In this document: one piece after another, positions 1-64,000 of the stretch | Numbering within the stretch: the first letter of the stretch is position 1 | Layout of the letters: each line of letters begins with the position of its first letter | Assembly: GCF_038446525.1 (NCBI RefSeq) | Contig: NZ_CP151792.1 | Location: 1,922,001-1,986,000, forward strand | Reading direction: 5' to 3' | DNA length: 64,000 bases | Source: Methanolobus sp. ZRKC5 | Lineage (GTDB): Archaea > Halobacteriota > Methanosarcinia > Methanosarcinales > Methanosarcinaceae | Notes under the pieces: generated by a model | Databases searched by the model: none | What the model saw: only the letters and a program-made list of their open reading frames with translations | What the model was told of the DNA's origin: nothing | Translations under genes and position numbers: made by a program

Positions 1-19
1 GGTACTTTGTACGTGTCAT
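1..19 (-). CDS. phoU: Start of probable phosphate-uptake regulator PhoU (partial)
   Basis: Only the first six codons lie in the window (M-T-R-T-K-Y). An ATG on the minus strand at 19-17 follows the pstB stop codon by only 4 bases, so it would be co-translated as the last gene of the pst operon. PhoU is the usual gene after pstB and restrains Pst uptake when phosphate is plentiful. The identity is inferred from gene order; the six residues alone do not prove it. Confidence 0.5.
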
Positions 20-23
20 TTCT

Positions 24-794
24 TCACCCAAATCTTCCCGTTATATAATCTTCCGTTGATTTTTCCTGTGGACTTTCAAATATTTGCTCTGTCTTGTCAA
101 ACTCCACAAGATCTCCTGTAAGGAAAAAACCAGTGTAGTCTGATATCCTGGCGGCTTGCTGCATATTATGCGTGACAATGACAATGGTGTAGTCTTTTTT
201 AAGTTCGAGAATCAGCTCTTCAATTTTGCCTGTGGATATTGGGTCCAGTGCACTACAAGGTTCATCAAATAGTATAACTTCCGGTTTGACTGCAAGGGTC
301 CTTGCTATGCACAATCTTTGTTGTTGTCCACCACTAAGGTCAAGGGCAGATTTGTCAAGCCTGTCTGATACTTCTTCCCACAGAGCCCCTGATTTGAGTG
401 CTTCCTCTACAATGCCACCTATATTTTTTTTGCTTACGCCGTGAATGCGTGGTCCATAGGAAATGTTATCTTGTATTGACATGGGGAATGGATTTGGTTT
501 CTGGAATACCATCCCCACTCTTTTCCTGAGATCAACCACATCCACCTCATTTGAATATATGTTTTGATTGTCAATATGTACTTTTCCTTCAATACGGCAG
601 CCCTTAATAAGGTCGTTCATCCTGTTAAGGCATCTCAAAAACGTTGATTTACCGCAACCCGATGGGCCTATAAGTGCCGTGACACTGTTTTTTGGTATGT
701 CTATAGCTATGTCGTGGAGAGCATGGTTGTCTCCGTACCAGAGGTTAAGGTCATTGACCTCTATTTCTGTACCGTTATCGTAAGTTTCTGGCAT
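24..794 (-). CDS. pstB: Phosphate ABC transporter ATP-binding protein PstB
   Basis: This 256-residue cytoplasmic ATPase powers high-affinity phosphate import through the PstC/PstA channel. The sequence shows a Walker A GPSGCGKS at residues 43-50, a Q-loop ([11 protein letters not shown]), the ABC signature LSGGQQQRL near residue 155, Walker B VILFDEP, and the switch histidine in [13 protein letters not shown] after the Q-loop is typical of PstB. Length is normal for the family. The ATG is preceded by a good ribosome site (GAGGAT). It is the fourth gene of a minus-strand pstSCAB operon, with probable phoU directly behind it. Confidence 0.97.
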
Positions 795-840
795 GTATTA
801 TCCTCTTAAATATATGTGTGATTTTAGGATGTGGCAAAAT

Positions 841-1707
841 TCATCTCTGTAATTTTTTCCTGTAGTGTGATCTCAGGCTTACTGCAACAACGTTCACACA
901 AAGTACAATTATAAGCAGTATAAGTGCTGTACCATATTGGATTGGTCTTGTCTGAGCAATGCTGGTGCCTGATGTGGCAAGCACGTATAGGTGGTATGGC
1001 AGTGCCATGAATTGTGAATATATGGAATCCGGGAGTCTTGGGAGGAAATAAGCTGCTCCTGTGAGTAATATTGGTGCGGTCTCGCCTGCAACTCTTCCAA
1101 TGCTAAGTATCGCACCGGTTATCATTCCGGGAATTGCTGCAGGAAGGACGACTCTTCTAATGGTTTCCCACTTAGTGACTCCAAGGGCAAGTGAAGCTTC
1201 TCTATATTCTTTGGGAACTGTCAGAAGGCCCTCCTGACTTGCTCTTATTATTACGGGCAGGATTAACAGTGCAAGTGTTAAAGAAGCAGAAAGTATGGAA
1301 GCTCCAAAACCCAGATACTTCACAAACATTGCCAGACCAAACAGTCCAAAGACCACAGACGGTGTTCCTGCAAGATTGCTGATTGCCATTTCAATTGCCC
1401 ATGTGGTTTTTCCAGGCTGTGCGTACTCTGTAAGGTAAATGGCAGCTAGCATTCCCAGTGGCAGGGCAACTGCCATTGAACCTACTATCAGATACATTGT
1501 TCCTGCTATGGCAGGGTAAATGCCACCTTCTGTCATTCTACTTTTGGGCATGCTGGTTATAAATTCAAAGCTGAGGGCGCTGTATCCGTTGGATATGATG
1601 TAATATAGGATTACCAGGACAAATGCAACAACCATTCCGGTTGCGATTTTCAATAGCGTAAAGGCTATTTTTTCATTGATTTTTGGATTGGAGAACATGG
1701 TTATCAC
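841..1707 (-). CDS. pstA: Phosphate ABC transporter permease PstA
   Basis: This 288-residue inner-membrane permease forms the phosphate channel with PstC. It has about six hydrophobic helices and the permease EAA-type loop (EASLALGVTKWETIRRVVLPAAIPG) that contacts PstB. An N-terminal helix (TGMVVAFVLVILYYIIS) precedes the conserved core. The frame opens with GTG at 1707, whose bases overlap the pstC stop codon by 4 nt; an in-frame ATG three codons later (1698) is an alternative start. The overlap points to translational coupling inside the pst operon. Confidence 0.95.
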   Translation of the reverse strand: MITMFSNPKINEKIAFTLLKIATGMVVAFVLVILYYIISNGYSALSFEFITSMPKSRMTEGGIYPAIAGTMYLIVGSMAVALPLGMLAAIYLTEYAQPGKTTWAIEMAISNLAGTPSVVFGLFGLAMFVKYLGFGASILSASLTLALLILPVIIRASQEGLLTVPKEYREASLALGVTKWETIRRVVLPAAIPGMITGAILSIGRVAGETAPILLTGAAYFLPRLPDSIYSQFMALPYHLYVLATSGTSIAQTRPIQYGTALILLIIVLCVNVVAVSLRSHYRKKLQR

Positions 1708-2591
1708 AGGTCGAACCTATATCTCCTTTTTATGTAGTTGGCTATGATGTTGATTATAAATGTAGTTATGAAAAGTACAGAACCGATTGCAAAAAGAGCA
1801 TGAAAGTGATCACTTCCCTGGGGAACTTCTCCCATTTCCAGTGCAATTGTAGCAGTCATGGTCCTTACAGGTGCAAATAATCCAGAGGGGAATCCGGGGA
1901 TCACAGCTGAATTTCCTGTAACCATCATAACTGTCATGGTTTCGCCGATGGCTCTTCCAATTCCCAGCATAACAGCTGCCGATATGCCTGAAAGTGCTGC
2001 AGGTACTGTTACTTTGTATATTGTCTGCCATTTTGTGGACCCAAGTGCCAGTGATCCTTCTTTTATGGCTCGTGGGACTGAACTGATGGCATCCTCTGAT
2101 ATGGATATTATTGTGGGAAGTGCCATTATTCCAAGCATTATTGAACCCGTAAGTGCTGTTTGTCCAGTTGGTATTTGTAGTGTCTTCTGGACAAAAGGGA
2201 CGAGTATCACAAGACCAAAGAATCCGTAAACAACGGATGGAATGCCTGCAAGTATTTCTGTAACTGGCTTTAGAACACCCGCGATTTTTGGGTTAGCAAG
2301 TTCTGATATGTAAATTGCTGTTGCTATTCCCAGTGGTACTGAAAATAATATTGCTCCTACAGTTACTATCAATGATCCCAAAAACAGTGGTAAAAGTCCG
2401 AAATGTTCGGGATCTGATGTAGGGTACCACTTTGTATCGGTAAAAAAACTACTGATCGGGTATTCTTTAAATAGGAGCAATCCATCGCGGAATAAAAAAA
2501 TACAAAGGAGGAAAAGGGCTACTACTGCCACTGCGCCAGATGCAAAGAGTAGTGACTCAATGCCCTTTTCCTTAAAATATCTGTTTAACAT
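1704..2591 (-). CDS. pstC: Phosphate ABC transporter permease PstC
   Basis: This 295-residue membrane permease is the partner of PstA in phosphate uptake. It shows six predicted membrane helices, beginning with GAVAVVALFLLCIFLF, and the cytoplasmic coupling loop EGSLALGSTKWQTIYKVTVPAA. The ATG at 2591 follows AGAGGAATAG, a good ribosome site. It lies 24 bases after pstS and overlaps pstA by 4 bases. Length and helix pattern match the family. Confidence 0.95.
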   Translation of the reverse strand: MLNRYFKEKGIESLLFASGAVAVVALFLLCIFLFRDGLLLFKEYPISSFFTDTKWYPTSDPEHFGLLPLFLGSLIVTVGAILFSVPLGIATAIYISELANPKIAGVLKPVTEILAGIPSVVYGFFGLVILVPFVQKTLQIPTGQTALTGSIMLGIMALPTIISISEDAISSVPRAIKEGSLALGSTKWQTIYKVTVPAALSGISAAVMLGIGRAIGETMTVMMVTGNSAVIPGFPSGLFAPVRTMTATIALEMGEVPQGSDHFHALFAIGSVLFITTFIINIIANYIKRRYRFDL

Positions 2592-2615
2592 CTATTCCTC
2601 TGATATTGGGTGGTT

Positions 2616-3485
2616 TTAATTTACCGGGAAGTATCCGACATCTGATACTATGTCCTGTCCTGTAGGACTCAATACGTAGTCAATGAATTCTTTAGCAAGT
2701 CCTGCAGGATCACCGTTTGTATAGTAGTAAAGTGGTCTTGCAAGTGGATAATCTCCGCTAATAATGTTTTCAGGGGTGGCTTCTACAAAGCCTTCTCCGC
2801 CATCAAGTGCAAGTGCTGCGATGTTTTCACCAAGGTATGCGTAACCGATGTATCCGATAGCGCCTGTGTTCTGAGCGACTTCCTGTACGATTGCACCGGT
2901 AGCTGGCTGTACAAGTGCATCCTGGCGGTATTCTTCATCGAGAAGTACTTCTTCCTGGAAGTATCCGTAGGTTCCTGAACTGCTGTCACGGGTAATTACT
3001 GTGATTATAAGGTCTTCTCCACCGACGTCTGCCCAGTTACTAATACTTCCGTCGTAAATGCTCTTGAGCTGATCGAATGTAAGTTCTGTTACCGGGTTCT
3101 CAGGGTTTACTACAACTGCAATCCCATCCCATGCAACAACATGTTCTACAGGTTCAATGCCATTTGCCTGTGCATTTTCCATTTCGGAGTCCTTGATATT
3201 TCTTGAAGCCATTGCAACCTCTATCTCTCCATCGATAAGTGCAGCAATTCCTACTCCTGAGCCACCACCAATGATTGTGATGCTTGTGTCAGGGTTTGCA
3301 TACATAAACTCCTCAGATTCTGCCTGGGAAAGTGGGAGTACCGTGTCTGAACCCTTTATTATGATTGCTTCTGAGTCTGTGGTCCCTTCCTTATCTACAC
3401 AACCGATGCCTATGAAGACAGTTGCAATAATTAACAGTACAGCAGAACATATTGTTATGTTCTTCAATAATTTTCCTGATATCAT
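2616..3485 (-). CDS. pstS: Phosphate-binding lipoprotein PstS
   Basis: This 289-residue extracytoplasmic phosphate receptor delivers phosphate to PstCA. The N-terminus is a lipoprotein-type signal: basic KLLKN, hydrophobic ICSAVLLIIATVFIGI, then a lipobox-like GIGC with Cys at about residue 29. The mature part has PstS ligand-binding features: SDTVLPLSQ, GGGSGVGI, a VTRDSSSGTYGYF loop, and TGAIGYIGYAY. The start has a GGTGA ribosome site. It is the first gene of the pst operon, with a TATA-like AATATATAT about 80 bases upstream. Confidence 0.96.
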   Translation of the reverse strand: MISGKLLKNITICSAVLLIIATVFIGIGCVDKEGTTDSEAIIIKGSDTVLPLSQAESEEFMYANPDTSITIIGGGSGVGIAALIDGEIEVAMASRNIKDSEMENAQANGIEPVEHVVAWDGIAVVVNPENPVTELTFDQLKSIYDGSISNWADVGGEDLIITVITRDSSSGTYGYFQEEVLLDEEYRQDALVQPATGAIVQEVAQNTGAIGYIGYAYLGENIAALALDGGEGFVEATPENIISGDYPLARPLYYYTNGDPAGLAKEFIDYVLSPTGQDIVSDVGYFPVN

Positions 3486-3564
3486 ATCTGATTCACCATT
3501 TTTAGAGGTTTATTAATTGTCAGTGAATCATAACAAAATCGATACATAAGGGTTATGTCTGTAC

Positions 3565-3572
3565 AATATATA
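3565..3572 (-). promoter_or_regulatory. TATA box for the pst operon
   Basis: On the minus strand AATATATATTG lies about 80 bases ahead of pstS and would start transcription near 3545. It is flanked by a near-palindrome (ATTCGTACGGAAT, 3571-3583), a possible operator. Repeated motifs (ATTGTGTATT and TTTCTATRTAT, each twice) fill 3591-3645. No regulator is identified; phosphate control is an inference from the operon. Confidence 0.45.
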
Positions 3573-3670
3573 TTCGTACGGAATATGCCATTGTGTATTG
3601 TTTCTATGTATTCATATCGTTTCTATATATATTGTGTATTATGTGTTTCATTTACTCTTGTCATAAAAGG

Positions 3671-3682
3671 CATATACTTATA
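3671..3682 (+). promoter_or_regulatory. TATA box of pyrC, apparently leaderless
   Basis: CATATACTTATA is centred about 25 bases before the pyrC ATG (3700). Archaeal transcription starts about 25 bases below the TATA centre, so the transcript would begin at or within a few bases of the start codon. No Shine-Dalgarno sequence is present, which fits a leaderless mRNA. Confidence 0.5.
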
Positions 3683-3699
3683 CTGAAATATAGGACACT

Positions 3700-5061
3700 A
3701 TGCCTGATATTCTGATAAAGAACACAAAAGTTTTCTTTAATAATTATCTTCAGCCGGCCGAAGTCCTGATAGAGGATGGCAAGATCATTCAAATATCTAA
3801 AAAAATAGATGCCCAGAGATTGAACCAAACAATTGATGCAAAAGGTTCATTGACATTACCTGCGGGGATAGATGTCCATGTTCATTTCAGGGATCCTGGA
3901 CTGACTGAAAAAGAAGACTGGTACACTGGTTCGTGTTCGGCAGCAGCAGGTGGAATCACAACGGTTATCGATCATCCAAACACTATTCCTCCGACCATCG
4001 ACAGAAAATCTTTCAAGGAAAAACTGAAGATTGCAAATCGAAATTCTGTTGTGGATTTCGGGATTTATGGGGGAGTTACGGGCAACATTGAAAAACTTCC
4101 TGAGCTTTGGAAGCTTGGGGCAAGTGCCTTTGGGGAGATATTTATGGCCGAATCCACAGGTGCTTTGAATATAGATGAGAAATGTCTTGATGAAGCACTG
4201 GCTGTACTTAAGCAGCTTGATGCACTTGCGTGTATTCATGCTGAGGATGATAAGATAAGGCTTGAATGTGAGGCTTTCCTGAAAAATGACATGTCGCCCG
4301 CTTCTCACTCAAGGGCGCGCCCTAATCACTGCGAGGCATTTGCTGTTGAAAAAGCTATACAGTTGATTAAGAAAAATGATGCTAAGGCACATTTTTGTCA
4401 TATAAGTGCTCTTGAATCAATTGGACTTTTGCGCAAGGAGCGATATTTGGCTACTAAAAGTGGTATATCTCCAACTATTACAAGTGAAGCTGCGCCACAT
4501 CACTTGTTCCTTTCAACTAAGGATTGGGAAAGACTAGGTTCTTTTGGCAGGATGAATCCTCCTCTCAGGGATCGCAGGAGCGTCAAGATGCTTCTAAACT
4601 CACTTAATGATGGCAATATAGATATAGTGGCCTCTGACCACGCGCCGCACACAGAAGCTGAAAAGGATGTGGATATCAAGAGTGCTCCTTCTGGTGTTCC
4701 GGGTGTTGAAACATTAATACCTCTGATGCTTGTTGCGGTTAAAAGGAACCTTATTCCTCTTGGGCGCATGATAGATGTGACCAGCAGGAACCCTGCAAGG
4801 ATATTCGGCCTTGATCGGTATTCTAAGGGCGTTTTTGCCGAAGGTAGTGATGCTGATATTATAATAGTTGACCCGGGGAATGTCACTGAAATAAAGGGTG
4901 ATGATCTTCATAGTAAAGCTGGATGGACGCCCTATGAAGGCATGGATGGTATTTTCCCGGAATTCACGATAGCACGGGGCGAAGTGGTATGGGATGGGGA
5001 GTTAATGGCATCAAGAGGGCGCGGAAATTTCCTTCCAGGTGAAGGTTTTGTTTCAGATTGA
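3700..5061 (+). CDS. pyrC: Dihydroorotase
   Basis: This 453-residue enzyme closes carbamoyl aspartate to dihydroorotate in pyrimidine synthesis. The metal-binding HVHFRDPG sits at residues 60-67 (the two histidines are zinc ligands), followed by a conserved CIHAED segment, FCHISALES and the late DHAPH motif near residue 315 that carries the catalytic Asp. The length and the C-terminal beta-strand composite domain (DADIIIVDPG) fit the class I amidohydrolase type. It is transcribed divergently from the pst operon and stands alone. Confidence 0.95.
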   Translation: MPDILIKNTKVFFNNYLQPAEVLIEDGKIIQISKKIDAQRLNQTIDAKGSLTLPAGIDVHVHFRDPGLTEKEDWYTGSCSAAAGGITTVIDHPNTIPPTIDRKSFKEKLKIANRNSVVDFGIYGGVTGNIEKLPELWKLGASAFGEIFMAESTGALNIDEKCLDEALAVLKQLDALACIHAEDDKIRLECEAFLKNDMSPASHSRARPNHCEAFAVEKAIQLIKKNDAKAHFCHISALESIGLLRKERYLATKSGISPTITSEAAPHHLFLSTKDWERLGSFGRMNPPLRDRRSVKMLLNSLNDGNIDIVASDHAPHTEAEKDVDIKSAPSGVPGVETLIPLMLVAVKRNLIPLGRMIDVTSRNPARIFGLDRYSKGVFAEGSDADIIIVDPGNVTEIKGDDLHSKAGWTPYEGMDGIFPEFTIARGEVVWDGELMASRGRGNFLPGEGFVSD

Positions 5062-5144
5062 CGTGTTCATAATATTTTATGTATGTCCACATTACCATAA
5101 CACTTTAAATATATAATGGCGTATTATGTGCATATGGTGGTGTG

Positions 5145-6050
5145 ATGAAAACCAAATTCCCAATTCATACTACATTGAGCGCCGATGCAATAAAAGTTCT
5201 CGAAAGATATGAGAAAGAACTTGGCGCAAAAAATGTAGTGCTGGAAAAAGCACTTCTTAATCTTGATTCTACACGTTTCAAAGCAAAGCTTGATACTCAG
5301 AATATCGATCGTTTGATCAAAAGAGTGACTACTGGTGTTCCTGGAATGGATGATTTTCTAGAGGGAGGCTTTCCGAAAGGATTTTCTGTAGTTGTGACTG
5401 GTCCTCCGGGTACTGGTAAGACTACTCTATCCATGCAGTATTTAATGGAAGGCGCCAAAAACGGTGAAAGGTGTATTTTCTTTTCATTCGAAGAAAGGGC
5501 ACAACAGCTTGTCCAACATTTTGCACGATTTGGGTGGGATGTTGGCAAGTATATTGATGATGGTTATCTTGAGATATTCGGGATATCTATGCTTACTTCT
5601 GAAGAAATGATGGAAATACTGGATTCGCATAAACCTGATCGTGTAGTCTTTGATTCTATGAATGTCCTTACTGCGCCCAGTGATTTTAGAACTTCTACTT
5701 CATGGCGTGGTCTTCACAGATTGCTGAAAAAGAATATGACAACTGCGATTCTTGTGACTGAAAAGTCTCATGGGATTGAAACAAAACAATATGACGATTT
5801 TGATTTCCTGGGTGATGGCGTTATCTTTCTCGATTTCATTCAAACAAATGATATTGACACGACTCCTATGCCTGTAATGGCAGTTCAGAAAATGAGGGCC
5901 ACTCGTGTGGATCATACTCCTCAGCCATTCCGCTTTACAAACAATGGCATAGCTAAATACAGAGCTCTTAATATTCCTTCAAAAGTCTTACAGGATAGGA
6001 TTGAAAAGCGTCGGGCAGAGAGGCTGGGCATGTCAATGGATGAAATATGA
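5145..6050 (+). CDS. KaiC/RadA-like ATPase with N-terminal ribbon-helix-helix-like domain
   Basis: A 301-residue protein of the KaiC-type RecA superfamily. The RecA-like domain begins at about residue 60 (TTGVPGMDDFLEGGFPKG) with Walker A GPPGTGKT, a FSFEERAQQL motif and Walker B-like RVVFDSMNVL. The first 50 residues (IHTTLSADAIKVLERY, ELGAKNVVLEKAL) read like a ribbon-helix-helix DNA-binding fold, an unusual partner. Start: a GTG at 5142 directly precedes ATG 5145, and GGTGG at 5136-5140 favours the ATG. Its 3' end overlaps the convergent DUF1614 gene by 18 bases. A role in signalling or transcription is inference only. Confidence 0.8.
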   Translation: MKTKFPIHTTLSADAIKVLERYEKELGAKNVVLEKALLNLDSTRFKAKLDTQNIDRLIKRVTTGVPGMDDFLEGGFPKGFSVVVTGPPGTGKTTLSMQYLMEGAKNGERCIFFSFEERAQQLVQHFARFGWDVGKYIDDGYLEIFGISMLTSEEMMEILDSHKPDRVVFDSMNVLTAPSDFRTSTSWRGLHRLLKKNMTTAILVTEKSHGIETKQYDDFDFLGDGVIFLDFIQTNDIDTTPMPVMAVQKMRATRVDHTPQPFRFTNNGIAKYRALNIPSKVLQDRIEKRRAERLGMSMDEI

Positions 6051-6728
6051 TATCAAACTGGCAATTATTGTTGTGATGTATATGGGTTTGAAAGCCCCGA
6101 CTCCTCCAATACTTATAAAAGCACTACCTGTTTTTTCCTTATTGAATGTCACAACTGATATCACATTGCCAATAATTATGCCTCCTACTCCTGCAATGAA
6201 GGTTATTGATGCTGCATTTTCCGGTGCAACGATTAGTGCAAATGGGAGTGCTATTATCCCGATGTAGTCGGGTATTATTGTTCCAACTCCGCCCATTAGT
6301 TCTGATAGCAGGATAACTGAAACCACTACAATTAGCATAATTTCAAGAGCTGTGTTGTTAGGTTGCGTTAGCAATAGGTAAATTGATGCAAGGGCTGGTA
6401 CAATTGCTCCTCCCACATTTATGGTTAGTTTTGTATCAAAAACTCTCTGTTTTCCAATGCTTAGTTCTTTTACTACTGGGACAGAGTAGATATCTTCAAG
6501 AATAGGTGCGTATTTGAAAAGCTGCTCTGGTTTTTTAGAGCGTATTGTTGTTATTGGTATCTCTATTACAGATCCAATGATCATTGTGGAAATAAGTATA
6601 ATAAGTGGTGCAGGGCCGATAGTTCCGAGGGATAGCTGCCCTTTGTAGCAAAGTGCTGCTGTAGGGAGTAATATTAGCATGAACGCTGCATAGGTTCTTA
6701 TTTCGGAACTATTGGTATATCCTCTCAT
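6033..6728 (-). CDS. DUF1614 family membrane protein
   Basis: A 231-residue integral membrane protein with about six hydrophobic segments (for example TYAAFMLILLPTAAL, APLIILISTMIIGSVIE, VALPALASIYL-like and IIGNVISVVTF). The run of glycines in GGVGTIIPDYIGI and GVGGIIIGNVISV and the layout match the DUF1614 family of methanogens; the function is unknown. It follows the KH-protein gene by 73 bases on the same strand and may be in its operon. Its last 18 bases overlap the end of the opposite-strand KaiC-type gene. Confidence 0.75.
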   Translation of the reverse strand: MRGYTNSSEIRTYAAFMLILLPTAALCYKGQLSLGTIGPAPLIILISTMIIGSVIEIPITTIRSKKPEQLFKYAPILEDIYSVPVVKELSIGKQRVFDTKLTINVGGAIVPALASIYLLLTQPNNTALEIMLIVVVSVILLSELMGGVGTIIPDYIGIIALPFALIVAPENAASITFIAGVGGIIIGNVISVVTFNKEKTGSAFISIGGVGAFKPIYITTIIASLISYFIH

Positions 6729-6801
6729 CTGTCCACCTCTAATAAATTACGACCCAGAAGTATTAATATTTTTGGTGAGATATACTACTGTGGCATATCT
6801 C

Positions 6802-7338
6802 TTAGTAATAGTCAAGCTGGGACTGAATCAAATCCTGTCTCTTTTTCTCGAGGTAGCTGTATACGCTTCCATGGTTTGCTCCTTCTATGAGCATTTCAAT
6901 GGATGTTCTTGCAATTTGGTTCTGTTCAGGTGTTCCGATCACACTTACGGTCTTTCCATAGACTGACATCTTTATGCCTATCAGTCTCTCAGTTATTTCC
7001 CTTGTCTTTCCGCCTTTTCCTATTATCCTTCCTTTAAGGCGAAGCAGGTCCTTTTGTGTATGTGCCTGTTTTGAAATGTCAATTACTTCGAGCATTAACA
7101 TGTCATCATCGAACATTGTAAATGTCTTGTCCGGATTGAAGCCTCTGGCAATGGCGTTAACTACATCTGCAGCTTTCATTGCGCCAACTGGGTCATCTCC
7201 AGGGATGATCTCTACAGCTCCGCTTTCACTGTCTATTTCCAGTTTAGCTGTTGATTTGCTTTCTATTATCTGTTTGACGCGGCCTTTTGGCCCAATTATG
7301 GCGCCAACTCTCTCTTTAGGAACTTTAATATGTGTCAT
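6802..7338 (-). CDS. KH-domain RNA-binding protein (archaeal Pno1/Dim2-like)
   Basis: A 178-residue RNA-binding protein with two KH domains. The first has IKVPKERVGAIIGPKGRVKQ (GxxG = GPKG, residues 14-20); the second has LKGRIIGKGGKTREITE near residue 105, whose GKGG is again the GxxG loop. Archaeal homologs are related to eukaryotic Pno1/Dim2, which helps mature the small ribosomal subunit. It lies 42 bases behind RIO1 kinase, another small-subunit maturation factor, so a shared role in ribosome assembly is likely. Confidence 0.9.
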   Translation of the reverse strand: MTHIKVPKERVGAIIGPKGRVKQIIESKSTAKLEIDSESGAVEIIPGDDPVGAMKAADVVNAIARGFNPDKTFTMFDDDMLMLEVIDISKQAHTQKDLLRLKGRIIGKGGKTREITERLIGIKMSVYGKTVSVIGTPEQNQIARTSIEMLIEGANHGSVYSYLEKKRQDLIQSQLDYY

Positions 7339-7380
7339 CTAAATCTACCTTTGATAATTATAAATCCATAATTCGTATCT

Positions 7381-8166
7381 TTATTCTTTGTTCCTGATTG
7401 ATGAATATAATTGCTGTGAATCTTCATCAATGCCGTATTTTTTGAAGTAACGTATGATGTTCTCTATATCTCTTAGCAGGAATTCCCTTGAACGGGGGTG
7501 TTCACTAGTTACCGATTGTCCCATGTCTATGAATACAGGTTCGCCTGTTTCAGGAATTATTAAAATGTTATATTCGCTTAGATCTCCATGTACAAGATTT
7601 GCTTCGTTGTATAGAAGGTCTATGTAATTTACAATTGTATCATATACTGTTCTTGCCATTTCTTTTTCAAGACGGACATCTTTTAGCTGAGGGTATGGCT
7701 TTTCATCTTCTCCCATAAATTCCATTACCAGTATATTACGTTCAGCCACAATGGGTTCGGGGACTCGAATACCTGCTTCCTTTGCACGTATAAGGTTTCT
7801 TTGCTCTTTTTTTGTCCATGCAAAAATAATATCACGTTTGGAATGTCTCACGTTCCTGAAACGTGGGTCTCCTAAAATGTAGTCTTCCATTGAGTTGAAC
7901 GTGCTTGATGATATTCTATATATCTTAATTGCGATGTCTTTGTCTTCTCCCTCTGCAAGGAAGACATTTGCCTCTTTTCCGGTGCTTATGGGACCTCCCA
8001 TGGCTCGGAGTATTCCTTTATTGGATAGTGTGTAAAGAGTTTTCAGGGTGGGATCGTCAAATACATTGTCTGTTACTTTGAGCGTATCTGTGTCCTTGCG
8101 CTTTATGCGTAGTTTATCGACTTCTGTGTCTATACGCTTCACTTTCTTGGTTACTTCTTTTTTCAT
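7381..8166 (-). CDS. rio1: RIO1-type serine/threonine protein kinase
   Basis: A 261-residue atypical protein kinase/ATPase acting in late small-subunit ribosome maturation. It has the RIO ATP loop STGKEANVFLAEG, the lysine in DIAIKIYR, the RIO1-type flexible-loop region with TWTKKEQRNLIRA-like sequence (AWTKKEQRN), the catalytic loop LVHGDLSEYNILI and the metal-binding VFIDMGQSV. A CAGGAAA ribosome site lies just before the ATG, in the 9-base gap after a 54-codon frame on the same strand. The partner KH protein follows. Confidence 0.95.
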   Translation of the reverse strand: MKKEVTKKVKRIDTEVDKLRIKRKDTDTLKVTDNVFDDPTLKTLYTLSNKGILRAMGGPISTGKEANVFLAEGEDKDIAIKIYRISSSTFNSMEDYILGDPRFRNVRHSKRDIIFAWTKKEQRNLIRAKEAGIRVPEPIVAERNILVMEFMGEDEKPYPQLKDVRLEKEMARTVYDTIVNYIDLLYNEANLVHGDLSEYNILIIPETGEPVFIDMGQSVTSEHPRSREFLLRDIENIIRYFKKYGIDEDSQQLYSSIRNKE

Positions 8167-8175
8167 GTTTCCTGT

Positions 8176-8340
8176 CTATCCTTCCAGGTATTCTTTAAGA
8201 TCCCTAGATTTTACCTGTGAGTGGATATAATATAACATCGTTCTTCTCATTCTAGGATGTCCTGATGGCCAGTTAATCATCTGTCGTATCTGCATTACTG
8301 TTCTTCTTTTTCTATTGCAGGCAGACACCTTGTTCTTCAT
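8176..8340 (-). CDS. Small basic protein, 54 aa, upstream of RIO1
   Basis: An intact ATG frame of 54 residues ends 9 bases before the RIO1 start codon. The C-terminal two-thirds look like a folded protein: MQIRQMINWPSGHPRM then RRTMLYYIHSQVK and SRDLKEYLEG, mostly helical with Trp, aromatics and charged residues in a non-random mix. No clear ribosome site precedes the first ATG, so Met16 or Met21 could be the true start. I do not recognise the family. Tight spacing to rio1 suggests co-transcription. Confidence 0.55.
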   Translation of the reverse strand: MKNKVSACNRKRRTVMQIRQMINWPSGHPRMRRTMLYYIHSQVKSRDLKEYLEG

Positions 8341-8454
8341 ATATGATTTAGAGTACTGCTATGTCACTTATATTGTTAAAGTTTGCGTATCTCTGCTTGT
8401 GTTTTGGTTTATATTTTCAAATCAGGGAGTTAGTTGTTTAAATAAAAACGAAAT

Positions 8455-8648
8455 GTAACTATTCAGCCTGATAAAAACGCTATCAATAACAATCTTGACA
8501 AAAAGTTGAAACGTAAATTTCATTAGGATCATTTATTTTGATTGTTGCTATTGATTGCTTTTTTGATTGTTAGATTGTTAGTGAGCAGACATCTCTATTT
8601 CGATGAAATCAGTACCAATAGGCAAATCGTGCCAGGCTGAATAGTTAC
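8455..8648 (+). mobile_element. MITE copy 1 (IS66-like ends), 194 bp
   Basis: A 194-bp non-coding element bounded by 16-bp perfect inverted repeats GTAACTATTCAGCCTG / CAGGCTGAATAGTTAC. It is flanked by a perfect 8-bp target duplication AACGAAAT (8447-8454 and 8649-8656). It differs from copy 2 (50509-50702) by a single base. Ends beginning GTAA and 8-bp duplications are characteristic of the IS66 family, so it is probably mobilised by an IS66-type transposase encoded elsewhere. It sits about 230 bp upstream of the rRNA promoter. Confidence 0.9.
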
Positions 8649-8880
8649 AACGAAATTAATTAAATACGTTATGTTTATATCATATGGTGTGCATCTATGA
8701 AATCCCTCCGATGCGGGTGGATGCTTGCCTAGGTAAGTTGTCTATTCAGTTGGTGTGAATTTGTATCTACCGCAAATCCCATATAAGATTAAAATATAAT
8801 GTTATAATCCGAGTGGGTAGTGGATGGGTGACTTATTCGTCAAAGGTTCCTTCTTTGCTTTCGAATCTCTTGATTCGGAA

Positions 8881-8890
8881 GATATATATA
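8881..8890 (+). promoter_or_regulatory. TATA box, probable rRNA operon promoter
   Basis: GATATATATA is the strongest TATA-like sequence ahead of the 16S gene. Transcription would start near 8908-8915, leaving a leader of about 80 bases before the 16S processing stem. A second AT-rich candidate near 8789-8801 may be a further promoter. Assignment is by motif and spacing only. Confidence 0.5.
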
Positions 8891-8995
8891 GGATGGTGTC
8901 CTTTGAAGGAGTCCGCGTGAATGCGCAAAAACACTTACAATCACCGCCTTTCATTAAGTGGAGGCAAGAGTTATTTCTTGCCTGACGTTGGATTT

Positions 8996-9020
8996 GGCAG
9001 TTCGGTTAATTCTGACCGGT
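8996..9020 (+). other. 16S bulge-helix-bulge processing stem, 5' half
   Basis: Pairs with 10661-10685. From the outside in: GGCAGTT (8996-9002) pairs with AACTGCC; the central 4-bp helix CGGT (9003-9006) pairs with ATCG; then a 3-base bulge TAA (9007-9009) and the inner helix TTCTGACCGGT (9010-9020). Two 3-base bulges on opposite strands of a 4-bp helix is the recognition structure of the archaeal splicing endonuclease, which excises pre-16S rRNA. Confidence 0.88.
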
Positions 9021-9155
9021 AGTGTCTAATATACTACCTAAATAAGGAATTAACCAACTAATGTGCAAAGTAAAGAAATTCTCTAGTGAGAGTTCTTTCC
9101 TAAAAATTCCTTAAATGACTTCCAAAATGCATTAAACTTTTGTGTGAGATCAACA

Positions 9156-10630
<1,475 letters not shown>

Positions 10631-10660
10631 AAGCAGATCGGCATAAAGCCGATCACCACA

Positions 10661-10685
10661 ACCGGTCAGAAATCGAAAAACTGCC
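10661..10685 (+). other. 16S bulge-helix-bulge processing stem, 3' half
   Basis: ACCGGTCAGAA (10661-10671) pairs with 9010-9020; ATCG (10672-10675) forms the 4-bp central helix; AAA (10676-10678) is the 3-base bulge; AACTGCC (10679-10685) closes the outer helix with 8996-9002. Cleavage by the splicing endonuclease within the bulges would release pre-16S. Confidence 0.88.
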
Positions 10686-10732
10686 AAATCCGAAAAAAGT
10701 TACATGGATTCATTAAGAATGGAATCCACGAG

Positions 10733-10805
10733 GGGCTTGTAGATCAGTTGGAAGATCGCCGCCTTTGCAAGGCGGAGGCCTTGGGTTCGAATCCCAACAA
10801 GTCCA
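10733..10805 (+). tRNA. tRNA-Ala (anticodon TGC) in the 16S-23S spacer
   Basis: A 73-base cloverleaf. Acceptor arms GGGCTTG/CAAGTCC pair (one G-U), the anticodon stem CCGCC/GGCGG holds loop TTTGCAA with TGC, and the T-loop is GGTTCGAATCC-like. Discriminator base is A. No intron; CCA is not encoded. A spacer tRNA-Ala is the normal arrangement in euryarchaeal rRNA operons. Confidence 0.97.
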
Positions 10806-10900
10806 TTATTAGTGCACCTGGAGAGTAATTTCTTCGGGGAAGGATGAAGTGGCTGAAGCAACGACAGCTGCAATGAGATCGTGTATATGCATGCATATAT

Positions 10901-10920
10901 CAGACGCTCACTGGACAAAG
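10901..10920 (+). other. 23S bulge-helix-bulge processing stem, 5' half
   Basis: Outer helix ATATCAGA ends at 10904; central helix CGCT (10905-10908); bulge CAC (10909-10911); inner helix TGGACAAAG (10912-10920). It pairs with 13858-13881. The geometry (4-bp helix flanked by two 3-base bulges) is the canonical archaeal endonuclease target. Confidence 0.88.
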
Positions 10921-10929
10921 TGAGATGGA

Positions 10930-13845
<2,916 letters not shown>

Positions 13846-13857
13846 CTGTCCGTCTTG

Positions 13858-13881
13858 CTTTGTCCAGGCGAAATCTGATAT
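13858..13881 (+). other. 23S bulge-helix-bulge processing stem, 3' half
   Basis: CTTTGTCCA (13858-13866) pairs with 10912-10920; GGCG (13867-13870) pairs with CGCT; AAA (13871-13873) is the bulge; TCTGATAT (13874-13881) closes the outer helix. Pairing continues with a few mismatches through TGTGCAT. Confidence 0.88.
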
Positions 13882-13951
13882 GTGCATGTTTAATATACAT
13901 GACCTTATGGTAAAGTATAAATGCAATGGATTCATTCATGAATCGCTCATT

Positions 13952-14023
13952 GCCAAGGTGGCGGAGCGGCTACGCAATCGCCTGCAGAGCGATTCCATTC
14001 CGGTTCGAATCCGGACCTTGGCT
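13952..14023 (+). tRNA. tRNA-Cys (anticodon GCA)
   Basis: A 72-base cloverleaf between 23S and 5S rRNA. Acceptor arms GCCAAGG/CCTTGGC pair perfectly, the anticodon stem ATCGC/GCGAT encloses CTGCAGA with anticodon GCA, and the discriminator base is U, the identity element of tRNA-Cys. In this organism it is probably charged with phosphoserine by the SepRS encoded at 25.9-27.5 kb. Confidence 0.97.
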
Positions 14024-14051
14024 TTACCGTTTAAAATTCATCATGAGAGAG

Positions 14052-14172
14052 ATTGGCGGCCATAGCGGCGGGGCAATTCCTGTACCCATCCCGAACACAG
14101 AAGATAAGCCCGCCAGCGTTCCTTACTGTACTGAAGTATGAGAGTCTTCGGGAACTCTGGATCGCTGCCAAC
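14052..14172 (+). rRNA. 5S ribosomal RNA
   Basis: About 120 bases whose ends pair (TTGGCGGC at 14053 with GCTGCCAA at 14164-14171). Internal conserved blocks include CCCATCCCGAACACAGAAG and AAGCCCGCCAGCG. It is followed by a T-rich stretch (14191-14203), a likely transcription end. Ends are estimated from the terminal helix. Confidence 0.95.
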
Positions 14173-14416
14173 TCACTCAACACTAACTACTACTTTCTTT
14201 TTTCTAAATTGATTTTAACATTAACTAATCTATTTGTTATTCTGATATTATTGATTCTTACAATCTTTTATTGTTATTTTGATTGTGCATGCATATGGTG
14301 ATGGGAATCATTGACCCTGATTTAGTCTGGAAACAAATTTCATATATCTCCATTATCTCCATTGGTCAATCTAAAAAAAGCAATTTTAAATTCTGATTTT
14401 AAGTTCCTGAAAGGAA
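14173..14416 (+). other. Gap after the rRNA operon
   Basis: No gene seen. The first 40 bases hold T-rich tracts (CTTTCTTTTTTCT, 14191-14203) that probably terminate the rRNA transcript. The rest is AT-rich spacer before the tgtA promoter (TATA-like CTTAAATATATC, 14417-14428). Confidence 0.5.
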
Positions 14417-14450
14417 GCTTAAATATATCTTAACTATCATCTAAAAGCTC

Positions 14451-15920
14451 ATGTCATCAAAATTCGATATTATCCATAAGGATGCAGCAGGGCGTATCGG
14501 TAAGCTCACAACCCCCCACGGAGTGGTTGAAACCCCTACTGTAATGCCAGTTATTAATCCTAATATCCAGACAATAAAAGCCTCTGAGATGAGAGAGTTT
14601 GGTGCTGAGATACTTATCACGAATTCATACATCATCTACCGTAAGGACGAATTAAGGGAAAAGGCACTCAAAGACGGTCTTCATGCACTTCTTGATTTTG
14701 ATGGTCCTCTTATGACTGACTCCGGCTCATTCCAGTTATCAGTCTATGGTGAGGTTGAGGTCACAAACGAGATGATTATTGATTTTCAGCAAAAGATAGG
14801 AACTGACATTTGCGTTCCTCTGGATATTCCCACACACCCTGATGTGCCCTATGAAAAGGCAAAGGAAGATATGGATATCACAATACAGCGCCTTAAGGAA
14901 GCAAAGGAACTTGTAAAAGGTGATATGCTTTTGGCAGGTCCGGTGCAGGGCGCTATTTACAAGGATCTCCGTGAGGAGTGTGCCCGGGAGCTTTCAGAAG
15001 TAGGCTTTGATGTCTATCCATTCGGAGCTGTGGTTCCGTTGATGGAATCTTACCGTTATTCTGACCTTGTTGATGTAATTGCTTCAGCTAAGAAAGGACT
15101 TGACCCAACAGCACCTGTCCATCTGTTCGGTGCAGGACATCCAATGATGTTCGGACTTGCTGTTGCCCTTGGTTGTGATTTGTTTGATTCGGCTGCTTAT
15201 GCTCTTTATGCAAAAGACAGGCGTTACATCACTTCCAGAGGAACATATCATGTAGACCAGCTTATGTATCTGCCGTGCTCATGTCCTGTATGTATAGCTC
15301 ACAGTGCAGAAGAGCTGAAAAAAGCCCACAACTGTACTGAGCTTCTTGCAAGACACAATCTTTACGTAACTTTTGAAGAGGTACGTGAGGTCAAGCAAGC
15401 TATATGGGAAGGCAATCTCCTTGAACTTGTGGAACAAAGGTGCAGGTCGCATCCAAGAATGTTGGAAGCATTGAAGCAGATGTACACTTATTCTCCGTGG
15501 CTGGAACAGTGTGACCCGTCATCAAAATCCACACTATTCTACTGTGGTCCGGAGTCTGCCAGGCGTCCTGAAGTTCTGCGTTTCAACAAACAGCTTGAAA
15601 GACTTACCATAGAAGGTTCTGTGCTCATAAGGGCATACCCGACAAAGAAGGACAGTGACTATGACAATGTCATGATATTCAAACCACCATTCGGCTCTTA
15701 TCCACAGGAGCTTGCAGAGGTCTATCCGTTCAACGCAGAGGTTGTAAGGACCCCTGACTATGAATCACTTGAAACTGCCTATCAGAACACCATCAAGCTT
15801 GTGGAACTGAACCCTAAGGCAACCTTCACGTTCCTGATGAATGACAGGTTCGATCATCCTCTGGTGGAGAAACTTGCAGAATTTGATAATTTTACAATTG
15901 TTCCTCCGAAGAATGAGTGA
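14451..15920 (+). CDS. tgtA: tRNA-guanine(15) transglycosylase (archaeosine TGT)
   Basis: This 489-residue enzyme swaps guanine-15 of tRNA for preQ0, the first tRNA-bound step of archaeosine synthesis. The catalytic TIM-barrel domain is N-terminal with MTDSGSFQLSVYGEVEV (base-binding Asp) and LAGPVQGAIY. The zinc site is CSCPVCIAHSAEELKKAHNC near residues 279-300. A C-terminal part (about 360-489) follows, but no PUA domain is obvious, so it may be separately encoded. A TATA box (14417-14428) lies so close to the ATG that the mRNA is nearly leaderless. Confidence 0.95.
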   Translation: MSSKFDIIHKDAAGRIGKLTTPHGVVETPTVMPVINPNIQTIKASEMREFGAEILITNSYIIYRKDELREKALKDGLHALLDFDGPLMTDSGSFQLSVYGEVEVTNEMIIDFQQKIGTDICVPLDIPTHPDVPYEKAKEDMDITIQRLKEAKELVKGDMLLAGPVQGAIYKDLREECARELSEVGFDVYPFGAVVPLMESYRYSDLVDVIASAKKGLDPTAPVHLFGAGHPMMFGLAVALGCDLFDSAAYALYAKDRRYITSRGTYHVDQLMYLPCSCPVCIAHSAEELKKAHNCTELLARHNLYVTFEEVREVKQAIWEGNLLELVEQRCRSHPRMLEALKQMYTYSPWLEQCDPSSKSTLFYCGPESARRPEVLRFNKQLERLTIEGSVLIRAYPTKKDSDYDNVMIFKPPFGSYPQELAEVYPFNAEVVRTPDYESLETAYQNTIKLVELNPKATFTFLMNDRFDHPLVEKLAEFDNFTIVPPKNE

Positions 15921-16078
15921 TCTGTATTTTTGAGAATACATCTGAATATCTTTAATTTATGCTGTGGATATTCAGATAGTTTCTATTTTTTCATCTTAAG
16001 CACAATCCTATTTTTTAATCCACACTACCCTAATACTAATATACAATACCGAAGATTAGAACCTATAATCTATTGGTG

Positions 16079-17032
16079 ATGATATACTTGGTTTCGACTT
16101 CAGGCTCTAAAACACGAAATCCTTATCTTGAAATGTTAAGGCCGGAAATAGCGGATATGGATTTTGCTCTTCCTGCTGCAAGTGCTTTACTTGCTTCTTA
16201 TCTTGCAACAGGTGCGTTTCCGGAACTAGTGCTCTTTATTATAGCTGTTATCGGAGGTTATGTGGCGATCACAAGTTCCTATGTATATAATGACTGCTGT
16301 GATGTCGATATAGACACGATTAACCTTCCAAATCGTCCTCTTGTATCCAATAAACTCAGCCGTAAGCAAGCTATGAAGTATGCAGGTGTGCTGTTCTTAA
16401 TTGCAAGCATAGCAGCCCTCTACCTGAATCCTGAATCATTTGTGGTTCTGGTGATAGCAGTCGTAACTATAAGTGTATACTCAAAACTTGCAAAAAGAAT
16501 GACATTTCTCAGTTTTGTGCCTGTGGGAATAGCTTACGGGCTTGTGCCTATAGGTATCTGGCTGGCATTCGATCCGGCCGGAATTCTAAAGGGTCCTGAT
16601 TATGGCTCCATACTTCCCCTCCCTGCTATATTCCTTGGTTTGATGATGTGTTTCACTGACTGGGGTTTCACTCTTTCCGGTGTTGCCAGGGATGTAGAAG
16701 GTGACAGGGCCAGAGGAGCACCGACATTTCCAGTTACTTTTGGGGTTCCGGCAACCTCAAAGTTCGTAACTCTCATGTGGGTTGTAGGTGTAATAGCTTC
16801 TATTGCAATCGGACTTACAGCAAAGATCGGACCCATATATTTTGCAGGCGCAATGCTTGCAGGTGGGTGGATGCTCACACAGTCTTTTGATTTTATTAAG
16901 AACCCGACACAAGAACGTGGAGGCAGGCTATTTCTCCAGGGCTCCAGATACAGGGGCATCATGTTTGGTTCTCTTATACTAGATGTAATACTTTGCATAC
17001 TTGTTCCGGCATATTCCGGCATATTATGGTAA
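16079..17032 (+). CDS. UbiA-family prenyltransferase
   Basis: A membrane prenyltransferase of about 317 residues with some nine hydrophobic helices. It carries the UbiA metal-diphosphate motif YNDCCDVDIDTINLPNRPL (NDxxDxxxD) and a second Asp-rich loop VARDVEGDRARG. Members make archaeal lipid ether bonds (DGGGP synthase), quinones or similar. TTG (16073), GTG (16076) and ATG (16079) start the frame in a row; ATG 16079 is chosen. It is followed by a geranylgeranyl reductase and a radical SAM protein with 25-base and 3-base gaps, so the three act on one isoprenoid product. Which product is not decided by sequence. Confidence 0.85.
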   Translation: MIYLVSTSGSKTRNPYLEMLRPEIADMDFALPAASALLASYLATGAFPELVLFIIAVIGGYVAITSSYVYNDCCDVDIDTINLPNRPLVSNKLSRKQAMKYAGVLFLIASIAALYLNPESFVVLVIAVVTISVYSKLAKRMTFLSFVPVGIAYGLVPIGIWLAFDPAGILKGPDYGSILPLPAIFLGLMMCFTDWGFTLSGVARDVEGDRARGAPTFPVTFGVPATSKFVTLMWVVGVIASIAIGLTAKIGPIYFAGAMLAGGWMLTQSFDFIKNPTQERGGRLFLQGSRYRGIMFGSLILDVILCILVPAYSGILW

Positions 17033-17057
17033 TAATTAGTTGTTCCCGAGGTTCAAA

Positions 17058-18215
17058 ATGGATGCAGATATCATTGTAATAGGAGCTTCCCCTGCTGGTG
17101 TCATGGCAGCAAGGAATGCATCAGCTAAAGGTTGTAAAGTAATCCTGCTTGATAAAAAAGAAGCTGCAGGTGTCCCCACACATCCGGCAAACACATTTTT
17201 CAAAGGAATGTTTGACCGCACAGGTGAGGAAGTAGACCAGAGTTATGTCATCAAAAACCTCAAAGGTGCCTATATAGTAGCACCTTCTGGCAGAAATGTC
17301 ATCTTTGAAGGTGATGCTTACTTCCTTGACCGCAAGAAGTTCGATGAATTCTATATTCATCAGGCTGCAGAGGCAGGTACAGATGTTCGCTTCGGCATTG
17401 AGGTCCTTAATGTTCTAAGGGCTGCTGGGGGATTTGTAGTAAGTACATCAAAGGGCAAGATCAAGTGCAAACTCGTAATTGTTTCAGATGGTATTAATTC
17501 CAGAATAAGTGCCCTTCTTGGAATGAAACCTATCAAATATCCACAGGACATTGCCTGGTCCCTTGAAGCAGAGATAGAAGCAGAAGGAATTGGTGAACCT
17601 GAGCTGTTTGAATATTATGTTGGTAATCATGCTCCTGGATGGAAATCCACTTATTCACCATGTGGCGGGAACAGGGCAACCCTTGGCATGTATGTTCGAA
17701 GACATGGAAGGGATGTTTCTGACTTCTTCGATGATTGGCTTGAAAGGTTCAAGGAACTGAAGGGTCTTGATGAAGTCAAGATTATCAGTAAAACAGTAGG
17801 TGGTGATCCGATCGTTGCAATTCCTGGTGATATAGTTGCTGACGGTGTGATGGTGGTGGGTGGTTCTGCTGCCCAGTCGGGCATCGGATATGGTATGCAT
17901 GCAGGGCAGATGTGCGGTGATGTTGCAGCTGATGCAATTGCAAAAGGTAATCTGTCAAAGAGCTTCCTTTCTGAATACAGAACAAAATGGAACGCTGAAT
18001 ACAGGACAGAGTATTACCTTGGAAGGTTTGCCATGGAGACTCTCAGGAAAATGACTGACAAGGAGATCGATGAGATGATGAAGGTATTTGAAGGAGAGGA
18101 CTTGAAGGTACTTGGCGGAAGTCCTTTTAATCAGGCGTTACAGATATCCAAGCTGATATTGAAAAATAATCCATCTTCCATACTTTCATATAGGGCAATC
18201 TTCAGGACGAAATGA
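17058..18215 (+). CDS. Geranylgeranyl reductase family protein
   Basis: A 385-residue flavoprotein that saturates isoprenoid double bonds. An FAD-binding Rossmann start DIIVIGASPAGVMAARNA is at residues 4-21; later come the FAD-contacting VVVGGSAAQSGIGYGMHAG and a substrate domain with the GGR-type motif YYVGNHAPGWKSTYSPCGGN. The frame extends upstream to a TTG (17040), but GAGGT just before ATG 17058 marks the start. It is the middle gene of the UbiA-GGR-radical SAM operon. Substrates could be archaeal lipid chains or a methanophenazine side chain. Confidence 0.88.
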   Translation: MDADIIVIGASPAGVMAARNASAKGCKVILLDKKEAAGVPTHPANTFFKGMFDRTGEEVDQSYVIKNLKGAYIVAPSGRNVIFEGDAYFLDRKKFDEFYIHQAAEAGTDVRFGIEVLNVLRAAGGFVVSTSKGKIKCKLVIVSDGINSRISALLGMKPIKYPQDIAWSLEAEIEAEGIGEPELFEYYVGNHAPGWKSTYSPCGGNRATLGMYVRRHGRDVSDFFDDWLERFKELKGLDEVKIISKTVGGDPIVAIPGDIVADGVMVVGGSAAQSGIGYGMHAGQMCGDVAADAIAKGNLSKSFLSEYRTKWNAEYRTEYYLGRFAMETLRKMTDKEIDEMMKVFEGEDLKVLGGSPFNQALQISKLILKNNPSSILSYRAIFRTK

Positions 18216-18218
18216 GCG

Positions 18219-19364
18219 ATGAAGAACAAATATTATTTTTACAAAAATCCTTTTTTTAAGGTATATGCTCAGATAGTGAATGATCGGGTCAAGATGAAGA
18301 CCTCTGGCATTGCTTCCTCAATAATGGGTTCTTATGTTTCAGAGATGATGGAGATATTTGAGGATACAAAACCCTCAAAAGTGGAAAATGATCAGTTAAT
18401 ATACTCCACCTGGATGCCTCCTATACCCAGCAAGGCATTTGACCGGCTTGTATCAAGTCAGATGAGTGCAATGAGGGGTAAATTCATTCCGGAACAGATC
18501 ACAATCTCAATTACAGAAGAGTGTCCTAACAGGTGCATTCACTGCGCTTTACCGGATACTAAAAATAAAGCACGGCTCAGTCCTGATGTTGTTAAGAGTG
18601 TCATCGACCAGACTCAGAATATGGGCACCACTCTCATTATATTCGATGGTGGCGAGCCTTTGTTATATGATGGCCTTGAAGAGCTCATCAGTTATGTAGA
18701 TAGTTCACGCGCAATTGCGGGTCTGTTCACATCTGGTGTGGGGATGACTCCGCAGCGTGCATCAAGCCTTAAGGATGCCGGTCTTTCCATGCTAAGCGTG
18801 AGTTTTGACAGTGCAAACGAAGAAGGGCACGATTTTATGCGTGGAAGGCCTGGTGTATTCAATGATGCCGTAAATGCCATAAAGAACGGTCTGGATGCCG
18901 GTCTTTTAGTTGGTATGTATGTTGTTCTTTCGCCAAGAAATGTTGATGAGCTTGATGATTTTTATGAGCTTGCAAAAGAGCTGGGTGTGCATGAACTCTC
19001 TTTCTATGAGATCGTTCCTACCGGAAGGTGGCTGGACCATGGGAATGAAGTCCTTTCACCCGAAGGCCTGAAAAAGTTCGATGATTTTGTAGAGCGTACA
19101 TCTCATGCCGAAGGACCGCGCATTTTCCCCATTCCTCAGATCATAAGAAAAATGGGATGTTTTGCAGGCAGGAAATGGCTTCATGTAACTCCTGAAGGTG
19201 ATGTACTTCCATGTGCATGTATGCCAAAACCATATGGTAATATTCACGATGAACCTTTAGCATCGATATGGAATAAGATATACAAAGACCCTGTTTTTAC
19301 TTCAGGTCCCTGTCTTATGAGGGATTCAGAATTTAGAAAAGTCCACCTTGGACTCGAACAATAA
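18219..19364 (+). CDS. Radical SAM protein with SPASM-like C-terminus
   Basis: A 381-residue iron-sulfur enzyme. The radical SAM cluster motif is Cx3CxxC (C102, C106, C109, in TEECPNRCIHCALPD), followed by FDGGEPLLYDG (SAM-binding GGE). The C-terminal part has extra cysteines (MGCFAGRKWLHVTPEGDVLPCACMPKPYGN ... CLMRD), resembling a SPASM/twitch auxiliary-cluster domain. It starts 3 bases after the GGR stop codon, so it is translated with it. The reaction is unknown; a C-H chemistry step on the isoprenoid or its head group is an inference from context. Confidence 0.85.
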   Translation: MKNKYYFYKNPFFKVYAQIVNDRVKMKTSGIASSIMGSYVSEMMEIFEDTKPSKVENDQLIYSTWMPPIPSKAFDRLVSSQMSAMRGKFIPEQITISITEECPNRCIHCALPDTKNKARLSPDVVKSVIDQTQNMGTTLIIFDGGEPLLYDGLEELISYVDSSRAIAGLFTSGVGMTPQRASSLKDAGLSMLSVSFDSANEEGHDFMRGRPGVFNDAVNAIKNGLDAGLLVGMYVVLSPRNVDELDDFYELAKELGVHELSFYEIVPTGRWLDHGNEVLSPEGLKKFDDFVERTSHAEGPRIFPIPQIIRKMGCFAGRKWLHVTPEGDVLPCACMPKPYGNIHDEPLASIWNKIYKDPVFTSGPCLMRDSEFRKVHLGLEQ

Positions 19365-19403
19365 TTTTGCTGAAAAATAATTTTAAATAAAAAACAGTTG
19401 AGC

Positions 19404-19422
19404 GAGGGTGAAGATCACCCTC
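19404..19422. terminator. Bidirectional terminator hairpin
   Basis: GAGGGTGA / TCACCCTC forms a perfect 8-bp stem with a 3-base loop between two convergent genes. It is followed by TTAATTTTG on the plus side and by TTTTTTATT on the minus side. Confidence 0.7.
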
Positions 19423-19432
19423 TTAATTTTGA

Positions 19433-20293
19433 TTATTTCAGGAAGCCTGATCTCTGGAGTGCCATAAGGTTTTCCATGGTAAGCTTCTCACCAGACTTGA
19501 ACTTATCAAAGATGTCTTCTGCATCCTTGCGTGCATCTGCTCTGGCAGCTTCTCTCTTTCCATCGAAATCTCCTTTCTTCATCTTGCGGAGTTCCTTGTC
19601 TATGTCTCGGATCTCTTTCTGGGCTGCAATGAAGAGTTTGTGCTGTTCGTCAGCTTTTTCCTGGAATTGAACGAATTCTTTGTGAGCAGCATCAGATTCT
19701 GCGCGAATCTTGTCGGCTTCTTTGAAGGTAGTGATCATCTTGTCATGATATTCCTGTGCCTTCTGTGCATACTCTGAAAGTGTAGCGTGATGATTTGAAG
19801 CTTCGTCCCTGATCTCCTGTGCTTCTGTCAACAGTGTCTTGAGTTCTTCATTTCCTTCAAGTTGCTGTTTCTTTACAACATACTGCTTCTGGAGTTCAGT
19901 GATCTTGTTGACCAGTTCTCTTTCCTTGTTGGTTGTGAGGACTTCTGTCTGCTGTGCAAACTCGAGCCTGTCGATTTCCTTGCGGATATCTTTGATCGAA
20001 GGGCCGCCAAGGTTGTTCTCATTGCGTATCTGGTCTATCTTAGCAAATACTTCGTTTGCCTTGTTGTTGACCTCATCGCGGAGTACTTTGTTTTCCTTTA
20101 CCTTCTCGTTGTTCTCATCACGGAGTACCTTGTATTCCTGAGCTTCGTTGATAAGGTCCTTGGTCTGTTTGTTCAGCTCATTTCGCTTTGATGCAAGTGT
20201 GCTTGCCTCTGCGTTAAGCCCGTTACGTTTCTCTTTATATTCTTCGGACTGGGTTCTAAGCTCAGTCTTCTTGTCGTTCAGTTCTTTTATCAT
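19433..20293 (-). CDS. Archaeal coiled-coil protein next to serB
   Basis: A 286-residue, highly charged protein that is almost entirely coiled coil. Heptad-like stretches run from ELNDKKTELRTQSEEY to HKLFIAAQKEIRDIDKEL; there is a short break at NNLGGPSIKDI (about residue 98) where two coils may fold back. The tail LMALQRSGFLK looks like a small conserved end. No membrane helix or catalytic motif is seen. Archaeal genomes often place such a gene beside serB; the function is unknown. It lies 40 bases behind serB on the same strand. Confidence 0.8.
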   Translation of the reverse strand: MIKELNDKKTELRTQSEEYKEKRNGLNAEASTLASKRNELNKQTKDLINEAQEYKVLRDENNEKVKENKVLRDEVNNKANEVFAKIDQIRNENNLGGPSIKDIRKEIDRLEFAQQTEVLTTNKERELVNKITELQKQYVVKKQQLEGNEELKTLLTEAQEIRDEASNHHATLSEYAQKAQEYHDKMITTFKEADKIRAESDAAHKEFVQFQEKADEQHKLFIAAQKEIRDIDKELRKMKKGDFDGKREAARADARKDAEDIFDKFKSGEKLTMENLMALQRSGFLK

Positions 20294-20333
20294 TTCTTAT
20301 GTATCCTCCCGATCCAGCAAAAGAGCTGGCATT

Positions 20334-21032
20334 TCATGCATCTCTAATGCACGATACTTGGCCTTTTTCCGATTCCAGTAATTGGATTACCGGTATAACT
20401 GCTTCAAGGTTTTTTTCTGTTATGACAATATCAGCATGCTCATGGAGAATTGGTTTGGAATTAAAAGCTATGGCATATTTTGCTCTTTTAAATATGCATA
20501 TGTCATTGGCGCCGTCACCAACAACGATACAATCTTCAGGTTCTACTCCATATTTCCGGGAAATTTCTTCAAGAACGTGTTCCTTGGAACATTGTCCTGT
20601 AAGAGGTCCCCTTACCTCTCCTGTCAGACATCCTTCGTCTACCAGTAGTTCATTTGAAACTACATGATCCATTCCAAGTGTTTCACCAACTCGCTCTGCA
20701 GCTATGGTAAATCCACCGGATATCATTGCAGTTTTATACCCATGGGATTTCAGGTAATCGACGAGTATTTTTGCACCGGGCATGAAAGGCATTTTGTCAA
20801 GCGCATCATGCGCGTTATCGAGTGAAAGTCCTTTTAGTAGTCTTACTCTCTCAAAAAGTGCATGGGAAAAATCAAGTTCTCCGCGCATTGCTTTTTCTGT
20901 TATGGAAGCGACTTCGTCTCCCACTCCTGCCGCATGTGCGAGTTCGTCAATGGTCTCAGCGTCAATAAGGGTGCTGTCCATATCAAAAACTACTAACTTT
21001 ATCCTATGAGAATTATTGCTGGTACGACTCAC
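20334..21032 (-). CDS. serB: Phosphoserine phosphatase
   Basis: A 232-residue HAD-family enzyme that releases serine from phosphoserine. Motif I is VVFDMDSTLID (nucleophile Asp), motif II MISGGFT, motif III lysine near LTGQCSKEHVLEE, and motif IV VVGDGANDICIF. Length is typical of archaeal SerB. The minus-strand promoter has CTTAAATACTG near 21072-21082. Because phosphoserine is also the substrate of SepRS encoded nearby, SerB and SepRS draw on one pool. Confidence 0.93.
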   Translation of the reverse strand: MSRTSNNSHRIKLVVFDMDSTLIDAETIDELAHAAGVGDEVASITEKAMRGELDFSHALFERVRLLKGLSLDNAHDALDKMPFMPGAKILVDYLKSHGYKTAMISGGFTIAAERVGETLGMDHVVSNELLVDEGCLTGEVRGPLTGQCSKEHVLEEISRKYGVEPEDCIVVGDGANDICIFKRAKYAIAFNSKPILHEHADIVITEKNLEAVIPVIQLLESEKGQVSCIRDA

Positions 21033-21231
21033 TTCATCAAACCTGGAATTTCAATCCCGTATTGAAACAGTATTTAAGTGCCGAGATTGTTTTGAAATAC
21101 GCTACATTGCTTTTAAGGTTTTCGGGCAGAACCACTATATATGTAATCATTTTTTCAGGATGATATATTCCATTAGCTCCATTCCAAAAATAATATATGC
21201 TACACTGCCCATTGCACTACTGTGATTTTAC

Positions 21232-22053
21232 ATGGCAAAGATTGGATTTATTAAACTCGGTAACTTAGGTATGAGCCAGGTTATAGACCTCGTTCAGGAT
21301 GAGATTGCAGCAAGAGAAGGAATTACTATCCGTTCTTTTGGAACCGGTCCTAAAATGGGCAAAGCCGAAGCAGCAGCAACAGAAGAACTCAAGAAATTCG
21401 ATGCTGACTTCTACGTGATGATCAGCCCAAACTCAAGCGCACCAGGTCCAACAGCAGCTCGTGAGATATACAAGGATGTTCCATGTATCATAATCTCAGA
21501 CGGTCCAACAAAGAAGGACGACCGTGCAGCACTCGAAGAAGCAGGCTTTGGTTATATTATCATGACCGTTGACCCACTTATCGGCGCAAAGACAGAATTC
21601 CTTGATGCTGTAGAGATGGCTTCATTTAACTCAGATGCAATGAAAGTACTTTCAACATGTGGTGTTGTAAGGCTCATTCAGGAAGAGCTCGACAAAGTTG
21701 CCGCACAGGCAGACGAAGGCAAGGCACTCGAACTTCCACACATTCTCGCAAAGCCAGAGAAGTGCATTGAGAGAGCAGGTTTCAACAACCCATACGCAAA
21801 GGCAAAGGCACTTGCAGCTCTTCACATGGCTGATATGGTCGCAAAGATCAACTTCCCTGCATGCTTCATGATGAAGGAGATCGAGCAGGTCACCCTCACA
21901 ACAGCAGCAGGCCATGAGATGATGCGCGCAGCAGCACAGCTGGCAATCGACGCAAGAGAGGTTGAGAAATCAAACGACAGTGTCTTCAGGCAGCCCCACG
22001 CTAAGAAAGGCCACCAGATGACCAAGACAGCTCTCTATGAGAAGCCACAGTAA
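21232..22053 (+). CDS. mtd: F420-dependent methylenetetrahydromethanopterin dehydrogenase
   Basis: A 273-residue cytoplasmic enzyme that transfers hydride between methylene-H4MPT and F420, a central step of methanogenesis (run in the oxidative direction during methylotrophic growth). The N-terminus AKIGFIKLGNLGMSQVIDLV and TGPKMGKAEAA match Mtd along its whole length, as do MISPNSSAPGPTAAREI and MADMVAKINFPACFMMKEIEQ. Codon use is strongly biased, as expected of a highly expressed gene. A TATA box near 21190-21199 gives a leader of about 10 bases. It is terminated by a hairpin-T tract. Confidence 0.98.
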   Translation: MAKIGFIKLGNLGMSQVIDLVQDEIAAREGITIRSFGTGPKMGKAEAAATEELKKFDADFYVMISPNSSAPGPTAAREIYKDVPCIIISDGPTKKDDRAALEEAGFGYIIMTVDPLIGAKTEFLDAVEMASFNSDAMKVLSTCGVVRLIQEELDKVAAQADEGKALELPHILAKPEKCIERAGFNNPYAKAKALAALHMADMVAKINFPACFMMKEIEQVTLTTAAGHEMMRAAAQLAIDAREVEKSNDSVFRQPHAKKGHQMTKTALYEKPQ

Positions 22054-22077
22054 AGTACCGCTAAGGTACTTTTTTTC
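22054..22077 (+). terminator. Terminator of mtd
   Basis: AGTACC (22054-22059) pairs with GGTACT (22065-22070), followed immediately by TTTTTTCTCTTTTTT. It begins right after the mtd stop codon, and the small gene at 22086 starts just downstream of the T tract. Confidence 0.75.
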
Positions 22078-22085
22078 TCTTTTTT

Positions 22086-22262
22086 ATGGACTTACTTACT
22101 GTCATTTTAATTGCTGTAGCAGCTTTTGTTATCTTCGTTCTTTTAACAGCCTATTTCATGAAATCTACATTGTACATGAATAAAGAGGCAAGCAAAGCTG
22201 AATTGATGAATGAGATTGAAGACAAAGATAATGATACTACAAAAAAAGACGATGGGAATTAG
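22086..22262 (+). CDS. Small single-span membrane protein, 58 aa
   Basis: An ATG frame of 58 residues directly downstream of the mtd terminator. Residues 3-24 form one strong membrane helix (LLTVILIAVAAFVIFVLLTA), then YFMKSTLYMNKEASK and a very acidic/basic C-terminal tail rich in D, K and E. Such order (short N-terminus, one helix, charged tail) is not expected by chance and marks it as coding. No family is recognised. No clear ribosome site is visible; it may be read from leaky mtd transcripts. Its stop codon lies inside a hairpin (ATGGGAA/TTCCCAT). Confidence 0.6.
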   Translation: MDLLTVILIAVAAFVIFVLLTAYFMKSTLYMNKEASKAELMNEIEDKDNDTTKKDDGN

Positions 22263-22291
22263 TTCCCATTAATAATAAAAAACGATTATAG

Positions 22292-22885
22292 TTACTTTGG
22301 TTCTTCTTTTGCCCTTGGCATTGCTATTATCTCTCTTACCTGAAGGCTGAAGAAGTCAAATGAATGTGCAGGTCTTACAACTACAGATACGTCAGCACCC
22401 CATCTTGTTCCTCCGATCGCAATTATCTCAGTATCCGGGGACACGGGTATGTGACCTGAGTCTGCTGCCATCATTGCGCATTCAAGTGCTACCTTGAAGC
22501 CTTTTCCAAAAACTGCACGTAATGTGTCTGATATTACATCAATGCGGCTGGCACCACCTATGCGCTTTGAGATTGCACGCTCAACACCTGAGAACATATG
22601 GGATTGGGTTGTCATCACAACTCCAAGCTCTTCCAGTTGTTTCAGTTTTTCCTCATCGACTTCCCACTTCCCACTTTCCTTAAGTCCATACTGGTGGGTT
22701 ATGGCAATGATTTTTACATCCTGGTCCTTGAATGCCTCTGCAGCTATGAGTGCGGTCTCTCCGCTTGTGCTTGCAAGTACGACATGCTTGATGCCAAGTT
22801 CTGCAGCCCTTTTTGCAGATAATTTCATTACTTCTTCGGTGTTTGCTTTTCCTACTTCGTTAAAGTATGTGATCGTCTTTTCCAT
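22292..22885 (-). CDS. Pyruvate kinase alpha/beta-domain family protein (COG1751-like)
   Basis: A 197-residue cytoplasmic protein that resembles the C-terminal alpha/beta domain of pyruvate kinase alone, as in archaeal COG1751 members. It contains KHVVLASTSGETALIAAEAF and the ending region EIIAIGGTRWGADVSVVVRPAHSFDFF. No kinase active site is present, so it is not a pyruvate kinase. The frame begins six codons upstream, but GGTGATAAT favours ATG 22885 (MEKTITYFNEVG). The function is unknown; a hairpin (ATGGGAATTAGTTCCCAT) lies just beyond its end. Confidence 0.75.
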   Translation of the reverse strand: MEKTITYFNEVGKANTEEVMKLSAKRAAELGIKHVVLASTSGETALIAAEAFKDQDVKIIAITHQYGLKESGKWEVDEEKLKQLEELGVVMTTQSHMFSGVERAISKRIGGASRIDVISDTLRAVFGKGFKVALECAMMAADSGHIPVSPDTEIIAIGGTRWGADVSVVVRPAHSFDFFSLQVREIIAMPRAKEEPK

Positions 22886-22903
22886 ATTATCACCTTTGAT
22901 CAT

Positions 22904-23199
22904 GATTTCAAGTTTAAGAATAAAACAGTGCTCCTCTTTTATATATGTTTATGGAGTTAGCGGCAAATTCCAATTGCTTTGGAGTTGTTTATTTTGTTAA
23001 TTTAATGTCATAAGAATATTTGTGGGGGGATTATTTTGCTTTCCATGAAGTATTCTGGTGATTCGTGGTTCGAACTAAGTCATTCGAATGGCGGGGGTAA
23101 TATCAATAACCAAAAAATGTAGCGGTGGTTAAAATACAGGATTTACTCATGGTGTGACGTTTAGAAATACTCATATAGTTGTCCATTGATTTTTTTATT
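22904..23199 (+). other. Gap before the YkgJ-type gene
   Basis: About 300 bases in which I see no gene, stable RNA or repeat. It is AT-rich and contains the promoter region of the minus-strand 22885 gene (near 22900-22950) and presumably that of the frame starting at 23200. Confidence 0.4.
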
Positions 23200-23750
23200 A
23201 TGTACGAAAAAAGAACCTTAAGTGATTTACCTTTTTTAAAATAGTTCAGGAAATATTTTCGCACTATTCATGGCCATGTACGTGTCCTGCGATTTGCTGC
23301 AAAATAGTAGATATCAATCTGGATGAATATGATATAAAAATATTAGGGCAAGTACCAAAGGATAAGACCGATAAGATCGAATCCTTCATTGAAGGCGGAG
23401 AACTTCATTACAAACTATCTCCTCCTTGCCCCTTTTTGGAATCTGGTAAGTGCACCGTATATGATAGGAGACCAACTATGTGCCGATTGTTTCCGTTTAA
23501 TCTCACAACTATGCCAGATGCGTTGCTTTTATTTCCATGTGATATGAGGGCAAATATATTCGAAGACTATATCGAATATTCAGACCATATGCTAAAGCAA
23601 CCTTTTCCTGCAAAAACGATTGATGCCTTCGAACAATTGCATTGTTCTTTTGACAGCAAGCTGAATGAAGGTTTGCCCATTCCTATGCTAGTTATGAAAA
23701 TTAATGATCTAATACCTTTTAACGAATATTTCAAATCAAGATTAAAGTAG
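23200..23750 (+). pseudogene. YkgJ-family cysteine-cluster protein, frameshifted
   Basis: The C-terminal 104 residues from 23436 contain a YkgJ-type cysteine motif (CPFLESGKCTVYDRRPTMCRLFPF), but homologous sequence continues upstream in frame: CTCPAICCKIVDINLDEYDI at 23276-23335. No start codon exists in that frame. A plausible start, ATG 23200 (MYEKRTLSDLPF), is in the previous frame and hits TAG at 23242. A -1 shift at TTTTTTA (23232-23238) joins the two into about 183 residues. Such proteins bind metal or an Fe-S cluster; the function is unknown. It could be a pseudogene, a homopolymer sequencing error, or programmed frameshifting. Confidence 0.7.
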
Positions 23751-23893
23751 AATCAACTAATAGAAATGAGGACAGCAAACGGCGATGAAGCTTATGTTAT
23801 ATTCACGAAGGGCATGTTTGCTTTAAAATAAGAGTATATTTGTAAAAGTATCCATTAATGCAAGCATGTTTGGGATTTTTGATGTACTCCGGG

Positions 23894-23937
23894 CTGCCTT
23901 CACAAATTTAACACTGTATCAGTGATGGCAGTTTTTT
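23894..23937 (+). terminator. Stem-loop with T-run
   Basis: CTGCC (23894) pairs with GGCAG (23927-23931), with an inner CACTG-TAT-CAGTG hairpin (23912-23924), and TTTTTT follows. It could terminate the YkgJ transcript. The remaining spacer 23751-24091 (about 340 bases) shows no other gene. Confidence 0.5.
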
Positions 23938-24091
23938 ATCTTCTTTAAATCTCATGTACCAGATAAGGAAATTACCTCTTATCGTCCGCATATATGTTTA
24001 ATTTATGCAGCAAACGATGCTCTTATCTATAAGCTGGCTGTTATATTAATATAAGGGAGTTTAGCAAGTCGTATTTTTGAAAGGTGATAGT

Positions 24092-24838
24092 TTGGCAGTA
24101 ACAGATTATGATAATAACAATGTAAAGATCATAACCGCAGATATAAAATCAGAAAATCCTGTTTTGATAGAGGGTTTTCCGGGCATTGGTCTTGTAGGAA
24201 ATATTGCAAGCCAGCAGATTATCGATGAATTGAAGATGGAATATATGGGGTCCATTGACTCGAGACATTTCCCGCCGATTGCAGTTCTTTATGAAGGCCT
24301 CATAAATATGCCTGTGAGGATATATGAAAGCGTAGAACACAATATGGTAATGATCGTCTCAGATATACCCATAAATCCGGTAGTTGCCTATGATATAAGT
24401 AAAGCTCTTCTGGAATGGGCAAAGTCCATCAATGTTAAAGAAATCGTCTCTCTGGCAGGTATTGCAACCATGAGCGAAGACCACAAGGTCTTTGGTGCTG
24501 CGACTACCCTTGAAATGCTTGAAAGGATAAAGGACAAAGTGGAGCTTTTCCAGATGGGTACAATTTCAGGTATATCCGGCAGTATTATGGGCGAATGCTT
24601 CGTAAGCAAAATGCCTGCAATAAGTCTTCTTGGTTCCACCATGAGCCAGAATCCTGATCCAAGGGCAGCAGCAGTGGTAATTGATGTACTAAACCTTCTA
24701 TATGATTTCAAGATAGACACCGAAGGTCTTATCGAACAGGCTGAGAAGATCGAAATAGAGATGCAACGGCTCGCTGAAGATGTAAGATCTACTGAACAGC
24801 CAACAGGACCAAGAAAAGAGTTCCCTATGTACGGGTGA
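24092..24838 (+). CDS. PAC2-family (proteasome assembly chaperone-like) protein
   Basis: A 248-residue protein of the archaeal PAC2/COG2047 ATP-grasp-like family. It has NPVLIEGFPGIGLVGNIASQQII near residue 22, MVMIVSDIPINP, SLAGIATM and the family segment GTISGISGSIMGECF. PAC2 relatives assist proteasome assembly in eukaryotes, but the archaeal function is not settled. The frame begins at 24077, yet GGTGATAG before TTG 24092 indicates that TTG as the start. A DUF473 gene follows after 4 bases. Confidence 0.85.
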   Translation: MAVTDYDNNNVKIITADIKSENPVLIEGFPGIGLVGNIASQQIIDELKMEYMGSIDSRHFPPIAVLYEGLINMPVRIYESVEHNMVMIVSDIPINPVVAYDISKALLEWAKSINVKEIVSLAGIATMSEDHKVFGAATTLEMLERIKDKVELFQMGTISGISGSIMGECFVSKMPAISLLGSTMSQNPDPRAAAVVIDVLNLLYDFKIDTEGLIEQAEKIEIEMQRLAEDVRSTEQPTGPRKEFPMYG

Positions 24839-24842
24839 TATC

Positions 24843-25232
24843 ATGGAATATGTTGCTTTAACGGGAATATCTGAACGTGTTATGTCTGAGCTAAGGCATA
24901 ACAGACTTCTTACAATAGAAATAAGGAACCCTTACAATTTCATGGCTGCCCTGCATTCAAGTGTAGGTGATATGTTATTACTTACCCACACAAGTCCCGA
25001 AGACGTCACAGGCGGAAGTATGGGAATAATTGCGAAATTGGTCAAGCATCAGATATCAACCCACCGAATAACACAGAGCAATGAACTTCATTATGAAGAA
25101 CGTGAGACTACATGCCTAAGGTTGCAGCTTGACCCAAAGTGCACTGCACGTGTGCGTAAAGTTCTGAACAACAGAATAGGTGAAACTACAAAGGTCGATG
25201 CGGAAGAGATTCCGCTCTACAATGCCAGATAA
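24843..25232 (+). CDS. DUF473 family protein
   Basis: A 129-residue soluble protein typical of methanogens, with MEYVALTGISERVMSELRHN at the start and the conserved LRLQLDPKCTARVRKVL near the end. It starts 4 bases after the PAC2-type gene, so both come from one transcript. The function is unknown. The family call is from memory of the pattern, not a search. Confidence 0.75.
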   Translation: MEYVALTGISERVMSELRHNRLLTIEIRNPYNFMAALHSSVGDMLLLTHTSPEDVTGGSMGIIAKLVKHQISTHRITQSNELHYEERETTCLRLQLDPKCTARVRKVLNNRIGETTKVDAEEIPLYNAR

Positions 25233-25241
25233 AATAAAAAC

Positions 25242-25868
25242 TCATTCAAATGTTGCAGGGATGTTTTTTAATCCCTCTTCTATTGTTTTTACAAATTCCC
25301 ATCTGATGCCTAAAGGTACTTCTTCATTAGCATAGTTGCTATGTTTTCTGGAACCTTTGCAGCCATAAGAAATACCAATTCCTTCCTGAAGTGGTTTTGC
25401 AGTGCAATCACCGCATATGGATGCTGCACCAATTGATCTTGATTCTATGCCCTCACCAAAATGATATGCATATGCCTGTATAATCCTCATGGCACTTTCC
25501 GGCTTGAGGTAGAGTAAAAGTACATCGAATTTTCCTTTGTTCCCTTTCAAAGGCTCAATCCTTAAGGATTTGAATTCTCTTTTTATCCTGGGAAGATTGC
25601 TTGCTGCTTTTTCGGCGGTTTTAGCATTTTTGTATCTGCCGGATTTCAAATAGTAATCTGCAGGGCTGTTCTCGCTGATTCCAAGTACGTAATCTCCAGG
25701 CCTGCATCGTTGATGACTTATGAGGGATGCTTCTCCATGTCTTGCATTGTGGACAAGTTCGCAATAAAGAAGGTCCGATGTGTCACTATCCTCTTCGGAT
25801 AGTGTAATGCACACCGGCTCTCCATTGTCCATAAGTGATTCAATATTGGGGAATTTACATGAGTTCAT
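25242..25868 (-). CDS. DUF169 family protein
   Basis: A 208-residue protein resembling the COG2043/DUF169 family. It contains CELVHNARHGEASLISHQRCRPGDYVLG near residue 36 and the conserved cysteine stretch SICGDCTAKPLQEG plus SYGCKGSRK. The cysteines suggest metal or redox chemistry. Function unknown; homologs are common in methanogens. It lies 36 bases downstream of sepS on the same strand. Confidence 0.7.
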   Translation of the reverse strand: MNSCKFPNIESLMDNGEPVCITLSEEDSDTSDLLYCELVHNARHGEASLISHQRCRPGDYVLGISENSPADYYLKSGRYKNAKTAEKAASNLPRIKREFKSLRIEPLKGNKGKFDVLLLYLKPESAMRIIQAYAYHFGEGIESRSIGAASICGDCTAKPLQEGIGISYGCKGSRKHSNYANEEVPLGIRWEFVKTIEEGLKNIPATFE

Positions 25869-25904
25869 TCAGGCACCAGCATCGAATATTTAGTTCAATT
25901 CACT

Positions 25905-27524
25905 CTACTCAATAATTGCTCTTACAGTCGTGAAAACAGGTCCGCGAATGTCTATCTTCTTTTTGTTGCTGGTGATGAAGCGCTGTGCGAGAGGTTCAAG
26001 ACGAATGTTGATCTCAGAAGGTACCTTGACTATCCTTACTCTTGTTTCAACTTCACTTTCACCATTTGCAACGGCATCCTCTATATCCTTTGCAGCCTGG
26101 CAGGCAAATGCGTCCAGGAACCTGACACCTGTCCTTGCAGAGTGATTTTCAAGTACCTTTCTCCATTTCTTGTTGTCAGGTACTCCCAGAATGTCACTCT
26201 CATAGGCAACTACTTCGTTGAACACAGCAGGTCCACAGAGCTTTGTCTCTTCCTCAGGTTCGATGACAGCCACTTTTACCGTCTTTCCGTTGATGCTTCC
26301 TTCCCATGCAGGGAATTCACATGGACTTGGGGTTGCCGCATATTCCTCACAAACCGCTACAATTGCTTTAACGATATCTTTGCCCTGGGCAGTTTCAGGT
26401 ACATTCTCTACATATGTCGTCCTTGCAAGCTCATTATCGGTCATCTTCCACTCAGAATATTGTGGTATCTGTGGATATGTAAGTGAGCGGATGTCAGTTG
26501 CATCATGGAGTATCATTGCCAGTCTTTCAACTCCAAGGCCGAGGTTCATCACAGGACAGGGTATATTGTACTGAGAAAGGGCTGTAGGCGAGTAAATACC
26601 AAAGGTTGCTATCTCTATCCATCCGTCGGAGTACTTTGTGTTAGAACCCACCAGATTTGGATGATAGGCAAAGACCTCTATCTGTGTGTCAGGCACATAG
26701 TATTTGCTGCGTTTGTCGTCAGGTCTGAACATGAACTTTTCAAAACCGAACTGTGAAAGTAAACCCTGTGCAACTGCTTTCCCATGGTCGACGGTCACAT
26801 TTTCATCCATTATAACGCAGGATGCAGAGTAGTATGTCATGAGACGTGCCGCATCTTCAGCCTGCTCTCTCCTGAAGCAACGATCAATGGAGAAAAAATT
26901 GAATGGTGGATTTGCACGTTCGATGACAGATGCAAGGCTGATGAACCAGCCTGATGTCATGTGACTTCTAAGTGTCTTTTTTGTTGCCTGGGGGATGAGT
27001 TCCTTGAACTCAGGAAATACCTGGTCTATCATTTCAACAACCAGTGAATCAGAAACACTGATTCCGGCAGCGATCTCAGGAACAAGGTCGTCTCCTTCCA
27101 CATCTCCTTTCTTGTATGCGTGAAGTATCTTCCTTATGGTCTCAATGGCTTCATCATCGATATCACCAAGAATCTGCCTGATACTACTGATACGTTCGTC
27201 GGATATTCCTACATTGGGGCGTGGAAGTCCTGAAAGATAGAAACACCTGTCAAGAACAGCAAGTGCTTCATGGCTGAATTGCTTGTGAACCTCTCTCTCA
27301 TCTACTATGAGTGGGTTCATCATTTCCTCGAATCCCATTCTCATATATGCATCACGAAGTTTTGAGATGGTGTCATATACAGGGTGTGGTTTCCCGTATT
27401 TGAGGGTCATATGTGGGTATTGGTCATTCAGTTTTGTTTCACTGATATAATCCTTCCCTGTATTCCATGCAGCGTCAAAATCTTCGCTTGCTGCTTTCTT
27501 AATATCATCAGGATTGAATTTCAT
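25905..27524 (-). CDS. sepS: O-phosphoserine--tRNA(Cys) ligase (SepRS)
   Basis: A 539-residue class II synthetase that charges tRNA-Cys with phosphoserine; SepCysS then converts it to Cys-tRNA. Found only in methanogens and a few relatives. Motif 1-like GFEEMMNPLIVDE, motif 2 (FSIDRCFRREQAEDAARLMTYYSAS) and motif 3 (MNLGLGVERLAMILH) are visible. Length and sequence match SepRS. A strong ribosome site (AGAGGAAAATAC) precedes ATG 27524. SepCysS is not in this window; the cognate tRNA-Cys is at 13.95 kb. Confidence 0.97.
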   Translation of the reverse strand: MKFNPDDIKKAASEDFDAAWNTGKDYISETKLNDQYPHMTLKYGKPHPVYDTISKLRDAYMRMGFEEMMNPLIVDEREVHKQFSHEALAVLDRCFYLSGLPRPNVGISDERISSIRQILGDIDDEAIETIRKILHAYKKGDVEGDDLVPEIAAGISVSDSLVVEMIDQVFPEFKELIPQATKKTLRSHMTSGWFISLASVIERANPPFNFFSIDRCFRREQAEDAARLMTYYSASCVIMDENVTVDHGKAVAQGLLSQFGFEKFMFRPDDKRSKYYVPDTQIEVFAYHPNLVGSNTKYSDGWIEIATFGIYSPTALSQYNIPCPVMNLGLGVERLAMILHDATDIRSLTYPQIPQYSEWKMTDNELARTTYVENVPETAQGKDIVKAIVAVCEEYAATPSPCEFPAWEGSINGKTVKVAVIEPEEETKLCGPAVFNEVVAYESDILGVPDNKKWRKVLENHSARTGVRFLDAFACQAAKDIEDAVANGESEVETRVRIVKVPSEINIRLEPLAQRFITSNKKKIDIRGPVFTTVRAIIE

Positions 27525-27554
27525 GTATTTTCCTCTAAAAGTAATAATATGAAT

Positions 27555-28190
27555 TTAATTTATCCTATTTTCAAAGTCCTTCATAGCTTTTTCCAGCTTT
27601 TGCTGGCGTATTGCGTTTGTAAGGTCTCCCCGCGTTCTTTCTATAATGGATCTTGTAGTATCCGTTTTGTGACGGAGTCCATGTGTCATAGCATCCGGAT
27701 AGTCGAACATCATAAGGCAATTATGGATCTCTTCCATAAATTGAAGGTGGGATTCTCCTTCTTCAGGTGATCCTTTTCTGATAAGGTCAAGTATATGTCT
27801 TCTGAGTTCCCCGCTCACATCTCCCAGTCCGTTCAGGTATGCCACATCACTTACATTGAGTTCTTCAGGTCCGGGTATGGCTTTATCCTCATTGTCCTTG
27901 TTGAGTATCCCGTAAACTATCGTACATTCCACAAATTCCTGTTGTGCATGTTCCAGAAATCCGGCAAAATATATGTCAGGATAAGTTTGGAGTAAAGTGT
28001 TTATTTTTTCAAGCATCTCTGCGGCCTTTTTAATGAGTGAACTGGCTTTTTTGAAATCCTTGTTATGTATGCTGTACATTGCAGTCCTGCAATTACGTAC
28101 GACATCTCTGGAAATCGATAAGGTACTCTCTCTTGCTTTATCTTTTTCCTCGAAATTATCCTTGATCCTGCTGGAAATTTTATTGATCAT
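27555..28190 (-). CDS. Translin-family protein
   Basis: A 211-residue, nearly all-helical protein with the translin pattern: REKDKARESTLSISRDVVRNCRTAMYSIH, EFVECTIVYGILN and a GDVSGELRRHILDLIRKGSPEEGE stretch. Archaeal translin-like proteins bind or cut RNA; the exact role is unsettled. ATG 28190 follows AAAGGATTGTA. It is 30 bases ahead of sepS on the same strand, so the two may share a transcript. Confidence 0.85.
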   Translation of the reverse strand: MINKISSRIKDNFEEKDKARESTLSISRDVVRNCRTAMYSIHNKDFKKASSLIKKAAEMLEKINTLLQTYPDIYFAGFLEHAQQEFVECTIVYGILNKDNEDKAIPGPEELNVSDVAYLNGLGDVSGELRRHILDLIRKGSPEEGESHLQFMEEIHNCLMMFDYPDAMTHGLRHKTDTTRSIIERTRGDLTNAIRQQKLEKAMKDFENRIN

Positions 28191-28355
28191 TACAATCCTT
28201 TAGTTCATTCGCAGCCTTGTATAAACACTTTTTCGAAAGCTTGCGTGAAAACGAACAATTATGTATGCAAAATATATTACTGCACGTGTTGTAATAAAAG
28301 TCAAAAACAAAAAAGATTAAAAAAGGAAATAATAATTATTACTTCCTGTGCTTGC

Positions 28356-28622
28356 CTACTCGTCGACCGGGATGGTCTCGAGCTGGCTTGCAACATCCCA
28401 TATGAGTGTCCTTGTATGGACCGGGATGTTAGGGTCGTTGCTTATATCTTCAAGAATGGATATGCTGGATGATGTTCTCAAAAAGAGGGGTTCATCCTTT
28501 TTACTTAATGTAACCAAAATTTCATTTGCAGAACGTCTTATATTCCTTGGTACTGAATTATCATTTGCGATATACTCTAATTTCTGCTTGCACTCATCAA
28601 TAACTTGTTCAAAACTTGACAT
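28356..28622 (-). CDS. UPF0147 family protein
   Basis: An 88-residue helical protein conserved in archaea, with [60 protein letters not shown] as the core. AAGGTGATCCTAC is a good ribosome site before ATG 28622. Function unknown. It is the first gene of the minus-strand run leading to translin and sepS. Confidence 0.9.
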
Positions 28623-28740
28623 GTAGGATCACCTTGATAACCTTGAAATTAAAATAAGATTGCTTAATTAACTCCTAAATAATTATATTCTATAAAAAGA
28701 CTTTCATTGCTATATATGTTTTGAAAAACGAGGAGATAAA

Positions 28741-29217
28741 ATGTCAAATACTAATGATGATAATGTAATAAAAATATCTAAGATGCTTGAGATTGGAGGT
28801 ACAATGCTGGCCCAACAGTGTGATAATTGTGGTGCTCCTCTCTTCCGTTATCAGGGGCGTGTCCTTTGTCCAGTTTGTGAGGATATTCGTGACCCACGCA
28901 GGGCCATGCAATCACCTCCAACTGCAGATACCTCTTCATCTCCAATAACCGGACCTTCTTCTATAAAAGAAAAGGAAACTCCGGTTGCGGCAATCTCTGA
29001 CCAATCTTCCTGCTCAGATATGCAGGAAAAAAAACCGGTGAAGGCCGTTGCTCCGGTACAACTATCTGTTCCTGAACTTGAGTCCCTGATGATTAAAAAG
29101 ATGATCTCCCTGGCAAGTGAGATGCAGGATGAAAAAGATGTCAGGAAAATCATTGATTATCTTGACATGATTGACCGTTGTATGGATACAGTGGCTAAAA
29201 TGCGTGGCTTGCTGTAA
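28741..29217 (+). CDS. Autoantigen p27-like (SSSCA1) zinc-ribbon protein
   Basis: A 158-residue protein with an N-terminal zinc ribbon CDNCGAPLFRYQGRVLCPVC (two CxxC pairs) preceded by the family motif ISKMLEIGGTMLAQQ, typical of the Sjogren/scleroderma autoantigen 1 family. A disordered Ser/Thr/Pro middle (residues 60-115) and a C-terminal helix (MISLASEMQDEKDVRKIIDYLDMIDRCMD) follow. GAGGAGATAAA precedes the ATG. Archaeal function unknown. Confidence 0.85.
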   Translation: MSNTNDDNVIKISKMLEIGGTMLAQQCDNCGAPLFRYQGRVLCPVCEDIRDPRRAMQSPPTADTSSSPITGPSSIKEKETPVAAISDQSSCSDMQEKKPVKAVAPVQLSVPELESLMIKKMISLASEMQDEKDVRKIIDYLDMIDRCMDTVAKMRGLL

Positions 29218-29246
29218 TGCAGATTTAAGATTGAATTAATCCTTTT

Positions 29247-31514
29247 TTATTTTTTATATTCGCTGCCCACAATCTCTCTGATCTTGGCTGCGGTCTTTGG
29301 TCCGATATTATCTACTTTTAGCAGTTCTTCATAATCTGCTTTCATAATATTCTCTACTGAACTGAAATGTTGTAAAAGATTGCGTGCAGCCTTTGGTCCG
29401 ATATCTGATATCGATGAGATAACATATTCCTGTTGTTGCGGCAACATGAGTGCAGATTTCTTCCCGTGCATGTTCACTTCTCTTTTTTCATCCACTTGCT
29501 CACGTTTTGCTATCTGTGACAAGAGGGCTGCGGTGTCTTCTGCATCCCTGGTGTAGAATAAAGAAACACCGAAATCAAGGGTTATTGAGGCCAATGTTCC
29601 ATGAATTGCATTGGGACTTATTCCTCTGCAGTTGAACAGGCTTTCGCCTTCAACAATAAGCACTGGTTTTTCATATGCTCTGGAGAGGTTTGCAATTTGT
29701 TCGAAGAGCTTTTTATCTATGAGAGAACTGACAAAATCCTGGGATTCCTTCCTTTCAACAGCTATGCGATCGCTAAGGATGTAATCACCGACTTCTAATG
29801 TTTTGACGATTATCTCAGTACCATTTCTGTCAAGGTTGCGGGCAACTGAACTGCGTATCTCTCTCTGGTCAACGACTATTTTGATGTTCTTGTTTTCACC
29901 ATCATACTCAAGCAGTGTCTTCTGATCCTCATCAGGAATGTCGGCTGCAAAATCCTCTGTAATAGAATTATTTTTCCTTGCAGGCATAGCTTCCTGAAGT
30001 AGTTTCATATTACTTTGCATCTTTTTTTCTCTGGATAGGCTGCTCCAGTAATATGCCTCATCCCGGGTTCCCTTCGTGACAAGCACAACCACACGCCCTT
30101 CATGTTTTCTTCCGGTTCTGCCCTTCCTCTGGATGCTTCTGATCTCTGAAGGGATGGGTTCATAAAAAAGAACAAGATCTGTGGATGGGATGTCGAGTCC
30201 TTCCTCTGCAACAGAGGTTGCCACAAGGACGTTATAATCTCCGGCCTTGAACTGTTCGATTATCTCCACCTGTTGCTTCTGTGTAAGGCCTTTGTCTTTG
30301 TATTTCGATGCCTGGCCCACAAACCTTACAGGACGTATTCCTTCTTCTTCTGAAAGTGCTTTTGTGATCATTTCAGCAGTGTCGCGGTAGTTTGCAAAGA
30401 CGATCACTCTGGAATGTGGCTTGTTCTCAAGTTCTTCAACAACTATTCTCTTCACATAGTCAAGTTTGGGGTGCTCAAGGTCACAGTCTTTCACTCGATG
30501 CGCTACCTGTCTGATGTAGAGATCCTCAGCGAGACGTTTTGATGCTTTGCTCCCACTTTTGGAGTAAGCCTCATTTTCAAGTCTTTCCATGTACATTCGC
30601 AGTGATTCGAGTCCCTGTGTTTCTACGATCTCGACTGCATGGTTCACTTTCATTATCTCTGCGAGTATTGATATTGCTCCGTAGACGGAAGGGTCCGGAA
30701 GCCCTCTTAGTTCTCCCTGAAGTTTTGCCTGCAGACCTAAAAGGTCTTTTTTTGAGACGTATTTCTGGTTGTATATAGGATACCCATGTTCAGTGAGTTT
30801 TTTGAACCTGTCCTCAAGCACTTTGTTAAGCAGGTCCTTTATGTCTTTCATGCCATCGGGCAGATTGATGCGTTTCCATTCTATCTCTTTTTTATGAATG
30901 TATGGTAGTACATCTTTATCTGATTCTGTTTTGACAGCAACTGATTCTATATGTAGTGACTCGCATACCTCAACTATCTTTTCATCCTTGCTTCCGGGAC
31001 TTGCAGTTATGGCAAGACACAAGGGGTTCTTTGCGGTTTCAAAGTACTTTTCAGCAATGTATGTATAAGCGTAATTGCCAACGGCTCTGTGGGCTTCATC
31101 AAAAGTTATGTGGGTGACATCCTCAAGACTTATTCTCTTTGTCAGTATGTCATTTTCGATCACCTGGGGTGTGGAAATGATGACCTTTCCCCTTTTCCAC
31201 ATGTCCGCTCTTTTGGCCGGGCCGACACTGCCTGTGAATGTCAGAATCTCTTCTTCCGGCAGTTTGAAAACATTTTTGAAAAAAGAAGCATGCTGCTCAA
31301 CAAGTGGTTTTGTAGGTGAGAGGACTATTACTTTACCCCCGTACTTCTCAAGCCGGGAGGCCATCACAAGCAGAGATATGATTGTTTTTCCAAGACCTGT
31401 GGGAAGAACTACCAGTGTGGATGTATCAAGTGCCTTGCCTGCCAGGTCAAGCTGATACAGCCGCTGCTCTACAGCATCTGCTTTGATCAAAGGATGTTTG
31501 ATATATTCCGGCAT
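29247..31514 (-). CDS. hef: Hef helicase/XPF-type nuclease
   Basis: A 755-residue repair enzyme acting on stalled forks. The N-terminal SF2 helicase has Walker A LPTGLGKTIIS, FDEAH, SAT-like TASPGSK, and a C-terminal lobe with EQFKAGDYNVLVATSVAEEGLDIP and QRKGRTGR. The C-terminal XPF/FANCM nuclease has VDQREIRSSV, GDYILSDRIAVERK and a tandem helix-hairpin-helix (ISDIGPKAARNLL; VDNIGPKTAAKI). Length is full for archaeal Hef. The gene stands 29 bases from the convergent p27-like gene. Confidence 0.96.
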   Translation of the reverse strand: MPEYIKHPLIKADAVEQRLYQLDLAGKALDTSTLVVLPTGLGKTIISLLVMASRLEKYGGKVIVLSPTKPLVEQHASFFKNVFKLPEEEILTFTGSVGPAKRADMWKRGKVIISTPQVIENDILTKRISLEDVTHITFDEAHRAVGNYAYTYIAEKYFETAKNPLCLAITASPGSKDEKIVEVCESLHIESVAVKTESDKDVLPYIHKKEIEWKRINLPDGMKDIKDLLNKVLEDRFKKLTEHGYPIYNQKYVSKKDLLGLQAKLQGELRGLPDPSVYGAISILAEIMKVNHAVEIVETQGLESLRMYMERLENEAYSKSGSKASKRLAEDLYIRQVAHRVKDCDLEHPKLDYVKRIVVEELENKPHSRVIVFANYRDTAEMITKALSEEEGIRPVRFVGQASKYKDKGLTQKQQVEIIEQFKAGDYNVLVATSVAEEGLDIPSTDLVLFYEPIPSEIRSIQRKGRTGRKHEGRVVVLVTKGTRDEAYYWSSLSREKKMQSNMKLLQEAMPARKNNSITEDFAADIPDEDQKTLLEYDGENKNIKIVVDQREIRSSVARNLDRNGTEIIVKTLEVGDYILSDRIAVERKESQDFVSSLIDKKLFEQIANLSRAYEKPVLIVEGESLFNCRGISPNAIHGTLASITLDFGVSLFYTRDAEDTAALLSQIAKREQVDEKREVNMHGKKSALMLPQQQEYVISSISDIGPKAARNLLQHFSSVENIMKADYEELLKVDNIGPKTAAKIREIVGSEYKK

Positions 31515-31586
31515 ATTTATGGCTCTGAGTTTGCCATATATACACTCTTTACACTTTTAAACCTGAGCTAAGCAAGGTGAAAGTAT

Positions 31587-33332
31587 TTAGAGTGCCTTTC
31601 CGGCACTCTCAAAATCCTTGTTCATGTAAATCATTTCATAGACCAGGTCTGCTATTCCGTCAATTGGGGCACGCACCTGTTTCATGCTATCTCTGTCCCT
31701 GATGGTCACGGTGTTGTCTTCAAGGGTGTCGTAGTCGATTGTGATTGAATACGGCGTACCTATCTCATCGTTTCTCCTGTAACGTCTTCCGATGGTTCCG
31801 GAATCATCATAGGACACGAGGAGTCCCTTCTGTTTCAACTGTACTTCAATGCTCTTTGCCGGACCGATGAGTTCTTCTCTTGTAAGAAGCGGAAGGATTG
31901 CTACCTGCACTGGAGCTACCTCTTTCTTGAGTCTCATCACTATCCTTGCTTCCTCTTCGGTATCTTCCTTGCCAGCAACCATTTCTTCCTCAAAGGCATG
32001 CTCCATTGTGGAATAGAATATTCTGTCAATACCGTAGGAAGGTTCTATGACGTGCGGAATGATGTTCTCTCCGCTGATCTTCACAGTCTCTTCTGCAAAA
32101 TCGACAATATCTTTTGGAACTGTGAACTCTTCACCGTCTATGATGACTGTGATGTTGTCCTGCTCCAGTTCTTCCTGGCTCAGGGCCTTCAATGCTTCAG
32201 CCACATTTTTTGCCTTGCCTTTAAAGAGCGGCCCAAGTTTGCCCATATTGGGCTTGACCACGAATTGGGTAACCATTTTAGGTTCGCTATATTCTCTGTA
32301 AATGGAAAGCTCGGTCTTGCTGACAGCCGCATGTGCCTTCAGGTCAAAATCGGTCCTGTCTGCTATTCCGACAACTTCGACCCATCCAAACCTGTCAGTC
32401 TCTATCTCTGCATCCCAACAATCAATGGCATAATGTGCCATCTCATCTTTCATGTGCTGCCTGAATCTCAGTTTGTCACCTGCAACTCCTATGCGCTGGA
32501 GGAAATGATTGGTCAGCCCTATCTGGTATGCAAGGAATTCGTGTGCAATGATTCCTTTCTCAACAGCTTCACCAAGTGTCATTTTCTCTACTGCACCCTT
32601 GTCCTGGGCTTCATCTGAATATAGATTGACTGCGGTATCAGCAAACCTGCTAAAGTTGGAATGTCTCTTATCGTTAGGGTCAATGAAGATCTCAGCTTCT
32701 GCCTGGGTGAACTCTCGCAGTCTGATGACTCCCTGTCTTGGCGAAATCTCATTACGATATGATTTTCCAATCTGGGTTGCACCGAATGGGAGTTTTTCAC
32801 GGTAGAATCGTGCAAGTCTCAGGAAGTCGATGAACATTCCCTGTGCAGTTTCAGGACGCATGTATCCCTGTCTGCCGGAACCCGGTCCTATATCTGTCTT
32901 GAACATGAGGTTGAACTCGTATGGTTCACCAAGTTCGCCTTCACATTCGGGGCATTTTACATTGTTCTCCCTGATCACTCTGTCAAGTTCCTCATTACTA
33001 AGGGCATCTGCCACAGCTACTATTTTGTCTACAAGATGGTCTGCCCTGAAAGCCTCACCACAGTTTTTACACTCGCAGAGTGGATCTGAGAATCCTCCAA
33101 CATGGCCGGATGCAACGAACACTTCTTCTATTCCAATAGTTGGTGCCTCGATCTCCATGTAGCCCTCCTGGACCACATATGTCTCTCTCCATATCTGTTC
33201 GATTCTTCTCTTCAGGGTACTTCCAAGGGGTCCGTAATCGTAAAATCCAGCGGTTCCGCCATAAAGTTCAAAAGAGTTCCATAAGAATCCCCGGCGTTTT
33301 GCCAGTTCTATTACCTGCTCGTATTTGTCCAT
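31587..33332 (-). CDS. glyS: Glycyl-tRNA synthetase
   Basis: A 581-residue class II synthetase of the archaeal/eukaryotic dimeric type. It shows MDKYEQVIELAKRRGFLWNSFELYGG at the start, motif 2 (SYRNEISPRQGVIRLREFTQAEAEIFIDP), motif 3 (EPSYGIDRIFYSTMEHAFEEE) and a C-terminal anticodon-binding domain (VAILPLLTREELI). Zinc-binding CECKNCGEAFRAD is near residue 100. The open frame begins 19 codons earlier, but AGAGGATATTCT sets ATG 33332 as the start. Confidence 0.95.
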   Translation of the reverse strand: MDKYEQVIELAKRRGFLWNSFELYGGTAGFYDYGPLGSTLKRRIEQIWRETYVVQEGYMEIEAPTIGIEEVFVASGHVGGFSDPLCECKNCGEAFRADHLVDKIVAVADALSNEELDRVIRENNVKCPECEGELGEPYEFNLMFKTDIGPGSGRQGYMRPETAQGMFIDFLRLARFYREKLPFGATQIGKSYRNEISPRQGVIRLREFTQAEAEIFIDPNDKRHSNFSRFADTAVNLYSDEAQDKGAVEKMTLGEAVEKGIIAHEFLAYQIGLTNHFLQRIGVAGDKLRFRQHMKDEMAHYAIDCWDAEIETDRFGWVEVVGIADRTDFDLKAHAAVSKTELSIYREYSEPKMVTQFVVKPNMGKLGPLFKGKAKNVAEALKALSQEELEQDNITVIIDGEEFTVPKDIVDFAEETVKISGENIIPHVIEPSYGIDRIFYSTMEHAFEEEMVAGKEDTEEEARIVMRLKKEVAPVQVAILPLLTREELIGPAKSIEVQLKQKGLLVSYDDSGTIGRRYRRNDEIGTPYSITIDYDTLEDNTVTIRDRDSMKQVRAPIDGIADLVYEMIYMNKDFESAGKAL

Positions 33333-33474
33333 AGAATATCCTCTAAGTTGTAAATGATTATTATGAATCTCTCGATATGCCCATTGCATTTAATAGTAAC
33401 GAAAGTGCTTTGAAAACATGATGTTCACAAATGCCTAAACCATGTCGTAATATCTATAAATCAGGTTCATTAAG

Positions 33475-33482
33475 ATTATATG
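33475..33482 (+). promoter_or_regulatory. TATA-like box of the candidate ncRNA
   Basis: ATTATATG is centred about 26 bases before 33504, the base of a 10-bp stem. No protein-coding start follows on this strand within 300 bases, so the box would serve a non-coding transcript. Motif only. Confidence 0.4.
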
Positions 33483-33504
33483 TATGTTCATACATTTTAT
33501 GTTT

Positions 33505-33612
33505 GAGCAAGGTCGAATATAATCAAATCATATCATATCGTACCACCATCTTATATGATTCAATTGGTCATTTCAACACTGGCCTTGCTCTTCCTATCCT
33601 TTTGTATTTTTT
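33505..33612 (+). ncRNA. Candidate structured small RNA
   Basis: GAGCAAGGTC (33505-33514) pairs with GGCCTTGCTC (33581-33590; 10 bp with one G-T). Inside, AATCATAT (33526-33533) pairs with ATATGATT (33553-33560). A TATA-like box lies about 26 bases upstream and a T-rich run (TTTTGTATTTTTT, 33600-33612) just downstream. It lies in a 440-base gap without reading frames. No known RNA family is recognised. Confidence 0.4.
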
Positions 33613-33705
33613 AAATCCTGGTATTTAGATGTAGTTTCTCTTATTTACCTGTGGTAATTTCCTGATCATACTTTGGGTGAATGTGGATTTTTATAATATC
33701 AACTT

Positions 33706-33752
33706 AAAAAAAAGGTATATGTGGAAAACAAACAAAACCCCTTTGTTTCCAC
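33706..33752 (-). terminator. Terminator of the 33.8 kb aldolase gene
   Basis: On the minus strand GTGGAAACAAA (from 33752) pairs with TTTGTTTTCCAC (to 33721) with one bulge, followed by ATATACC and TTTTTTTT (33713-33706). It lies just after the minus-strand aldolase gene that ends at 33780. Confidence 0.6.
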
Positions 33753-33779
33753 TGGAATAATAAAAATAAAAGTTCACTC

Positions 33780-34568
33780 TTATTCGAGTGCTTCTTCTAC
33801 TGTCATTCCTTTGTGTGCAATTTTTGAAATATCTGCTACAAGCTTTGTAGGGTTATCTGATTGGAACACGTTCCTTCCTATAGCAACACCCTTCCCTCCG
33901 GCCTGGAGTGAGTCATATACCATTTCAAGAAGCTCCTTTTCAGTATCCATTCTTGGACCACCCGCAATGACCACTGGTACAGGACAACCCTTGACAACTT
34001 CCTTGAAAGAGTCTATGTCACCTGTATAATTTGTCTTTACAATGTCAGCACCAAGTTCTGCCCCGATTCTGGCTGCATGTTTGACGTACTCTACATCGTG
34101 TTCGGAAGTTACTTTTGCACCTCTTGGGTACATCATAGCTAGCAATGGGATTCCCCAGTCATCGCATTGGCGGGCAACAAATCCCATGTCCTGGAGCATT
34201 TCTGCTTCATCCTCGGCACCTACGTTCACGTGGATGGATACTGCGTCAGCTCCTACTTTAATAGCCTCTTCAATTGTTGTGACAATGACCTTATGATTTG
34301 GGTCTGGTCCAAGGGATGTTGATGCTGACAAGTGTATAATAAGTCCTATGTCCTTCCCATACCCTCTGTGTCCGTGTTTTGGGAGGCCCATATGTCCCAG
34401 AACTGCATTTGCTCCGCCATCTGCGACTTTGTTTACAGTGGTAGGCAGATCAATGATGCCTCTGATAGGCCCTGCACCAACACCGTGGTCCAGAGGAATT
34501 ATTATTGTATTGCCTGTATTGCGGTCGAATATTCTTTCCATCCTGACTGATTTGCCAATTTCACTCAT
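33780..34568 (-). CDS. Class I archaeal aldolase / ADH synthase paralog
   Basis: A 262-residue TIM-barrel aldolase. It is a paralog of the ADH synthase at 49.6 kb: both share IIIPLDHG or [26 protein letters not shown] and the Schiff-base Lys in [11 protein letters not shown]. This copy is not in the shikimate operon, so it may be a fructose-bisphosphate aldolase or a second ADH synthase; sequence reading cannot decide. It lies 54 bases behind dut. No clear ribosome site is seen. Confidence 0.85.
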
Positions 34569-34622
34569 GCTTGGGTCATTGCTTTAATTATAGATAATCC
34601 TAACGTGAACCTGGGAACAATG

Positions 34623-35135
34623 TCACAGGTTCTCATGCTGGTATTTGCCACAATATCCTTCCGTAAGTTCACTATGGAGGTTAAAGAATAACAGTTGCAT
34701 TACCCTGGCATTCCTTTTAAGCTTGAAACCATGTGGATTATGTACTACGAGCATCGATTCGCTTCTGCCTCTGTATCCTGAATCCCACACCGCCGTTCCA
34801 ATATTGGCTCCGCACCTGAGCAGAGTAGACCTTGGCCTTGCGATAGCTGCAAGATCAAGGGGAATGTTCACTATTTCGTTGAATGTGATCTTGTATGTGC
34901 CCTGTGCAAGGTGCGCCCATCCGTTTTCATCAAAATCCATTGGTTCTGTTGAAGGTGTTTCTCTTTCGCTATTGTCAAAATCCACAGCTCCTGCTCCGGT
35001 GTATGTTTCTATATTCTTGAGTGTGAGTTCTACGCTGTTTGGTTGAAGCTGTGTCTCAATGTCTGTCATATTCTCAACCAGCGGTGTCTCACTGCTGATC
35101 ATCGCTCTGAGCTCATTTTTAGATAGAAGGGCCAT
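34623..35135 (-). CDS. dut: dUTPase / dCTP deaminase family protein (probable dUTP diphosphatase)
   Basis: A 170-residue trimeric-type nucleotidase. The dUTPase core motifs are RPRSTLLRCGANIGTAVWDSGYRG (with the catalytic Asp) and MLVVHNPHGFKLKRNARVMQLLFF. The N-terminus MALLSKNELRAMI and length fit methanogen annotations of dUTPase. It would keep uracil out of DNA. A TATA (ATATATCT at 35158-35165, minus strand) is 23-30 bases from the ATG and no ribosome site is present, so the mRNA is likely leaderless. The family also includes dCTP deaminases, which use dCTP; that alternative cannot be excluded. Confidence 0.8.
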   Translation of the reverse strand: MALLSKNELRAMISSETPLVENMTDIETQLQPNSVELTLKNIETYTGAGAVDFDNSERETPSTEPMDFDENGWAHLAQGTYKITFNEIVNIPLDLAAIARPRSTLLRCGANIGTAVWDSGYRGRSESMLVVHNPHGFKLKRNARVMQLLFFNLHSELTEGYCGKYQHENL

Positions 35136-35376
35136 GGATGTAGGTTTGTTTGATAAGATATATTTTTTTGGACCAATATGCCGATTGATGTAAACTCATG
35201 TTATCTCAAAAACACATTATTGTAAACCAATTAGTTTATATTTATTAGTGTGCATGTGTATTGTGGTGAGTTTGAAAATGTTTCCTTAATCTTTCGTTCC
35301 TGATATTTATCTGGGAGTTAGATTTGGAAACATGTGCATAAAACAGAATGAATCGTAATTAAAAGGAGTGAATGAT

Positions 35377-35628
35377 GTGAGTAGTACGGATCTTGTTAAA
35401 AATGGGAACAGACCTGAGATTCTGTTCCGTGTGAGTTTGAGTCCAGATGGAACCGCCTATCAGAAGGAAGTTTCTCTTGTCTTCCCTAAATATGCAAGTG
35501 CAGACCTTCCTCATTACAAAGAGGAATATATGCCGGAAATTCAGTACAAGGCTTTAACTCAGAACAAGGCTTTAACTCAGAACAAGGCCTCTGACGATTG
35601 TCAGTGGCATTTTGATAAAGAGGATTAA
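35377..35628 (+). CDS. Small hypothetical protein with 18-bp tandem repeat, 83 aa
   Basis: An 83-residue protein of unknown function. The frame could start at GTG 35368, but AAGGAG at 35363-35368 lies on that codon, so GTG 35377 with an 8-base spacing is preferred. It is mostly soluble (NRPEILFRVSLSPDGTAYQKEVSLVFPKY). Near the end the DNA repeats AAGGCTTTAACTCAGAAC twice, giving KALTQN twice. I do not recognise the family. Confidence 0.6.
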   Translation: MSSTDLVKNGNRPEILFRVSLSPDGTAYQKEVSLVFPKYASADLPHYKEEYMPEIQYKALTQNKALTQNKASDDCQWHFDKED

Positions 35629-35963
35629 TCTTTAATCCTCTTATTTTTTTAGATAAATATGACTTTATTATTTTTGTATTATAATATTTTTTGTACCAAT
35701 GCTTAATTTTCCTTTTTCACATTTTAAGACTATAATTTCAGATATCTTTCTATTTCATTATGCTGTTTATTTTACTAGATCCACATCTGTTCCACAAAGA
35801 CATATTTAATTTACTATGGTACCATTATTCTTGCATAAAATGGAAATCTCAAAAATGTATATATAGGTATTCATAGCTGCTTTAATTGTCTCTATTGTCA
35901 TTTGGCTTTACAGGGTATTACTTTGTCAAAATCATCATATTATCATGAAGTTAGGTATTTCAC
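35629..35963 (+). other. Gap and promoter before the histidine kinase
   Basis: About 335 bases, very AT-rich, without a gene. A T-tract (TTATTTTTTTAG, 35640-35651) may end the upstream small gene. A TATA-like TGTATATATAGG sits near 35858-35869, about 95 bases ahead of the kinase ATG. Confidence 0.45.
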
Positions 35964-37838
35964 ATGGAAAAAGAAGCATCTGATTCTGAAAAATATGCAA
36001 ATATTGCGAATGTGACCATCATGAATTCAAAAGTATCTGAATTTGATGGTTATTTGCGTATATCTGCCAGTGGGCAAATACTGGAGGCAAATGATGCATA
36101 CTGTCATCTTAGTGGGTATACGAAAGATGAACTTTTTGGGATGATGTTGAAAGATCTTGGTGCAGGTGTTTCCTGGCATGCTCTTATTGATGATTTACCT
36201 GATGTCATAGAAAGAAGCAAAGGTCACTTTGAGATTAGTCATCATACAAAAGATGGCCAACTTCTTGATCTGGAAGTAAGCGCTACATATGCAGAATTCC
36301 CTGATCCGTCTTTCATCTTCATTTTAAAGGATATTACCGCTCTTAACCAGAATGATAAATTCTTTTTGGATAAAGGGGATATTTACAAATCTTTATTTAA
36401 ACACAGTAAGGCAGTCATGTTGTTGATTGACCCTGAAAGTTCAGATATAATTGACGCTAATATTGCAGCGTGCGAATACTATGGTTGGTCACTGGAAAAA
36501 CTCACGCACATGAACATCCATGATATTAACACCATGTCCCTGGAAAAAGTACAGGCTGAGATGAAAGTTGCTGTAAACGAAAAGAGAAATTACTTCATTT
36601 TCAAGCACATGCTCGCAAACGGGGAAATCCGTGATGTTGAAGTATACAGCAGTCCGGTCATGGTCAATTCACAAAATCGATTGTATTCTGTTATCCATGA
36701 CATTACTGAGCGTAAGCTGGCGGAAGAGGAGCTGAATACCAGGGAAATGCAACTGCGAACTGCGCAAAAAATAGGGCATATTGGAAGTTGGGAGTTTGAT
36801 CTGAATTCCGGTAAAATTGTTACTTCTGAGGAAACCCTCAGGATATATGGGCTGGATGAAAAAAGTTTCACAATTTTTGAAGTACAGAAAGTACCGTTGC
36901 CTGATTATCGGCCAATGCTGGATGAGGCTCTAAAAAATCTCATTAGAGATCAGGTGCCATACAACGTTCAGTTTAAGGTAAAAAGAGTAATAGATGGTGC
37001 TATACGTGATGTTCATTCTGTTGCAGAGTACTATGCTGAAAGAAATGCGGTCATAGGAACTATTGAGGATATTACTGAGCGTAAACTAGCGGAAGACGCG
37101 CTGCTGCATGCCAAGATAATTGCCGAGGCTGCAAACCAAAGTAAGGATGAATTCATGGCAAGCATGAGCCATGAACTAAGAACTCCATTAACATCAGTTA
37201 TAGGTTTTTCAGATATATTGCTTGATGAAACCTTTGGCAGTCTGAATGGCAGGCAAACACAGTATGTAAATCATATTTCTCAGGCTGGCAAACATTTACT
37301 CAAGCTTATAAATGACATACTTGACCTCTCAAAAGTAGAAGCTGGAAAAATGGAGCTTACGTATGAACTTTTCTCTGTTTCTAATGCTATTGACGAGGTG
37401 AAATCATTAATATTCCCTCTTGCCATGAAAAAGAATATTCGGCTGGATGTTGAGGTTGATCAACAACTTGAAAGAATCAATGCCGACAAAACAAAGTTCA
37501 AACAAATACTGTATAACCTTGTAAGCAATGCCATTAAATTCACTTCTATCAAAGGTTCAGTAACGATAAATGCACGATGTACAGGCGACATGGTTCAGGT
37601 CAGTGTAAAGGACACAGGAATTGGTATTTCTGAAGAGGATGTTGAAAAACTCTTCCAGCCTTTCAGGCAATTAAATTCGTATCTCACACATGAACATTCT
37701 GGGACGGGGCTTGGCCTTGCTCTTGTTAAGAAATTTGTTGAGCTTCATGATGGCAGGATATGGGTTGAGAGTGAAGTTGGTAAGGGGAGTATGTTTGTTT
37801 TTTCGATTCCCGTGGGTTCAATGCAGAAAACGATATAA
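35964..37838 (+). CDS. PAS-domain sensor histidine kinase (soluble)
   Basis: A 624-residue cytoplasmic kinase without membrane helices. Three PAS domains lie at about 20-125, 138-255 and 265-375 (each ends in a DITERK-type linker). HisKA has the phosphate-accepting His in FMASMSHELRTPL at about residue 400; the HATPase has an N-box FKQILYNLVSNAIKFT, a G1 box DTGIGISEEDVEKLF and a G2 box GTGLGLALVKKF. No receiver domain is attached. The ligand and partner are unknown. It stands alone. Confidence 0.93.
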   Translation: MEKEASDSEKYANIANVTIMNSKVSEFDGYLRISASGQILEANDAYCHLSGYTKDELFGMMLKDLGAGVSWHALIDDLPDVIERSKGHFEISHHTKDGQLLDLEVSATYAEFPDPSFIFILKDITALNQNDKFFLDKGDIYKSLFKHSKAVMLLIDPESSDIIDANIAACEYYGWSLEKLTHMNIHDINTMSLEKVQAEMKVAVNEKRNYFIFKHMLANGEIRDVEVYSSPVMVNSQNRLYSVIHDITERKLAEEELNTREMQLRTAQKIGHIGSWEFDLNSGKIVTSEETLRIYGLDEKSFTIFEVQKVPLPDYRPMLDEALKNLIRDQVPYNVQFKVKRVIDGAIRDVHSVAEYYAERNAVIGTIEDITERKLAEDALLHAKIIAEAANQSKDEFMASMSHELRTPLTSVIGFSDILLDETFGSLNGRQTQYVNHISQAGKHLLKLINDILDLSKVEAGKMELTYELFSVSNAIDEVKSLIFPLAMKKNIRLDVEVDQQLERINADKTKFKQILYNLVSNAIKFTSIKGSVTINARCTGDMVQVSVKDTGIGISEEDVEKLFQPFRQLNSYLTHEHSGTGLGLALVKKFVELHDGRIWVESEVGKGSMFVFSIPVGSMQKTI

Positions 37839-37864
37839 TATACTAAAATCTCAAATTTATCTGA

Positions 37865-38713
37865 TTATTCCGATGCCAGAAACGACAGTATCTCGTTTGC
37901 ATATTCTTCTGGGAGGTACTGCTCCCCTAAATGTCCTCCACCATCAAATCGAACAAATTTTGCATCAGGAATATTTTGTGCCATTTTTATGGAAATATCG
38001 GGTGGAGTGAGTGCATCCTTGTTGGCTGAGAGAAGCAGGACTTTGTTTTGAATTTCAGGCAGGCGTTCATATGTGCCGTTCCACTTCAGATTTGCTTGGG
38101 CATACTTTCTGAGGATCTGGTTTGTATCAGGGTCTGTGGAACGGTATTGAAGTTTGCTCTTCAGAATATTTGCCTCCGGGGCATCAAGGCTATAGGTTGT
38201 TGATGAAAGGATTAGCCGGTTCACTTTTTCAGGGTGAGCAAGAGTCAATTCCTGAGCAATTACCGATCCCATTGAGGAGCCGAATATATGTACGGAATCC
38301 AGTCCAAGTGTATCCATCAGGCCTGCAGTATCGTTGACTAACAGTGAGATTGAGAGTGGTTCGTTATTGTCAGATGAATATCCCATTCCCCGGTTATCAA
38401 AGAGGATAACTCTGTAACCACTCGATAGCTGCTTTACAAAGGAAGCATTACACATGTCCATTTTTGTGGCAAATGGCATAATCATCAACAGTGGCTCACC
38501 TGATCCAAATTCCCGGTATCCTGTCTCAATGCCATTGACAGAAACATATTTTACCGGTGAATCAACGATTGAAAAATTACTAGCATTGCAATTTGTGCTT
38601 CTGTTGTATATTGAATAATCATGCTGTATGTTCTCGCTTTCTATTCCAATACAGCCTGATAATGCAAGGGTTATGAGGATTGAGGTCAGAATCAGATTTG
38701 GTCTTAGTTTCAT
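37865..38713 (-). CDS. Alpha/beta hydrolase lipoprotein
   Basis: A 282-residue secreted hydrolase. The signal is lipoprotein-like: NLILTSILITLALSGC, with the lipobox Cys at about residue 21, so it is probably anchored at the outer face of the membrane. The serine-hydrolase elbow HIFGSSMGS carries the nucleophile, Asp is in LLLSANKDALTPPD, and His in FDGGGHLGEQYL. The oxyanion-hole stretch VILFDNRGMGYSS is typical of the fold. Substrate unknown; esterase- or proline iminopeptidase-like. Confidence 0.88.
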   Translation of the reverse strand: MKLRPNLILTSILITLALSGCIGIESENIQHDYSIYNRSTNCNASNFSIVDSPVKYVSVNGIETGYREFGSGEPLLMIMPFATKMDMCNASFVKQLSSGYRVILFDNRGMGYSSDNNEPLSISLLVNDTAGLMDTLGLDSVHIFGSSMGSVIAQELTLAHPEKVNRLILSSTTYSLDAPEANILKSKLQYRSTDPDTNQILRKYAQANLKWNGTYERLPEIQNKVLLLSANKDALTPPDISIKMAQNIPDAKFVRFDGGGHLGEQYLPEEYANEILSFLASE

Positions 38714-38766
38714 GTAATCGTAGAAAAGCAGCTTTCAGCACTCTTAGAATCGCAAAATAAGCATGA

Positions 38767-38840
38767 TGGGCCCGGGGAGATTCGAACACCCGACCTCTGC
38801 CGTGTGAAGGCAACGTCATAACCAGCTAGACCACGAGCCC
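38767..38840 (-). tRNA. tRNA-Val (anticodon CAC)
   Basis: A 74-base minus-strand cloverleaf. Acceptor arms GGGCTCG/CGGGCCC pair with one G-U, the anticodon loop TTCACAC gives CAC, and TTCGAAT lies in the T-loop. Discriminator A. No intron seen. It ends 54 bases ahead of the alpha/beta hydrolase start codon on the same strand. Confidence 0.95.
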
Positions 38841-38903
38841 AGACTTAGATACATTATGTTCCCTGTCTATAAAGTTATCGTTAATTTTTTTGTTATTCTA
38901 ATG

Positions 38904-39098
38904 TCAGCTCTTTTTTTTTACCAGAAGGTAAGTGGCAAGAGCTACAATGATGGTTCCTATAAAAATAGTAAGCAACGCTGTTGTAGATTGTAATGTCTTA
39001 TGCGCTATGATTGCCAATAGAGTTCCAAGAATCACTGCAACAGGTATGAGCAAAGCAGTTTTCTTCATTGATTTTTCATCAAGGTCTAATTGTGCCAT
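38904..39098 (-). CDS. Small two-span membrane protein, 64 aa
   Basis: A 64-residue protein with two membrane helices (LLIPVAVILGTLLAIIAH and LLTIFIGTIIVALATYLLV) joined by a short loop (KTLQSTT), and a basic KKKS tail. GGGATTAAA precedes the ATG. Family unknown. It is on the same strand as the tRNA-Val downstream but not obviously linked to it. Confidence 0.6.
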   Translation of the reverse strand: MAQLDLDEKSMKKTALLIPVAVILGTLLAIIAHKTLQSTTALLTIFIGTIIVALATYLLVKKKS

Positions 39099-39227
39099 TT
39101 TAATCCCGTTTAAAGTGTTTTACTATAAGTGGTATAATATATATACAATTATATGAACATAGTCACTATAAATAGCTATTCCTTCATATTTTGTTGTTTC
39201 AAACATTGTGGCTATGAAAAAGATGTT

Positions 39228-39695
39228 TCACTGGATACTTGCCAGCGTCGTCAATGTAATGTATGCCAGTGCTGCGTATCTTGCCGTTTTCCCTATGAAC
39301 ACGTAAATAGAAAATGACTTAAAATCAAGTTTTAATAGTCCACCAGTCGCTGCAATAGCATCTCCTATCAGTGGCAACCACGTTAAAAGAAGCAGAAAGG
39401 TTCCGTATTTTGCAAAAAGCTGGTCTGCTTTTTCAAGTTGTTTTTTGGATATCGAAAAGAATCTTTCTATTATGTCCATTCGTCCCCTTAGTCCTATGTA
39501 ATACGTAGTACACGCTCCAAGATAGTTGCCTATTGAAGCTACCATTATGACCGATGGGGTATCAAAGCCCTTGCTGATAAGTAATACGACAAGTGCTTCA
39601 GAACCAAGTGGTAAAATTGTGGAAGCAAGAAAGCTTGTTATGAACAGTCCAAGAAATGCATGGTCTTCTATTGATCCAAAAAGAGATTCTATCAT
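39228..39695 (-). CDS. YqaA/DedA-type (VTT) membrane protein
   Basis: A 155-residue membrane protein of the SNARE-associated/VTT superfamily, YqaA subtype. Helices include FLGLFITSFLASTILPLGSEALVVLLISKG, with the family ExxG-like SEALV and ASIGNYLGACTTYYIGLRGR, and LFAKYGTFLLLLTWLPLIGDAIAATGGLL. DedA-type proteins move lipids or maintain the membrane; the role here is inferred. No operon partner. Confidence 0.8.
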   Translation of the reverse strand: MIESLFGSIEDHAFLGLFITSFLASTILPLGSEALVVLLISKGFDTPSVIMVASIGNYLGACTTYYIGLRGRMDIIERFFSISKKQLEKADQLFAKYGTFLLLLTWLPLIGDAIAATGGLLKLDFKSFSIYVFIGKTARYAALAYITLTTLASIQ

Positions 39696-39890
39696 TTTTA
39701 GTTCCTTATGTTTTGATCTTTTAAGAAAATCGAAAATCCAGTGAATGATATTTATATATTAACAAGTATATATGATTGATATGCAACAATTGAACATTTC
39801 CTTAAATCCACATTATCATATTAACAATTACCGAATCTCTATAATCTCAACTTATATTTTATCATAACACCACCCAAGGTTTACAGTATT

Positions 39891-42206
39891 ATGGACAAAA
39901 AATTCGAATATACCATATTGGTCGTTGATGATGACCCTCTCAACGTCAAGCTTCTAGAAGTTTTCCTTTCAAGGGATTATGTTGTACGAGCAGCTTATAG
40001 TGGTTCAGAAGCTCTTGATATCATAGGATCTGAACATATTGATCTTGTGCTGCTCGACATAATGATGCCAGGTATGAATGGCTATGAAGTGTGTCATAGG
40101 ATAAAGACTTCTGAGGCAACACGTTTTATTCCGGTCATTATGATAACTGCCCTGTCATCGAAGGACGACAGAATTGAGGGACTTGAGGCCGGAGCAGACG
40201 AATTTCTTGTCAAACCCATTGACAGGGTTGAGGTTCTTACAAGGGCACGTAGCCTCTTAAAGAACAAGCAGCTATATGATAAGCTTACCTTCGAAAGGGA
40301 CAGGGCACAGAATTATCTTGATACTGCAGGTTGTATGATTATTGCTTTTAACAAGGATGGTACTGTACAACTTGCCAACAATAAATGCTGTCAGGTTGTC
40401 GGATGCGAAGAATCTGATCTGATTGGCAAAAATTGGATAGAAATGTTTGTACCTCCTGATGAGAAAGATGTTGTTCTCTTTGTTTTTAACAGTATAATTC
40501 AAGGTAACATCGATGAAGTAAGGGTGTTCGAAAACAGTATCCTCACAAAGAATAAAGGAAAAAGGATAATCCATTGGAACAATTCACCTTTTAAGGATCT
40601 GGACGGGAATATTTCGGGAATACTCAGTTCCGGCTCAGATGTGACGGAGGAGCGACTGGCTTCAATGAAATTGAAAGCATCTGAAGAAAAATCCAGGGTG
40701 CTGTTTGAAAACGCTGCAGATGCAATTATTATTTTTGACTTTGATTGCAATGTTATCGATGCAAATTTAGTTGCATCTGATATGCTTGGTTATGAAATTG
40801 AAGAATTGCTGATGATGACAAGGCATGATCTTGTAGCCCAGGAACATCAGGGAACCTGTGATGAAAAGGTGGCAGCAGTAATTAAAAATAAATATGATAG
40901 ATTTGAGCTCACATATTTGAAAAAAGACAGCACCCGTGTTCCTGTTGAAATGGGTGTAAGGGTAATTGAATATAATGGGTCGAATGCTCTTTTGAGCAAC
41001 TTAAGGGATGTAAGTGAGCGCAAATTCGCAGAAAAGATCTTAAAAGAAAGTGAACAAAAGTTCCGCCTTCTTGCTGAAAATGCAAATGATGTGATATGGA
41101 CTCTGAGTCCCGAAGGTAAATTCACATATGTCAGTCCATCTGTTTTCAAATTACGAGGATATACGCCTGAAGAAGTTATCAACCAGACATTTGATGAAAT
41201 CTTCCCTCCCGAGCATAAGAACACAATAGTTGGCGCAATTAACAGGTTCTATGAGAAATTGAAGGCTGGTGAAGATCACTATTCAGAGACTTTTGAGCTA
41301 GAACAATTTCATAAGAATGGATCTCGCGTGTGGACAGAAGTAGTTGCAAACCCTGTTTATGATGGCGATGGCAATTTCCAGTTCTTCCTTGGTGTGACCC
41401 GTGATATTTCTGAGCGCAAAAAAGCTGATGAGGAAATCAGTTTGTATACTGAGGAATTATCTCAAAAGAATGAGGAACTCAAATCTCTTGAGAAGATGAA
41501 AAATGAATTCCTTTCTAACTTAAGCCATGAACTCAAAACTCCTCTCATTTCTATAAAGGGTTATAGTGAGCTTGTTCACGATGAAGTTATGGGGCCACTC
41601 AACCCTAAGCAGAAAAAAGCCATGAAAACGGTCCTTGATAAATATGATCACTTGAGTTTCCTGATGGACTCGCTAATATACATGAGCATTGTCAAATCGG
41701 GCAAGGTGGATTACAGGCTGGATCCGATCAGGATAGAGGACAGTTTGAAGAAAGTGGTAGAATATTTTTCATTCCGATCCCAGGATAAGGATATGATACT
41801 TCTCCTTGATTTTGAAGAGAATCTGCCGTTAATAAAAGGGGATGTAGGGTACATGCCTTATCTTTTCAGATCCATAATTGATAATGCCGTAAAATTCAGT
41901 CCCAACGGTTCAAAGGTTCTTATTCGTGCGTTTAAGGAAGAAGACGATGTTCATATAATGATCAAAGATTCCGGAATAGGTATACCCAAGCATGAATCAT
42001 CCAATATTTTCAAACGTTTTTACCAGATAGATGGTTCCATGTCAAGGAAGTATGGTGGGAGCGGATTAGGGCTATACGTCAGTAAAACAATAGCAGAGAT
42101 ACATGGCGGCAAAATATGGGTCGAAAGTGATGAAGGTGCCGGAACAACTGTCCACGTATCTTTCCCTTCGTACTCTAAAAGCAAAAATCAATGTATAAGC
42201 AAATAA
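39891..42206 (+). CDS. Receiver-PAS hybrid histidine kinase
   Basis: A 771-residue soluble signalling protein. An N-terminal receiver (about 8-125) has VVDDDPLNVKLLE, a phosphoacceptor Asp in LVLLDIMMPGMNGYEV (about residue 56) and Lys in EFLVKPID. Three PAS domains follow (about 140-255, 268-385, 390-515), then HisKA with FLSNLSHELKTPLISIKGY and a HATPase with RSIIDNAVKFSPNG and GSGLGLYVSKTIAEIHGGKIW. The receiver at the N-terminus and no membrane helix suggest it takes phosphate from, or passes it to, another kinase. Partner unknown. Confidence 0.93.
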   Translation: MDKKFEYTILVVDDDPLNVKLLEVFLSRDYVVRAAYSGSEALDIIGSEHIDLVLLDIMMPGMNGYEVCHRIKTSEATRFIPVIMITALSSKDDRIEGLEAGADEFLVKPIDRVEVLTRARSLLKNKQLYDKLTFERDRAQNYLDTAGCMIIAFNKDGTVQLANNKCCQVVGCEESDLIGKNWIEMFVPPDEKDVVLFVFNSIIQGNIDEVRVFENSILTKNKGKRIIHWNNSPFKDLDGNISGILSSGSDVTEERLASMKLKASEEKSRVLFENAADAIIIFDFDCNVIDANLVASDMLGYEIEELLMMTRHDLVAQEHQGTCDEKVAAVIKNKYDRFELTYLKKDSTRVPVEMGVRVIEYNGSNALLSNLRDVSERKFAEKILKESEQKFRLLAENANDVIWTLSPEGKFTYVSPSVFKLRGYTPEEVINQTFDEIFPPEHKNTIVGAINRFYEKLKAGEDHYSETFELEQFHKNGSRVWTEVVANPVYDGDGNFQFFLGVTRDISERKKADEEISLYTEELSQKNEELKSLEKMKNEFLSNLSHELKTPLISIKGYSELVHDEVMGPLNPKQKKAMKTVLDKYDHLSFLMDSLIYMSIVKSGKVDYRLDPIRIEDSLKKVVEYFSFRSQDKDMILLLDFEENLPLIKGDVGYMPYLFRSIIDNAVKFSPNGSKVLIRAFKEEDDVHIMIKDSGIGIPKHESSNIFKRFYQIDGSMSRKYGGSGLGLYVSKTIAEIHGGKIWVESDEGAGTTVHVSFPSYSKSKNQCISK

Positions 42207-42282
42207 CCCAGCAGCGCTTCTTTTACATTGAAAAAACCGCTTGTTTGCATTTCATCCTTTTTGAAGCACTGTTCACAAAGCA

Positions 42283-42291
42283 TTTTATATT
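42283..42291 (+). promoter_or_regulatory. TATA box of nth, apparently leaderless
   Basis: TTTATATTC is centred about 25 bases before ATG 42310/42313. No ribosome site is visible at either start, so the nth mRNA probably starts at the codon itself. Confidence 0.5.
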
Positions 42292-42309
42292 CCGGTGCCA
42301 GTCAATATT

Positions 42310-42924
42310 ATGATGTATGTTGAAGATGTAGTCTCACGCCTCAAAGAACTGTATCCGAATGGCTATTTTCACATTAACAGGGACCCTTTCTATCTTTTGA
42401 TATCTACTGTTCTGTCCCAGCGCACCCGTGATGATGTGACGATTCCCACAAGCCAGAGACTTTTCAGTGTCTTTGCTACTGTTCAGGAAATGGCAGGGGC
42501 AGATGTTGACGAGATACAGGAACTAATCAGAAATGTGGGTTTCTACAGGGTGAAAGCCCAGCGTATCATCGAAATATCCCACATTATTTTACAGGATTAT
42601 GACGGTTTTGTACCTGACAGTATGGATGAGCTTCTCAAACTGCCCGGAGTAGGTAGGAAGACCGCCAACTGCGTGCTTGGTTATGCTTATGAACAGGATG
42701 TCATAGCAGTAGATACCCACGTACACAGGATATCCAATCGCCTGGGTCTGGTTGAAACTTTCGAGCCGGATGAAACGGAAAAAGAGCTTGAGAAAGTGAT
42801 TTCAAAACAGGACTGGAAGGACATCAATGGGCTTATGGTGCTGTTCGGTCAGAATGTATGCCGGCCAGTGGGTCCGAAATGTGGTGAATGTATTATGGAT
42901 GATATCTGTCCCAAGATTATCTGA
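42310..42924 (+). CDS. nth: Endonuclease III
   Basis: A 204-residue DNA glycosylase/AP lyase that removes oxidised pyrimidines. The helix-hairpin-helix LLKLPGVGRKTANCVLGYA carries the catalytic Lys; the Asp is in VIAVDTHVHRISNRLG. The C-terminal Fe-S motif is C-x6-C-x2-C-x5-C (CRPVGPKCGECIMDDIC). GTG 42295 could start the frame, but a TATA box 25 bases upstream favours leaderless initiation at ATG 42310 or 42313. Confidence 0.93.
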   Translation: MMYVEDVVSRLKELYPNGYFHINRDPFYLLISTVLSQRTRDDVTIPTSQRLFSVFATVQEMAGADVDEIQELIRNVGFYRVKAQRIIEISHIILQDYDGFVPDSMDELLKLPGVGRKTANCVLGYAYEQDVIAVDTHVHRISNRLGLVETFEPDETEKELEKVISKQDWKDINGLMVLFGQNVCRPVGPKCGECIMDDICPKII

Positions 42925-43125
42925 TATTTTTCAAACAAAAAAGGGAAGTTTCAACAAACTATTTATCGGTATATACTATATAAAGCACAAATCTTGTGTT
43001 TTATGCCGTAACTCTAATATAAAAAGCACTGGTTTTGCACGAGAACTGATAAATTTCATACTTACACTAGCATTAATTAACTAATAAACGACATAATATT
43101 TATTTAGTATATACAAAGGTGAATC

Positions 43126-44304
43126 ATGTTACTAATCGGAGAAGCATTAATTGGCGAGGCACCAGAACTCGCACACGTTGACGTTATGGTCGGCAATAAA
43201 GATGGTCCAGTGGGCCAGGCATTCGCAAATGGATTTACGCAGTTATCAGTAGGTCACACACCTCTGCTTTCAGTAATTCGTCCAAACCTTCCTGCAAAGC
43301 CAGCCACACTTATTGTCCCAAAGGTCACAGTAAAGAACATGGATCAGGCTGCACAGATATTCGGTCCTGCACAGGCTGCTGTATCCAAAGCTGTTGCAGA
43401 TGCTCTTGAAGAGGGAGCATTCGGTGACATGGATATTGAAGACATAGTTATTGTTGCAAGCGTCTTCATCCATCCTGAGGCAAAGGACTACAATAAGATC
43501 TACAGATACAACTACGGAGCTGCAAAACTTGCTGTAAAGCGCGCAATAGGTGGCTTCCCTGATATGGATACAGTACTCAAGGAGAAGGACAGAATGGGTC
43601 ACGCTATTATGGGATTCAAGGTATCCAGACTCTGGAACCCGCCATACCTTCAGGTTGCACTTGACAATCCAAACCTTCCTGTGATTCTGGACATCGTCAG
43701 ACAGATTCCAAAGAGCGACCACGTTATTCTTGAAGCTGGTACACCTCTTATCAAACGCTATGGTGTTGACGTTATCTCCAAGCTCAGAGAGATCCGCCCT
43801 GACGCATTCATAGTTGCTGATCTTAAGACACTCGACACAGGTAACCTCGAGGCTCGTATGGTGGCAGATGCAACCGCAGACGCAATTGTCGTTTCCGCTC
43901 TTGCACCAATTGCAACCATGAACAAGGTAATTGAGGAAGCACACAAGACAGGTATCTATGCTATCATGGACACACTCAACTGTGACGACCCTGTAGCAGT
44001 ACTCAAGCAGCTCGACGTACTTCCTGATGTAGTTGAACTGCACCGTGGTATCGATGTAGAGACCTCAGCACATGCATGGGGAAGCATCGAGGACATCAAG
44101 GCACTCTCACCAAAGATCCTGGTGGCAGTTGCTGGTGGCGTACGTATCGACACAATGCCTGATGCACTTGCAGCAGGTGCTGACGTTCTTGTAGTTGGAA
44201 GAGCAATCACCAACGCAAAGGATGTTAGGCAGGTCGCAGAGAAGTTCATTGAAGGTCTTAACAACCCTGAGATCGACCAGTTCAGAGTAATGACCGATTT
44301 CTAA
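43126..44304 (+). CDS. fae-hps: Bifunctional formaldehyde-activating enzyme / 3-hexulose-6-phosphate synthase
   Basis: A 392-residue fusion. The N-terminal Fae domain (about 1-165) condenses formaldehyde with H4MPT; its conserved catalytic His is H17 in [13 protein letters not shown]. The Hps domain (about 175-392) is an aldolase-type barrel with [23 protein letters not shown] and VELHRGID, and adds formaldehyde to ribulose-5-phosphate (working in reverse to supply pentoses in methanogens). The Fae part has the typical [20 protein letters not shown] precedes the ATG; a TATA-like region lies near 43092-43105. Codon use is strongly biased. A hairpin terminator follows. Confidence 0.96.
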
Positions 44305-44306
44305 GT

Positions 44307-44338
44307 GTGTGGAATTTCCACACTCTTTTCTTCTTTTT
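44307..44338 (+). terminator. Terminator of fae-hps
   Basis: GTGTGGAA and TTCCACAC form a near-perfect stem (44307-44323), followed by TCTTTTCTTCTTTTT. It lies directly behind the fae-hps stop codon. Confidence 0.75.
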
Positions 44339-44449
44339 AGTTTTTCAGCTTTTTTTGCTTTTCTTCACTTTTATATTTATAGTTGGAGTTACATCTATAA
44401 TGCTGCGTACATTATACGTATACTGATATTCATATTGGAGTGATAGAGT

Positions 44450-45118
44450 TTGAGTTCTACATTAATAGTCCTAAACCTCAAAACATATCTTGAGGGCACA
44501 GGCGAAGGCGCCGTAAAAGTCGCAAAAGCATGTATGGAAGTTGCAGATGAATCGGGAATTGAAATTGGTGTCGCACCACAGTTCTGTGACATCTACCGTG
44601 TGGCATCACAGGTTGACCTGCCAGTTTATGCGCAGAGTCTTGACCCAGTAGGAGCAGGTAGTTTTACCGGACATGCATTCGCTCAGTGTGTCAGGGACGC
44701 AGGCGCAGTTGGAACTCTTATCAACCACTCCGAATGCCGTCTCACACTTGCAAACATCGATGCATCAATAACTAATGCAAAAAGTGTTGGGTTCAAAACA
44801 ATAGTCTGTACCAACAATGTAGCAACTTCAGCGGCAGCTGCTGCTCTTGGTCCTAATTACGTTGCAGTGGAACCTCCTGAGCTCATTGGCTCCGGTATTC
44901 CTGTATCAAAAGCAGACCCAGGGGTTGTAACAGGCTCTGTTGAAGCAGTGAAAAGGGTAAACCCGGCAGTGCAGGTTCTTTGTGGTGCAGGTATCTCAAA
45001 AGGGGAAGACCTTGCAGCAGCTCTTGAACTTGGTTCAGTCGGTGTTCTGCTGGCATCAGGTATTGTAAAAGCTGCAGACCCGAAGGCTGCACTTGAAGAC
45101 CTTGTAAGTAAGGTCTGA
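44450..45118 (+). CDS. tpiA: Triosephosphate isomerase (archaeal)
   Basis: A 222-residue enzyme interconverting DHAP and glyceraldehyde-3-phosphate. The catalytic residues are Asn-Lys in IVLNLKTYLEG, the His in TLINHSECRL, and Glu in YVAVEPPELIGSG. The short length is the archaeal form. Starts at TTG 44450, with GGAGTGATAG upstream. A TATA-like TTTATATTTATAG is at 44370-44382. It is a neighbour of fae-hps, which consumes or makes its sugar phosphates. Confidence 0.95.
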   Translation: MSSTLIVLNLKTYLEGTGEGAVKVAKACMEVADESGIEIGVAPQFCDIYRVASQVDLPVYAQSLDPVGAGSFTGHAFAQCVRDAGAVGTLINHSECRLTLANIDASITNAKSVGFKTIVCTNNVATSAAAAALGPNYVAVEPPELIGSGIPVSKADPGVVTGSVEAVKRVNPAVQVLCGAGISKGEDLAAALELGSVGVLLASGIVKAADPKAALEDLVSKV

Positions 45119-45140
45119 TTATTTTTTTCTTACTTCTTTT

Positions 45141-45431
45141 TCAGGGCAGATTCAACCATGCAATGAACAGCATCAAGGTTGCAATTATCATCCGCAAGGC
45201 CATTGAGAGTTCTACATTGAATTTATCTTTCACCATTCCGTATATGCCTATTGGCGGAGGTGCTATCAGTAGTGCGGCAATGAAGAGTGGTATGCCAGCT
45301 ACGAAGTTTCTATCCACTATTATAAGGTAAAGTCCGTGGATTCCCAGGTACAGTCCGAAAGCAGCGGTAAAAAAGATACCTATTTTATAGACCAGGGTAT
45401 ATTGTTGGGGGCTTGGGGATGAACCTTTCAC
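45141..45431 (-). CDS. Hypothetical three-span membrane protein, 96 aa
   Basis: A 96-residue protein with three membrane helices (IGIFFTAAFGLYLGIHGLYLIIV, IPLFIAALLIAPPPIGIYGMV, ALRMIIATLMLFIAWLNL). It starts at GTG 45431 with a GAAGTGATTAT-type leader. Unknown family. It converges on tpiA with a 22-base gap. Confidence 0.6.
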   Translation of the reverse strand: MKGSSPSPQQYTLVYKIGIFFTAAFGLYLGIHGLYLIIVDRNFVAGIPLFIAALLIAPPPIGIYGMVKDKFNVELSMALRMIIATLMLFIAWLNLP

Positions 45432-45534
45432 ATAATCACTTCTTTGAAGTAAGTTCAGATGCCTGATAACGTTTACCCTGATAACTTGTCAGAATAGTGT
45501 GAGCGATTAACCGGTAATTCAATTGCAATGCGTA

Positions 45535-46851
45535 TTATGTTCTGAGTTTGCAGCCTATGCCGCAAAGCTGTTCCACAATCTCGTCATTCACTCTTGTTGC
45601 ATCGGAATCTCCGGTTATATTGATGCGGTAAGTTACACTGGTTCTGTCCGTTCCTTTTACTCCTATGTACGTATCGATTTTCCTGACGGAAATAATATTG
45701 TCATTGCAGGCAATTACATTGCAAATAGCTTCAGGTTTTGACCCTTGTGGTATAAGTACTGAGATATCTCTTGTGTGATGCCTCAAAATCTTATTTTTCC
45801 ATGCTTTTAGCTCTTCTGTGGAAAGGAGGCGTACATTCTCCATTTTAAGGGGCACTAATCTGTTACCTACAAAAAGGATAACGCTTCTCGGAGTAACCTT
45901 TTTTACTATTCCTACATGCACAATATTGGAATATATGTGCTTGAGTCCTCTTTCCGTACCAATGGAATCGATCAGTTCATCGAACTCAGCTATTTTTGAG
46001 TTTATGAGTTTATCAGAACGGCGCAGTGCAGATGCCGTATCTCCAAAATGTGCAGCAGCATCTTTCATTTTAGTTGTGAATCCATCAACGTTGTGTTCCC
46101 TGACAATTGTAGACATCTCCCTGCACTGCTGCATGAAGGCATCATGTACTTTGAGCACTTCAGGGTTTTCCATCTGGATATATGCATAGAGGTAAGGGTT
46201 TTGTCCTAGTATCCTGCCTACGAAATCAAGCATGATATCATACACCGGACTCATGAATCGCCTTGATTCATTCACACTGAAATCAAGACTGTCAAAGGTC
46301 GTACCGATGGTGATGTATGCAAAATGTGTCAGTCCCTGTACCACGGACACGAACCTATCATGTTCTGCCGGACTTATTACTTCGATATGTGCACCGTTAT
46401 CTTCAAAAAGTGACCTCATCACAGGGAACCATTTATCGCATCGTCCCTCGATGGGTGTTAATATGAATATCTGGCCATGCAGACTTGGTATGGATGGTCC
46501 GAACATGGGGTGAGTGCCAAGTATTTCAACACCTTCCGGTGCATACTTCTTCATGGCTTCAGTTGGTCCTGCTTTAAGGGATGTGAAATCCATAAGCAAA
46601 CTGCCACTCTTCATTTTTGGTGCAGTCTCAGTGATGACCTTTTCAGTGATATTGATGGGCACTGTGACAATTACTATATCGCTGGTGCTTATGGCAACAT
46701 CGAGGTCATGTGCAAACTCGACTTCCATTCTCTCTGCAATCTCAATTTTTCCACTGCTGCCCCATACAACAACTTCGTAACCGTGGTTCTTAAAAAAAGG
46801 AGTGAACCACTGTCCCATCTCTCCGGTTCCACCTATGATGAGGACTTTCAA
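45535..46851 (-). CDS. tyrA: Prephenate dehydrogenase with C-terminal extension
   Basis: A 438-residue enzyme, the last gene of the aromatic operon, oxidising prephenate toward tyrosine. The NAD site is VLIIGGTGEMGQWF at the N-terminus; further TyrA features are LMDFTSLKAGPTEAM, LGTHPMFGPSIPSLHGQ and VQGLTHFAYI. Beyond the core (about 280 residues) an extra 150 residues follow with IVHVGIVKKVTPRSVILFVGNRLVPLK and INITGDSDATRVNDEIVEQL, which look like a regulatory part. The ATG is 2 bases after aroE. Confidence 0.9.
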   Translation of the reverse strand: MKVLIIGGTGEMGQWFTPFFKNHGYEVVVWGSSGKIEIAERMEVEFAHDLDVAISTSDIVIVTVPINITEKVITETAPKMKSGSLLMDFTSLKAGPTEAMKKYAPEGVEILGTHPMFGPSIPSLHGQIFILTPIEGRCDKWFPVMRSLFEDNGAHIEVISPAEHDRFVSVVQGLTHFAYITIGTTFDSLDFSVNESRRFMSPVYDIMLDFVGRILGQNPYLYAYIQMENPEVLKVHDAFMQQCREMSTIVREHNVDGFTTKMKDAAAHFGDTASALRRSDKLINSKIAEFDELIDSIGTERGLKHIYSNIVHVGIVKKVTPRSVILFVGNRLVPLKMENVRLLSTEELKAWKNKILRHHTRDISVLIPQGSKPEAICNVIACNDNIISVRKIDTYIGVKGTDRTSVTYRINITGDSDATRVNDEIVEQLCGIGCKLRT

Positions 46852-46853
46852 AT

Positions 46854-47669
46854 TCAGAGCCCCTCCAGTACTGCTCTTTTCATAACATCAACTGGTGGTT
46901 CAACGCCCGTCCATATCCTGAATGCCTCTGCACCCTGGTGGACAAGCATCATTTCCCCGCTAACTGCCTTTGCTCCTGCTTTCTTTGCTTCTTTCAAAAG
47001 CCTGGTTTCCAGTGGGTTGTAAACAATATCAAATACGGTAAGTTCGGAGTGCATATACTCTGATGTTGCTATGGTCCTTTCTGTATTGGGGTGCATTCCC
47101 TGGGTTGTGCAGTTAACAAGAATGTCGCTGCCATGGATCAGCTCCTTCAGATTCTCAAGCCCGCATCCACTCGCAAGACCAACTGAGGACACATCAGTTG
47201 CAAGGTCAATAGCCTTCTTTTCGGTCCTGTTGGCTATGGTGATACTTGCTCCATCCTTTGCAAACTGGAATGCGATTGCACGTGCAGCACCACCTGCACC
47301 TACTATAAGCACGTTGGAGCCATCTATTTTTACACCTTTTTCTTCAAGGGTGCGCTTCGCTCCAAGTCCGTCGGTGTTGTAACCTTTCATTCCATGTTTG
47401 AAATCAATCGTATTTACAGCACCTATGCTCTTTGCCAGCGGGTCAGCATCAACTATACCTAATGCTTCCTGTTTCAATGGGACTGTGAGGTTCACGCCAC
47501 CAAAACCCATGGCTTTAGCTCCAAGAAGTGCATCCTTCAGATTATCAGGACTAACTCTGAAAGCATGGTAGGTGCATTCCATACCAAGTTCCAGGAAAGC
47601 TGCATTATGCATGTTCGGAGATCGCGAATGTGCTATTGGGTCTCCGAATACTCCGAAAACAGTTCTCAA
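46854..47669 (-). CDS. aroE: Shikimate dehydrogenase
   Basis: A 271-residue NADPH enzyme reducing 3-dehydroshikimate. The substrate pocket has FGDPIAHSRSPNMHNAAF and GVNLTVPLKQEAL (Lys), the nucleotide site GAGGAARAIAFQF and NRTEKKA, and the C-terminal QGAEAFRIWTG. It overlaps the aroD stop codon by 4 bases, which implies coupled translation. Next, tyrA follows after 2 bases. Confidence 0.96.
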   Translation of the reverse strand: MRTVFGVFGDPIAHSRSPNMHNAAFLELGMECTYHAFRVSPDNLKDALLGAKAMGFGGVNLTVPLKQEALGIVDADPLAKSIGAVNTIDFKHGMKGYNTDGLGAKRTLEEKGVKIDGSNVLIVGAGGAARAIAFQFAKDGASITIANRTEKKAIDLATDVSSVGLASGCGLENLKELIHGSDILVNCTTQGMHPNTERTIATSEYMHSELTVFDIVYNPLETRLLKEAKKAGAKAVSGEMMLVHQGAEAFRIWTGVEPPVDVMKRAVLEGL

Positions 47670-48370
47670 AAAAGAATCTCCATGGCTGATTTAAGTTCGT
47701 GTATCTTTATCTGTCCGGGAGCCACTGCCTTTGCTATTGCGCCATATGTCAGGCGTGATCCGTAACATGGTGCAACTATACGACTGTGTTTTCCAATTTC
47801 GCCCATTGCAATAGTGCACACAGGTTTATCCATGTCTGCAGTTGCCTGAAGTACGTCAAGCACGTCCTGCTTTGATTGTGCCATGACTGCCAGTTTTGCA
47901 ATATCGGCACCTGCCTCATGGGCACTGGTGAGTGTCTCCTTCATTTCCTCAACAGAAGGAGTGGTGTTGAAATCATGGGCTGAAACGATAACTGTTACTC
48001 CGGCTGCCTTTGCTGCATTGATGAGTTTGCTGCGCTGGTCTGCATCTGCACTGAGCTCTATATCAATTGCTTCTACAAAAGGAAGAATATCTGTCAATAT
48101 TGCAATCCTTTCATCCTCGCTGCCTTCCCACTTGCCACCATCAGTTTGTAATCTATTGGTTGCAATACACGGAAGCTTAGTGTTGGCTTTGATCCTCTCA
48201 ATAGTTCTCTTTGCCTCTTCAAGGTCTGAAAAATTGAGAAGGTCAAGTCTCAATTCCAAAACATTGGCACCCAGCCAGTTTGCAGCTTTTGCACTCTCTG
48301 CCGGATCATCGTCTATCACGGAAACGATGGCAGGCTTCTCATCAAGATCAAACGTCCCAATTTTTACCAT
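47666..48370 (-). CDS. aroD: 3-dehydroquinate dehydratase (type I)
   Basis: A 234-residue class I dehydratase forming 3-dehydroshikimate through a Schiff base. Visible motifs are VLELRLDLL, the catalytic His in VIVSAHDFNTTPS, the Lys in AGADIAKLAVMAQSKQDV, and a closing GSRLTYGAIA. The frame can start at TTG 48379, but the AAGGAAGGAG ribosome site gives proper spacing only to ATG 48370. It follows dehydroquinate synthase closely (about 17 bases). Confidence 0.93.
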   Translation of the reverse strand: MVKIGTFDLDEKPAIVSVIDDDPAESAKAANWLGANVLELRLDLLNFSDLEEAKRTIERIKANTKLPCIATNRLQTDGGKWEGSEDERIAILTDILPFVEAIDIELSADADQRSKLINAAKAAGVTVIVSAHDFNTTPSVEEMKETLTSAHEAGADIAKLAVMAQSKQDVLDVLQATADMDKPVCTIAMGEIGKHSRIVAPCYGSRLTYGAIAKAVAPGQIKIHELKSAMEILF

Positions 48371-48387
48371 AAGCGACAACTCCTTCC

Positions 48388-49530
48388 TTATTTTTCGATG
48401 ATGGTTTCTTCTATCTTCATTCCGAAGTGGCGGCCTATATCTTCTGAGTGGACAAGTATCTCATCGCCAACCTTTATATCGGTCACAGCTACGGGTTCTT
48501 TGTCCTTTGTGACGAGCTTAATGGTTTCTGCGTTTTGCAGTATATTCTTGATAATTTTCCCATTAAGGTCAGCTTCAACAAGGATGAGTGGTCTTCTTTC
48601 TATCTTTACTCTGCCAACAACGCCTGTTCTTTGTTTTCCGTCAGCATCAACTATGGTGACCTGGTCTCCCGCTTTAAGCTCGGAAAGGTAGCGGGTCTTT
48701 TCGCCTACTTTGATGTAAGCATGTACAGCACCGGCATTGACTCTGAATGGACGGGATGCAACGTATGGACTTTCTTCTGATTCAGAATGTACAAGGAACA
48801 TGCCGTTTGCCTGTGAACCTACAAGCATTCCCTCGCCTTTTACCATGAGGTTGCAAGTGTCTACACACACCCTGTCACCCATTCCTATGGATTCTACATT
48901 TGTGACAATAGCTGTTTTGATCTCAAGGTTATTGACACCGGCACTTTCAGCAATATCTGCAGTTTTCTTGATCTGGCTCAAGTCTTTTGTGTCGAGCATT
49001 ACTCCATCTGTGCCATGTTCCATTGTTTCAAAAGCAAGCTTTGCTTCATCTGATGTCTGAACTCCTGATATAAGTTTGACATCTTTCTTCTGAAGTCCTG
49101 CAATGAGGTTTTCTAGTGGAATGACCTGCCAGTCAGTTCCTATCGTGATGAGATAATCACAGACATTTCCCATTTCTGCTGCAAAGTTCTCGTAGTTCTT
49201 GTTCTGGATGATGACGTATCCTGCAACCTTGATTCCCTTTTCTTTCAAACGAAGAGCAGTTGTAATATCAAGGGAACCGCCGTAGTCAGGTGGTAATGGT
49301 TTTGTTCCGTCTCCCTCTCCACCTTTTCCGACTACGATTATCTCTGCTCCTTCGACATCATTGTGGGCAAAGGCAGCTACCTTAACATTTCCAAGCTCCT
49401 TCACTTTATCAACATCAACGGCATCGACCAGTATGGCATCAACTCCGGATTCCATTCCGGTGGTAATTACGGCCTTGCGTTCATCCCAGTTGCCTTCATC
49501 GGCCTTGATCCAGATTATCTTATTATTCAT
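48388..49530 (-). CDS. aroB': 3-dehydroquinate synthase II
   Basis: A 380-residue archaeal enzyme unrelated to bacterial AroB. It converts the ADH synthase product to 3-dehydroquinate, the entry to the shikimate route that bypasses erythrose-4-phosphate. The N-terminus NKIIWIKADEGNWDERKAVITTGMESG and the C-terminal block GVVGRVKIERRPLILVEA match the family. It is 35 bases downstream of the ADH synthase gene. Confidence 0.95.
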   Translation of the reverse strand: MNNKIIWIKADEGNWDERKAVITTGMESGVDAILVDAVDVDKVKELGNVKVAAFAHNDVEGAEIIVVGKGGEGDGTKPLPPDYGGSLDITTALRLKEKGIKVAGYVIIQNKNYENFAAEMGNVCDYLITIGTDWQVIPLENLIAGLQKKDVKLISGVQTSDEAKLAFETMEHGTDGVMLDTKDLSQIKKTADIAESAGVNNLEIKTAIVTNVESIGMGDRVCVDTCNLMVKGEGMLVGSQANGMFLVHSESEESPYVASRPFRVNAGAVHAYIKVGEKTRYLSELKAGDQVTIVDADGKQRTGVVGRVKIERRPLILVEADLNGKIIKNILQNAETIKLVTKDKEPVAVTDIKVGDEILVHSEDIGRHFGMKIEETIIEK

Positions 49531-49565
49531 ATGAGCACATCCGCAAGCACAGAAAATGATTGGTC

Positions 49566-50363
49566 TTATTTCAGTTTTTCCAGTGCTTCTTCAACTGACT
49601 TTTTATGGTGCACTATCTCTGTTATGGCTTTTGTAATTTTTGTAGGATTCTCGTGCTGGAAAACATTTCTTCCAATTGCGACACCTCTTGCACCGCCTTC
49701 CATAGCACCTTGGATCATTTCAAGGAATTCCTTGTCTGTGTTTGTCTTTGGTCCACCTGCAATCACTACTGGTACCGGACAACCCTGTACTACATCCTTG
49801 AAAGTATCGATATCTCCTGTGTATAGAGTTTTTATTACGTCGGCACCAAGCTCAGCACCAACTCTTGCAACATGCGCTACAAGCTCAGAGTCGTGTGGGT
49901 TGGTGATGTCTTTTCCTCGTGGGTACATCATTGCGAGAAGTGGCATTCCCCAGTAATTGCATTCTTCAGCTACAGTTCCAAGTGTTTGTAACTGATCTGC
50001 TTCGGTCTCTGACCCCACATTCACATGTATTGATACCGCGTCAGCTCCCATTTTCATGACCTCTTCCACAGAACAGACCTGTACTTTGTTATTTGGATCA
50101 CGTGCAATGCTTGTAGAAGCGCTCATGTGGACTATAAGTCCGACATCATGTCCGTATCCTCTGTGTCCATGGGTTACGATTCCTTTCTGCATGAGTATTG
50201 CATCCGCTCCACCATCTGCAACTTTATTTATGGAATCTGCCACATTTATCAGGCCCTTTATAGGTCCATCTGATAATCCATGGTCCATGGGGATTATTAC
50301 CATGTTCCTGCTTTCTCTGTGCATGATTCTTTCTATGCGAATTTTCTTACCGATGTCTGTCAT
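49566..50363 (-). CDS. aroA': 2-amino-3,7-dideoxy-D-threo-hept-6-ulosonate (ADH) synthase
   Basis: A 265-residue aldolase-type barrel, first gene of the aromatic operon. It condenses aspartate semialdehyde with a 6-deoxy-5-ketofructose-type sugar to make ADH. Motifs: [43 protein letters not shown] and a Schiff-base Lys in [11 protein letters not shown]. It stands directly ahead of dehydroquinate synthase II, which uses its product. The paralog at 33.8 kb has a different setting. Confidence 0.93.
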
Positions 50364-50508
50364 TTGCTTTCACCCTCATTTAATGTATGTATATGTACGT
50401 TAATGCACTTTATTGAACGTTAGTATATTTATAATATCCTTGTTACTATGTGACATAGTAGCATGGTTTATTATTTAAATGTTTTTGTAGGGCTAAGTAA
50501 AAAAATAG
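50364..50508 (-). promoter_or_regulatory. Promoter region of the aromatic operon
   Basis: 145 AT-rich bases between ADH synthase and MITE copy 2. TATA-like sequence on the minus strand is at about 50425-50440 (GGATATTATAAATATAC). Repeated ACGTTA motifs (near 50398 and 50418, plus strand) may be an operator; no regulator is identified. Confidence 0.4.
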
Positions 50509-50702
50509 GTAACTATTCAGCCTGATAAAAACGCTATCAATAACAATCTTGACAAAAAGTTGAAACGTAAATTTCATTAGAATCATTTATTTTGATTGTT
50601 GCTATTGATTGCTTTTTTGATTGTTAGATTGTTAGTGAGCAGACATCTCTATTTCGATGAAATCAGTACCAATAGGCAAATCGTGCCAGGCTGAATAGTT
50701 AC
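50509..50702 (+). mobile_element. MITE copy 2 (IS66-like ends), 194 bp
   Basis: Same orientation as copy 1 and differing by one base (GAATC instead of GGATC). Termini are GTAACTATTCAGCCTG and its complement. The flanking 8-mers AAAAATAG and AAAAAGGT share only the first five bases, so the target duplication is imperfect. It ends 7 bases before the stop codon of the KaiC-type gene on the other strand, in the spacer of the aromatic operon. Confidence 0.88.
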
Positions 50703-50709
50703 AAAAAGG

Positions 50710-52077
50710 TTACAAATCCTTAAGGAACTTGCCGATTTGTATTCCGTCAGAATTGATGTTATATCCAATAAGATGTTTCTCATGGTCACTGCCATGCATC
50801 TTCATAATTGACATGGTTTTCCTGATCTCCTTCTCGATCTCTACGTGTTTTAGAAGTATCAGAACGTCCACAAGTGAGGAGACTGGTATTTCACTTGTAA
50901 GTACATTGTTGCCAGCTGCCCTGTTGCCACTGATCAGCATGGATGTGAGTCCCATATCCTTAAATATCCTCATCATGTTGGCGATATGCTCTCTTTTGGC
51001 AACCGGATCACTAAAGACATAGTCAAATCCGGATATGTCATCCAGAAGTATTCTTTTTGCTCCCATATTTTCAATAGTACTCTTGAGCTTTACTGTATGC
51101 TTGCAGGCATTTATCTCTGGGGGAGGCGTATAAATGATTTTGACCAGCTCTTTCTGTTCTAATTCTTCAAGCTCAAGTCCAAGACTTGCAGCATAACGAC
51201 GTAATTCCGCAGGGGTATCCTCAAAGGTACTTATTATTCCAGGTTCTCCATTCCTGGCACCCTGAATTATAAAATAAAGTCCAAATAATGTTTTCCCTGT
51301 GCCTGTATTTCCTGCTATCAATGTGGATGATAGTTCAAAGAATCCACCACTTATCAACTCATTGAATCCGGGAATGCCTGTATCGACTCTTGTTTCCGGT
51401 GATAATTGCTCGGTGACCTGGGTGGTTATTCTTGGGTAGATACTGATTCCGTCGTTTGAAATATCAAAAGTGTGTTCCCCTTCAATGTAATTGGGAAGGT
51501 TCATTTTCACGATCTTTATCGTACGGTTGCTTCCCCTTCTTTCGATATTTTGCGAAAGGTATACTATTCCTTCAACCACGTCACTAACGACTGATCTGCA
51601 CACATCAGTCTGTGACATTGTTCCTGTCAGATACACAATGGCATCCCATTCTCCAATTGCGGACATGAGGGAATACATGAATCTTCTTCTTTCAGCTTCA
51701 GGAAAACCAAACCCTATTGGGGTGACGGGGTCTATCAATATCCTGTCTGGTTTAAGGGATGCTACGATGTTCCCAAGGTCAACCAGCATGGTAAGTGGGT
51801 CTCTTTCCACGGAACTGGCGTTGAATGTATGTATGGTCAATGACTCCTCGTAAAAATCATAGTTAGAGAGGGCTTCTCTTACGGAAATCTCTGATTTAGA
51901 AGTCATGCATATATACAGTACATTTTCTCCGCTCCTTGCCGCTTCACACAAACCCTGGACTCCAAGTACAGTCCGCCCACTACCTGGGTTACCTGCTATC
52001 AATATTGTCGAAGGGGCCATTATGCCTCCACCGAGTATTTCGTCAAATCCTGGTATTCCTGTGGGTTTACTTTCCAA
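50710..52077 (-). CDS. Double-domain KaiC-like ATPase
   Basis: A 455-residue protein with two RecA/KaiC domains. Domain 1: TGIPGFDEILGGGIMAPSTILIAGNPGSGRTVLG (Walker A GNPGSGRT, with Arg in place of the usual Lys). Domain 2 at about 235: DTGIPGFNELISGGFFELSSTLIAGNTGTGKT with a normal Lys. Domain 1 may therefore be a degenerate ATPase. Starts at TTG 52077 with GAGGT just upstream. Role unknown, probably signalling. Confidence 0.85.
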   Translation of the reverse strand: MESKPTGIPGFDEILGGGIMAPSTILIAGNPGSGRTVLGVQGLCEAARSGENVLYICMTSKSEISVREALSNYDFYEESLTIHTFNASSVERDPLTMLVDLGNIVASLKPDRILIDPVTPIGFGFPEAERRRFMYSLMSAIGEWDAIVYLTGTMSQTDVCRSVVSDVVEGIVYLSQNIERRGSNRTIKIVKMNLPNYIEGEHTFDISNDGISIYPRITTQVTEQLSPETRVDTGIPGFNELISGGFFELSSTLIAGNTGTGKTLFGLYFIIQGARNGEPGIISTFEDTPAELRRYAASLGLELEELEQKELVKIIYTPPPEINACKHTVKLKSTIENMGAKRILLDDISGFDYVFSDPVAKREHIANMMRIFKDMGLTSMLISGNRAAGNNVLTSEIPVSSLVDVLILLKHVEIEKEIRKTMSIMKMHGSDHEKHLIGYNINSDGIQIGKFLKDL

Positions 52078-52343
52078 TGTGGTACCTCATCTAAGCATTG
52101 TTATGATGGTAAAGAGAACATTCATACTCTAAGTTTGTATGAAATTACCTCTCCCTTATTTAGTTTACTTTGTACTTTTACTTAACATTATTCATTAGTA
52201 TGTGTGGTAATGATTTTATACAGTCTCTTTTGAGCACAAAATATTATAACGGTATTATAAGTGTGAAAACATCTTATATGGTTAATTACTATTATGGCAA
52301 TATTGCTACACTTATTAATACAAATAAATTCAGGAAACAATCT

Positions 52344-52913
52344 ATGAGAGAATTAAAGATCCTTGTTATCAATAACTATGGGCAGTTCTGCCATCTTATC
52401 CATCGTGCAGTAAGGGATCTGGACATGGATACAAAGATAGTTGCCAACACAACCTCGATTGAGGACATCCTTGATGAAGAGCCGGATGGAATTATTCTAA
52501 GTGGTGGTCCTACACTGGACAGAGCTGGTATGTGCTCTGAATATGTTGAAAGTATTGACCTTCCGATCCTTGGCATCTGTCTTGGTCATCAGGTTATCGC
52601 AAAGACTTTCGGCGGCGAGGTAGGTTCGGGCCCATCAGGTGGGTATGCAGATATTGAAATTGAGGTCATCGATGAGGATGAACTCCTTACAGGCCTGGGT
52701 CCAAAGACCTCTGTTTGGGCATCACATGCTGATGAGGTTATCAGGATGCCTGAGGATTTCAAACAACTTGCAAGGTCAAACATCTGCGAGTGCGAAGCAA
52801 TGAGGCACGTAGACAGGCCTCTGTTTGGTGTGCAGTGGCACCCTGAAGTGGCACACACAGAAAAAGGAGAACAGCTTTTGACGAATTTCTTTGAAATATG
52901 TGAGAAGTATTAA
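52344..52913 (+). CDS. guaAA: GMP synthase glutamine amidotransferase subunit
   Basis: A 189-residue class I amidotransferase that feeds ammonia to the separate GMP synthase subunit, as is usual in archaea. Cys in [10 protein letters not shown], and His-Glu in [15 protein letters not shown] form the triad; GGPTLDRAG is the oxyanion region. The open frame runs 58 codons further upstream but is not protein-like; AGGAAAC places the start at ATG 52344. The synthetase subunit is not in the window. Confidence 0.94.
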
Positions 52914-52916
52914 CTC

Positions 52917-54236
52917 TCACATTCCCATTTTCTTCATCATTTTTTGCATATTGAATTTTCCGCCACGGAATCCTTTCATAGCGGTTTGCATCATCTTGTG
53001 ATATTTCAGAAGTTCTCTTACATCCTCCGGAGCACTCCCGGAACCTCTTGCAATTCTCTTGATGCGGGCACTGCCGATAACTCTGGGGTTGAGCATTTCT
53101 TCCTCCGTCATCGAATCCATGAGAACCCTGTAACGTCCGAGTTTGTCACCAGTTACCTGATATGCATCTTCAGGTATCTTGGCACCAAGCCCTCCAAGAG
53201 GCAACATTTGCATAACCTGTTTCATTGGTCCCATCTTGTTCAGGCTCTCAAGCTGTTTGTACATGTCCTTGAGTGTGAATCTGCCACGAAGCATTGCTTC
53301 CATGTCAAAGTCTTCCTCTCCAAGGGCTTCCTCGGCCTTTTCGATAAGGCTTTTGATATCACCCATTCCAAGAAGTCTTGAAATGAACCTGTCAGGCTCG
53401 AATCTCTCAAGGTCATCCGGCGTTTCTCCTACGCCAATAAAAGCGATAGATGAATTTGTTTCGGATACTGCTGAAAGTGCACCACCACCTTTTGCGGTAC
53501 CGTCAAGCTTGGAGATCACCACGCCTGATATCCCGATCGAATCATTAAAAGCACGGGCTTGCTCGCTTGCCTGCTGCCCGATAGCACCGTCAAGTACCAG
53601 CAGTTTGTAGTCTGGTTTTGCCATGGCGTGTATTTCTTCCATCTCAGTGATGAGATCACTCTCAAGTGAGTGGCGGCCTGCGGTGTCAACTATAAGCACA
53701 TCATTTTTCTGGAGTTCTTCAAGCCCTCTCTCTACAATACCAACTGCATCCGGGTTGCCTTCTTCACCATAGAATGGAACGTTGAGCTTAGTACAGAGTG
53801 TCTCAAGTTGCTGGTATGCGCCTGGTCTGAATGTATCGGCACAAACAACTGCCGGTTTTAGTCCTTTCCTCTGGAAATAGCGTGCGAGTTTTGAAGTTGT
53901 TGTGGTTTTTCCGCTACCTTGCAAACCTATCATCATGATGGTCTGGGGTTTGAGGGGAATGTCAGTGCTCTTCCCTATTATATTGATAAGTTCCTGGTAA
54001 ACTATCCTTATTACATGTTCCCTGGGACTCATTCCTGAAGGAACTTCTTCTTTCAGGGCACGCTCTTTGATATGCTTTGACATTTGCATGACCAGCTTGA
54101 CATTAACATCAGACTGGAGCAAAGCTCTCTGGATATCCTTAACGACCTCATTTACGGTCCGTTCGTCGATACGTCCTGATTTTACAAGTTTTTTAAGGGC
54201 ATCCTGCAGGGAATTCCCGAGTTTATCCATTACCAT
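52917..54236 (-). CDS. srp54: Signal recognition particle protein SRP54
   Basis: A 439-residue GTPase that binds signal peptides and delivers ribosomes to the membrane. N-domain helices come first, then the G domain with [38 protein letters not shown], and [19 protein letters not shown]. The methionine-rich M domain (about 300-439) ends in [20 protein letters not shown] 54236 or 54230 (MVMDKLG) could start it; AAGGAAGATCC precedes the first. It converges on guaAA with a 3-base gap. Confidence 0.96.
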
Positions 54237-54437
54237 TTAAGGATCTTCCTTTTTAGTTCTCTCTTTTCTTCTATTAAACGGGCAGTTCATATTTAATCCT
54301 AGTGGGAATATGATTTTTTGCATACATTTTTCTGACCTTTTGTAATCTATATGGTAATACTACTGTAAGGGTGGTATTGAATGTCGCATATTCTGGACAA
54401 CTTTGAATGTGGGTAAATAAAGCACTCCTCTTTCCAT
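54237..54437 (-). other. Gap between SRP54 and DMT transporter
   Basis: About 200 bases without a convincing gene. A minus-strand frame of 82 codons overlaps the transporter gene and has no protein-like composition, so it is not called. Confidence 0.4.
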
Positions 54438-55271
54438 TTATGCTATCAGCACAACAGCTGCCATTGTAAAGATAATCCCTGCCCATTGTCTGTATACAAG
54501 CTTCTCTTTCAGAAGTATCCATGCAAGAAGCACAGTTATTGCAGGGTACATTGAAGTAAGGATTGCTGATATATCGAGTCTTCCTGTCTTTGCTGCAAGT
54601 ACGTAGAACACATTTCCTCCTGTATCAAGGATGCCTGCAAGCAGAATAATTGGAAGGTACCTGATGTCGGGTACTTTTGTCTGCTTCATGAAATAAGCAA
54701 CAATTATGAATGTTGGAATAGTTGCCATCCTGGCTCCCACAAGAGGCCAGAATATTCCTTCGGCCTGTACCTGATCAATAAGTATCATAAACATCCCGAA
54801 TCCAGTACCTGCAAGGCAGGGCAGTTTGAGTTTCTGCAGTTCTATTTTCGAACTCTCATGATCTCTGGATATAAGCCATACGCCGATGAGTGCAAAAAGA
54901 AAACCTATAAGCTGGCTTGTGTCAGGCAGTCCCTCTGTTATCATTCCAAAAACCACGGGAATGAGGGCACTCATAACAGCTGTGACCGGTGCTACAATTC
55001 CCATTTTCTCAACGGATAATGCATGGTACAGTGCAAGAACTCCCATTCCTCCGGCAAGTCCCGCAGATGCACCCCATAGCATGTCTGTCGTGGATGGTAC
55101 GCTTTCAGAAAAAGCAAGTGCTGCTGCAATGAGGAGGATTATTCCAGTTGCCTGTGAAATGATGGCAACTGTCAGCACACCACTACGTTTTGTGGCAAAA
55201 CCTCCACTAAAATCTGCGGTTCCCCAGCAAAGTGCTGCAGTAAGCCCGAATATAATAACAAACAGTTCCAT
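54438..55271 (-). CDS. EamA/DMT-family transporter
   Basis: A 277-residue membrane transporter with about ten helices in two similar halves: LFVIIFGLTAALCWGTADFSGGF and, in the second half, LAGTGFGMFMILIDQVQ and ILTSMYPAITVLLAWILLKEKL. The EamA pattern (two repeats of five helices, each ending in ...SMYPAITVLLAW) is clear. Substrate unknown. AAGAGGACATAG precedes the ATG. Confidence 0.85.
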   Translation of the reverse strand: MELFVIIFGLTAALCWGTADFSGGFATKRSGVLTVAIISQATGIILLIAAALAFSESVPSTTDMLWGASAGLAGGMGVLALYHALSVEKMGIVAPVTAVMSALIPVVFGMITEGLPDTSQLIGFLFALIGVWLISRDHESSKIELQKLKLPCLAGTGFGMFMILIDQVQAEGIFWPLVGARMATIPTFIIVAYFMKQTKVPDIRYLPIILLAGILDTGGNVFYVLAAKTGRLDISAILTSMYPAITVLLAWILLKEKLVYRQWAGIIFTMAAVVLIA

Positions 55272-55391
55272 CTATGTCCTCTTCAGTTTATTGAAAAAAG
55301 TAGTTCATGAATCATTAATAAGGTTGCTATTTGAGTAGCATCAAAAAGTTAGACATTTTGAACTCAAGAGCACAATAATAATTTAGAAAAG

Positions 55392-55466
55392 TAGCGGGGG
55401 ATAGATTCGAACTATCGGTCTACGGGTTATGAGCCCGTCGGGATCTCCTGGCTACCCCACCCCGCT
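55392..55466 (-). tRNA. Initiator tRNA-Met (CAT), copy A
   Basis: A 75-base cloverleaf. The acceptor begins A1 and pairs with U72 (AGCGGGG/CCCCGCT), and the anticodon stem has three consecutive G-C pairs (GGG/CCC) around CTCATAA; both are initiator hallmarks. Identical in sequence to copy B. Discriminator A. No intron. Confidence 0.95.
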
Positions 55467-55591
55467 TCGAGGGTTGATGTTTAATTTGGAAGGATAATCT
55501 TCCTATGTCTGCATGCTATATATGTATATTTCCAAAATACGTCTCTAACACACTAATTGATAATTAAATCAAAATTGTAATATTAGTAAAG

Positions 55592-55666
55592 TAGCGGGGG
55601 ATAGATTCGAACTATCGGTCTACGGGTTATGAGCCCGTCGGGATCTCCTGGCTACCCCACCCCGCT
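55592..55666 (-). tRNA. Initiator tRNA-Met (CAT), copy B
   Basis: Identical 75-base gene about 200 bases upstream of copy A on the same strand. The bases right ahead of both (minus-strand side 55467-55500 and 55667-55700) are also similar (GATGTTTA, TTTGGAAGG), so gene and 5' flank were duplicated together. TATA-like motifs lie near 55517-55526 for copy A and 55720-55729 for copy B. Confidence 0.95.
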
Positions 55667-55807
55667 TCGTTGATTGATGTTTATTTTGGAAGGGTACTCC
55701 TCTTTCAACATCTACATCGTATATACATGTTTCGTATGGCAGTATTTTCAATATTGAAAAAATATATATCTTATCTTTTTAAATATAGTGTCTCGGAGAG
55801 AATACAA

Positions 55808-56506
55808 ATGGCGTTACCTGATAAATTCAAATGTGTTGTTACAAACTGGGATTACATTTACGACCTTTGCAGGGAAGTTGCAAATGATGTGAAAACATCT
55901 GGTTATGAACCTGATATGATAATTGCCCTTGCAAGGGGTGGATGGTTCGCAGGTCGTGTCTTATGTGATTTCCTGGGCCTTGATGACCTTACAAGCCTTA
56001 AGATGGAGCACTATCTCGGTACTGCTCTTGCAGGTGACGAGCCAATAATCAAATACCCGCTTGCTGACAATGCTGTTGCAGGAAAGAACATACTCATTGT
56101 TGACGATATTGCCGATACGGGTAAAAGCATGATAAGTTCGGTCGAATATGTTATGCAGCAGAATCCTAAAGAAGTGAGAACCGCAACTCTTCAATACCTT
56201 GATTCTTCTGCGCATGACCCGGATTATTGTGGTGAGCGTCTCGAGGAATGGGCATGGGTTGTTTTCCCGTGGAATTTCATTGAAGACATGATTGACCTGA
56301 TTACGACGCTCATGAAAAAAGAAGATCGGGGTATGTGGGATGTTTCTGCTATCAGGCACGGTCTGTATATGTATCATTCACTGGATTCATTCGCATTCGA
56401 GATAGCTCAGCCTGGCAGGCTTCCTGAGATAATGGAAGAGATGCACCGCAGGGGAATTGCAAGTTCTGTGAACGAAGATGGAAAACAATACTGGAAACTT
56501 GTCTAA
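55808..56506 (+). CDS. Hypoxanthine/xanthine-type phosphoribosyltransferase
   Basis: A 232-residue phosphoribosyltransferase. The PRPP-binding loop is ILIVDDIADTGKSM near residue 100; IIALARGGWFAGRVLCDFLG is the pyrophosphate loop region. It salvages a purine base (exact base not decided by sequence). The frame is open from 55670, but the ribosome site GGAGA sets ATG 55808. The purine nucleoside phosphorylase gene begins 16 bases after its stop. Confidence 0.88.
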   Translation: MALPDKFKCVVTNWDYIYDLCREVANDVKTSGYEPDMIIALARGGWFAGRVLCDFLGLDDLTSLKMEHYLGTALAGDEPIIKYPLADNAVAGKNILIVDDIADTGKSMISSVEYVMQQNPKEVRTATLQYLDSSAHDPDYCGERLEEWAWVVFPWNFIEDMIDLITTLMKKEDRGMWDVSAIRHGLYMYHSLDSFAFEIAQPGRLPEIMEEMHRRGIASSVNEDGKQYWKLV

Positions 56507-56522
56507 TAAAATGAGGGATAAA

Positions 56523-57386
56523 ATGCAAGAAAAAGCTGATATTGCAATAATAGGCGGAAGCGGAATATATGACGCAAATCTGCTGGACAACGTGCGTGAA
56601 GTAGACATTGATACTCCTTTTGGGAAACCTTCTGATTCAATCACCATCGGTGAACATGGTGACAAAGCAGTTTGTTTCCTCCCAAGACATGGTGTGGGCC
56701 ACAGGGTATCTCCTTCCGAACTGAATTCCCGGGCTAACATCTTCGCACTTAAAAAACTCGGTGTGAAACGCATAATCGCGGCATCGGCAGTTGGGAGTTT
56801 GAGAGAAGAGTTCAAGCCTCTGGATATAGTGATCCCAAATCAGATATACGACCGTACTAAATCCAGACCATCCACTTTTTTTGAGGATGGTATTGTTGTA
56901 CACATGGGCTTTGCTGATCCGTTCTGTCCTGAAGCTTCAAAGGCCATAGTAGATGTTGCCACGTCAAAAGGCTATGCTGTTAAGGAAGGCGGCACATACG
57001 TTTGTATGGAAGGTCCACAGTTCTCAACCCGTGCGGAGTCCCGTGTGTATCAATCACTTGGTTTTGATATAATCGGTATGACAGCTATTCCTGAAGCAAA
57101 ACTTGCCCGTGAGGCTGAGATCTGCTATTCTATGATAGCCACAGTAACAGATTATGATGTCTGGCATGAGGAAGATGTGACCATCGAAGCTATCATTGAG
57201 AATGCCATGAAGAACGAGGCTGCCGTAAAGGATATAATCGTTGAATCTCTGGATAAACTAAGTCTTGAGCAACATTGTATGTGTAAGGATGCACTGGCAG
57301 GTGCCATTACTACTGTTCCTTCCATGATCCCTCATGACACCAAAAGACGACTCGATCCTCTGATCGGCAAATACCTTAAAGAGTGA
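56523..57386 (+). CDS. MTA/MTI-type purine nucleoside phosphorylase
   Basis: A 287-residue phosphorylase splitting a purine nucleoside to base and sugar-1-phosphate. The N-terminus IAIIGGSGIYDANLL, the RHGVGHRVSPSELNSRANIFALKKLG stretch and SRTRAESRVYQSLGFDIIGMTAIPEA (phosphate and purine contacts; CMEGPQFSTRAE) match the MTAP family. The exact substrate (methylthioadenosine, methylthioinosine or guanosine-type) is open. A RBS GAGGG (56513-56517) sets ATG 56523 rather than the longer frame. Likely one operon with the preceding phosphoribosyltransferase. Confidence 0.9.
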   Translation: MQEKADIAIIGGSGIYDANLLDNVREVDIDTPFGKPSDSITIGEHGDKAVCFLPRHGVGHRVSPSELNSRANIFALKKLGVKRIIAASAVGSLREEFKPLDIVIPNQIYDRTKSRPSTFFEDGIVVHMGFADPFCPEASKAIVDVATSKGYAVKEGGTYVCMEGPQFSTRAESRVYQSLGFDIIGMTAIPEAKLAREAEICYSMIATVTDYDVWHEEDVTIEAIIENAMKNEAAVKDIIVESLDKLSLEQHCMCKDALAGAITTVPSMIPHDTKRRLDPLIGKYLKE

Positions 57387-57460
57387 TGAGCCTGCTGTCT
57401 ATTACATGCTTGTCGTAAGTGTTTTAATATATCATGATACTTATTTAAGTCGGTGGACCA

Positions 57461-57934
57461 ATGCCTCATAAGTGCACAAGATGCGAATCTATCTTTATCG
57501 ACGGTGCTTCAGTAATATTGAGCGGATGCCCCAATTGTGGCTGGAACAAGTTCCTTTACGTAAGTGAGGATGAGCTTGAGAAGTCAGTTACCAAAAGTAC
57601 TGAAGAATCTGAACACGAGGAAGTGCACAATGTTATTGACGAAACCTCCTCTGCAAAAACAGATGATAAACCATCTGAGCCTATCGTCCGTGAGATCGAT
57701 GATATCCTGGGTATTGAAAAGAAGGAACCCAGTGTTGCTGAAGAGGAAGGCGAGCGTGTCGAATCTGTGCGTATCCTTGGTCCGGGTTCGTATGAGCTGA
57801 ACCTCAATTCCCTGCTTGACCGCAAGGAAATTGTCATGGCTATTAAAGAGGATGGCGCTTATGCACTGCACCTTGGCTCTGTTTTCAAGGATAATAAAGA
57901 TAAGAATCGGGATAAGAAAAAGAAGAGAAAGTGA
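57461..57934 (+). CDS. Zinc-ribbon protein (DUF2072/COG3364-like)
   Basis: A 157-residue protein with an N-terminal zinc finger CTRCESIF ... LSGCPNCGW (two CxxC), then an acidic Ser/Glu-rich linker (residues 45-100), and a C-terminal core SVRILGPGSYELNLNSLLDRKEIVMAIKEDGAYALHL that looks like a strand-rich binding domain, ending in a very basic tail KNRDKKKKRK. Function unknown. The family name is by resemblance. Confidence 0.75.
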   Translation: MPHKCTRCESIFIDGASVILSGCPNCGWNKFLYVSEDELEKSVTKSTEESEHEEVHNVIDETSSAKTDDKPSEPIVREIDDILGIEKKEPSVAEEEGERVESVRILGPGSYELNLNSLLDRKEIVMAIKEDGAYALHLGSVFKDNKDKNRDKKKKRK

Positions 57935-57957
57935 TATTTTTCTTTCAGGGCCAGACA

Positions 57958-58704
57958 ATGGATAAGATCCAGAAAAAACGATTCTTTGAAGTTGACGCTT
58001 TCCGCGGAATGGCCATCTTTCTGATGGTTATCTATCATTTCTTTTTTGACCTGGATTTTCTCGGAATCTATGAATTTAACACACATTCCGGCATTCTACT
58101 TGTTATCGGACGCAGTGCCGCAATTCTATTCATTTTCCTTGTGGGCGTTTCCCTAACACTAAGTTATTCCCGTGCGTTATCCTTACACGGCACACAGAAC
58201 CAGTTCTCTCATTTTCTCAAAAGAGGTGCAGGTGTCTTTTCATGGGGTCTTGTAATCACAGTTTTCACAGCTGTTTTTCTTGCACGAGGAACAATCTATT
58301 TTGGAATACTGCACCTAATAGGTGTTTCTATTATCCTTTCATATCCATTTCTAAAATACAGGAACTTCAGTCTGATTGCAGGTATTCTAATCCTGTTTGC
58401 AGGTATTTTCATGGAAACTGCCTATGCAGATTTCTCCTGGCTGCTCTGGCTTGGAATAAAACCCTACGGTTTCTATACTCTTGACTACTTCCCACTGATT
58501 CCATGGTTTGGTGTTGTGTTGTTGGGAGTTTTTGCAGGGAACCGCCTGTATCCTGATTATCAGCGGAGTTTCAGGATGTGTGAGTGCGAGAACAATTCTG
58601 TTGTGAGATTGCTGGGATATTTGGGGAAAAAGTCGCTGCTGATATATTTGGTGCATCAGCCGGTGATTGTTGGGATTTTGTTATTGTTTCTAATACATAT
58701 GTAA
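57958..58704 (+). CDS. DUF1624 / HGSNAT-type acyltransferase-like membrane protein
   Basis: A 248-residue membrane protein. The start region RFFEVDAFRGMAIFLMVIYHFFFDLDF resembles the catalytic domain of heparan-alpha-glucosaminide N-acetyltransferase-type proteins, as in DUF1624. Seven or so helices follow, with ILHLIGVSIILSYPF and YPLIPWFGVVLLGVFAGN-type segments. Acyl transfer to a cell-surface sugar is inferred. The frame is open from GTG 57931, overlapping the preceding gene by 4 bases, but ATG 57958 fits the family better. Confidence 0.78.
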   Translation: MDKIQKKRFFEVDAFRGMAIFLMVIYHFFFDLDFLGIYEFNTHSGILLVIGRSAAILFIFLVGVSLTLSYSRALSLHGTQNQFSHFLKRGAGVFSWGLVITVFTAVFLARGTIYFGILHLIGVSIILSYPFLKYRNFSLIAGILILFAGIFMETAYADFSWLLWLGIKPYGFYTLDYFPLIPWFGVVLLGVFAGNRLYPDYQRSFRMCECENNSVVRLLGYLGKKSLLIYLVHQPVIVGILLLFLIHM

Positions 58705-58757
58705 TATTTTTAAGCATATTTATAATGGATGTATGTGTATTCATCTCTTGAATTAAT

Positions 58758-60605
58758 ATGTCGATGAAAGAACTAGAATTTGAAACCTGGTTGCTTAATG
58801 AATTGAAAGAGAGAAGATTTCATGAATTAATTGATAACTTCGATGAAATCAAGAATTTAGCAAAAGCCTATGAAAAAGATTCATTCATATCCAATTTGCA
58901 TGGTTCTTTCAATCAACTACTAGTTCAAAATTGGTCCCAAGGAATTCTATTGATGGAACAATTGAAATTGGTAGATAATCAAATCGATATTATTAAAGGA
59001 AAAGGAAAGCCAAGTCAAATAGACATACTATTTCGAATCGAAGAAAAAGGTCTTTTTTCGATTGTAGAATTGAAAAGGCCGTTATCTCAAAAGAGTAAGA
59101 ATAAATCAACAATAAGGGAAGCAGTTTCCGAAATATTAGGGTATGCAAATGGATTATCCACTGTATTTCCTGGGTTGCCTAGTAAAAGTCACTTGCTTAT
59201 AATCGTATCTTCGGAATGGCCACAAATTATTTCAAATGCTATTTCTTTGCTATCTTCATTCCATGGATTTTCTATAATTGAAGTCAATGCAGAATACAAG
59301 AGTCCAGATGAAATTAGGCTGACTATAAGAAATCCTACTGATTTGTATTTGTCCAAAAAAGGGGGAATCAGCGCCGACATAGTCGAGTGTTTTAGCTTTG
59401 AATTTTCTGATGAAAATATTAAGCTTCAACTTTTACTAGATATGATTAAGCAGCAGCTACAAGGTTCTGATTTAAATGGATTTTTAATTTTATCTCAACC
59501 TTTAAAAAAGTCAAATGTAGATAACTTTATTTTGTCCTTTTGCATTATCAACCCATATTTACTATTACATAGCACGCTTGATGAAAGTGCTATTTCGTTA
59601 GTCAAGCAGAGTTTGGGATTACCATTTGAGTGTAGTATAGACGATGTAAAACTGGAATTGAATAATATTGCAAGAGAATGGAATTCAGGAATTGAATCAA
59701 CTCTTTTAGAGAGCTTTAGTTTATTAAAATTATTCGGTATAGAAATAACCCCCTCGTTCAAAAAATCAAATTTGGGTTATTTTGTTAGTTATGGGCACAA
59801 TGAAGAACTGATTTTCCACATTGATTTTATTGGTTTTATGACTGATTATTTTGTTCTTTGGTTCAAAAATGAAAAAAACAGAACTTTGATACAGAAATTC
59901 TGTTCGAATTTAGAAGGATGGGCGTATTATGAACAAATCCAAAGAAATCCTTTAACGAAATTATTTGCTATATCTGAATTATTTCAGATATCGGAGTTCA
60001 GAAGGGAAATCATAACTGCACATGATGTTTTTCTGCATGGAAGAAAATGGGGTAGAATTACAAATATTGCACTAATGGGTAGTAGTGAGGAATATGATTC
60101 GGAATTCCCTTTTTTCTTTATAGGTTTTGCTAGGTCTCCTTTTAAGATACCTATTACTATGGGGAAAAAAGGTATTGCAGAAAATGGTGAGAAATTTGTT
60201 GAAAGTATGTGTGAATTGTTATCTGATAGAGGAAATCCTGTTTATGGCTATCTTTTATTGATAGGTTATCTTTTGGAATCCAAGCTTTATATTCCCGAAT
60301 CTTTGAGTATAAATACGTTTGTGCTTACTAATTTAGAAGAGCGCATTACTAATTTAATAAGATTAGTGGAAGAATCTGGCTACGATGATTTTTCCAATGA
60401 ACTATCTAATTTGATAAAACATATTGATTTTAGTAACTATTGTATAGGATTATCAGATGACGTAAAGAACAGTATTGCTACATTTGAGACATTTTTAATA
60501 AATGACAATAGCATTGATTCTATTGGTTGGCAATATCTCGCAGGCCCAACGGTATGGACTTCTGATTTTAAAAAAATTAGTAACTATTCAGCCTACCACA
60601 ATTAG
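58758..60605 (+). pseudogene. PD-(D/E)XK nuclease-like gene, 5' part, split by a MITE
   Basis: A frame of 615 residues, ending about 9 codons inside MITE copy 3. The N-terminal 110 residues look like a PD-(D/E)XK nuclease: PSQIDILFRIEEKGLFSIVELKRP, with Asp89 and Glu104-x-Lys106, followed by a helix with REAVSEILGYANGL like that of NucS/RecB-type enzymes. The rest (about 200-600) is unrecognised. The DNA is much more AT-rich than its neighbours, suggesting recent transfer. The original protein was about 755 residues, in frame with 60783-61228. Function unknown; defence is one possibility, not shown. Confidence 0.7.
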
Positions 60606-60774
60606 CCTATTGATACTGATTTAATCAAAACGGAGATGTTTGCTCACTAACAACCTAAGAATCAAAAAAGCAATCAATGGCAACAATCAAAATTAATGAT
60701 CCTAATAAAATGTAGGTCTCAACTTTTTGTCAAGATTGCTATTGATAGTGTTTTTATCAGGCTGAATAGTTACC
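60580..60774 (-). mobile_element. MITE copy 3, inverted, 195 bp, in the nuclease-like gene
   Basis: The same element as copies 1 and 2, in the opposite orientation and diverged by about a tenth of its bases. Termini GTAACTATTCAGCC / GGCTGAATAGTTAC, here with one extra C. It is flanked by a perfect 8-bp duplication AAAAATTA (60572-60579 and 60775-60782). Removing the element and one duplicate joins the two gene halves in frame. Confidence 0.9.
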
Positions 60775-60782
60775 AAAAATTA

Positions 60783-61228
60783 TTAAATCTGATATTAAGA
60801 AGCCTTCATTTATCTATCCAATAGTTGTTGTATTGCCGAATGGAGATTTCGGTTACAATGGTTTGGAAAAAATTCCAGACACAATGCATCTTATAGATAT
60901 CTGGAAAAAAACGGATATAGATTCTGAATTCCTAGCTATAGATTTAGGAGAAAATGCGGGTGTTGTAAGGAGAATCCCATTTGGAGATGACAATAATCCC
61001 GGTGTGGTTATAGATGAACGCTATGTTGAATATAATTCAAAAACAGAAGTAATAATTTGTCCAAAAAGTACCAATGATGTTGATGGTCCAAAATGCGTCT
61101 TATCATGTCAAATTTGTCCCATAAAAGGTTTGATTGATGTGCCAATGTTCAAGTCATTTTTATCAAAGTGCACCCTTCCAATGGATGAGAGAAAAAAAAT
61201 GATACTGACAATTTATGAAAATATGTAA
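60783..61228 (+). pseudogene. PD-(D/E)XK nuclease-like gene, 3' part
   Basis: The severed C-terminal 148 codons, open in the frame that matches 58758-60579 after removal of the MITE. Reads DIKKPSFIYPIVVVLPNGDFGYNG and ends with a cysteine group CPKSTN ... CVLSCQICPIKG that could bind zinc or Fe-S. A TTG at 60833 could start a 131-residue fragment but has no ribosome site, so I treat it as a broken gene end. Confidence 0.75.
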
Positions 61229-61232
61229 TTTT

Positions 61233-61350
61233 TCACTTCACAAAAGTCCCGTTTCTGTAATCCTCAAACGCCTGCTGCAATTTGTCCCCTGTGGTGACAG
61301 TCTCCCCGATGGGCTTGCTGTTCATCAACAGGACACGTACGCCACTCTTT
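61233..61350 (-). pseudogene. Pirin-family C-terminal remnant
   Basis: The minus strand reads VRVLLMNSKPIGETV then TTGDKLQQAFEDYRNGTF and stops at 61233. KPIGE and QQAFEDYRNGTF are typical of the end of pirin proteins; about ten residues usually found between them are missing. A stop codon lies just upstream, and the rest of the gene is absent, so this is a remnant. It lies between the broken nuclease gene and the ferritin-like genes. Confidence 0.6.
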
Positions 61351-61407
61351 CCGGCATATCAATAAAAAAAGAATGTGATGCCGTTTATCCCGACAAACAT
61401 CACTATG

Positions 61408-61677
61408 TTATTTTTTTGTCAGTGAATAGTCTACCATGACCTGCAGGAATTCACTGTCCACTTCCATGAGGACTGTCTGGAACATGGCGGCATGTACTTT
61501 TTCTTCTCTGGCTATGTCAAGCAGGATGATCTTGAGGTCCTCGTCGTCGGTAAGGTTTGCCATCTGTTCATACATGTTTATTGCATCGAACTCTGCCATG
61601 ATGGCAACTCTCATGATCTCCTTGTCAAGGTCTTCTTTACTTACTTTTTCAATATCGATTGGAACTTCTGAGAACAA
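61408..61677 (-). CDS. Half-size ferritin-like protein, copy 2
   Basis: An 89-residue protein with two helices that carry iron ligands: MAEFDAINMYEQMA (Glu37 region) and AREEKVHAAMF (E58/E59, H62). This size and pattern resemble encapsulated ferritin or short rubrerythrin-type proteins, which assemble to make a diiron ferroxidase site. It starts with TTG behind GGGAGATGATAG. Its neighbour 18 bases upstream is a paralog. No encapsulin gene is in the window. Confidence 0.75.
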   Translation of the reverse strand: MFSEVPIDIEKVSKEDLDKEIMRVAIMAEFDAINMYEQMANLTDDEDLKIILLDIAREEKVHAAMFQTVLMEVDSEFLQVMVDYSLTKK

Positions 61678-61694
61678 ACTATCATCTCCCGGAG

Positions 61695-61979
61695 TTATTT
61701 TTCCAATTCTTCATCTACTTCTTCTCTGCCGGCTTCAAGTTCTTCTACCTGCTCCTCGTCCATTCTTAACAGGAGTGTCTGGAACTCTCCGATGTGGGTC
61801 TTTTCTTCTTTTGCAACATCAAGCAGAACTCTTCTTACTTCATCGTTCTCGGTCATATCTGCCATCTGCTCGTAAAGATTGATTGCATCCAATTCTGCGA
61901 TAAGTGCAGCCCTGAGCATTTCTTTATTTATGTCTTCCTTGCTCATCTTCGTAATATCTATGGGTACTTTTGAAAACAC
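61695..61979 (-). CDS. Half-size ferritin-like protein, copy 1
   Basis: A 94-residue paralog of the next gene: MFSKVPIDITKMSKEDINKEML, LIAELDAINLYEQMADM and VAKEEKTHIGEF carry the same Glu, Glu-Glu and His ligands. The very acidic C-terminus (MDEEQVEELEAGREEVDEELEK) could be a tail for docking or charge. Starts at GTG 61979 after GGGAGTGAAAGA. Both paralogs have near-identical N-termini and ribosome sites. Confidence 0.75.
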   Translation of the reverse strand: MFSKVPIDITKMSKEDINKEMLRAALIAELDAINLYEQMADMTENDEVRRVLLDVAKEEKTHIGEFQTLLLRMDEEQVEELEAGREEVDEELEK

Positions 61980-62121
61980 TCTTTCACTCCCTGTTTACCA
62001 TTTCTCTAACTGTGGATTGATTGGTTCTTCGAATATTTACTATTCAAACGTCTGAACCTACTCCCATTTATTCATGAGCGGCCTGATTACTTATATCTGC
62101 CGAGACTTGTCAAAAAAGATA

Positions 62122-63210
62122 TTACAAAAAATCACTCAGAAATGTCTGTCTTTCATCAAGTTTCTCAAGTTTTGTGACTCCCACGCCAAGTAATCTGAAT
62201 CTTCCTTTTCCAAGAAACTCTTCCATGAGGCTAATGGCTGTCTTTCTGATAGCATCTTTATCAGTAGTAGCCGCATTCAATGTCTTTGCCCTTGTATATG
62301 TCCTGAAATCTTCAAACCGTACTTTGATGGTTACTGTTCTGAATCTGAAATGCTTTTTGATAAGTGATACATGCACCTTCTCTGAAAGCTCGCTAAAGGA
62401 TCTCTCAATTTCCAGAGGGTCATATATGTCTTCGTCAAAAGTATCCTCGGTACTTATTGATTTGACTACATCGCGTTCCTTCACTTCGCGCGTGTCTATA
62501 CCGTTTGCAAGCTGGTGCATAACCAACCCAAACTTTCCAAACCGTGCAATCAAAAGCTGTACGTCGCATGATGCAAGCTGTCCCACTTTTTCGATTCCCA
62601 TTTCCTGAAGTATGGGCTGTGTCTTTTTTCCAATGCCCGGTATCTTCGATACGTGCAGTGGAAAGAGGAAATTCTGCACATCTTCAGGTCTCACAACTGT
62701 AAGTCTATCGGGTTTATTGAAATCAGATGCTATTTTTGCAATGACCTTGTTAGGTGCAACTCCGATGGAACATGTGAGTCTCTGCAAGCGCTTGACTTCA
62801 CTTTTTATCTTTTCTGCAAGCAGTATTGCAGACTCGTAATCACTTATTGAATCTCCGATATCTATGTAAGCCTCATCCACACTTACCTGCTGGAACCTGT
62901 CTGCGAAAATGCGTATGGTGTCCATGATGTTTTCCGAAGCATCCTTGTAAAGCTTCATATTCACCTTGAGGTAAGTAGCATCAGAGCACAGCCTGTATGC
63001 TTTTGATATGGGCATTCCCGAATGTATCCCAAATTCCCTTGCCTCGTAGGAGCATGTGCTTACAACTCCTCTTCCACTGCCGCCTTTTGGGTCTGAACCC
63101 ACAACTACCGGCAACCCTCTAAGCTCGGGTCTTTCTCTGACTTCCACGGATGAGAAGAAACTGTCCATGTCCAGATGCAGTGTTATTCGTTCTCTGGATG
63201 AGTTTTCCAT
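62122..63210 (-). CDS. dinB: DNA polymerase IV (DinB-type)
   Basis: A 362-residue Y-family translesion polymerase. Motifs: HLDMDSFFSSVEVRERPEL (metal Asp), VSTCSYEAREFGIHSGMPISKAY, QVSVDEAYIDIGD (catalytic Asp-Glu) and SIGVAPNKVIAKIASDFNKPDRL. A thumb with helix-hairpin-helix (VSKIPGIGKKTQPIL) and a little-finger domain follow. Its C-terminal tail KLDERQTFLSDFL may bind the PCNA clamp (QTFLSDFL). AGGTGTTGA precedes the ATG. Confidence 0.95.
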   Translation of the reverse strand: MENSSRERITLHLDMDSFFSSVEVRERPELRGLPVVVGSDPKGGSGRGVVSTCSYEAREFGIHSGMPISKAYRLCSDATYLKVNMKLYKDASENIMDTIRIFADRFQQVSVDEAYIDIGDSISDYESAILLAEKIKSEVKRLQRLTCSIGVAPNKVIAKIASDFNKPDRLTVVRPEDVQNFLFPLHVSKIPGIGKKTQPILQEMGIEKVGQLASCDVQLLIARFGKFGLVMHQLANGIDTREVKERDVVKSISTEDTFDEDIYDPLEIERSFSELSEKVHVSLIKKHFRFRTVTIKVRFEDFRTYTRAKTLNAATTDKDAIRKTAISLMEEFLGKGRFRLLGVGVTKLEKLDERQTFLSDFL

Positions 63211-63331
63211 TCAACACCTATTATATTCAGGGATTTAATTAAATTATGCATCTATTTTCTTCCTGCAAGATTCATTGCTGACGGAATCCTGATATAATAT
63301 CACAGACCTTGAACAGATAACAGGTGCAAAC

Positions 63332-63619
63332 ATGTATACATATATAGCAATTCTGGCTTATGTTGTGGTTCTCTTCCTTACTTTGCGGGATGTTCGCATA
63401 TATAAAAGAACCCGACTAGACTCTTATCGTAAGGGTGCTATGAAAGGTATATTTGCATCAGCTCTCGTTATGCTCGGTGTACTGTTCTCTTTCTCTAATC
63501 CTAATCTCGGGCTTTTGGTGGTACTCGTTGCTCTTTTTTTCAATCAAAAAGGCACAAGAGAACCTGTTTTTAAAAATGCAAAAGCAATTGACCGCCTTCT
63601 GGGAAAGACAGATATATAA
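63332..63619 (+). CDS. Hypothetical membrane protein, 95 aa
   Basis: A 95-residue protein with three hydrophobic segments (YIAILAYVVVLFLTL, FASALVMLGVLFSF, LGLLVVLVALFF) and a basic C-terminus. AGGTGC precedes the ATG. Family unknown. It stands in front of rps17e on the same strand but has its own spacing. Confidence 0.55.
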   Translation: MYTYIAILAYVVVLFLTLRDVRIYKRTRLDSYRKGAMKGIFASALVMLGVLFSFSNPNLGLLVVLVALFFNQKGTREPVFKNAKAIDRLLGKTDI

Positions 63620-63749
63620 TAAAGTTCTCTGGTGCAGTTCCAGTATTCCAAAAGGTATAAATGTAAGGGTATTTATTATAACCCGATACACGTTACTATT
63701 ATAGAGTTTCATCTTAAATAGGATTTCATATTAATAATGGAGAATTATC

Positions 63750-63944
63750 ATGGGAAATATTAGACAGACTAACATTAAGAGAATTGCAATTCGTTTAGCT
63801 ACAAACCACAACGATGTATTTACAACTGACTTCGATCAAAACAAGCTCCTTGTTACAAAGTACACAACTATTGAGAGCAAGGTTATCAGAAACCGTGTAG
63901 CTGGATATGTAACAAGAAAGATGACATACAAGCCATTACAGTAA
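63750..63944 (+). CDS. rps17e: 30S ribosomal protein S17e
   Basis: A 64-residue archaeal/eukaryotic-type small-subunit protein: [51 protein letters not shown]. Length matches archaeal S17e. GGAGAATTATC precedes the ATG. dapA follows after 24 bases, as in many methanogens. Confidence 0.95.
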
Positions 63945-63968
63945 CGTTTCTGGTGAAGGGATATTCCC

Positions 63969-64000
63969 ATGTTCGAAGGAGTTTTGCCTGCTCTTGTAAC
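63969..64000 (+). CDS. dapA: 4-hydroxy-tetrahydrodipicolinate synthase (partial, start)
   Basis: Only the first ten codons are present: MFEGVLPALV, with GGTGAAGGG as ribosome site. The beginning and the position directly after rps17e fit DapA, the first lysine/diaminopimelate-specific enzyme. The rest is outside the window. Confidence 0.7.
   Translation, partial: MFEGVLPALV

Follow-up and report, generated by a model that had tools for sequence, protein, structure and literature searches.

A conserved UbiA–reductase–radical SAM gene trio of Methanolobus as a probable part of methanophenazine biosynthesis

The question raised by this locus is whether three adjacent genes of Methanolobus sp. 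ZRKC5 help to make methanophenazine, or 2-(2,3-dihydropentaprenyloxy)phenazine, the electron carrier to heterodisulfide reductase in the cytochrome-bearing methanogens, a major biological source of methane. Methanophenazine-based electron transport is probably also found in several ANME methanotrophs. The pathway was described as undeciphered in 2021 (PMC8546582), and our literature search, whose scope left out most subscription journals, found no paper tying these genes to methanophenazine.

The window, the whole 64,000-nucleotide stretch that was analyzed (positions 1,922,001-1,986,000), comes from a 3.05 Mb genome in one contig. The original prediction described three genes with 25- and 3-base gaps, encoding a prenyltransferase, a flavin reductase of isoprenoid double bonds, and a radical SAM enzyme with extra cysteines; the open reading frames and domains agree with this layout (gaps at 17033-17057 and 18216-18218, all genes on the same strand), as do Pfam, NCBIfam, and motif searches with the three enzyme types. 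The trio is flanked by tgtA upstream and by a DUF7121 gene on the opposite strand downstream. Its promoter is expected in the tgtA–trio intergenic region, a placement made without promoter data and from the bases alone, and an in-frame TTG lies at 16073, ahead of the annotated UbiA start. The order UbiA–reductase–rSAM-1 and the strand are kept in 39 of the 40 rSAM-1 loci examined (Methanosarcinaceae and UBA10536), so the arrangement is not due to chance; in the sole exception (L044), only UbiA is missing, and it is found on another contig.

Table. Coordinates of the trio, its upstream region, and the two radical SAM paralogues encoded elsewhere.
Feature	Coordinates	Strand	Size	Remark
UbiA-family integral-membrane prenyltransferase	16079..17032	+	317 aa	ATG start 16079; ORF and Pfam
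Geranylgeranyl-reductase-like FAD protein	17058..18215	+	385 aa	ATG start 17058
Radical SAM/SPASM enzyme rSAM-1	18219..19364	+	381 aa	ATG start 18219
Intergenic region tgtA–trio	15921..16078	+	158 bases	Upstream of UbiA; sequence
rSAM-2	G000:C1:979576-980697			Paralogue outside trio
rSAM-3	G000:C1:1161940-1162995			Paralogue outside trio

The distribution of the trio was surveyed in 150 Methanosarcinales genomes, with a threshold of E<1e-100 for UbiA orthologues and of E<1e-50 for strong matches to MqnA/D, the only menaquinone marker scored. Families f2 and f3 were taken as ANME-2 by their closest named relatives, and f5 is Methanoperedenaceae. UbiA orthologues occur in 104 genomes (76/76 Methanosarcinaceae, 14/17 f2, 13/17 f3, and G094) and reductase orthologues in nearly the same set (76/76, 14/17, 14/17, and G094), while rSAM-1 follows a similar pattern and is absent from some fragmented metagenome-assembled genomes (MAGs); the f2 and f3 gaps are mostly incomplete MAGs. 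Neither UbiA nor the reductase has an orthologue in 39 genomes, comprising the 33 other f5 Methanoperedenaceae and six f4 members, and 38 of these carry MqnA/D (33/33 and 5/6, respectively). No genome of the order with the trio UbiA has a strong MqnA/D match, and a single marginal one was seen in Methanosarcinaceae (G141, E=7.8e-6). The Fisher p-value for this mutual exclusion, 5e-28, overstates independence, as the pattern rests on few independent gains and losses, a counterpoint to any reading built on it.

Carrier assignments for these lineages were drawn from two papers: methanophenazine use has been suggested for ANME-2a/b/c and ANME-3 (PMC9012536), and Methanoperedenaceae use menaquinone, with the exception of the basal member ASW-3, which is without the futalosine pathway (PMC7327174). 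Scored against them, the trio behaves as a methanophenazine pathway should, being present in the methanophenazine-using lineages, with gaps in fragmented MAGs, and absent from their menaquinone-making relatives. The co-occurrence check proposed with the original prediction thus came out in its favor, in that within the order the trio is limited to lineages without MqnA/D. The one named Methanoperedenaceae genome with the trio, UBA10536 (G094; L053, L074, L190), also has rSAM-2 and a GFPPS-like gene and gave no MqnA/D match; it is only 67% complete, so this absence is suggestive only, and the genome may either be of the methanophenazine type within a menaquinone family or be the result of mis-binning.

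The wider survey covered 257 genomes of the phylum; genomes outside it were not systematically covered. Methanothrix (Methanotrichaceae) has UbiA (52-54%), the reductase (41-45%), three rSAMs, and a GFPPS-like gene. Of the families in the phylum, only f9, f10, f20, and f34 have MqnA/D, and the only genome with both MqnA/D and an rSAM-1 orthologue is G223 (rSAM-1 at G223:C36:7728-8828, ANME-2-like), where rSAM-1 is probably contamination of the bin by ANME-2.

A second line of evidence comes from the paralogues of rSAM-1. Each complete genome encodes three enzymes of the rSAM-1 family, which fall into separate clades. The original prediction recognized the enzyme of the trio and overlooked the other two, along with the neighbor of rSAM-2: in Methanosarcinaceae, rSAM-2 (83% identical between this genome and Methanolobus psychrotolerans) is the next gene downstream of one for a polyprenyl diphosphate synthase and lies between ccmE-like and heme genes, ahbD among them, at one end and A-type ATP synthase genes at the opposite end. 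The best NCBIfam model of this synthase is GFPS_Meth (332 bits, next model 156), under the cut-off of 600. Geranylfarnesyl diphosphate (GFPP) synthase, MM_0789 or Mmah_1452, is the one enzyme that has to date been given a place in methanophenazine synthesis (Ogawa et al. 2010, as cited in PMC3017947). In the annotation of Methanohalophilus mahii, ATP synthase genes (Mmah_1442-1450), the GFPP synthase gene (Mmah_1452, the orthologue of MM_0789), and heme genes (Mmah_1457-1461) follow one another (PMC3017947); this order matches the rSAM-2 locus, and rSAM-2 would therefore be Mmah_1451, as inferred from locus-tag numbering. The synthase gene is not specific to methanophenazine, because GFPPS-like genes of 37-41% identity occur in trio-less genomes, namely Archaeoglobi-like f9 (G170, G179, G152) and f14 (G157, G166). 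None was found in the three ANME-2 f2 genomes tested (L070, L071, L072), though rSAM-2 is present there and, in L070 and L072, directly adjoins a ccmE-like gene; the f2 carrier may have another chain length. We count both facts against the synthase argument: the gene alone is not diagnostic, and it was dropped as a sole methanophenazine marker.

Full SPASM domains have seven cysteines. The rSAM-1 protein itself meets radical SAM/SPASM membership (Pfam Radical_SAM 81.6 bits, SPASM 35.7 bits), with the CX3CX2C motif CPNRCIHC at 102-109 (Cys 102/106/109) and four extra cysteines (314, 332, 334, and 365), fewer than a full SPASM region would carry. The nearest structures to its AF2 model (pLDDT 87.6) are SkfB, BlsE, SuiB, and PqqE. 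Its N-terminal domain of ~95 aa has no Pfam match and, in a separate low-confidence model (pLDDT 71.5, pTM 0.55), no PDB match at E<=0.001; with such a domain, a RiPP (peptide) substrate is unsupported, albeit not excluded. In four ANME-2c-type loci (L055, L056, L057, L058), a SagB-like nitroreductase with what appears by eye to be a lipoprotein-type leader is encoded upstream of rSAM-1, and in several loci of the same type (f3), the trio UbiA gene adjoins that of ATP synthase subunit C.

The best-scoring NCBIfam models for rSAM-1, AhbD, NirJ2, and others, and the position of rSAM-2 and the synthase beside ahbD and heme genes could point to a heme or tetrapyrrole, prenylated or modified in another way, as the product. 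All of these models score far under cut-off (123 bits against the equivalog cut-off of 500 for AhbD heme b synthase), the AhbD-type proteins that these genomes also encode fall into a clade of their own, and the cytochrome-rich Methanoperedenaceae (PMC7327174) do without the trio. We regard a heme product as very improbable.

The trio UbiA belongs to the UbiA superfamily (Pfam E=7.9e-44, 150 bits, cut-off 34.2), and its Asp-rich motifs are intact (NDCCDVDID at 71-79 and DVEGD at 205-209, for the pattern NDxxDxxxD and DxxxD), yet it scores under every curated UbiA-family cut-off among the models listed, reaching 88.8 bits against the 296 required of a DGGGP synthase. The genome has five UbiA-family proteins, of which one, encoded elsewhere than the trio, is the DGGGP synthase (L002, G000:C1:2100608), with 378.5 bits and over the curated cut-off. 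In the tree, the trio UbiA and its Methanothrix orthologues form one clade (support 99/97) apart from the DGGGP synthases; several other branches are very long, leaving the wider placement uncertain. Judged by these scores and this clade, the trio UbiA is not the lipid DGGGP synthase. Placement within the DGGGP-synthase clade, in a genome with no second copy, would have refuted the original prediction; the protein has its own clade, and a true DGGGP synthase is encoded at another site of the genome.

The flavoenzyme is likewise a remote homologue of known families. Its best NCBIfam model, GG-red-SF (TIGR02032), gives 117.4 bits, under the cut-off of 158.8, so membership in that geranylgeranyl reductase family is not met, and its best PDB match is 3oz2 (2.5e-26). 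Archaeal lipid geranylgeranyl reductases share a conserved cysteine and a YxWxFP substrate motif. In the alignment, the trio protein lacks both, having HPAN and PGWK in their place, and shows GG where GD is expected, features that we count against the methanophenazine reading; PGWK is invariant in all trio-reductase orthologues aligned, those of MSBL1 and UBA148-type archaea included.

Could the trio instead make a modified membrane lipid, such as an archaeol derivative? The UbiA, geranylgeranyl reductase, and radical SAM families each include archaeal lipid enzymes, and the rSAM-1 model has a distant structural match in GDGT-MAS. The genome, however, encodes a dedicated DGGGP synthase and, elsewhere, a closer lipid-type reductase (L037), nothing requires a lipid to show the alternation with menaquinone genes that is seen for the trio, and hydroxyarchaeol synthase is a homologue of phytoene desaturase. 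A lipid product is very improbable. Of the two options first entertained for this operon, methanophenazine is favored and lipid modification disfavored by the separate DGGGP synthase, the UbiA clade, and the MqnA/D-free lineages.

Relatives of the reductase and the rSAMs outside these lineages also count against the methanophenazine reading. Small-genome families f11, f15, f17, and f21 (UBA148-type 'Methanocellales' MAGs, Met33H, MSBL1 SCG-AAA382B04) have three rSAMs and a reductase orthologue, whose genes usually sit together with those for a fourth radical SAM protein, an NMT1/THI5-like protein, and a divergent protein with a UbiA domain. These seven genes form one cluster in UBA148/Met33H-type genomes (L100:9824-17572, L101:9690-17268, L102:7523-15179, L103:1394-9015), where the NMT1/THI5-like protein has no obvious signal peptide, and are split over two loci in MSBL1 (L213-L215). 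In the tree, the divergent UbiA stands apart from that of the trio, and the NMT1-like protein has only weak matches in the Methanosarcinia genomes tested (best ~E=1e-18). An extra Methanothrix radical SAM gene, in the UbiA–rSAM-1 interval, was considered as the fourth radical SAM of the cluster and rejected, its sequence reading by eye as MoaA. MSBL1 and UBA148-type archaea are also without MqnA/D, and to our knowledge they are not known to make methanophenazine. These clusters, with their additional proteins, leave room for some other prenylated redox carrier or cofactor, as yet undescribed, alongside methanophenazine, a reading that we nonetheless consider unlikely: the position of rSAM-2 beside the GFPP synthase gene favors methanophenazine itself, and prenylation with partial saturation fits its known structure.

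We therefore conclude that the trio is quite probably part of the methanophenazine biosynthesis pathway, because it excludes MqnA/D, is present in methanophenazine lineages, and has a paralogue beside the GFPP synthase gene. This is a genomic inference without biochemistry or metabolite data: gene order, conservation, co-occurrence, MqnA/D exclusion, and the rSAM-2–GFPP synthase gene adjacency are direct observations, and every reaction is inferred from them. The full explanation, in which UbiA, the reductase, and rSAM-1/2/3 together build methanophenazine, remains probable. Once GFPP has been made, the tail is expected to need two more steps, transfer by a UbiA enzyme and reduction of an isoprenoid double bond by a flavin enzyme. 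UbiA would use geranylfarnesyl diphosphate to place the C25 chain on 2-hydroxyphenazine or on an aromatic compound earlier in the pathway, an inferred reaction that we hold to be likely, and the flavoenzyme, with somewhat less assurance, would saturate the first isoprene unit at its 2,3 double bond to give the dihydropentaprenyl chain. The three rSAM enzymes may carry out oxygen-independent radical steps in assembly or tailoring of the aromatic nucleus; this is our leading guess and the least certain part, and it stays tentative. It is more speculative still, and on present evidence doubtful, that the paralogues build the phenazine nucleus anaerobically, unrelated to bacterial PhzA-G, and form with UbiA and the reductase a redox-carrier pathway of ancient origin that serves as an alternative to menaquinone and is shared by MSBL1 and UBA148-type archaea.

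The analysis yields a short candidate list for methanophenazine synthesis (UbiA, the reductase-like protein, rSAM-1/2/3, and GFPPS), a genomic marker, the trio, that separates methanophenazine from menaquinone users, and the prediction that a related carrier is made by MSBL1 and UBA148-type archaea.

Compared with known systems, the trio UbiA shares its superfamily with archaeal DGGGP synthase (best PDB match 6m31, 1.4e-14) and differs in clade, and the flavoenzyme shares that of archaeal digeranylgeranyl lipid reductase without the latter's cysteine and YxWxFP. With AhbC/AhbD/NirJ, BlsE, SkfB, and PqqE, rSAM-1 has in common the CX3CX2C core, a shortened SPASM region, and a similar AF2 fold, whereas its unassigned N-terminal domain, its three paralogues per genome, and scores far below the AhbD/NirJ cut-offs set it apart. 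The MM_0789/Mmah_1452 GFPP synthase is a chain-length enzyme with no homology to any trio gene and lies at another genome site, where the corresponding gene adjoins the paralogue of the trio rSAM. Finally, although the trio proteins score below every curated cut-off for the menaquinone tail enzymes (MqnP/MenA UbiA and MenJ-type reductase) and the genome is without MqnA/D, both systems follow the same logic, UbiA prenylation and then saturation of the chain by a flavoenzyme.
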